Origin: Thermoplasmata archaeon
GTDB lineage: Archaea; Thermoplasmatota; Thermoplasmata; Lutacidiplasmatales; UBA184
NCBI GenBank assembly: GCA_030040035.1
Contig: JASHUJ010000186.1
Location: 1-35,068 of the forward strand
Length of the DNA stretch: 35,068 bases
Reading direction: 5' to 3'
Positions 1 through 35,068 of the stretch are shown here, piece after piece (positions within the stretch are counted from its first letter, which is position 1; every line of letters starts with the position of its first letter). The notes under the pieces are model-generated. The model was given only the letters and a program-made list of their open reading frames with translations, made no database searches and had not been told where the DNA came from. Both the position numbers and the translations under genes were made by a program.

Positions 1-12
1 GCCTCCCTCCAG

Positions 13-462
13 ATGGCGCGGCCCCCGGTGCCCGCGCGGGGGCCGTCCGCGCCGGTCCGGGGCGTGCGCCCGCTCGACCGCCGGGACCACGCGGCGCTCG
101 CGGCGTGGGCGCGACGACAGGTCGATCCGCTCGTGGCCGCCTACCCGTACCTCGATCCCGAGGCCGACCGGATCTGGGGCGCGTTCGAGGGGTCCGCGCT
201 GGTCGGGGCCGTCCACGCGGAGGTCCGGCTGCCCCGGGTCTGGGTCCTGGGCGGAGTCTACGTCGACCCGGACGCGCGTCGCCGCGGCTGGGGCCGCGCG
301 CTGGTCCAGGCCGCGGTCGACGCGGCGGAGGGGACGGGGGCCCGGGTGGCGCTCTACGTCCGCGAGGACCGGGCCGAGGCCCGCCGGCTGTACGAGGGCC
401 TCGGGTTCCTTCCCTCGGACCGACGGATCTGGATCGATCTCGGCGCCGGTCTCGCGCCCTGA
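13..462 (+). CDS. GNAT-family N-acetyltransferase
   Basis: 149 aa ORF; acetyl-CoA binding-type motif 'VLGGVYVDPDARRRGWGRALVQAAVDAAEGTG' and 'LYVREDRAEARRLYEGLGF'. Confidence 0.85.
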   Translation: MARPPVPARGPSAPVRGVRPLDRRDHAALAAWARRQVDPLVAAYPYLDPEADRIWGAFEGSALVGAVHAEVRLPRVWVLGGVYVDPDARRRGWGRALVQAAVDAAEGTGARVALYVREDRAEARRLYEGLGFLPSDRRIWIDLGAGLAP

Positions 463-498
463 GCGCGGCCGGTTCATAAGCCGGGGGCGGTTCGCGTC

Positions 499-2166
499 GT
501 GGCGATGCCCTCGAACGCCGAGGCGGCGGAGATCTTCCGGAACATCGCCGATCTCCTCGATGTCCTCGGGGAGAAGTTCAAGCCGGACGCCTACCGACGC
601 GCGTCGCGCTCGATCGAGACCCTGACCGAGGACCTCGGGCCGATCGCCGCGCGCGACGAGCTCGGGACGATCCCGGGCGTCGGTGACGCGATCGCGGAGA
701 AGATCCGCGAGTACCTGCGGACCGGACGCATCGCCTACTACGACCGCCTCCAGAAGGAGGTCCCGCCCGGGCTGGTGGAGATCCTGAGGCTGCCCGGGCT
801 CGGGCCGAAAACGGCGCGCCGGTTCTGGGTCGAGCTCGGGATCGAGGGCCCGGCGGAGCTGGCCGACGCGGTCGCCGCGGGCCGGCTCGATCGCGTCAAA
901 GGCTTCGGACCCCGCAAGATCGCGCTGATCCGGGACGCGCTCCGGGCCGCCGCCGCGGCTCCGCCGGGGGGCGCCCGGATGCCGATCGAAACCGCGTACC
1001 CCGTCGCAGAGCGCATCGCCGGTGCGCTGCGCGCCCGCTCCCGGTCGGACCGCGTCGAGATTGCCGGCAGCTTCCGGCGGCGTCGTGAGACCGTGGGGGA
1101 CCTCGATGTCCTGGTCACCTCGGACGAGCCGGAGGCCGTGTTCGACACGTTCTCGCGCCTCCCCGAGGTGAAGGAGGTCCGGCTGCGCGGGAGTACGAAG
1201 GAGACCTGCATCCTTGCGAACGGGCTCCAGGTCGACCTGCGGGTCGTCGAGCCGGCCGCCTTCGGCGCCGCGCTCGTCTACTTCACCGGCTCGAAGGACC
1301 ACAACGTGCACCTCCGCACGATCGCGCGCGACCGGGGCCTGAAGGTGAACGAGTACGGCGTCTTCCGCGGCGAGGAGCGGATCGCCGGCTCGACCGAGGC
1401 GGACGTGTACGCCGCGCTCGAGCTCGCCTACATCGCCCCCGAGCTCCGAGAGAATCGCGGGGAGATCGAGGCCGCCGCTCGCGGGCCGCTCCCCGCGCTC
1501 GTCGACGCCGCGGAGATCGTCGGAGACCTGCACGTCCACCTGCCGCCGTCGGCCGGACCGTCCGACGTCGACCGGATCGTCGGGGAGGCCCGACGGCGGC
1601 GCCTCACCTACGTCGGGGTGGTCATCGGCGGCCCCGGGGCCGACGGCACGCCCTGGTCCCTTCCGCCCGCCACGGTCGCCCGGCTGATCGCGGCCGACGA
1701 CCCCGCGCTCCGCGTGCGTCGAGCGATCGAGATCGGTCCCTCGGCCACGCCGCGCCGGCTTCCCGCGGACGGCGCCGAGTTCGCGATCGGACGGCCGACG
1801 GCCGGATCGGACCCGGCGGATCTCGCGGCCCCTGACGGGGTGCCCGTGCGGCTGATCGCGCACGTCGCGGGCGCTGCCGACGAGCGCGCTCCGCGAGGCT
1901 GGATCGAGCGGGCCCATGCGCTCGGGGCGGCGGTCGAGGTCGGTCCCGGGGCCGAGCGACTGGATTCGACCTGGGCCCGCCACGCCCGGGAGTCCGGTAC
2001 GCGACTCAGCGTCGCCACCGGCCTGGGCGGTCCCCCGGACGACCCGACGTTCCCGATCGCCCTCGGATTCGCGCGACGGGCGGGGGCCCTCCGTCCGGAC
2101 GTGGACAATGCCGGTGGGGGATCGACCCCGGTCGTGCGGCGGCCTAGCGGCCGCCGACGGAGCTAG
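499..2166 (+). CDS. polX: DNA polymerase/3'-5' exonuclease PolX-like (HhH + pol X core + degenerate PHP domain)
   Basis: N-terminal 'AEIFRNIADLLDVLGEKFKPDAYRRASRSIETL', HhH 'IPGVGDAIAEKI', polX core 'AGSFRRRRETVGDLDVLV' and 'VDLRVVEPAAFGAALVYFTGSKDHN'. Start may be GTG 499 or ATG 505. Confidence 0.9.
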   Translation: MAMPSNAEAAEIFRNIADLLDVLGEKFKPDAYRRASRSIETLTEDLGPIAARDELGTIPGVGDAIAEKIREYLRTGRIAYYDRLQKEVPPGLVEILRLPGLGPKTARRFWVELGIEGPAELADAVAAGRLDRVKGFGPRKIALIRDALRAAAAAPPGGARMPIETAYPVAERIAGALRARSRSDRVEIAGSFRRRRETVGDLDVLVTSDEPEAVFDTFSRLPEVKEVRLRGSTKETCILANGLQVDLRVVEPAAFGAALVYFTGSKDHNVHLRTIARDRGLKVNEYGVFRGEERIAGSTEADVYAALELAYIAPELRENRGEIEAAARGPLPALVDAAEIVGDLHVHLPPSAGPSDVDRIVGEARRRRLTYVGVVIGGPGADGTPWSLPPATVARLIAADDPALRVRRAIEIGPSATPRRLPADGAEFAIGRPTAGSDPADLAAPDGVPVRLIAHVAGAADERAPRGWIERAHALGAAVEVGPGAERLDSTWARHARESGTRLSVATGLGGPPDDPTFPIALGFARRAGALRPDVDNAGGGSTPVVRRPSGRRRS

Positions 2167-2494
2167 CCGGGGCGGGGGCGCGACCGCCCGAGATCGCGGT
2201 CGCGTCGATCGATCCGCGGGCGAGGCAGCTCGTGCACCGGTGGGCGGACGGGGTCAGCCCGTGGCGCCAGTAGCAATCCACGCAGAGGGCGCGCCCGCAC
2301 CCCCAGCAGAGGGGTGGGGCAGTGGTCTTCCCGATCGTGCCCGAGCAGTTGGCGCAGACCGCCGGGGCGCCCGGGGCCCGGGCCCGGTAGGCGGGCGGTT
2401 CGGGCAAGCGGGGCCGGGGCGCTCGGGGAGCCGCGGGCGGGACCGCCCGCGGAAGGCTCCCGGCCTCCGGCCGCCGGGGGGTCGTCTCGGACAC
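2144..2494 (-). CDS. small zinc-finger/zinc-ribbon protein
   Basis: Cys/His clusters 'CANCSG...CWGCGRALCVDCYWRHG...HRCTSC'. ORF is open to 2596; the GTG at 2494 lies about 25 nt below a TATA-like 'ctaaatag'. Confidence 0.55.
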   Translation of the reverse strand: MSETTPRRPEAGSLPRAVPPAAPRAPRPRLPEPPAYRARAPGAPAVCANCSGTIGKTTAPPLCWGCGRALCVDCYWRHGLTPSAHRCTSCLARGSIDATAISGGRAPAPASSVGGR

Positions 2495-2594
2495 CGAGCG
2501 TTCGATGCGGGACCTACTATTTAGGGTTCGGTTCCGCGCGGATTTCTGCCGCTGGAGCCGGAAGTAGATGTAGCGGTCGGCGGAACCGGCGCGC

Positions 2595-2960
2595 ATGTCG
2601 GACGGGTCCGCCTATCCCCGCGTGTACCGCCGCTCGGCCGCCGGCCGCCCGGACCGGGCGGCCGAGGTGGAGGCGAAGCGCTCGAACGCCGCGATCCCGG
2701 CCGTGGTCGTGCTGGCGGCCGTCGGGCTCTATTTCGGGCAGTACACGGTCTTCGCGCCCGGCCTCCTCGGGCTCGTGCTGGCCGGGGTCGGGCTCTCGTT
2801 CCTTTCGACCCGGCTGAACCCGCTCAGCGCCCACTTCTACCTTCCCAAGAAGCCGAGCTGGCTCGCGGTCGGCGTCGTCTTCCTCGGCGCGCTCGGGCTG
2901 CTCGCGGACGCCTACGTGCTCCTCGCGCGTGACCTGCGCGGGCTCGGCCTCCCCGTCTAG
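2595..2960 (+). CDS. small integral membrane protein, unknown function
   Basis: 121 aa with about three hydrophobic segments (AAIPAVVVLAAVGLYFG; GLLGLVLAGVGLSFL; WLAVGVVFLGALGLLADAYVLLA). Confidence 0.65.
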   Translation: MSDGSAYPRVYRRSAAGRPDRAAEVEAKRSNAAIPAVVVLAAVGLYFGQYTVFAPGLLGLVLAGVGLSFLSTRLNPLSAHFYLPKKPSWLAVGVVFLGALGLLADAYVLLARDLRGLGLPV

Positions 2961-2976
2961 CGCTGCCCCCCGCGGT

Positions 2977-3882
2977 CTACGCGGCGACCATCCGCTCGAG
3001 CGAGCGGCGCGCCCGGGCCGCCGTCTCGGGCGGCACGTCGATGACGTAGCGGCCGAACTGGAGCGAGTCCCGGACGTCCGCGAGGCTGATCTCCTTCATG
3101 TACGGGCAGATCGCCCCCGCATCGATCGGGTGGAACTGGGTCGTCGGGTTGAGCTTGCGCATCCGGTGCAGAATCCCGACCTCGGTCGCCACCAGGACCT
3201 CGGGCGCCCGGGTCTCCTCGGCGAAGCGGACCATCCCGTCGGTCGAGAGGACCCGGTCGACGTACGGGAGCGCGTGGGTCGCGCAGCCGCACTCGGGGTG
3301 CGCGATCACGGGGGCGCCCGGGTGCTCGGCGCGCGCGCGGTCGAGCCCCTCGGGCCGGAGCTTCGCATGGACCGGGCAGTCGCCGACCCACAGGTGCATC
3401 TTGCGGCCGGTCCGCCGGCGGACATAGTCGCCCAGGAACATGTCGGGCAGGAACAGGATCTCGCGGTCGGCCGGAACGTTCTCGACAACCTTCAGCGCGT
3501 TCGAGCTCGTGCAGCAGTAGTCCGCCTCGGCCTTCACGTCGGCCGAGGTGTTGATGTACGCGACCACGACCGCGTCGGGATGCTCCGCCTTCCACGTGCG
3601 GAGCTCCTCCGCGGTGATCGAGTCGGCGAGCGCGCAGCCGGCGGCGAGGTCGGGGAGCAGGACCGTCCGGCCCGGGTTCAGGATCTTCGCCGTCTCGGCC
3701 ATGAACCGGACCCCGGCGAAGACGATCACCGGTCGGTCCGACTCCATCGCCTTGCGGGAGAGGAAGAGGGAGTCGCCGACGTAGTCCGCGACGTCCTGGA
3801 CCTCGGCGCGCTGGTAGTTGTGGGCCAGGAGGACGGCCCGCCGCTCCTCCTTCAGGCGCCGGACCTCCGCTTCCAGCGACAT
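2977..3882 (-). CDS. nadA: quinolinate synthase NadA
   Basis: '[29 protein letters not shown]', '[12 protein letters not shown]', '[23 protein letters not shown]', '[15 protein letters not shown]'; the Cys positions expected for the 4Fe-4S cluster are present. Confidence 0.96.
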
Positions 3883-3903
3883 CGCCGCGGTCCCCCGACG
3901 TTG

Positions 3904-4788
3904 CTAGCCGGCGGGGCGTTTTAAGTGAGCCGGAGCGCGGATCGTGAGGTGGAACGGGAGGGCGGGCGCGGAGTGCGTGAGCGCGCCCAAGCTGACGACC
4001 TCCGCTCCGACCGACCGGTAGCGCGCGACGCGCCCGGGGGTGATCCCGCCCGAGAGCTCGATCCGGCGGCCCCGCCGGAGACCGGCAGCGTTCAGGGCCC
4101 GGACGATCCGACGGGCCCCCGCGGGCCCCGCGTTGTCGACGAGCAGCACGTCCGCGCCCGCGCGCGCCGCCGCGAGCGCGGCCCGGACCGTCCGCACTTC
4201 CACCTCGACCGGCTCGCTCGGGCGCGCGGCCGCCCGGGCGCGCCGGACCGCCTCGGCGAGGGGCACGAGCGCGAGGTGGTTGTTCTTGATCAGGATCGCG
4301 TCGGACAGATCGCGCCGGTGCGGTCGCCCCCCACCGTGGACCACCGCCGCCTTCTCGAGGTCCCGCAGGCCCGGGAGGGTTTTGCGCGTCGCCCAGACCT
4401 CGGGCCCCCCGGACCGGGAGTGCGCGGCCCGGACCGCGCGCGCGGTCTCGGTCGCGACCCCGCTCGCGTGCATCAGGAAGTTGAGGAGCGTCCGCTCGAC
4501 GGCGAGGAGGGTGCGCGCGTCGCCCGCGAGCCGGGCGACGACCGTACCGGCGTGGACCCGGCGGCCGTCGCGACCGGCCGCCACGACCCGCAGGCCGGTG
4601 GCCCGGGCGATCGCCCGGAGCTCCACCATCCCGGACAGCACGCCCGGCGCCTGGGCCGTCACGGTCGCCTCGGCCGCGATCGGGCGCGGGAGGAGCGCGC
4701 GCGTCGTTCGGTCCCGCTCGGTCCGGTCCTCGCGCAGCGCCCGTCGGACGAGCGCCGGGACCTCCCTAGTCGGCCGGGGCGTCGTCAT
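3904..4788 (-). CDS. nadC: nicotinate-nucleotide pyrophosphorylase (carboxylating)
   Basis: 'LLNFLMHASGVATETARAV', 'ATRKTLPGLRDLEKAAVVHGGGRPHRRDLSDAILIKNNHLA', 'VEVEVRTVRAALAAARAGADVLLVDN', 'ELSGGIT'. Confidence 0.96.
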   Translation of the reverse strand: MTTPRPTREVPALVRRALREDRTERDRTTRALLPRPIAAEATVTAQAPGVLSGMVELRAIARATGLRVVAAGRDGRRVHAGTVVARLAGDARTLLAVERTLLNFLMHASGVATETARAVRAAHSRSGGPEVWATRKTLPGLRDLEKAAVVHGGGRPHRRDLSDAILIKNNHLALVPLAEAVRRARAAARPSEPVEVEVRTVRAALAAARAGADVLLVDNAGPAGARRIVRALNAAGLRRGRRIELSGGITPGRVARYRSVGAEVVSLGALTHSAPALPFHLTIRAPAHLKRPAG

Positions 4789-7171
4789 CGCCCTCGCTCT
4801 CGCCCTCGTCCCCCGCCACCCGGAGCGCTGCGACCAGCCGATCGAGATCGGGCACGACGTCCGGCCGCAGGGAGCGCAGGTTCTGCCGCTCGAGCTCCGT
4901 GACCCGGCGCCGCGCGCTCGCGTGGTCGCCGCGGGCGAACGACAGCTGGGCGAGCCGTAGCAGCACGTCGACCTCGTCCGCCGGGGCCTTCAGCTCGCGG
5001 ACGAGCCGGTACGCTTCCAGCAGGTCCGCCTCGGCCCGGTCGTACTCGCCCCGGTCGAGGCCGATCTTGCCCTGGATGATCAGCGCCTGGACGACCCCGA
5101 ACCGGTCCCCGAGCCGCTCCAGGATCTCGCGCGACCGGTGGACCTTGCGGACCGCCTCCTCGACCTTCCCCGCCTCGCGGAGCACGTCGGCCGAGTTGAA
5201 GAGCGCCCAGGCCACCCGGCGCTGGTCGTGCGCCTTCTCGGCCAGCCGGATCGCCTCGTTGAACTGCGCCTCGGCCGCCTCGAACCGTTCGGGCGTCGGG
5301 GGCCGGCTCGCGAACATCACGCCGAGGAACAGGTGCGCGTGCGCCGCCTCGCGCGCGTCCCCGAGCTCCTCGAGGAGCCGGGCCGCCTCGCGCGTCTCGT
5401 CCATCGCGCGATCGGTCTCCCCGGTCATCGCGAGCACGTTGGCCCGGCGGGCCCGGCTGAGCGCGGTCGCGCGCTCGTTGCCGCTCGTCCGCGCGATCCG
5501 GAACTCCTCGTCATGCTCGGCGAGCGATTCCGGGTAGCGCCCCTGGTAGTACAGCGCCTCGCCCCGGAGCCGGTGCAGCGCGAGCGTGACGAGCGGGTGG
5601 GCCGAGAGGTCGACGCTCCGGAGCACCTTCTCGGTCGTCTCGTCGGCGGCACGCCACTCGCCCTGGTCGGACTGGACCTGGGCGAGGTACAGCTCGGCCA
5701 TCGCGCGGACGGGCGGGCTGATCCGCTCGGAGCCGCGGCGGCCGAGGTGCTCGCGGACCACGCGCTCCGCCTCGTGGAACTCGCCGAGATGGTCGATCTC
5801 CTGTGCGAGCTCGAGGACGAGGCCGGCCTCGCCGTCGGCGTCGTCGGGCCGCAGGCGACGGAATCCCTCGAGCGCGCGCTCGAGGTGCTGGCGCGCGGTC
5901 TCGTGGGCGTACACCCGCTCCGCGATCTCGGCCGCGGTACGGTTGTACTGGACGCTCTTCTCGTCGACCTTCCCGAGGTCGAAGTGCCGCGCGAGGGCGT
6001 AGATCGTCTCGATGTCGGCGCTCCCCGACGCCTCGAGCGCCTCGCCCGCCCGCCGGTGGAGGAGGCGGCGCCGGCTCTCGGTGAGCTGGCCGTAGACCTC
6101 GGCCCGCGCGGCGTCGTCAGGGAACGCGAGGAGCTCGCCGGCCCGCTCGACGAGCAGACCCCGCCCGACGAGCCGGTCGACGGACTCCGCGAGCCGCTCC
6201 TCGTCCTCCCCGCTCGCGCGCAGCAGGACCGAGAACGGGAACTCGGGCCCCAGGACGGAGGCGACCGCGACCGTGCGCTGATCGTCGTCGCCGAGCGGCT
6301 CGGGTCCCGCGGGGGCGGGGCCGCCCGACGGCGGCGTCGGCCAGCGGCGGTCGAACTGCTCGAGCAGGAGCGGGTTGCCGCCCGTCTCCGAGTAGCGGCG
6401 CGCGACCTCCTCCGTGGAGAACTCCCGGTCCGGCTCGCGCCAGTGGAGGTACTCGGCGACCTCCGCGCTCGTGAACGGCCGCAGGTAGGTCCGGCGCGCC
6501 CGCACCGTGCCCTCGAACTCCTCGAGGCGCGCGCGCCGGGACTCCGGCAACGCCTCGAACGGCCGGGACGTCGCGAGGATCCAGAACGGGCGGTCGGCGA
6601 GACGGCCGGCGAGGTACTCGATCGCCTCGAGCGAGAGATCGTCGCTCCGGTGCAGGTCCTCGAGGACGAGGACCGTCGGGCCGGTGCGCGAGACCTCGCG
6701 GAACTGCTCGATGAGGCCGGTCCAGAGCGGCTCGCGCGCGAGCTCGCCCCGCTCGTCGGCCTCCTCGATCTCGGAGAGGAGGCGCTCCTCGATCCGCACC
6801 GGCGTCGGGAGCTCGGAGAGCCGCAGGCGCGGGGCGAAGCCGATGAGGACGCTCGCCGGACCCGAGGGCCCCCCGAGCGGTTCGTCCGCCGACGTCGCGA
6901 GATCGCGGGCGCTCTCGATCGCCGAGCGGATCAGGGAGAGCGGCGGCGGGGCATCGAGCGCCGGTGCGCGCCCGACCAGGACCTGGGCGCCGCGCACGCG
7001 GAAGTCGCGGACGAGCTCGCCGACGAGCGTCGACTTACCCGTACCGGTCGCGCCGACGAGGATCGTGACCCCGCCGCTCCCGGCCCGCGCGTCGTCGAAG
7101 CGTCGGTACAGCGCTTCGACCGCCTCCATCCGGCCGAGGAACGTTCGGCTGTCCCCGACCCCGGTTGCCAT
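4766..7171 (-). CDS. AAA ATPase (AAA_16/STAND-like) with TPR repeats, no recognisable DNA-binding domain
   Basis: Walker A 'LVGATGTGKSTLVGEL', Walker B-like 'TVLVLEDLHRSDDLS', followed by a long alpha-helical TPR-like region. Overlaps nadC by 23 nt. Confidence 0.85.
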   Translation of the reverse strand: MATGVGDSRTFLGRMEAVEALYRRFDDARAGSGGVTILVGATGTGKSTLVGELVRDFRVRGAQVLVGRAPALDAPPPLSLIRSAIESARDLATSADEPLGGPSGPASVLIGFAPRLRLSELPTPVRIEERLLSEIEEADERGELAREPLWTGLIEQFREVSRTGPTVLVLEDLHRSDDLSLEAIEYLAGRLADRPFWILATSRPFEALPESRRARLEEFEGTVRARRTYLRPFTSAEVAEYLHWREPDREFSTEEVARRYSETGGNPLLLEQFDRRWPTPPSGGPAPAGPEPLGDDDQRTVAVASVLGPEFPFSVLLRASGEDEERLAESVDRLVGRGLLVERAGELLAFPDDAARAEVYGQLTESRRRLLHRRAGEALEASGSADIETIYALARHFDLGKVDEKSVQYNRTAAEIAERVYAHETARQHLERALEGFRRLRPDDADGEAGLVLELAQEIDHLGEFHEAERVVREHLGRRGSERISPPVRAMAELYLAQVQSDQGEWRAADETTEKVLRSVDLSAHPLVTLALHRLRGEALYYQGRYPESLAEHDEEFRIARTSGNERATALSRARRANVLAMTGETDRAMDETREAARLLEELGDAREAAHAHLFLGVMFASRPPTPERFEAAEAQFNEAIRLAEKAHDQRRVAWALFNSADVLREAGKVEEAVRKVHRSREILERLGDRFGVVQALIIQGKIGLDRGEYDRAEADLLEAYRLVRELKAPADEVDVLLRLAQLSFARGDHASARRRVTELERQNLRSLRPDVVPDLDRLVAALRVAGDEGESEGDDDAPAD

Positions 7172-7210
7172 CGCCTCGGCGGGTGAGAAGGGAGCCCGCG
7201 CGTAATAACG

Positions 7211-8389
7211 CTACCCTCGCTTCGCCGGCACGAACGGCAGCGGGACGACCCGGGCCGGGACCTCCCGACCGCGGATCTCGAGGGCGACCGACGTCCCGGG
7301 GACGGCGAGCGGGGGCGGGAGGTAGGCGAGCGCGATGCCGCGCCCGAGCGTCGGCGAGATCCCCCCGCTCGTCGCCGCGGTGATCTCGGTGCCGTTCGCG
7401 CGGACGGGGGTCCCGTGGCGGGGGATCGCGCCCGGCGCGTCGGTCTCGATCCCCGCGAGCCGGACCGCGGGTCCGTCCGTTCGCTGCTTCTCGAGCGCGG
7501 GGCGCCCCACGAACTCGTGCGCGAAATCGACGAACCGGTCCTGGCCGGCTTCGATCGGCGTGTGATCGCGGTGGAACTCCTGGCCCGAGAGGAGGTACCC
7601 CTTCTCGAGCCGCAGCGAGTCGCGGGCCCCGAGCCCGATCGGGGTCGCCCCGGCCGCGACGAGCCGCTCGGCGAGGACGTCCGCGGACTCCGCCGGGACG
7701 AAGAGCTCGTAGCCGAGCTCGCCCGTGTAACCCGTCCGGCTCACCAGCGTCGTCTCGGCGAGCGCGGCCGGGAACGGCCGCCCGAGCGTGCCCCCGGCCT
7801 CGCCCGGGCCGGGCGCCGCGGGGAAGAACGCGGCGTGGTAGAAGGCGAGCGGACCGAGCTGCCAGCCGAAGACGCCCTCCAGGAGCGCACGGGAACGCGG
7901 CCCCTGCAGCGCGAGGAGCGCGACCTTCCCGTTCCACCGGGCGATCTCGGTGTCGGGCCCGCGGTGCTGACGGAGGATCTCCTCGACCTCGTCGGCGCGG
8001 CCCGCGTTCGGCACCGCGAGGTGCGTGCGCGCGAGCTCGTCCCCCCGGTCGAGCCGGCTCACGAGGAGGTCGTCGACGATGCCGCCGCTCGACTCGAGCA
8101 GGAACGTGTAGCGCACCTGGCCCGGGGCGAGGAGCGGGACGTTCGCCGTCGTCCGGCGCGCGAGGAGATCGGCCGCGTGGGCCCCGGCGAGGCTCAGGAT
8201 CCCCATGTGCGAGACGTCGAAGAGGCCGACGCCGGTCCGCACCGCGCGGTGCTCGGCGAGGATGCTCGAGTAGTAGAGGGGCATCTCCCAGCCGGCGAAC
8301 GGGACGAAGTGCGCGCCGTGACGCCGGTGGAACTCGTAGAGCGGGGTGCGGCGCAGCTCGGCCGTCCCCGGCGCCGGGTCCGCGCTCAC
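7211..8389 (-). CDS. gcvT: aminomethyltransferase, glycine cleavage T protein family
   Basis: 'TPLYEFHRRHGAHFVPFAGWEMPLYYSSILAEHRAVRTGVGLFDVSHMG', 'GGIVDDLLVSRL', 'SRTGYTGELGYELFVP'. GTG start overlaps the purP stop (GTGA). Confidence 0.93.
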   Translation of the reverse strand: MSADPAPGTAELRRTPLYEFHRRHGAHFVPFAGWEMPLYYSSILAEHRAVRTGVGLFDVSHMGILSLAGAHAADLLARRTTANVPLLAPGQVRYTFLLESSGGIVDDLLVSRLDRGDELARTHLAVPNAGRADEVEEILRQHRGPDTEIARWNGKVALLALQGPRSRALLEGVFGWQLGPLAFYHAAFFPAAPGPGEAGGTLGRPFPAALAETTLVSRTGYTGELGYELFVPAESADVLAERLVAAGATPIGLGARDSLRLEKGYLLSGQEFHRDHTPIEAGQDRFVDFAHEFVGRPALEKQRTDGPAVRLAGIETDAPGAIPRHGTPVRANGTEITAATSGGISPTLGRGIALAYLPPPLAVPGTSVALEIRGREVPARVVPLPFVPAKRG

Positions 8390-9543
8390 GTCAGGATCTC
8401 CTTGAGCCGGCCCGTGTCGATCGCGTGGCGGACCTCGAGCGCGATCCGGCGCCCGGTGCTCATCGGACCGCGCCAGAGCGCGTTGCCGTACGGGTGGCCG
8501 AGGCCCAGGTGGACGTTCGTGCCGCCCCCGATGCGCGCCGCGACATCGAAGACGGTCGGCCGGCCGTCGCGGTCGAGACACGTCTGCAGGCAGAACGGGC
8601 CGAGGATCCCGGGCGGGTAGCGCGCGCGCGCCGCGTCCACGAACTGTTCGCCGATCCGGAACACCTCCTCGAGGATCGACTCCCGGACCGTGAGCGTGCC
8701 GTGGCCCACGACCGTGTAGTCGGGGATGCGCGACGCCTCGGGGAGCTCGAGCTGCTGGGCCGCGGGAAGGCGCACGAGGCCATCGAGACTGCTCTCCCGC
8801 CGCTCGTCGACCCCGAGGAGTTCGAGCCCCTCCGGACGGGGGTGCAGCGGCGAGAAGAAGAAGTTGAAGTTGAACACGGGACCGATCACGTACTCCTCGA
8901 TCCGGGCGGTCGCGAGATCGTCCTTGGCGATCGTCCCCTGGGCGATAAGCTGGTCGCTCTTCCGGCGGTACTCCCGCGGGCTCGCGGCCGTGAAGAACCC
9001 GCGTTCGAGCCGGCGCTTCGCGTGGGGGAGCTTCACGATCGCGAGCGAGTCGATCGCGTCGGGGGAAGAGATCCGGCGCGGGATCCGGATCCCGGCCTCC
9101 TCGAGGAGCGTGTAGTAGTTCGCGCGCTCGCTCCGCTCCTCGATCCGGAGCATCGCGCGCGCCCCCACGATCGGGACGCGCAGCTCGTCCTCGATCGTCG
9201 CGAGCGGCACGTAGGAGGAGAGCGCGCGGTTCGGCACCAGGAGCGCGCCGTGACGGCGCAGCCGCTCCTGGTTCGCGGGCGTCGCGAGGTCCGCGAACTT
9301 GGGGAGCGTCCAGATCTCGTCCACGCAGCCGCGCCGGCGGAGCCCGCCCGGGCTGCGGATCGTCCGGAAGTAGCGGGCGTACGTCGCGTCCCGGCCCTCC
9401 TCGGCGATAACGAGGCTCGGAAAGCTCTCGGTCACGGCGCCGTCGGCGACGTCCAGCGCGGAGTGGGATCCGATCGTGGCCAAAACGGGTGTACGGGGAT
9501 ACTCGTCGACGAGGGCGCGGACTTCGGAAACGGAGAGGACCAT
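8386..9543 (-). CDS. purP: 5-formaminoimidazole-4-carboxamide-1-beta-D-ribofuranosyl 5'-monophosphate synthetase (FAICAR synthetase) PurP
   Basis: 'VLATIGSHSALDVADGA', 'AIVKLPHAKR', 'ATARIEEYVIGPVFNFNFFFSPL', 'ELLGVDERRESSLDGLVRLPA', 'PPGILGPFCLQTCLDRDGRPTVFDVAARIGGGTN' follow the archaeal PurP pattern. Confidence 0.9.
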   Translation of the reverse strand: MVLSVSEVRALVDEYPRTPVLATIGSHSALDVADGAVTESFPSLVIAEEGRDATYARYFRTIRSPGGLRRRGCVDEIWTLPKFADLATPANQERLRRHGALLVPNRALSSYVPLATIEDELRVPIVGARAMLRIEERSERANYYTLLEEAGIRIPRRISSPDAIDSLAIVKLPHAKRRLERGFFTAASPREYRRKSDQLIAQGTIAKDDLATARIEEYVIGPVFNFNFFFSPLHPRPEGLELLGVDERRESSLDGLVRLPAAQQLELPEASRIPDYTVVGHGTLTVRESILEEVFRIGEQFVDAARARYPPGILGPFCLQTCLDRDGRPTVFDVAARIGGGTNVHLGLGHPYGNALWRGPMSTGRRIALEVRHAIDTGRLKEILT

Positions 9544-9557
9544 TCGAGGGGACGGCG

Positions 9558-11762
9558 CTAACGGAACTTAAGCTCTCGCGCCACCCGTTCCGGAGCGAGG
9601 GGCAACTCGCGGACGTGCGCGCCGGCGGCGTCGCGCACCGCCGCGGCGATCGTCGCCGGGACCGGGATGATCGGCGGCTCACCGAGCCCTTTCGCCCCGA
9701 ACGGCCCGGCGCCCGGGAAGCCCTCGAGGAAATGGACCTCGATCGGCGGGACCTCGCGCAGCGTGGGGATGCGGTAGTCCACGAGCCCCGCGTTCTCGAG
9801 CCGGCCGTCGTCCGACCAGATCGCTTCCTCGGTGAGCGCAGCCCCGAGCCCCATCGCGACCCCGCCCTCCACCTGCGCGCGCGCGCTCGGAAGATCGACG
9901 ACGACCCCCGCGTCGTGGAACGCCGCATAGCGGAGGACGCGCACCGAGCCGGTCTGGGGATCGACCTCCACCTGGGCTACGTGGGCCGCACCGGTGAAGT
10001 CGGTGAACGCGTAGAACGCGCCGTCCAGGACGACGCTCTCGTCGATCTCCCCCGAGCGTCCGTAATGCTTACCGTCGGCGGCGAGCCCACCCGCCGCCGT
10101 CTCGGCGGGGGTCAAGAGCTCGGCCACGCGCCGGCGGCCCGAGCCGTGCACGGCCACGATCTCGCCGTCCAGCACCGCGAGCGTCACCGGGCCGGGGCTC
10201 CCGAGCCGCTCGCCGAGGCGGGCGAGGAGACTGACGAGCGCCGCGTCGACCGCCCGCCCCAGCGCGCCGACCGTGCGGCTGCCGAAGACGCCGGCGTCGA
10301 ACGGCGCGCCCGCGGAGTCGCGGTACTCGACCCGCACCTGCTCCACCGGGAGGCCGCTCCGCCGGGCGGCGACCTGCGCGAGCCCGACGACGACGCTCCC
10401 GCTGCCGATCTCCCGCTCGCCCTGAAGGATGACGAGCTCCGTCGGAGAAAGGACGACCCGCGCCTCGCCGCCGGCTCCCGTGCTCGTCGACCAGAACCCG
10501 AGCCCGATCCCGACTCCCTGGCCCGGCGGGGCCTCCGACCGCCACCGGGCCGCGAGCGCCCGGGCGCTCTCGAACGCGCTCGCGAGCCCGAAGGGGAGCA
10601 CGCGCTGGCCGAACGGGGTCCGGTCCCCCTCGCGCCATAGATGCCGGGCCTTGAACGTCGCCGGATCGATCCCCGCCGCGCGGGCGACCGCGGCGAGGTG
10701 CGACTCGACCACGAACGCGGCCTGAGGGGCGAACGGCGCCCGGTGCGGACCGAACGGGGGCTTGTTGGTGCGGACCGCGTACCCCTCGACCTCGAAGGCG
10801 GGCGCGCGGTACGGACCGAGCAGAAATCCGATCGCGTAGCCGGTCGCGAAGTCCCGGCCGGGCAGGGAGGTCCCGACGTCGAGCAACAGCCGCACCCGGC
10901 GCGCCGTGATCTCGCCCGCGTTCACCGCCGTCTCCATCCGCACGACGGCGGGCAGCGTCGTCCGTCCGAGCCGGAACTCCTCCGCGTAGCTGAGCGCGAG
11001 GCGGACCGGTCGGCCCGCCGCCCGGGCGAGCAGGAGGGCGTACGGCTCGAGGAACGCCGCGCCCTTCCCGCCGAATCCGCCCCCGACCCACGTCCCCTCG
11101 ACGACGAGCGCCGCCTCGGGGATCCCGAGGATCGACGCGGTATCCTCGCGAGCCCCGAACGGGCTCTGGGTGGACGTGCGGACCCGCCAGCCGCCGTCGG
11201 TCACCTCGGCGACGCACGCGTGCGGCTCGAGCGCGACCTGGTGCACGCTCGCCGTCCGGTACGTCTCCGCAACGACCGTCGCGCTGTCGCGGAACGCCCC
11301 GTCGACGTCCCCGCGACGCGCGTGCACGTGCGCGGCGACGCGAGCGGGGTCCTCGATCTTCTCGCGGGGCCATTCGGGGAAGAGGTCGTCGAGATCGGTC
11401 GCGACCGGTAGCGGCTCGACCGAGATGCGCACGGCGCGGGCCGCTTCCCGCGCGAGCGACCGGGTCGGGGCGGCCACGGCCGCGACGGGCTGCTGGAGGT
11501 ACGAGACGCGTTCGGAGGGGAACGGGGGGCGCTCGGGGTCGCCCGTGCCGCCGTCCACAAGCCCCGCGACGTCCGCGGCGCCGATCGCGACGACCCCGGG
11601 AAGGGCGCGCGCGGGCGAGAGGTCGACCGAGAGCCGTCGGCCGTGCGCCACGGGGGCCAGGACGAGCGCCCCCCAGAGCATCCCGGGTACGTCGAGGTCC
11701 TCCCCGTACACGGCGGCGCCGGCGAGCTTCACCGCGCCGTCGGGCCGGGCGGTCGCGCTCAC
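9558..11762 (-). CDS. xanthine dehydrogenase/CO dehydrogenase-family molybdopterin-binding (large) subunit
   Basis: 'AAVYGEDLDVPGMLWGALVLAPVAHGR', 'VEGTWVGGGFGGKGAAFLEPYALLLAR', 'EREIGSGSVVVGLAQVAA', 'GAKGLGEPPIIPVPATIAAAVRDA' (candidate catalytic Glu). GTG start overlaps the Fe-S subunit stop. Confidence 0.92.
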   Translation of the reverse strand: MSATARPDGAVKLAGAAVYGEDLDVPGMLWGALVLAPVAHGRRLSVDLSPARALPGVVAIGAADVAGLVDGGTGDPERPPFPSERVSYLQQPVAAVAAPTRSLAREAARAVRISVEPLPVATDLDDLFPEWPREKIEDPARVAAHVHARRGDVDGAFRDSATVVAETYRTASVHQVALEPHACVAEVTDGGWRVRTSTQSPFGAREDTASILGIPEAALVVEGTWVGGGFGGKGAAFLEPYALLLARAAGRPVRLALSYAEEFRLGRTTLPAVVRMETAVNAGEITARRVRLLLDVGTSLPGRDFATGYAIGFLLGPYRAPAFEVEGYAVRTNKPPFGPHRAPFAPQAAFVVESHLAAVARAAGIDPATFKARHLWREGDRTPFGQRVLPFGLASAFESARALAARWRSEAPPGQGVGIGLGFWSTSTGAGGEARVVLSPTELVILQGEREIGSGSVVVGLAQVAARRSGLPVEQVRVEYRDSAGAPFDAGVFGSRTVGALGRAVDAALVSLLARLGERLGSPGPVTLAVLDGEIVAVHGSGRRRVAELLTPAETAAGGLAADGKHYGRSGEIDESVVLDGAFYAFTDFTGAAHVAQVEVDPQTGSVRVLRYAAFHDAGVVVDLPSARAQVEGGVAMGLGAALTEEAIWSDDGRLENAGLVDYRIPTLREVPPIEVHFLEGFPGAGPFGAKGLGEPPIIPVPATIAAAVRDAAGAHVRELPLAPERVARELKFR

Positions 11763-12235
11763 GGGAGCCCCTCCCGAGCGGCGCGCGCCGCCCGGACGAT
11801 CGTCGAGTACCCGGTGCACCGGCAGAGGTTGCCCCCGAGGTCCTCGAGGAGCTCGTCGAGCGGGGTCGACCGACCGGCCTCGCGCAGGAGGCCGGTGAGC
11901 GCCATCACGAACCCCGGCGTGCAGTACCCGCACTGCAGGGCGCCGGCCGACTCGAACGCTGCGCGCACGCGCTCGCCGACCGGGTCCGAACGGACGCCCT
12001 CGATCGTCGTGATCGCCGCCCCATCGGCGTCCCGCGCGAGCAGGAGGCAGGAGAGGACGGCGTGGCCGTCCCGGAGGACGGTGCACGCACCGCACTCGCC
12101 GGTGCGGCATCCCTCCTTCGTTCCCTTGAGCCCGAGGCGCCAGCGCACCGTGTCAAGGAGCCGCTCCTCGGGCGGCACGTCCGCGAGCTCGGTCGGCCGA
12201 CCGTTCACCGAGAGGCGCAGCCGGCCCCCGCTCAC
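11759..12235 (-). CDS. [2Fe-2S] small subunit of Mo-hydroxylase (CoxS/XdhC-like)
   Basis: 'GCRTGECGACTVLRDGHAVLSC' and 'QCGYCTPGFVMALTGLL...GNLCRCTGYSTIV': the two 2Fe-2S cluster motifs. Confidence 0.96.
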   Translation of the reverse strand: MSGGRLRLSVNGRPTELADVPPEERLLDTVRWRLGLKGTKEGCRTGECGACTVLRDGHAVLSCLLLARDADGAAITTIEGVRSDPVGERVRAAFESAGALQCGYCTPGFVMALTGLLREAGRSTPLDELLEDLGGNLCRCTGYSTIVRAARAAREGLP

Positions 12236-13083
12236 GATCCCGCCTTCTCGCCGCTCGCCCGTCGCACCGCGCGCTCCAGGAGCGGGCGCACGATCTGTCG
12301 GCGGTACGCCTCCGAGGCGCGCTTGTCGCCGACGATCGGCGCGCGCGTGCTGAGCACGTGCGCGCCCCGGTCGAGGTCCGACCGGGCGGGCGGGAGCACG
12401 GGCCCGAGCGCGTCCTCGACCTCAGGAACCAGGAGCGGTCGCGGCGGGAAACCGGCGACCGCGACCCGCCAGCGGGCTCGGGCCGGGGAGTACGCGACCG
12501 CCACCGCCATCTGAGAGATATCGCGGAACGGCCGGACCCGCTGCCAGAGGTACGCCGACGGCCGCGGCTCGGGGAAGCGGACCGATCGGATCAGCTCGGC
12601 CGGTCGCAGCGCCGTCCGACGCGAACCGATCACGAACTGGTCGACCGGTACGGTACGCGCTCCCTGGGGCCCGACGAGGTCGATCTCCGCGTCCAGCGCC
12701 AACAGCATCGGCACGAGGTCGGACGCCGGGGCCGACCGTCCGAGGTTGCCCCCGAGCGTCGCCTGGTGACGGAGCGCGACGCTCCCGACCGCGCGGACCG
12801 CGGTGTAGAGGCCGGGCAGGCGCGTTCGCACCTCGGGGTCGGTCTCGAGACGACGGAGCGGCAGCGTGCTCCCGACCGTGAGGATCGGCCCGTTCCAGTC
12901 GAGCGTCTGCCAGGGCAACCGGCGGAGCGAGACGACCCGACGCGGCGCGAGTCGCCCGTCGTCGAGATCGAAGAGGAGGTCGGTCCCTCCGGCGAGCGGG
13001 ACGGCGTCCGAGGCGCCGAGCGCGCCGAGCTCGGCGATCGCCTCGTCCGGTGTCGCGGGGGCGACGAGCTCGAACGGCGCCAC
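12232..13083 (-). CDS. FAD-binding medium subunit of Mo-hydroxylase (CoxM-like)
   Basis: 'FELVAPATPDEAIAELG...AVPLAGGTDLLFDL', 'TLGGNLGRSAPASDLVPMLLALDAEIDL'. ORF is open far upstream; the GTG at 13083 fits the family N-terminus. Confidence 0.9.
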   Translation of the reverse strand: MAPFELVAPATPDEAIAELGALGASDAVPLAGGTDLLFDLDDGRLAPRRVVSLRRLPWQTLDWNGPILTVGSTLPLRRLETDPEVRTRLPGLYTAVRAVGSVALRHQATLGGNLGRSAPASDLVPMLLALDAEIDLVGPQGARTVPVDQFVIGSRRTALRPAELIRSVRFPEPRPSAYLWQRVRPFRDISQMAVAVAYSPARARWRVAVAGFPPRPLLVPEVEDALGPVLPPARSDLDRGAHVLSTRAPIVGDKRASEAYRRQIVRPLLERAVRRASGEKAGS

Positions 13084-13182
13084 GACCGTCCCAGCGCGAC
13101 GAGCCCGCTTATCGTTTGGTGGAACGGCGGTCCCGAGAGTCCCACTTTTTATCCGTGGAAGGAGTCCGGCTCGGCATCCTCC

Positions 13183-13710
13183 ATGCCTTTCGAGCTCGCG
13201 TTGCGTTACAGTACCCCGCTCACCCCGATTTCGGACCTCGACGAGGTGCTGCGCGAGTTCCTCCGCCTGGTCGGGTACTTGCCCGACGGCGAGGAGGGCC
13301 GCGGCTCCGAGGGGCCGATCGCGCAGAGCCTCGCCTACCGACTGGTTCGGGATTGCTTCCTCAAGGACCCCGCGCGCCCGTGGTACATCGAGGAAGTGAC
13401 CGCGGTCCTGAAGACGTCGAAGCCGACCGTGTACCGGCACATCAACAAGCTCAAGGCTCTCGATCTGCTGGAGGAGGTGGGGGGCGCGGCGGACGGCAAG
13501 GGCCGGAAGGGCTACCGGTTGCGCTACGGGAACCTCGCCCGGGCCTGGGACTTCACCGAGGCGAACGCTCAGAATGCCCTCAAGCGCTACCGGGAGACGG
13601 TGAACCACTTGCAGAGCCTCCTCGAGCAGCGCACCGCCGAGGCCGTGCCTCGGCTCCTCACCACGTCGGCGGGCGTGCGCGGGGCGCGCGAACGGGGCGG
13701 TCCGCGATGA
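13183..13710 (+). CDS. winged-helix/HTH transcriptional regulator
   Basis: 'IEEVTAVLKTSKPTVYRHINKLKALDLLEEVG...KGRKGYRLRYG' reads as a wHTH with a wing; T-rich TATA-like 'ctttttat' at about 13145. Confidence 0.75.
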   Translation: MPFELALRYSTPLTPISDLDEVLREFLRLVGYLPDGEEGRGSEGPIAQSLAYRLVRDCFLKDPARPWYIEEVTAVLKTSKPTVYRHINKLKALDLLEEVGGAADGKGRKGYRLRYGNLARAWDFTEANAQNALKRYRETVNHLQSLLEQRTAEAVPRLLTTSAGVRGARERGGPR

Positions 13711-14012
13711 GCGCCCCGAACGCCGGCGCGAAGAAGCCGACGATCGGCCTCACGGCCGGCTCGCGCGTGCGGCTGCGCTCGGCCGGGCCCGATGACGAGG
13801 CGATCGTCTCGACCGGCATCTTCCGGGGCCTCGTCTCGATCGGAGGGGACAACGCCCTCGCGATCGAGCTCGAGGGGGCGGACGGGGACGAGAAGGGCCG
13901 CGTGCGGCTCGTCCCGATCCCGGCGCTCCTCGCGGTCGACATCCTCGAGGCGGCGAAGCCCGAGGAAGAGAAGCGGAACGAGCCGACGCCGTCGGCGAAC
14001 TACTTCCGGTAG
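13707..14012 (+). CDS. conserved small hypothetical protein
   Basis: 101 aa; ATG overlaps the TGA of the upstream HTH gene (ATGA), consistent with translational coupling. Confidence 0.6.
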   Translation: MSAPNAGAKKPTIGLTAGSRVRLRSAGPDDEAIVSTGIFRGLVSIGGDNALAIELEGADGDEKGRVRLVPIPALLAVDILEAAKPEEEKRNEPTPSANYFR

Positions 14013-14023
14013 ACGGCCCGGGA

Positions 14024-14123
14024 CGGGCTTGCTGGGAGTTCCGTCGCGCGCGCCCGCGCGATTTCGAACCCAGGTCGTTGGCTTCGAAGGCCAACAGGAT
14101 AGTCCAGACTACCCCACAAGCCC
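14024..14123 (-). tRNA. tRNA-Arg (anticodon UCG) with a putative 25-nt intron in the T-loop
   Basis: Minus strand GGGCTTG...CAAGCCC acceptor (7 bp), D-arm GTAGTCTGGACTA, anticodon arm TTGGC-CTTCGAA-GCCAA, T-stem CTGGG/CCCAG with TTCGAA; 32 nt between the T-stem halves instead of 7. Confidence 0.8.
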
Positions 14124-14174
14124 GACCTCCGGCCGGACGCGTTCGTCGCTATTTGGCCGTTCCGAGCGTACGGT

Positions 14175-17100
14175 TCACGGACCGCGGGGGCCGGCCGGGG
14201 CGGGGCGGAATCGGTCGAGCGTGGTCTGGGAGCTCGCGCCGGGGAAGAGCGTCGCCACCGAGTCGGCGAGCAGCTCGATGCGCTGGCGGACGTACGGCGT
14301 GATCCCGTCGATACCGGCGAGGCGTTGGGAGAGCGGCAGATACTTGCGGACCGATGCCTCGTAGACCGTCGAGAGGAGCTCGCCGTCGCACCGGGCCCCG
14401 CCGGGCCGCAAGGCGACGCACCGACCCGAGAGCGGCGGCCGTCGGTAGGACGTACCGCACTCCTTGCAGCGGAACTTCTGAGTCGCGTAGCTCTTCAGAT
14501 TCCCCATGACGTCGGGGAGGAAGTGGGCGTTGAGGACCAGCGTCACCGCCTCGGCGACGTCCACCGCGCGGATCTCGGCCGCGAGCACGGTCGAGCGCTC
14601 GACCATCTCGGCCATCGAGCGGCTCTCGCGGTACGCGGACCGGACCGGGCCCCCCGCGATGCGGCGGGTGTCGTGGGTGAACCGGTACGCCCGGAGCGCC
14701 TCGGGGGTCCCCAGGCGGCGGCCGACCTTGTCGAGGAGGCCGTCGACCTCCTTCGCCGGCCGCCGTTCGTCGGCGGCGCGGTAGAGCGCGAGCGGGTAGT
14801 GGGCCCCGACGTCCAGGTTGTGCGCCTCCTTGTCGACCTCGGTCGGGTCGATCCGCGTCGTCAGGACGAGGGGCTTGTCCATCAGCGCGCCGCGGCTCGC
14901 GGGCAGGTAGGCCCGGGAGAAGTTGAGGAGCGCATCGAGGAGCAGCGTGACGGAGTCCTCGTCCCCGTCGCAATTCCGCCGCTTCGCCGCGTGGAAGACC
15001 GGGTGGGCGAAGCAGGCCTCGGCCTCGGTGAAACCGAGGACGCGGCCCGCGACCGCCCCCGAGGTGTGGGGCGCGAGGGCGGTGACGATCTGCCCTACTA
15101 GGTCCTCGGGGCGCGCGGCCCGGTAGAATGGCTCGAGGTTGTAGAGGCGCACGAGCTCGTCATCGACGAACTGGGCGAGACGAGTGAGATACGTCCCGCA
15201 GGACCGGGAGACGATCAGGTCCTGCGGCGCGAGCTCGATCAGCTGCTCCGCGTCCGTGATCGGAGCCCCGGTCCAGTCCGTCGCGTAGCCGAGCCGCGCG
15301 AGCGTCGGGAGGTCGATCCCGATCTCCGCCGGGCGGAAGTGCGTGAGCGGGAGATCGGTGAGGTCGAATCGGGCCGTCCCGTCCTGGTAGACCGAGATCG
15401 CGTGGGTCGCCCGGAGGATCCCCTTCTCGAGCGGTTCCGGGACCTTGCCCGGCGACGTGAGGCCCTTGACGCCCTTGACGACGGGCACCTTGCCGAGATG
15501 CAGGCGGGAGAGCGCCTCGCTCCACAAGGGGGCGATCGGCAGGGTCTCGGAGACGACGCGGCCGGTCGGCTCGGTGTGGGCTCCGCACGGGCAGCGCGTC
15601 CAGACGGTGGTCCGACCGCACGCCGGGCAGGTCCGGACCCCGAGGTCGACCTTCGTGCCCTCGCGCATCGTGTTGCGGGCCGCCTCCGGCACCGAACGGC
15701 TCGCCCCGCCCGCCGTCCCGACCGGGAACAGCGCGTGGATGTTCGGCTGCATCGCCCGCTGGTACGCCTTCTCCGGTCGGCCGACGCGACCTCCGACGCG
15801 GGACGGGGCGCGCGCTCGTACCGACACTCCCGCCAATCGGCTCACGTAGTCCAGCGGGTCGGTTCCGGGAGGATCGAGTGCGACACGTCGGATGAGGAGC
15901 GAGCCCTCCACCGAGAGCCCGAGCGCCCCCACGAGCGCCGCGCTGGGGTCGGGCTCGCCCCGGAGTCGGTCCGGCTCGAGCGGGAACGACAGGAATCCCA
16001 GGCGGGCGAGCGGCTCGTGCCAGGACGGGTCGCGCGGTAGTTCGAGGGCGCCATCCCGCCAGCTACCGGATCGCTCGACGAACTCGGAGAGCGCTCGGAT
16101 CTCGGCCGTCGTGAGGTCGTGCCAGAAGAGGAGCCAGCGGGGGTGGAGCGGGACGGAGCGCTCGCGCGCGAGCGCGCTGGCCTCGTCGTACGTCGCGAGC
16201 GACGCCCCGTAGACCGGATCGACCCCGGCGGCCCGGAGTTCTTCGAGGTGGCGATCGAGGGAGTACGCGCCGGGCACGAGCGGACGGTTGTTCTCGACGA
16301 ACTCGCCGAAGGAGACGAGCAGCTCGCCGAGGTCGAGGATCCGCGTCACCCGGGGTCGCAGCTCCTCCGCCCGCGCGACGTCGTGGACCGCGGTCACGGT
16401 GCCGTCGTCGAGCTCGACGATCGGTCCGTCGATCGTGTCGCAGACCGCCATCGCGGTCGCCTTCCCAGGGTACTCGAGCTTGACCTGCGTGCCGATCGCC
16501 ACGAAGTGCTGGAGGATCACCATCGCCGCCGGGTTGATCGCGCACGCGGCGAGGCCCGTCGTCCGGGCCCGCCCGTAGACGAGCCGGAACCCGCCCGGGT
16601 GGTTCGGGTGCGCCAGGACCGGCCGGCCCCCGACCGAGTCCTGGAGGTACTTCGGCGTGCGCGTCTCCTCCTCGTCGACCGCGCCGTGGCCGATCTCGGC
16701 GAGGAACTCCCAGCCGTCGATCCCAAGGTTCTCGACGATCTTTCGCACCTTCGCGGCCTTCTGGCAGAGGCCCTCGGCGATCACGAGACACGCCCCTCCG
16801 CGGATCCCGTTGGTCGGGACGCGGGCCAGGTTGCGGAAGGAGCTCACCTCCGCGTCGCCCTCGGTCGCCTCGCCCGAGATCGCGACCGGCACGTTCCGGG
16901 CGATCCGTTCGATCTCCGCGGCGGTCGGCACGTACTGGAGGTGCTGATGGTACTTGTAGAGCGGGATCTCCTCCTGGTACCGCTCGACCTCGCCCGGTTC
17001 GGGCACGTACCGGGCGAGGCCAAGGTCGCGTCGCACGACGTCCGCGAGCAGGACGCTCAGCGCCTGCGCGGTCGCGCCCGCCGCCCGGATCGGTCCGGCG

Positions 17101-17510
17101 TAGTACAGCTCGACATACTGGCTCCCGTCGCGCGCGGGGCACACGTGGACCTCGGCGAGGCCCTCGAGCGGGGCGACCAGGATCCCTTCCGTCAGGATCG
17201 CGAGGCCGACCCGGAGCGCGGCATCGAGCCGGGCCTCCGTCGACGCGCCGCGCGAGGGGTCGCGGGCGAGGCGTCGGGCAATGGTGAGCGCGACCTCTTC
17301 CCGCGGCATCTGGGCGGCCAGGGCCCGGATCTCCGTCGAGATCCCCTCGATCCCGAGGTGGGCGAGCAGCTGCTCGACGCGGGAGGCCATGTCCTGTGCC
17401 CGCGGGATCTCGGTGCGCGCTTCGGGATCATACCCCTCCCGCCGCGCGCGCTCGGCGACCTCGTACGCCCGGTCGACCGAGGATTCGATCGCGCGAAAGT
17501 ACGATTCCAC
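14175..17510 (-). CDS. polC: archaeal DNA polymerase D large subunit DP2
   Basis: 1111 aa; 'ELYYAGPIRAAGATAQALSVLLAD', 'RNLARVPTNGIRGGACLVIAEG', 'RRNCDGDEDSVTLLLDALLNFSRAYLPASRGALMDKPLVLTTRIDPTEVDKEAHNLD', C-terminal Zn 'CKECGTSYRRPPLSGRC'. Confidence 0.98.
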   Translation of the reverse strand: MESYFRAIESSVDRAYEVAERARREGYDPEARTEIPRAQDMASRVEQLLAHLGIEGISTEIRALAAQMPREEVALTIARRLARDPSRGASTEARLDAALRVGLAILTEGILVAPLEGLAEVHVCPARDGSQYVELYYAGPIRAAGATAQALSVLLADVVRRDLGLARYVPEPGEVERYQEEIPLYKYHQHLQYVPTAAEIERIARNVPVAISGEATEGDAEVSSFRNLARVPTNGIRGGACLVIAEGLCQKAAKVRKIVENLGIDGWEFLAEIGHGAVDEEETRTPKYLQDSVGGRPVLAHPNHPGGFRLVYGRARTTGLAACAINPAAMVILQHFVAIGTQVKLEYPGKATAMAVCDTIDGPIVELDDGTVTAVHDVARAEELRPRVTRILDLGELLVSFGEFVENNRPLVPGAYSLDRHLEELRAAGVDPVYGASLATYDEASALARERSVPLHPRWLLFWHDLTTAEIRALSEFVERSGSWRDGALELPRDPSWHEPLARLGFLSFPLEPDRLRGEPDPSAALVGALGLSVEGSLLIRRVALDPPGTDPLDYVSRLAGVSVRARAPSRVGGRVGRPEKAYQRAMQPNIHALFPVGTAGGASRSVPEAARNTMREGTKVDLGVRTCPACGRTTVWTRCPCGAHTEPTGRVVSETLPIAPLWSEALSRLHLGKVPVVKGVKGLTSPGKVPEPLEKGILRATHAISVYQDGTARFDLTDLPLTHFRPAEIGIDLPTLARLGYATDWTGAPITDAEQLIELAPQDLIVSRSCGTYLTRLAQFVDDELVRLYNLEPFYRAARPEDLVGQIVTALAPHTSGAVAGRVLGFTEAEACFAHPVFHAAKRRNCDGDEDSVTLLLDALLNFSRAYLPASRGALMDKPLVLTTRIDPTEVDKEAHNLDVGAHYPLALYRAADERRPAKEVDGLLDKVGRRLGTPEALRAYRFTHDTRRIAGGPVRSAYRESRSMAEMVERSTVLAAEIRAVDVAEAVTLVLNAHFLPDVMGNLKSYATQKFRCKECGTSYRRPPLSGRCVALRPGGARCDGELLSTVYEASVRKYLPLSQRLAGIDGITPYVRQRIELLADSVATLFPGASSQTTLDRFRPAPAGPRGP

Positions 17511-17602
17511 GGGGCGCGCACGGAGCCTCGGGACTTAAGGCTGTGTCGATTTCCGCGGGGTCCGGCCGGCCGGGGCTCCGTTCCGAAGCCGCAACCCTTA
17601 TG

Positions 17603-17620
17603 AATGAATATTTATTCATT
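17603..17620. promoter_or_regulatory. palindromic operator candidate for the adjacent TetR regulator
   Basis: AATGAATA-TT-TATTCATT, a perfect 8-bp inverted repeat containing the AT-rich TATA-like element upstream of the ATG at 17637. Confidence 0.6.
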
Positions 17621-17636
17621 AGAAACGAAGCCGGAA

Positions 17637-18308
17637 ATGCCGCGTACCCGCGAGGCCAATCGGGCGATCCAGGATCGGCAACGGGCGAACCTCCTGGCCG
17701 CCGCCGGGCGGCTCTTCCTGCGGGGCGGTCCATTGACCATGGAGAACCTCGCCAAGGAGGCCGGCGTGAGCCAGGGACTCCCGTATCGCTACTTCCGGAG
17801 CAAGGACGAGCTGTTCGACTCGTTCCTGCGCGATCTGCTCCGCGCGGCCCGCACCTCCCCCGCGCCTCGGGACCGGCGAGGCTCCGCCCGCCCTCGGGTG
17901 CGCTTGGAGGGCATGATCGATCGCCTGCTCGAGCGGCGGCGACAGCACCCCGAGTTCTTCCGCTACGTCTTCCGCATGACCGCGGCACCGAACCTGTCGC
18001 CCGAGGTCGGGCACCTGATGGGGCAGACCTACGAACGGCTCCGCTCCACGCTGCGCCGGCTCATCTCGGAGGCGCAGGCCGAAGGCGAGGTGGCCGGGGA
18101 CGATCCCGAGGAGCTCACCGCGGTTCTTCTCGCTCTGGTCGAGGGGATTTCGGGCGCCATCGCCCGCGCGCCGGCGGACGGTCCGGCGCCTCGCGTGCCC
18201 GCCACCGCGACCGTACTACGACTGCCCGGGCCGGCGCCTTCCGCGAAGGCTCCGCGCGCCCGGGTCGCGCGGGGACGGGGATCCCCGCTCGCCCCGAGCG
18301 CTCACTGA
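17637..18308 (+). CDS. TetR/AcrR-family transcriptional regulator
   Basis: 'LLAAAGRLFLRGGPLTMENLAKEAGVSQGLPYRYFRSKDELFDSFLRDL'. An upstream ATG at 17604 lies inside the palindrome, so ATG 17637 is preferred. Confidence 0.9.
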   Translation: MPRTREANRAIQDRQRANLLAAAGRLFLRGGPLTMENLAKEAGVSQGLPYRYFRSKDELFDSFLRDLLRAARTSPAPRDRRGSARPRVRLEGMIDRLLERRRQHPEFFRYVFRMTAAPNLSPEVGHLMGQTYERLRSTLRRLISEAQAEGEVAGDDPEELTAVLLALVEGISGAIARAPADGPAPRVPATATVLRLPGPAPSAKAPRARVARGRGSPLAPSAH

Positions 18309-18319
18309 GGAGGGTAGCG

Positions 18320-19267
18320 ATGGCTCCCAGTCTCGAAGCGCGCGGACTCACTCGTCGCTTCGGTTCGTACACGGCGCTCGACCACCTGAACCTCCGGGTG
18401 GACGGGGCGAAGTGCGTGGGTTTCCTCGGCCCGAACGGGGCCGGCAAGACCACGACCCTCAAGATGTTCACGAATTTGATCTTCCCGAGCGAGGGCGAGG
18501 CGTTCCTCAACGGGGTCTCGGTCCAGCGCGACCGCAAGCGCGCGCTCGAGGTCTGCGGTGCGCTCATCGAGACGCCCGAGATCTACGGATCGCTCACCCC
18601 CCGCGAGGCGCTCGAGCTCTCGGGCGCGCTGCGGGGGATGGATGCCCGCGAGATCCGGCTCCGGACCGAGGAGGTCCTCGGTCAGGTCAAGATGACCGAG
18701 TGGGCGGATCAGAAGGTCGGCCGGTTCTCGAAGGGGATGAAGCAACGCGTGAACGTCGCGGCGACGCTGCTGTCCGACCCGGAGGTCGTGCTGCTCGACG
18801 AGCCGAGTACCGGGCTCGATCCCCGCGGTATGGCCGAGGTACGCTCGATCATCCGGAGCCTGAAGGGCGAGGGGCGGCTGATCTTCTTCTCGAGTCACAT
18901 CCTGAGCGAGGTCGTCGACGTTTGCGACGAGGTCGCGTTGCTCGACAAAGGACGGCTCCTCTTCTACGACACGCTCGAGCACGTGAGCGCGAACCTCGCC
19001 GGGGGGACGGTGAGCGTCGACGCGGTGTTTCTCGCGCCGCTCAGCGAGACCGACGTGCGCGATCACGTCGCCACGCTCCCGGGGGTCACCTCCTGCGTCC
19101 GGCTCGACGAGCGGCGGTTCACGATCGCGATCCAAGGCGGTCCGGAGGGCCGCGCACGGGTGCTTCGGTCCCTGAGCGACCGACCCGGGGGACTCGTCAG
19201 CTTCCACGAGTCCCGGAGCGCCCTCGAGGACGTCTACCTGCGCGAGATCCAAGCGGGGGACTCGTGA
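18320..19267 (+). CDS. ABC transporter ATP-binding protein (drug/antibiotic-export type)
   Basis: Walker A 'GPNGAGKTTT', 'FSKGMKQRVNVAATLLSDPEVVLLDEPSTGLDP', H-loop 'SSHIL'. Confidence 0.95.
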   Translation: MAPSLEARGLTRRFGSYTALDHLNLRVDGAKCVGFLGPNGAGKTTTLKMFTNLIFPSEGEAFLNGVSVQRDRKRALEVCGALIETPEIYGSLTPREALELSGALRGMDAREIRLRTEEVLGQVKMTEWADQKVGRFSKGMKQRVNVAATLLSDPEVVLLDEPSTGLDPRGMAEVRSIIRSLKGEGRLIFFSSHILSEVVDVCDEVALLDKGRLLFYDTLEHVSANLAGGTVSVDAVFLAPLSETDVRDHVATLPGVTSCVRLDERRFTIAIQGGPEGRARVLRSLSDRPGGLVSFHESRSALEDVYLREIQAGDS

Positions 19268-20124
19268 GCGCAGCGGCGCCGGACGCGTCGGCCCGCTCGG
19301 GACCTCCGAGCACCCTCGGCTCGGTCCCGGGCTCGTGGATGCAGGCGATCCTCATGTCGCGTTACCAGTTCCGGGACTTCCTGCGGTCCCGTCGGTTCCT
19401 GCTCATGGTCGGGATCGTCGGGGCGATCGGGTCCATCCTCCTCTCGCTCGTCGGGTACTACCGGCCGGCGACGTTGCTCGCGAATTCGAACACGTTCTAC
19501 GCGAACCTCTGGGTCGGGGGCGCCGAGCTCCTGATCATCTTCGCCGGCATCATCTTCGGCGGCGACGCGATCGCCGGAGAGTTCCAGAACAAGACCGGTT
19601 ACTACCTCATGAGCCACCCGATCAAGCGCTGGAGCGTCTACGCGGGGAAGTTCCTCGCGTCGTACGCCGCCGCGCTCGTGACGATCTCGGCCTACTTCCT
19701 GATCCTGGTCGGCGCCGGCGGCTACTTCTTCGGGACGGGGGCGCTGACGGCCGGTCTCTTGGGATCGTACGGCCTCGCGATCCTGTACCTCGGCGGCCTC
19801 CTCGGCGTGACGTTCCTCTTCAGTGCCCTCTTCAAGACGAGCCTCTACGGCGTCATCATCGTCGCGGTCATGTTCCTCTTCGGGTTCTCGATCATCAACG
19901 CGCTCTTCGAGGGCCTCGTGGGCCTCCAGCCTTGGTTCATCATCACCTGGGCCAACGAGGCGATCTCCTATCCGCTCACCGGCGCCCCGCACACCGCCGG
20001 GCTGCTCGTGCCCAAGGCGTACGTACCGCCGACGCTCGCACAGGGCATCGCCGTGATGGCCGGCTACCTCGTCTTCACCACGCTCGGCGGGCTCTGGCTC
20101 TTCGAGCGGGAAGAGTTCACCTAG
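19264..20124 (+). CDS. ABC-2-type transporter permease
   Basis: Multiple TM segments; 'GGDAIAGEFQNKTGYYLMSHPIKRWSVYAGKFLASY' is typical of ABC-2 permeases. GTG start overlaps the upstream stop. Confidence 0.9.
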   Translation: MSAAAPDASARSGPPSTLGSVPGSWMQAILMSRYQFRDFLRSRRFLLMVGIVGAIGSILLSLVGYYRPATLLANSNTFYANLWVGGAELLIIFAGIIFGGDAIAGEFQNKTGYYLMSHPIKRWSVYAGKFLASYAAALVTISAYFLILVGAGGYFFGTGALTAGLLGSYGLAILYLGGLLGVTFLFSALFKTSLYGVIIVAVMFLFGFSIINALFEGLVGLQPWFIITWANEAISYPLTGAPHTAGLLVPKAYVPPTLAQGIAVMAGYLVFTTLGGLWLFEREEFT

Positions 20125-20269
20125 ATCCCCGGGAGCGGGACGACGCGTCCGCCTGTGCCGCTCTTGGTCTCGGGCGGGGAGGGTTCCGTCACCGAAGCCC
20201 CGGACGGGCGGCGTCGCGCCGAAGCCCTTTTGACGCCGGAATCCCCCCGCGCACGGAGAGGCGGCGGCA

Positions 20270-20986
20270 ATGGACGCGAAAGTGAACGTGGTCTTGGTGC
20301 ACGGCGCGTGGGCGGACGGATCGTCCTGGGCGAGGGTGATCCCCCTCCTGCAGACGAAAGGGTTCAACGTCGTGGCGGCGCAACTGCCGCTCACCTCGAT
20401 CGAGGACGACGTCGCCGCGACGCGCAAGCTCCTCGCCACCCAGAGCGGTCCGGTCGTGCTCGTCGGCCACTCCTACGGCGGCGTGGTGATCACGAATGCG
20501 GCGAACGGAGTACCGAACGTGAAGGCCCTCGTCTACATCGCCGCGTTCGGGCTGGACGAGGGAGAGAGCATCGAGGCGCTGGGGAAGCAGGGACCCGCGC
20601 CGGCGGGAGCGGCCGCGGTCCGCCCGGACCCGAACGGCTTCCTCTGGATCGATCGCGCGGGCTTCGCGAAGGCGTTCGCCGCGGACGTGGACCCGGCGCA
20701 AGCGAGCGTGATGGCGGCCGTCCAGGGTCCGCTCAGCCTCCGATCGTTCGCGGGTCGGAGCGGAGCCCCGGCGTGGAAGCACCTGCCGTCCTGGTACCTC
20801 GTCGCGACCAACGATCAGATGATCCCGCCCGAGGCCGAGCAGTTCATGGGGCAGCGCATGGGGGCGACGGTGCGTAGCGTCCCCTCCAGCCACGCGGCCA
20901 TGGTGTCCCATCCCCGAGAGGTCGCGGACCTCGTTTCGGAGGCCGCGGATTCTCTCCGAGGATCCGCGAAGTCCCCGTCCGGCTAG
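20270..20986 (+). CDS. alpha/beta hydrolase
   Basis: 'VVLVHGAWADGSSWARVIPLLQTKGFNVVAAQLPLTS', nucleophile elbow 'LVGHSYGGVV', late His in 'PSSHAAMVSHP'. Confidence 0.9.
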   Translation: MDAKVNVVLVHGAWADGSSWARVIPLLQTKGFNVVAAQLPLTSIEDDVAATRKLLATQSGPVVLVGHSYGGVVITNAANGVPNVKALVYIAAFGLDEGESIEALGKQGPAPAGAAAVRPDPNGFLWIDRAGFAKAFAADVDPAQASVMAAVQGPLSLRSFAGRSGAPAWKHLPSWYLVATNDQMIPPEAEQFMGQRMGATVRSVPSSHAAMVSHPREVADLVSEAADSLRGSAKSPSG

Positions 20987-21239
20987 CCGCGGCGATCCGG
21001 CGGGGCCCCCGTCGGGAGGGATCCGGGGCCGGCGCCCCCGTCACCGAGCCGGTTTCGCTCGGGGGTTTGCGCCCCGTCCCGGGCACCGCTCGACCGCGTT
21101 CGGACACCGGTTCGGCTCGGTCGCCGTCAGTCGTCCTCGCGCAACTTCCGCTCTACGCAAATGTTTATTTACGAACTCCCAAAATCGTCCTCTTCGGAGC
21201 GTATGACGCTCGTCTGACAAACAGAACGAGGAACCACCG

Positions 21240-22373
21240 ATGAAGTCCATCATCCAGGAAGCGATCGCGAAGCATCAGGAGAACCAGTCCTTGGTCGAAG
21301 AGAAGAAGCCCGCGGCGCCGGCCTACGCGAGCTCCGACGATGCCGAGCTGGCAAAGCTGGCGGAGACGCTCCGGGTCAACATCCGGATCGTCGGATGCGG
21401 CGGCGGTGGATCGAACACGATCAACCGGTGCGTCGAGGAAGGGATCCAGGGCGCCGAGATGTGCGCCATCAACACCGACGCGAAACACCTCCTGACCATC
21501 CACTCGCCCCGCAAGATCCTCATCGGCCGCCGGGCCACGAAGGGCCTCGGCGCCGGCGCCCGCCCCGAGATCGGGGAGGAGGCTGCGCGCGAGAACGAGG
21601 AAGAGCTGCGCCAGTTCGTCAACGGCGCGCACATCGTCTTCGTCACGGCCGGCATGGGCGGCGGGACCGGAACCGGTTCCGCGCACCTCGTCGCCCGGAT
21701 CGCGAAGGAGGCCGGCGCGCTCACGATGGGCGTCGTCACCCTCCCGTTCTCCGGCGAGGGCGCCGCCCGCATGGAGCAGGCCCGCGACGGGCTCGAGCGC
21801 CTGCGCCGCGTCTGCGACACGACGATCGTGATCCAGAACGACAAGCTCCTCGAGCTCGTGCCCCGCATGCCGCTCGATTCGGCGTTCAAGCTCGCGGACG
21901 CGGTCCTCATGACCGCGATCAAGGGCATCACGGAGATCGTGACCAAGCCCGGGCTCGTCAACCTCGACTACGCCGACATCCTGACGGTCATGAAGGACGG
22001 CGGGGTCGCGCTGATCGGCCTCGGCGAGAGCGAGAGCGCGACGGACCGGGTGACCGAGGCGGTCACCGAGGCCCTCACGTCGCCGCTCCTCGGCTCGGTC
22101 GAGCTGAAGGACGCGACCGGTGCGCTCGTCCGCGTGATCGGCGGCCCGACCATGACGGTCAGCGAGGCCGAGAAGGCGGCCGCGCTCGTCGGCGGGAAGA
22201 TCTCGAAGCGCGCCCGGATCATCTGGGGCTGCTCCGTCGAGAACTCCCCCGAGCTCGAGAACACCATCAAGGTGCTGCTCATCATCACCGGCGTCCGGGC
22301 CCAGAGCCTCCTCGGGCAGAAGGGAGGGTACGCCAGCGGTGAGTCCGAGGAAGTCATCGACCTCGTCCGGTAG
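21240..22373 (+). CDS. ftsZ: cell division protein FtsZ
   Basis: 'IVGCGGGGSNTINR', tubulin signature 'GMGGGTGTGSAHLVARIAKE', 'NLDYADILTVMKDGGVALIGLGES'. TATA-like 'tgtttattta' at about 21162. Confidence 0.97.
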   Translation: MKSIIQEAIAKHQENQSLVEEKKPAAPAYASSDDAELAKLAETLRVNIRIVGCGGGGSNTINRCVEEGIQGAEMCAINTDAKHLLTIHSPRKILIGRRATKGLGAGARPEIGEEAARENEEELRQFVNGAHIVFVTAGMGGGTGTGSAHLVARIAKEAGALTMGVVTLPFSGEGAARMEQARDGLERLRRVCDTTIVIQNDKLLELVPRMPLDSAFKLADAVLMTAIKGITEIVTKPGLVNLDYADILTVMKDGGVALIGLGESESATDRVTEAVTEALTSPLLGSVELKDATGALVRVIGGPTMTVSEAEKAAALVGGKISKRARIIWGCSVENSPELENTIKVLLIITGVRAQSLLGQKGGYASGESEEVIDLVR

Positions 22374-22710
22374 GCCGTCCCGTCAGGACCGACCCCGCTA
22401 CCTCGGCATCGAGGTGGCGGGGGAACACCTTCCCCCGAGCTCGCCCCGCGACTGGGAGGAGCTCCTCGCGCTCCGGCTCCATCGGCCGGGCGAGACCGCG
22501 CCGCCGTTCCGGGTCGTCCGCTCGGACGGTCGGCGCGCGATCGTGGCGATCGGTCACCGGGCGCTCGAGCGGGGGCGCGCGGCGTGGAACGGGCCCGCCC
22601 CGGTCCCCGGTGCCCCCGCGCTCGCGACCCGACGGACGTGGGGCACGCTCGTCGGCGCGAAGGCGTGGATGCGGGATCGTTCGGCATCGGCGGTCGAGCG
22701 CTCGAGCTAG
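22339..22710 (+). CDS. possible RNase P protein component 2 (Pop5-like)
   Basis: 'RPRYLGIEVAGE' N-terminus, '...RRAIVAIGHRALERGRAAWNG' and 'RRTWGTLVGAKAW' resemble the archaeal Pop5 pattern; weak recognition. GTG start overlaps the ftsZ 3' end by 35 nt. Confidence 0.42.
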   Translation: MSPRKSSTSSGRPSRQDRPRYLGIEVAGEHLPPSSPRDWEELLALRLHRPGETAPPFRVVRSDGRRAIVAIGHRALERGRAAWNGPAPVPGAPALATRRTWGTLVGAKAWMRDRSASAVERSS

Positions 22711-22738
22711 GAACTCGATCGAGCACCCGAAGCCGGGC

Positions 22739-23728
22739 CTACGCCACCGTGACCGAGAAGAACGCCTGGGTGACCGTGAGGGAGGTCACGGGGATCGTCA
22801 TCGTCACCTTGCCGTTCCCGTGGCCCGGCTGGTACGCGTACGACGAGGAACAGACGTTGGACGCGAGCGCCGTACACGTGATCGTCGCGCTCGCGAACGA
22901 CGTCTGGCTCTCGAAGTAGTTCACCCAGGCGATCGCGTAGGGGCTGTAGATCGTGAGCACCACGTTCGCGCTCAGCGCGAAGCCCGTGACGGGCAGCGTC
23001 ACGGACTGGATCGCCGTCAGGCGGAGCGCGACCTCCGCGGTCGCCGTCCCCGACTCCGAGCTCAGGGCGTTGGTGAAGACCGGCTCGACGATCGCGAGCG
23101 TCGTGCCGGAGAGCGTGATGGCGGGCGGATCCTCCATGATCGGTACCCCGCCCGGCTCCGCGAAGATCACCGCCCCCTCGTCGTACGCGACCTCGGCGGA
23201 CGACGAGTAGGTGTTGCGCAGCTCCACGACGAACCCGGCCCCGGGGACGGCGGCCGCGCTGAGCGACTGGGTGCCGGCGGAGGAGGTCGCCGAGTAGTTG
23301 GCGTAGAGCGCGTAGAACCCGGCCGTATAGTTGTGGGACGGCTGGGGGACGAGGAGGGACGAATCGGGGCCCGCGAACGGCGGAGCACCCTCCGAGCCGA
23401 GACTAACCGGGAAGGTCGCCTGGCCCCCGACCGCGTCCGCGCTCGCGATCTGCGTCGCGACCGCGGCGAGCTGCGAGACCTGGTTCTGGACGAGAGTGTC
23501 GTGGTTGAGGTCGTTGATCGCCATCTGGTTCGGGAGCGTCGTCGTGAGGTAGCTCGCGATGAACGTGACGACGAGGAGGAGCCCGAGCACGGTCGCCACC
23601 GGGGCGACCTGGCCCCGGTGGCCGAGGCGCCGCCAGCGTCGGGCGCGGGACCGTCGTCCGGGCCGGGCCCACGTCGTCAAGATCGGGTCTCCGCACGCGA
23701 GCGCGGGCGACCGGGAGCGAGATCGCAT
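22739..23728 (-). CDS. secreted/pilin-like surface protein with N-terminal hydrophobic anchor
   Basis: 'RRLGHRGQVAPVATVLGLLLVVTFIASYLTTTLPNQ' followed by a Ser/Thr/Ala-rich beta-type ectodomain; TATA-like 'aattaatag' upstream on the minus strand. Confidence 0.65.
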   Translation of the reverse strand: MRSRSRSPALACGDPILTTWARPGRRSRARRWRRLGHRGQVAPVATVLGLLLVVTFIASYLTTTLPNQMAINDLNHDTLVQNQVSQLAAVATQIASADAVGGQATFPVSLGSEGAPPFAGPDSSLLVPQPSHNYTAGFYALYANYSATSSAGTQSLSAAAVPGAGFVVELRNTYSSSAEVAYDEGAVIFAEPGGVPIMEDPPAITLSGTTLAIVEPVFTNALSSESGTATAEVALRLTAIQSVTLPVTGFALSANVVLTIYSPYAIAWVNYFESQTSFASATITCTALASNVCSSSYAYQPGHGNGKVTMTIPVTSLTVTQAFFSVTVA

Positions 23729-23856
23729 GGAGAGGTTCGGGAGAGTATCTAGCCGGGGTCGTCCTATTAATTACTGCCGTAGAGGCACCCCGGCGGCCGC
23801 GCCGGGCCTCCGCGCATCTTATCTCTCTCCCATCCTGCCTCTCGAGGGTAAGGACG

Positions 23857-25425
23857 GTGTCGTCCAGCGAAGGTCCGGCGATCCGGATCGGGCGCGCGCT
23901 CGTCTCGGTCGATGATAAGTCGGGACTTTCCGATTTCGCGCGCGGGCTCGCGGAGCTGGGCGTCGAGCTCTGGGCGACGACCGGCACCCGGACGGCGCTC
24001 GCCGCCGACCGCGTCGCGGTGCGGCCGGCCGAGGAGCTGACCGGCCTCGCCTCCTGGTTCGGAGGACGGATCAAGACGCTGCACCCGGGGATCCTGGGCG
24101 GGATCCTCGCGCCCCGCACCGACGCCGGCCGGCGGGAGCTCGCCGAGCACGGCCTGCTGCCGTTCGACCTCGTCGTCGTCAACTTCTATCCGTTCGAGCG
24201 CCATCTCGCCGAGCACCCCGACGCTCGGGACCGGGAGGAGTACATCGACATCGGCGGGGTGACGCTCGCGCGCGCGGCTGCGAAGAACCACGCGTGGGTG
24301 ACGGTGGTGACCGACCCGGCCGAGTACGCGCCCGTCCTCGCGGAGCTCCGCGCGAGCGGCGGCGCGATCTCCGCCGCGACCCGGGCCCGGCTCGCGGTGC
24401 GCGCGTTCGAGCGCGCGACCGATTACGACGCGGCGATCGCCCGGGGCCTCGCGCCTCCCGCCCCGAGCCCGGGGGGGTTCCCGGAGGAGCTCGTCCTCCG
24501 TCGCGAATCCCTCGCGCTGCGCTACGGGGAGAACCCGCACCAGCCGGCCGCGACGTACGCGCTCGCGAGCCCCCCCGGCGGCGGCCTCGCGCCCGCGCCG
24601 TTCACCGTCCTGAAGGGAGCGTCCCTCTCGTACACGAACCTCCTCGACCTCGACACGGCGCGCGCGATCGCGGCGGAGTTCCCGCTCCCGAGCGCGGCCG
24701 TCGTCAAGCACGCGACCCCCTGCGGGGTCGCCTCGGCCCCGACCCTGCGGGAAGCGCTCGAGCGCGCCATCGCGACCGACCCCGTGGCGCGGTACGGTTG
24801 CGCGATCGCGGTCAACCGCCCGCTCGGCCCGGACGACCCGGCCGCGTTGAAGGGCGTGTTCGTCGACCTCCTCGCCGCGCCGGGGGTCGACGCGGCGGCG
24901 GCGGCCGCGCTCGCGCACCGCACGAAGCTGAAGCTCGTCCGCGTCGACCCCGCGCCCGTCGGGGGGGCCAGCTGGGAGGCGAAGACCGCGCTCGGTCGGG
25001 TGCTCCTCCAGGAGACCGACCGCCGGGAGCTCCTCGCGAGCGACTTCCGGCTCGTCGCCGGTACCGAAGCGACCGGCGAGGAACGGTGCGCGCTCGACTT
25101 CGCCTGGCGGGTCGTACGGCACGCGAAATCGAACGCGATCGTGCTCGCGCGCGGACCCCAGACCGTCGGGATCGGCTCGGGCCAGCCGACGCGGGTGAAG
25201 GCGGTCGAGCTCGCGATCGAGGTCGCCGGCGAGCGCGCGCGCGGATCGGTCCTCGCCTCCGATGCGTTCTTCCCGTTCGCCGACGGGGTCGAAGCCGCCG
25301 GGCGTGCCGGGGTGCGGGCGATCCTCCAACCGGGGGGGAGCGTCCGGGACCCCGAAGTGATCGCGGCCGCCGAACGGGCCGGGATCGCGATGTACTTCAC
25401 CGGCTGGCGGGTCTTCCGCCACTAG
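23857..25425 (+). CDS. purH: bifunctional AICAR transformylase/IMP cyclohydrolase PurH
   Basis: 'ALVSVDDKSGLSDFARGLAELGVELWATTGT', 'GGRIKTLHPGILGGIL', 'LRYGENPHQPAATY', 'AAVVKHATPCGVAS', 'ASDAFFPFADGVE', C-terminal 'MYFTGWRVFRH'. Confidence 0.97.
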   Translation: MSSSEGPAIRIGRALVSVDDKSGLSDFARGLAELGVELWATTGTRTALAADRVAVRPAEELTGLASWFGGRIKTLHPGILGGILAPRTDAGRRELAEHGLLPFDLVVVNFYPFERHLAEHPDARDREEYIDIGGVTLARAAAKNHAWVTVVTDPAEYAPVLAELRASGGAISAATRARLAVRAFERATDYDAAIARGLAPPAPSPGGFPEELVLRRESLALRYGENPHQPAATYALASPPGGGLAPAPFTVLKGASLSYTNLLDLDTARAIAAEFPLPSAAVVKHATPCGVASAPTLREALERAIATDPVARYGCAIAVNRPLGPDDPAALKGVFVDLLAAPGVDAAAAAALAHRTKLKLVRVDPAPVGGASWEAKTALGRVLLQETDRRELLASDFRLVAGTEATGEERCALDFAWRVVRHAKSNAIVLARGPQTVGIGSGQPTRVKAVELAIEVAGERARGSVLASDAFFPFADGVEAAGRAGVRAILQPGGSVRDPEVIAAAERAGIAMYFTGWRVFRH

Positions 25426-25774
25426 GCGACGAGCGGGCGGTCGGGAAGAGCCGTCGCAGGATCGTGCGGAACTCGACGGACCCGATCGGGCCCACCTCGC
25501 GACCCTTCTCCTGGCCCGCCTCGAGGAACAGGAACGTCGGGATCGAGTGGATCCCGTACGACCGGGCGACGCCGACGGCCTCGTCGACGTTGATCTTCGT
25601 GAACTTCACGCGCCCGGCCATCCGGGCGCTCAGGTCCCGGATCACCGGCTCGGTGACCCGGCACGGCGCGCACCAGTCGGCGTAGAAGTCGACCACGACG
25701 GGGAGCGGAGAGCGGACGACCTCGGCGTCGAACGTTGCGTCCGTCACGTGGATCGGCAACGCCCGGCTCGGCAC
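25397..25774 (-). CDS. thioredoxin
   Basis: 'VVVDFYADWCAPCRVTEPVIRDLS', 'KINVDEAVGVARSYGIHSIPTFLFL'. Overlaps the purH 3' end by 29 nt, convergent. Confidence 0.95.
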   Translation of the reverse strand: MPSRALPIHVTDATFDAEVVRSPLPVVVDFYADWCAPCRVTEPVIRDLSARMAGRVKFTKINVDEAVGVARSYGIHSIPTFLFLEAGQEKGREVGPIGSVEFRTILRRLFPTARSSPSGGRPASR

Positions 25775-25820
25775 GGTCGTACTCCCGGCGCGCTTCGAAC
25801 TCCCGGCTCGCTTTAAGGAT

Positions 25821-26984
25821 GTGGCTCGTGTCGGCGCATCTTCCGTGCCGGCGCGCCCGCGCTCCCCCCGGACGATCGCCCCGGCCGCGCGGGCCTCGGC
25901 GCTGCTCGTCTGGTTCGCCCAGCACCGTCGTCCGCTCCCCTGGCGCCGGCGTCCGACGCCGTACCGGACCTGGATCGCCGAGGTCCTCCTGCAGCAGACG
26001 CGGGTCGCGCAGGCGGCCCCCTACTTCGAGCGCTTCGTGGGCGAGTTCCCGACCGTCCGGGCGCTCGCCGACGCGCCGCTCGAGCGGGTCCTCAAGGTCT
26101 GGCAGGGAGCGGGCTACTACGCACGCGCCCGGAACCTCTCGGCGGCCGCCCGCCTCCTCGCGCGGGAGCGGAACGGGGAGCTCCCCTCCACCGTGGCCGG
26201 GCTCGAGGAGCTTCCGGGGGTGGGGCCGTACATCGCCCGGGCGATCGCCGCGATCGCGTTCGGCGTCCCGACGGTCGCCCTGGAGGCGAACGGTCTACGG
26301 GTCGGGGCCCGGTGGATCCGCGCCTCGGGCGACGTCCGGCGCGGACCCGTCCGACGGCGGATCGAGGCGGCCCTGGCGACCGCCCTCGGAACGAATCCGC
26401 CCGGCCCGTTCAACGAGGCGGTGATGGAGCTCGGCGAAACGATCTGTCGGCCGGTCGCCCCGCAGTGTGAGCGGTGTCCGGTGGCGTTCGGGTGCCGGGC
26501 CTACCTCGAGCTCGACGACCCCGGGAGCGTTCCGATCGCCCGACGCGCGCCCCGACGCCCCCGCGTCCGGGCCGCGGTGGTGGCGCTCGCGGACCGACGG
26601 GGCCGCTGGTTCGTGCAACGTCGACCGCCCCGGGGACTGCTCGGCGGGCTCTGGGAATTCCCGGGCGGGAAGATCCGCCCCGGAGAGACCGCCGCTCACG
26701 CCGCGGCCCGGGAGCTCTTCGAGGAGACGGGCGTCCGATCCGCCGCGCTCGAGTACGTGGGGCGGATCCGCCACGCCTACAGCCACTTCTCGGTCGATCT
26801 CCACCTCTACCGAGCCTCCGCCCGGGCGCGGCCCGCCGCCGCCCCGGACCGACGATGGGTCACCGCGGCCGGACTGCGGCGTCTCGCGCTGCCGAAGGCG
26901 ACCGAGAAGGCGCTCGCGCTGCTCGAGCGTCGGGATAGAGCTTCCCGGGATTCAGGATCCCGTCGGGGTCGCACTGGCGTTTGA
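25821..26984 (+). CDS. mutY: A/G-specific adenine glycosylase MutY with C-terminal Nudix domain
   Basis: 'YRTWIAEVLLQQTRVAQAAPYFERFVGEFPTVRALADAP', HhH 'LPGVGPYIARAIAAIAFG', 4Fe-4S 'CRPVAPQCERCPVAFGC', Nudix box 'GGKIRPGETAAHAAARELFEETGV'. Confidence 0.93.
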   Translation: MARVGASSVPARPRSPRTIAPAARASALLVWFAQHRRPLPWRRRPTPYRTWIAEVLLQQTRVAQAAPYFERFVGEFPTVRALADAPLERVLKVWQGAGYYARARNLSAAARLLARERNGELPSTVAGLEELPGVGPYIARAIAAIAFGVPTVALEANGLRVGARWIRASGDVRRGPVRRRIEAALATALGTNPPGPFNEAVMELGETICRPVAPQCERCPVAFGCRAYLELDDPGSVPIARRAPRRPRVRAAVVALADRRGRWFVQRRPPRGLLGGLWEFPGGKIRPGETAAHAAARELFEETGVRSAALEYVGRIRHAYSHFSVDLHLYRASARARPAAAPDRRWVTAAGLRRLALPKATEKALALLERRDRASRDSGSRRGRTGV

Positions 26985-28287
26985 CGGCGCGAAGGAGCGC
27001 GATCGCCGCCGGGCCGAGCTCCCGCGCGAGGAACGGCCGTTTCACGTGGCCGATCCCGTGCTCGGAGCTCACCGTGCCGCCCAGGGCGAGGGCGGCGTCG
27101 AGCAGCTCCGCGCGGATCCGCTCGGCCGCGGGGCTGCCGGGCTCGACGACGTAGTTCGGGTGCAGGCTGCCCTCCCCCAGGTGCCCGAACAGGAAGAGCG
27201 GCGCGCCCGCGTCGCGCCCGATCGCCTCCAGCCGGCGGACGAGCGCGTCGATCCGGGGGAGCGGCACGGCGACGTCCTCGCGGACGCGGATGCCCATGCG
27301 CTCGTCCAGCACGACCCCGCTCTCGCCCCGCAGCATCCAGAGACGGTCGGCGTCGTCGAAGACGATCGGGGGCGCCGAGACCCCGACCGCCTCCAGCGCC
27401 GCCGCGACGCGGGCACGTCGCGCCGCGAGTTCGCCCCGCGTCGCCGCCTCGATCTCGAGCAGGAGGAACGCCTCGTCGGCCGGCAGGTCGGCGCGGCCCG
27501 ACGCCCGGAGGGCGGACGAGGACGGTCGGTCGAGATACTCCACGGCCGAGAGGCCCGAATCGGCGAGCCGGGCGAGCCGCGACGCGACCGATCCCAGCGA
27601 GATCCCGGCCGGGAGGGGAACGATCAGCCCGTCGCGCTCGGCCGGCCGCGCGGCGACGCGCACCGTCACCTCCGTGACCAGGCCGAGGGTCCCTTCGCTC
27701 CCGATGACCAGCTGGAGGAGGTCCGGACCGGTCGACCGCTTGGCGGTCCGCGCGCCCCATCGGACCGGGACGCCCGTTCCCAGGACGACCTCGACCGAGC
27801 GGACCCACACGCGGGTGGGCCCGTAGCGGAACGAGCGCGGGCCCGAGGCGTTCGTCCCGACGTTCCCACCGATCGTGCACGTCGTCCAGGAACCCGGGTT
27901 GGGTGGGAAGAAGAGCCCGTGGGGCCGGAGGGCCTCTTGGAGGGACCAGTTCACGACCCCCGGGCCGACCACCGCGCTGAGCTCTTCGGGCGCGATCTCG
28001 AGCACCGAGTTCCATCCCGAGAAATCGACGATCACGCCCCCCTCGGTCGGCACCGACTCCCCGTCCAGCGAGGTCCCCGCCCCCCGCGCCACGAGGGGGG
28101 TCCGGTTCCGCCGTGCCCAACGGACGAGCGCGGCCACGTCTTCCGTATCGCGCGGCGCGACGACCGCCGTCGGGTCGCCGGCCAAGTGCGACGCGTCCCG
28201 ACGGCAGCGCTCGAGCTCGGCCGGATCCGTACGAACGCGGCCCCGTACGGCGCTCGTCAGCGGGTCGTCGTCGGCCCCCATCCGCAC
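26860..28287 (-). CDS. FAD-linked oxidase, GlcD/D-lactate dehydrogenase family
   Basis: 'PLVARGAGTSLDGESVPTEGGVIVDFSGWN', 'GGNVGTNASGPRSFRYG', 'GSEGTLGLVTEVTVR', 'GHLGEGSLHPNY', 'EHGIGHVKRPFL', 'CDPDGILNPGKLYP'. Confidence 0.94.
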   Translation of the reverse strand: MRMGADDDPLTSAVRGRVRTDPAELERCRRDASHLAGDPTAVVAPRDTEDVAALVRWARRNRTPLVARGAGTSLDGESVPTEGGVIVDFSGWNSVLEIAPEELSAVVGPGVVNWSLQEALRPHGLFFPPNPGSWTTCTIGGNVGTNASGPRSFRYGPTRVWVRSVEVVLGTGVPVRWGARTAKRSTGPDLLQLVIGSEGTLGLVTEVTVRVAARPAERDGLIVPLPAGISLGSVASRLARLADSGLSAVEYLDRPSSSALRASGRADLPADEAFLLLEIEAATRGELAARRARVAAALEAVGVSAPPIVFDDADRLWMLRGESGVVLDERMGIRVREDVAVPLPRIDALVRRLEAIGRDAGAPLFLFGHLGEGSLHPNYVVEPGSPAAERIRAELLDAALALGGTVSSEHGIGHVKRPFLARELGPAAIALLRAVKRQCDPDGILNPGKLYPDARAARAPSRSPSAARDAAVRPR

Positions 28288-28336
28288 GGGCGAGCGCGGA
28301 GGGCCCCTTACCGCTGCCGGAGGCGTTCGCCGGGAC

Positions 28337-28879
28337 CTACGGGCCGGTGGTCGCGCCCGCGGCCGCCGTCGTCGCGACCGCCTGCGCGAAGTCCTGGATC
28401 GCGAAGGGCCGCCGGATCACCTCGGCGGCGCCCGCCGCCCGGGCGCGCGACTCGAGCGGGGCGCTGTCGCGCGGGAGGACGACGAGCCCGCGGAGCTCCG
28501 GGCGCGCCGCCAGCGCGGCCGCCAGATCGCGGTCCCACGGTCCCTCCGGGTTCTCGGCGTCGACGATGAGCACGGTCGGAGCGAACAGCGGCGGCAACGC
28601 CTCCAGATCGTCGAGGTTCGCGACCTCGTAGACGTTGGGGCACTGGTGCAAGCGGAGCAGGCCGCGCAAGAGGAGGCGGGTGTCCTCGTTCGATCCCCAG
28701 AGTACCGCGGGGATCCGGTTGAGCCGGGTCCCATCCGAAGTGGTGGCGGCCACGGGGTCCCGCGCGCTGATGCCGGGGGAACCGAACGCGCGCACGGCCG
28801 GACCGCTACGGACTACCCGTTCCCCCGCTCTACCTTTTGCGGACCGCGAAAATGAACGTTCCGCTGCCGCAACGTCCAC
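28337..28879 (-). CDS. response-regulator receiver-like domain protein
   Basis: 'AVLWGSNEDTRLLLRGLLRLHQCPNVYEVANLDDLEALPPLFAPTVLIVDAENPEG...LRGLVVLPRDSAPLESRARAAGAAEVIRRPFAIQDFAQAV' follows receiver order (D in LIVDAE; R in place of the switch Lys). Start uncertain (GTG 28879 or 28753). Confidence 0.55.
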   Translation of the reverse strand: MDVAAAERSFSRSAKGRAGERVVRSGPAVRAFGSPGISARDPVAATTSDGTRLNRIPAVLWGSNEDTRLLLRGLLRLHQCPNVYEVANLDDLEALPPLFAPTVLIVDAENPEGPWDRDLAAALAARPELRGLVVLPRDSAPLESRARAAGAAEVIRRPFAIQDFAQAVATTAAAGATTGP

Positions 28880-28897
28880 ATTCCAAGGGCACGGATA

Positions 28898-28906
28898 GCT
28901 ATATAG
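28898..28906. promoter_or_regulatory. symmetric TATA element between divergent genes
   Basis: 'gctatatag' contains the self-complementary ctatatag, between the minus-strand receiver gene and the plus-strand zinc-ribbon gene. Confidence 0.4.
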
Positions 28907-29053
28907 AGTGTGCGGACAATAGGTAGTTGGCCTCGGGCATCGGTGGCAGCGTCTCCTGGTGGCACCGTCCAAGAGACCTGGAGCGCCCCGCCGGTGCCTT
29001 CCCGATGCGTCTCGAACGATACCTTCTTTTGGGACACGACGGAACGACCGGCA

Positions 29054-29755
29054 ATGGTCGCCTTCTTCGGTCCGTCGGACGAAGATCTCGAACGCCTGCG
29101 CGCCACGGTGGAGTCCCTCGGCACGACCAGTGTGCCGGGGCTCGCCGCCGCGCTGGCCTGGCGCGAACGCAAGGCCGAGAAGCTGCTCGCCCACGAGCTC
29201 GCGCGGCCGAACACCCGGCTCATCTACGACCCGGCCCGCCGGGTCGTCCGGTATAGTCGCCCCGCACCGCCCGCCGCGCCGGCCGAGCGGCCCGCGGTCC
29301 GGGCGGCGGTCCGGGACCCCTCGCCCTCCGCGCCCCGCGCCCCGGCGCCGGTCCTCACCGGGACGACCTTGAAGACCCTCTGCCCGTCCTGCCACGTCGC
29401 GCTCATCCCGACCGGCTCGGCGAGCCTCGCGGTCTGCCCGCAGTGCGGCCGACTCGCCTCGTCCCGCGGAGGGCCGACGGAGACGGCCGCCTCCCCGGCG
29501 TCGGCCGCGGCGGACCCCACCGCGGGCTCCGCCCCGTCGGCCGTCGCGCCGGTCCACATCGGCGACCGGCGCTCCCAGGAACTGTTCGCGGCGTACGTGA
29601 CGTCGAAGCCGATCCCCTGCCCAAAGTGCCGGACGCCGCTCCGCCACCGGGGCCTCAGCGAGTACGTCTGTCCGAGCTGCGCCCAGACGGTGCAATTCCC
29701 GCGCGGGACGGTCCCCGCGCCACCGGCCGCCGCCCCGCCGGCCCCGCCCGCCTAG
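29054..29755 (+). CDS. double zinc-ribbon protein with N-terminal helical/wHTH-like region
   Basis: 'CPSCHVALIPTGSASLAVCPQCGRL' and 'CPKCRTPLRHRGLSEYVCPSCAQTVQFP'; Pro/Ala-rich linkers. ORF is open to 28910; ATG 29054 chosen. Confidence 0.65.
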   Translation: MVAFFGPSDEDLERLRATVESLGTTSVPGLAAALAWRERKAEKLLAHELARPNTRLIYDPARRVVRYSRPAPPAAPAERPAVRAAVRDPSPSAPRAPAPVLTGTTLKTLCPSCHVALIPTGSASLAVCPQCGRLASSRGGPTETAASPASAAADPTAGSAPSAVAPVHIGDRRSQELFAAYVTSKPIPCPKCRTPLRHRGLSEYVCPSCAQTVQFPRGTVPAPPAAAPPAPPA

Positions 29756-31293
29756 TACGGCACGGCCGCCCGGACCTCGCCGACGAGCGAGCGGTCCAGG
29801 ATCGCCGCGGCGACCCGCTCGATGTCGGGGGCCGGACTGCGGTCCCGCGTCCACGGCGCGACCCGCGTCCGGAGCGATCGGAGCGCGGACTCGCTGCCCC
29901 GCCCGCCGACGCGGGGCCGCCGGAGCTCGAGCGCCTGGCCGGCGACGATCCACTCGACCGCGACGATCCGCCGCGTGTTCGCGAGCACCCGCCGGAGTTT
30001 CGCGCCCGCCCACGGCCCCATCGACACGAAATCCTCCTGATCGGCGGAGGTGGACAGGCTCGCCGCGCTCGCCGGATGCACGAGCGTCTCGTTCTCGTTG
30101 ACGAGGGCCGCCGCGAGGTACTGGGGGACCATGAACCCCGAGCTCACGCCCGGATCGGGCGCGAGGAAGGCGGGCAGGCCCCGGTTGAGCGCGGGGTGGA
30201 CGAGGCGGGCGATCCGCCGCTCGCTGAACGCGGCGATGTACTGGATCGCGAGCGCGAGCGCGTCGAGGGCGAAGGCGAGGGGCTGGCCGTGGAAGTTGCC
30301 CCCGTTGACGAACTCGTCGTCGGAGAAGACCACCGGGTTGTCGCTGACCGCGTTCAGCTCGGAGGCCAGGACGCGCTCGGCGAACTCGAGGGCGATCCGC
30401 ACGGCGGCGAGGACCTGGGGGATGCACCGCAGGGTGTACGGGTCCTGGCCCTTCCACTCGTGGCGGGGGGCCGCGAGCTCGCTCCCCTCGAGGAGCCGGC
30501 GCATCGCGAGCGCGACCGCCCGCTGATCCGGCGAGTTGCGGACCTCCCCGAGGCGGTCGTCGAGCGACTCGGGCGACCCTTCGAGCGCGTCGTACGAGAG
30601 CGCCGCGGCGACGAGCGAGGCATCGAGGAGCTCCCGGCCCTCCGCGACCGCGAGCCCGAGGTACGACGCCATCAGCGCCGTCCCGTTGAGGAGCGCGACC
30701 CCCTCCTTGGCGGCGAGCTCGAGCGGGAGGAGGTGGTGCTCGGCGAGCACGGCGCGGGCCGGGACCGGGGCGGTCGACCCGGCGCGCACGAACTCCCCTT
30801 CCCCGATCAGCGCGAGCGACAGGTGGGCGAGCGGCGCGAGGTCGCCCGACGCGCCGACCGAGCCCTGCTCCGGGACCCACGGCACGAGGCCGCGGTTCAG
30901 GAATTCGGCGAGGAGGTCGACGACGGCCTCCCGGACCCCGGAGTGGCCGCGCAAGAGCGAGTTTAGACGGACGAGCATCATGCCGCGGACGACGTCCTCG
31001 GGGAGCGGCGGCCCCGTCCCGCTCGCATGGCTGCGGACGAGCGATGTCTGGAGCTCGGCCGCCTTGTCGCGGGGGACGACCCGGTCCGAGAGCGCGCCGA
31101 AGCCGGTCGTGACCCCGTAGATCCGCCGATCGCTCGCCACCGCGCGCTCGACGGCCCCGCGGCTCCGGGCCACGGAGCGCCGGGCGTCCGCCGTGAGCGC
31201 GACGGCGCGGCCGTCCCGCGCGACCGACAGGAACGCCGCGAGGGTCAGCGACCGTCCGTCCAGCGGTACGGTCTCGGCGAGAGAGCGGTCCAC
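29752..31293 (-). CDS. hutH: histidine ammonia-lyase
   Basis: 'YGVTTGFGALSDRVV', MIO-forming 'GSVGASGDLAPLAHLSLALIGEGE', 'QDPYTLRCIPQVLAA', 'ELNAVSDNPVVF', 'GGNFHGQPLAFALD'. Confidence 0.97.
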   Translation of the reverse strand: MDRSLAETVPLDGRSLTLAAFLSVARDGRAVALTADARRSVARSRGAVERAVASDRRIYGVTTGFGALSDRVVPRDKAAELQTSLVRSHASGTGPPLPEDVVRGMMLVRLNSLLRGHSGVREAVVDLLAEFLNRGLVPWVPEQGSVGASGDLAPLAHLSLALIGEGEFVRAGSTAPVPARAVLAEHHLLPLELAAKEGVALLNGTALMASYLGLAVAEGRELLDASLVAAALSYDALEGSPESLDDRLGEVRNSPDQRAVALAMRRLLEGSELAAPRHEWKGQDPYTLRCIPQVLAAVRIALEFAERVLASELNAVSDNPVVFSDDEFVNGGNFHGQPLAFALDALALAIQYIAAFSERRIARLVHPALNRGLPAFLAPDPGVSSGFMVPQYLAAALVNENETLVHPASAASLSTSADQEDFVSMGPWAGAKLRRVLANTRRIVAVEWIVAGQALELRRPRVGGRGSESALRSLRTRVAPWTRDRSPAPDIERVAAAILDRSLVGEVRAAVPY

Positions 31294-31312
31294 GGGGGTC
31301 CGGACCCCACGC

Positions 31313-31846
31313 TCAGGCGGCGACCGGGACGACGAGCTCGCCGCCCGGCTTTTGCATCGACGGCTGGCGCTTCGTCGCCACGCCCTTCGTCTGCCAGAAG
31401 ATCTCCGCGAAGTCCTGGACGAGCTTGAGGAGCTCCTGTGCGTCCGTGAGGGCGATCCCCTGGCGGCACTTCGACGCCTGCTTCAGGATCTGGAAGACGA
31501 GATCGGAGGTCTTCGGGAACTGCTTCAGGTGGTCGGGGGTGAAATAGTCGCCCCAGATCACGCGGACCTGCTGCTTCACCAGTTCCGCGTGCTGCTCCTT
31601 GACCGCCGTGTACCGCGCCATCTTGGAGGAGTACGCCGCCCGCTCCTCGGGCTTCGAGTCCGTGGGGGGCTGGGGGAGCTCGCCGATCAGCTGGTCCATC
31701 CGGATCACGGTCAGGGCGGCCAGCTGCGCCTCGTGCGGGTCATAAATACCGCACGGAATGTCGCAGTGGGCGTAGACCGTGCGCGGGGGATGCACGCGGT
31801 CCCAGAGGCGTTCGACCCAGTCGAGCGAGCGAGAGGGGGCGGACAT
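31313..31846 (-). CDS. sodN: nickel superoxide dismutase precursor
   Basis: 26-residue leader then Ni-hook 'HCDIPCGIYDPHEAQLAALTV', 'VKEQHAELVKQQVRVIWGDYFTPDHLKQFP', 'FAEIFWQTKG'. Confidence 0.93.
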   Translation of the reverse strand: MSAPSRSLDWVERLWDRVHPPRTVYAHCDIPCGIYDPHEAQLAALTVIRMDQLIGELPQPPTDSKPEERAAYSSKMARYTAVKEQHAELVKQQVRVIWGDYFTPDHLKQFPKTSDLVFQILKQASKCRQGIALTDAQELLKLVQDFAEIFWQTKGVATKRQPSMQKPGGELVVPVAA

Positions 31847-31876
31847 GCCCGGGCGAGCCCGGAGGGGCCGATAAAG

Positions 31877-32263
31877 GTGCCGGCGCGCAACGATCCGGCC
31901 GCGGCCCCACCGCCGGAGCGGGCGCGGGTCTCCCGCTGGCGGACCCGCCGGGTGGAGGTCGCGGACGCGAGCATGGCCCCGACCCTGCGGCCCGGGGATC
32001 GGCTATTGGTCGACCGCGGGGCGTACCGCACCGCCCCGCCCGAGATCGGGGACATCGTCGTCCTGATCGACCCGGAGCGCTCGGACCGCTGGCTCATCAA
32101 GCGGGTGCTCGCCGTCGATCCGGGCGCCGGCACGCTGGAGGTCCGGGGCGATGCGCGGGAGGTCGCCCGGGACAGCCGTCAGTTCGGGGCCGTGCCACTG
32201 CGTTCCGTCATCGGCCGGGCGTTCCGCCGCTACCACCCTCCCGACCGGATCGGCGACCTCTAG
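31877..32263 (+). CDS. sodX: S26-family signal-peptidase-like protease, probable NiSOD maturation protease SodX
   Basis: 'VADASMAPTLRPGDRLLVDRGA' (Ser nucleophile), 'EIGDIVVLIDPERSDRWLIKRVLAVDPG' (Lys general base), compact domain, divergent from sodN. GTG start is tentative. Confidence 0.8.
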   Translation: MPARNDPAAAPPPERARVSRWRTRRVEVADASMAPTLRPGDRLLVDRGAYRTAPPEIGDIVVLIDPERSDRWLIKRVLAVDPGAGTLEVRGDAREVARDSRQFGAVPLRSVIGRAFRRYHPPDRIGDL

Positions 32264-32275
32264 GGTCCCCCCCAA

Positions 32276-32306
32276 CGCTTAAGCGATGTGTGAAATGCAC
32301 ACATCG
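32276..32306. promoter_or_regulatory. composite palindromic operator upstream of wtpA
   Basis: CGCTTAAGCG (32276-32285, perfect palindrome) followed by CGATGTGTG-AAATG-CACACATCG (32284-32306, perfect 9-bp arms), ending directly at the ATG at 32307. Confidence 0.6.
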
Positions 32307-33470
32307 ATGTCCGCAGCTGCCCCGGCTCCGACCCCGTCGACGCTCCCGCCGCCGCCTCCCGGACCCGGCACTTCCACGGCCGTCTGGATCGTGGTCGTGA
32401 TCGTGATCGCCGCGGCGGTCGGAGGACTCGGGTTCTACGCCGGGTACGAGTACCGCGGCTCGTCCGCCTCGTCGCCCAGCGGCATCGTGAACTCTACGCT
32501 GTCGATCCTGGGCGCCGGCACCCTGACGTACACGTTCCCCGAGCTGGCGAGCGCGCTCGTCAACGAGACCCCGGGCATCTCCGCGCCGGCCGCGGCCCAG
32601 ACGTACGAGGGCTCCCTCGATATCACGACCGCGATCACGACGCTGGACGCGAAGGCGGACGTCGCTGCCCTCGCCGACTTCCGATTGATCCCGCAGCTCC
32701 TCCAGCCGACGTACGCGAGCTACGAGGTCGTGTTCGCCCACACCCAGGAGGTCCTCATCTACAACTCGTCGATCTCGGAGTTCAACGGGATCAGCCCCTC
32801 GAACTGGGGCCAGAAGCTCGTCAACGCGGTGACCAGTCCGGGCGTGCCCCGCTTCGGCGTCTGGAACGCCTCGACCGACCCGAACGGCTACAACGAGATC
32901 TTCACGATGATGCTGCAGGGCCAGATGTACCAGGGCGGGAACCTCTCCGCCGTCTACGGCCACTTCTACAGCGGTGCCCCGGGCAGCTACGCGACCCCCA
33001 ACCCGTCGACCACCATCCTCGAGCACGAGTCCCAGGCGGCGAACCTCGTCCGCACGGGCGTCGTCTCGGCCGTGATCACGTACAAGCCGGTCGCGCTCCA
33101 GAACAACCTCTCCTACGTGCCGATCGATCCGACCGTCGGGCTCTATTCGAACGACTCGGCCGCCTTGAACACTTACGCGGCCCTGCCCGGGACGCAGATC
33201 ATCTCCTCCTCGGGCGCGCTCGTCACGGTCCATCCTGCGCCGATCTTCTTCGCGGTGACCGTCCCGCTGAACGCGCCGAACCCGGCGCTCGGCGCCGCGT
33301 TCATCCACCTCATCCTGTCCCCCGTCGGTCGATCGATCCTGACGGAGGACAACGCCTGGACCCCGGTCTATCCGGGCTGGACGAACAACATGACCGCGGT
33401 CCCCCCGGTGCTCGCGCCGGACGTCGTCCCCCTGCCCGCCTGGGCGGCGCCGTTCGTCCCTAGTTCATGA
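32307..33470 (+). CDS. wtpA: tungstate/molybdate ABC transporter substrate-binding protein
   Basis: N-terminal TM anchor; 'LSILGAGTLTYTFPELASALVNE', 'AKADVAALADFRLIPQLLQPTYASYEVVFAHTQEVLIYNSS', 'FGVWNASTDPNGYNEIFTMML' follow the WtpA pattern. ORF start at 32286 lies in the palindrome; ATG 32307 preferred. Confidence 0.85.
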   Translation: MSAAAPAPTPSTLPPPPPGPGTSTAVWIVVVIVIAAAVGGLGFYAGYEYRGSSASSPSGIVNSTLSILGAGTLTYTFPELASALVNETPGISAPAAAQTYEGSLDITTAITTLDAKADVAALADFRLIPQLLQPTYASYEVVFAHTQEVLIYNSSISEFNGISPSNWGQKLVNAVTSPGVPRFGVWNASTDPNGYNEIFTMMLQGQMYQGGNLSAVYGHFYSGAPGSYATPNPSTTILEHESQAANLVRTGVVSAVITYKPVALQNNLSYVPIDPTVGLYSNDSAALNTYAALPGTQIISSSGALVTVHPAPIFFAVTVPLNAPNPALGAAFIHLILSPVGRSILTEDNAWTPVYPGWTNNMTAVPPVLAPDVVPLPAWAAPFVPSS

Positions 33471-34345
33471 GCGCGGGGGGCACCCGCCCCCCGCGTGCCG
33501 GCCGCGTCCGCGGCCTCCCGTGGCTCGTCCTGCAGGCCGTCCTCACGGCCTCGCTCCTCCTCCTCCTGCTCCTGCCGATCTACGGGCTCTTCACCTACGC
33601 CCCGCCGTCGCAGATCCTGGCGGCGGCGACCAACCCGGCGGTCGACGAAGCGATCTGGCTCACCCTGTTCGCGTCGGGCCTGACGGTCCTCGGCGCCGTG
33701 ATCTTCGCGATCCCGGCGGGCTACCTGCTCGCCCGGCGCCGGTTCCCGGGCAAGAGCGTCGTCGAGTCCGCGATCGCGCTGCCCATCGCCGTCCCGCACC
33801 TGATGGTCGGTCTCGGGCTCTTCCTCGTGCTCGTGCTGCCCGGGACCCCGCTCTACCGGTTCACGACGGCGATCGGCTTCCCCGTCTACTACACGATCTG
33901 GGGCGTCGTGCTCGTGATGATGATCGTCAGCTTGCCGTACACGGTCTTCGCGGCCGAGCTCTCGTTCCGGGCGGTCGACGCGCGGGTCCTCGAGGCCGCC
34001 CGCTCGCTCGGAGCCGGACCGGCGAGCGCGTTCCTCACCGTCTCCTTCCCCCTCGCCCTGCGCGGCATCGTGGCGGGACTGCTCCTCACCTGGGCGCGGG
34101 CCGTGAGCGAGATCGGCGGGATCCTGATCCTCGCCTACGTCGTCTACCCCGGGGGGCCGTACAACGGACCGGTCACGTCCACGATCTCGGTCCTCGTCTA
34201 CAACCTCTTCCAGGCGGGGGACCTCGCGGGGGCGGCGGCGGTCAGCTCGGTCTTCCTGCTCGTCGCGTTCGTCATCTTCCTCGCGGTCCGTCTCGGCGAG
34301 CGCTCCGGCTGGCTGCCGTGGCGACGGGGGGAGGTCGTCCCGTGA
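33467..34345 (+). CDS. wtpB: tungstate/molybdate ABC transporter permease
   Basis: Multi-TM; EAA-type loop 'VDARVLEAARSLGAGPASAFLTVSFPLALRGIVAGLLLTWARAVSEIGG'. Confidence 0.88.
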   Translation: MSAGGTRPPRAGRVRGLPWLVLQAVLTASLLLLLLLPIYGLFTYAPPSQILAAATNPAVDEAIWLTLFASGLTVLGAVIFAIPAGYLLARRRFPGKSVVESAIALPIAVPHLMVGLGLFLVLVLPGTPLYRFTTAIGFPVYYTIWGVVLVMMIVSLPYTVFAAELSFRAVDARVLEAARSLGAGPASAFLTVSFPLALRGIVAGLLLTWARAVSEIGGILILAYVVYPGGPYNGPVTSTISVLVYNLFQAGDLAGAAAVSSVFLLVAFVIFLAVRLGERSGWLPWRRGEVVP

Positions 34346-35068
34346 CCGTCTGGTCGGTCGAGGGGCTCGAGACGCACCTCGACGGGTTCCGGCTCGGCCC
34401 GATCGACCTCGCCCTCGCGCCCGGCCGCGTGGTCGCGGTGCTCGGGAGCTCGGGGGCCGGCAAGACCACGCTCCTGCGGGCGGTCGCCGGATTCCTCCCC
34501 GCCGATCGCGGACGCGTGGTCCGGGACGGTATGGAGCTCACCGGCGCCCCGCCCGAACGCCGCCGGCTCGGCTACGTTCCCCAGGGGCTCGGGCTCTTCC
34601 CGCACCGCACCGTGGAACGCAACGTGAGCTACGCGCTCGAGATGCGGGGCCGGACCGACGCCCGCCCCCGGGCCCGCGCGATGCTCGCGCGATTCGGCCT
34701 CACTCCGCTCGCGCGCCGCTACCCGGCCCGGTTGAGCGGCGGGGAGCTCGAACGGGTCGCGCTCGCGCGGGCCCTCGCCGCCGAGCCCGAGCTCGTCCTC
34801 TGGGACGAGCCGTGGCAGGCGCTCGACGTCGAGGCGCGCTTCGCCCTCGGCGGGGTGTTCGACGAGCTGCGCGGCGCGGCGCACGTGCCCTCGATCGTCG
34901 TGACGCACGACCCCGAGCTGGCGTTCTCGGTCGCCGACACGTTCGTCGTCCTGCGCCGCGGGCGGGTCGCGTTCCACGGCCCGCCCGAAGAGCTGCTCGA
35001 ACGCCCGATCGACTCGTTCAGCGCCCGGTTCGTCGGCTACGAGAACGTCTACGATCCCGCCACGCTCG
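34342..35068 (+). CDS. wtpC: tungstate/molybdate ABC transporter ATP-binding protein (truncated by window end)
   Basis: GTG start overlapping the wtpB stop; Walker A 'LGSSGAGKTTLL', signature 'LSGGELERVALARAL', Walker B 'LVLWDEP'; no stop before 35068. Confidence 0.88.
   Translation, partial: MTVWSVEGLETHLDGFRLGPIDLALAPGRVVAVLGSSGAGKTTLLRAVAGFLPADRGRVVRDGMELTGAPPERRRLGYVPQGLGLFPHRTVERNVSYALEMRGRTDARPRARAMLARFGLTPLARRYPARLSGGELERVALARALAAEPELVLWDEPWQALDVEARFALGGVFDELRGAAHVPSIVVTHDPELAFSVADTFVVLRRGRVAFHGPPEELLERPIDSFSARFVGYENVYDPATL

Follow-up and report, generated by a model that had tools for sequence, protein, structure and literature searches.

How can a tRNA gene with a 32-nt T-loop give rise to a tRNA? 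The question is posed by the minus strand of a 35,068-nt stretch of DNA from a Thermoplasmata archaeon (hereafter, the window), where positions 14025–14123 read as a tRNA-Arg with the anticodon TCG. A sequence-only reading of the window had proposed that the loop contains a tRNA intron. Our analysis supports that proposal: the locus very probably encodes a functional tRNA-Arg(UCG) and contains, between positions 59 and 60, a 25-nt archaeal bulge-helix-bulge (BHB) intron that would be removed by ordinary EndA/RtcB splicing. The support comprises a strict BHB, compensatory changes among orthologues, intron-free outgroups, the lack of any other UCG gene among those found in a complete relative, a conserved putative promoter element, and the presence of EndA and RtcB. 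Every available test gave the result expected of a spliced archaeal tRNA intron, with splicing itself predicted from these features. While the earlier reading was limited to one window, the insert is one of many 59/60 introns in its genome.

Results

A strict BHB in the T arm

The acceptor, anticodon and T stems and the 32-nt T-loop are all present as first described, and excision of 14038–14062 leaves the T-loop TTCGAAT (Table 1). Although the sequence-only reading saw no strict BHB, one exists, recovered both by parsing the locus and by RNA folding. A 4-bp central helix, TTCG/CGGA (pairs U-A, U.G, C-G and G-C), has a 3-nt bulge on either side, AAA on one strand and ACT on the other, with the T-stem CTGGG/CCCAG as outer helix and a 7-bp hairpin, already noted in the earlier reading, as inner helix. 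RNA folding returns precisely this arrangement as the minimum-energy structure (-50 kcal/mol), with z = -3.8 relative to dinucleotide shuffles; the centroid structure retains the inner hairpin and lacks the T-stem and central helix. In BHB introns each bulge is cleaved between its second and third bases, and the interval delimited by this rule is the same 25 nt that had been picked out by eye. The register is TTCGAA^T, and intron-free outgroups have TTCGAAT or TTCAAAT at this place. Splicing would join ...GGGTTCGAA directly to TCCCAG.... For one orthologue (L195), removing the intron raised the ARAGORN score from 102.2 to 125.2.

Table 1. Features of the tRNA-Arg(UCG) locus, in window coordinates
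Feature	Positions	Strand	Basis or remark
5′ exon, tRNA positions 1–59: acceptor, D arm, anticodon arm (TCG), 5′ T-stem, TTCGAA	14063..14123	(-)	sequence, ARAGORN, family alignment, fold
Intron, 25 nt, position 59/60: A TCGCGCG GGCG CGCGCGA CGGA AC	14038..14062	(-)	BHB parse, fold, family alignment
3′ exon: T60, 3′ T-stem CCCAG, acceptor CAAGCCC	14025..14037	(-)	sequence, family alignment
BHB central helix, 5′ half: TTCG = T54 T55 C56 G57, partner 14040–14043	14065..14068	(-)	parse, covariation, fold
BHB central helix, 3′ half: CGGA, intron-internal	14040..14043	(-)	parse, covariation, fold
5′ bulge AAA; predicted cut 14063/14062	14062..14064	(-)	parse, fold; cut predicted by BHB rule
3′ bulge ACT; predicted cut 14038/14037	14037..14039	(-)	parse, fold; cut predicted by BHB rule
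Inner hairpin, 7 bp, TCGCGCG/CGCGCGA, loop GGCG	14044..14061	(-)	genus-wide covariation, fold
TATA-like element CCAAATA, ~27–33 nt upstream of tRNA nucleotide 1	14150..14156	(-)	putative promoter element
DNA polymerase D large subunit DP2, just upstream of the tRNA	14175..17510	(-)	three Pfam DP2 domains

General tRNA finders handle the gene poorly, as had been anticipated. ARAGORN detects the tRNA but places its 3′ end within the intron, at 14048, and the gene falls below the cut-off of the Rfam tRNA model in the window (23.8 bits against 29 in the genome search). Since the general finders that we tried missed or mis-ended such genes, the number of tRNA genes in these soil archaea may have been underestimated.

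Conservation of the intron within the genus

A pattern scan of deposited genome contigs yielded 65 stretches with the intron-bearing gene, 63 of them labeled either Candidatus Lutacidiplasma silvani or Thermoplasmata archaeon; of the other two, one is labeled Euryarchaeota and the other "bacterium". The host belongs to Ca. Lutacidiplasmatales, an order of soil Thermoplasmata with ~69% G+C (PMC9287336). When 61 related genomes were searched at the DNA level, most of those from the same genus proved to have the insert-bearing gene. Comparison with relatives bore out the proposed intron: the 29 full-length same-genus orthologues that we parsed have inserts of 23–34 nt, all of which leave TTCGAAT on splicing. 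Beyond the BHB the inserts are little conserved; the exons are nearly invariant. The AAATA core of the TATA-like element lies at near-constant spacing in almost all same-genus orthologues.

The alignment of these orthologues, whose rows are related and whose counts are thus of non-independent events, is paired in 98.6% of cells overall and in all 116 cells (100%) of the central helix, in 29 of 29 sequences. For the inner helix, changes occur on both sides in 5 of the 5 pairs scored, and the observed covariation score was unmatched by any of 500 shuffles. The GTTC/GAAC pairing that the sequence-only reading had placed at the base of the hairpin does not hold in orthologues that read CGAAACT or CGAGACT, and was rejected; the conserved pairing is TTCG/CGRR, kept in all orthologues compared.

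Four outgroups (L061, L062, L063 and L065) have a tRNA-Arg(UCG) without the insert. A genome from another family of the same order (G038) has a 13-nt insert at the same point (L066). There, A replaces G57, and the intron base is changed to match, so that pairing is kept (TTCA/TGAA). The same tRNA (L066:279-378) also has an anticodon-loop insert, and its 13-nt intron is close to the lower limit of the lengths cited for introns of archaeal tRNAs (11–129 nt). In the most complete relative, G028 (100% complete), the intron-bearing gene is the only tRNA-Arg(UCG) found; an Rfam tRNA search and locus parsing detected no intronless tRNA-Arg(UCG) in this genome.

Splicing machinery

Nearly all relatives searched encode one EndA locus, with two PF01974 domains in one frame. 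A same-genus EndA (L086) has two PF02778 and two PF01974 stretches, that is, two units of N-terminal plus catalytic domain in a single chain, and matches the alpha'2 structures of Archaeoglobus (1r0v, 2gjw). The EndA present is of the two-domain, alpha'2 type. The RtcB ligase (PF01139) is also present. Intact copies of both enzymes were seen in relatives only, because those of the window's genome are cut by contig ends.

Many tRNAs with 59/60 introns

The T-loop intron of tRNA-Arg(UCG) has much company. In G028, 14 of the ~43 tRNA genes found (42 Rfam hits with E ≤ 10 and, in addition, Leu), or about a third, have 59/60 introns: Asn(GUU), Arg(UCU), Arg(UCG), Glu(CUC), Ser(GCU), Ser(GGA), Ser(CGA), Gln(CUG), Ala(GGC), Gly(UCC), Asp(GUC), Lys(UUU), His(GUG) and Leu(UAG). 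Only four canonical 37/38 introns were seen there (Met, Tyr, Leu-UAA and Trp). The window's own genome has at least 11 tRNAs with 59/60 introns: Arg(UCG), Arg(UCU), Ser(GCU), Ser(GGA), Ser(CGA), Leu(UAG), Ala(GGC), Gly(UCC), Lys(UUU), Gln(CUG) and His(GUG). Central pairs in the 14 introns of G028 total 47, compared with a mean of 24.4 and a maximum of 39 in 20,000 trials with shuffled introns, a test slightly favored by a parse that had picked registers with at least 3 pairs.

We parsed 120 distinct 59/60 introns, from many tRNAs and including many orthologues. Opposite position 57, tRNAs with TTCG have C facing G57 in 67 of 68 distinct introns, and those with TTCA have G, not U, facing A57 in 49 of 52. 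The conserved A57.G mismatch suggests a non-canonical pair that is tolerated or preferred beside the 5′ bulge. By eye, intron interiors look dissimilar between different tRNAs, and orthologous introns also differ strongly. It is possible that the introns spread by copying between tRNAs; since the interiors change too fast, even among orthologues, such copying would be untraceable.

Several other tRNAs drew attention during the survey. In the window's genome, two tRNA-Asn(GUU) genes (L027, G000:C14; L026, G000:C124) have an insert at the same T-loop site, with a BHB central helix that looks weak (2 of 4 pairs by eye). Two tRNA-Ser(CGA) genes of this assembly (L220, G000:C6; L221, G000:C199) have identical exons and different 59/60 introns, reflecting either a duplicate or the presence of mixed strains in this metagenome-assembled genome. 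A second Cys(GCA)-like tRNA (L022, G000:C50:15707-15778), with an odd anticodon arm and an irregular D arm, is possibly a pseudogene or a mis-called tRNA. Probable second introns of ~30 nt occur in the D arms of tRNA-Lys(UUU) (L198, L222, L315, L324) and tRNA-Leu(UAG) (L314, L318, L319, L321) genes that also contain a 59/60 intron; for tRNA-Lys(UUU), a BHB search of these D-arm inserts yielded no convincing mature tRNA. Single D-arm inserts, apparently non-canonical introns, were seen in two tRNA-Met genes (L025, L178) and in L188. An ARAGORN-based scan called L188 a tRNA-Gly; judged by its sequence, it is probably a tRNA-Arg(GCG) with a D-arm insert.

Distribution in Thermoplasmata

We searched more widely with a covariance model of the T-arm BHB, using stricter Infernal filters in searches over 40 genomes. 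Under strict filters, 141 of 300 Thermoplasmata genomes had at least one match. With lax filters, genomes of family f1 had 4–13 matches, two other families of the same order (f2 and f3) 3–5, and others 0–2, the counts outside f1 being lower bounds because the model was trained mostly on f1. Matches also occur in a few other families of the phylum. Among the distant families sampled, most have the intron in tRNA-Arg(UCU). These findings suggest, short of proof, an old intron in tRNA-Arg(UCU) and later gains in family f1. In most other Thermoplasmata families, 59/60 introns number 0–2 per genome, compared with 14 in G028 and at least 11 in the window's genome.

Discussion

If the T-loop contains an intron, how would it be removed? 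In the precursor, CGGA at the 3′ end of the intron would pair with T54–G57 (TTCG) to form the strict BHB atop the T-stem. The two-domain (alpha'2) EndA would be expected to cut each 3-nt bulge, and RtcB to ligate the exons and thereby create the T-loop TTCGAAT. Splicing would probably precede T-loop folding and modification. As TTCRAA..T is common to nearly all archaeal tRNAs, any intron ending in YGRA or GGAR plus two bases can form such a BHB, a plausible reason for its recurrence in about a third of the G028 tRNA genes.

Could the insert instead be retained, giving a mature tRNA with an enlarged, hairpin-bearing T-loop? The precursor is stable, a point in favor of retention, which we nonetheless regard as improbable in the extreme: the insert varies in length (23–34 nt) and is poorly conserved next to near-invariant exons, it is absent from outgroups, the splice rule gives the consensus TTCRAAT in every parsed case, and the BHB geometry that has been kept would not be required if the insert stayed. 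We find it scarcely credible that the insertion inactivated this copy, leaving a decayed pseudogene while another gene decodes CGA and CGG. Although the unspliced gene scores below a gene-finder cut-off, as a pseudogene might, at least 29 related species have an insert at this site and nearly invariant exons, the putative promoter element is kept, and the only UCG gene found in the 100%-complete G028 is the interrupted one.

The genome is very GC-rich and the inner stem resembles a CG repeat, features that might produce a chance hairpin or an assembly artifact. The likelihood of either is negligible, however, and the comparative data refute them: the site is common to independent genomes from independent projects, and the 47 central pairs in the 14 tRNAs of G028 exceed every shuffled total. 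A spliced BHB intron remains our reading of the locus, with some points against it. The EndA and RtcB genes of the window's genome are incomplete, as noted above. In reviews, alpha'2 EndA is said to have narrow specificity and the introns of euryarchaea to be exclusively canonical, and T-arm cleavage here is a prediction.

The archaeal BHB intron itself is of a known type and position: 59/60 is a recorded intron position (PMC4090602) and BHB introns are known in T-loops (PMC6379350). What is surprising, judged against later reviews, is the concentration at 59/60 in an alpha'2 lineage. Enzymes of the alpha4 and alpha'2 types are described as cutting only canonical BHB motifs, and euryarchaea that have them as containing single introns at 37/38 (PMC4090602; PMC4033280; PMC6379350); the 59/60 abundance is therefore a notable expansion. 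The strict BHB seen here is consistent with alpha'2 specificity, the difference lying in how often and where it is used. We tentatively propose, though we would not yet count it as probable, that position 59/60 acts as a hot spot for introns, which spread across the tRNA set of Lutacidiplasmatales because the recognition arm of the intron pairs with TTCR, common to nearly all tRNAs, and that alpha'2 EndA tolerates many non-canonical sites as well as the A57.G mismatch. If so, the accepted view that an alpha'2 EndA goes with few, canonical introns would no longer hold. As a T-loop intron must be removed before the elbow forms or positions 54–58 are modified, splicing would be essential for many tRNAs at once. 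An alpha'2 order with about one-third of tRNA genes interrupted at one non-canonical site offers a direct test of whether EndA type sets intron diversity.

How do these introns compare with known systems? They share position, BHB, short length and the mature T-loop TTCRAAT with the non-canonical 59/60 introns described in other archaea (PMC4090602; PMC6379350). However, reviews assign most non-canonical introns to Crenarchaeota and Nanoarchaeota, whose EndA is of the (alpha-beta)2 type, whereas those described here occur often in a euryarchaeal order whose EndA is alpha'2 and are concentrated at one non-canonical site. The intron expansion and transposition of Thermoproteales, as summarized in later papers (Sugahara 2008; Fujishima 2010; via PMC4033280, PMC4090602), likewise involves many intron-bearing tRNA genes, some with non-canonical introns. 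Compared with the Thermoproteales of those summaries, one non-canonical site dominates here, and the intron sequences have diverged too far for any recent copying from one tRNA to another to be visible.

The enzyme, too, has known counterparts. Ferroplasma is also a Thermoplasmata archaeon. Its homodimeric EndA cuts minimal BHB substrates (PMC8707768). Like the alpha'2 enzymes of Archaeoglobus (1r0v/2gjw), Thermoplasma (2ohc) and Ferroplasma (PMC8707768), the EndA described here has two PF02778-PF01974 units per chain and would be expected to need a strict BHB. Unlike those enzymes, its predicted substrates include introns of the T arm and, apparently, the D arm, together with the A57.G-mismatch class.
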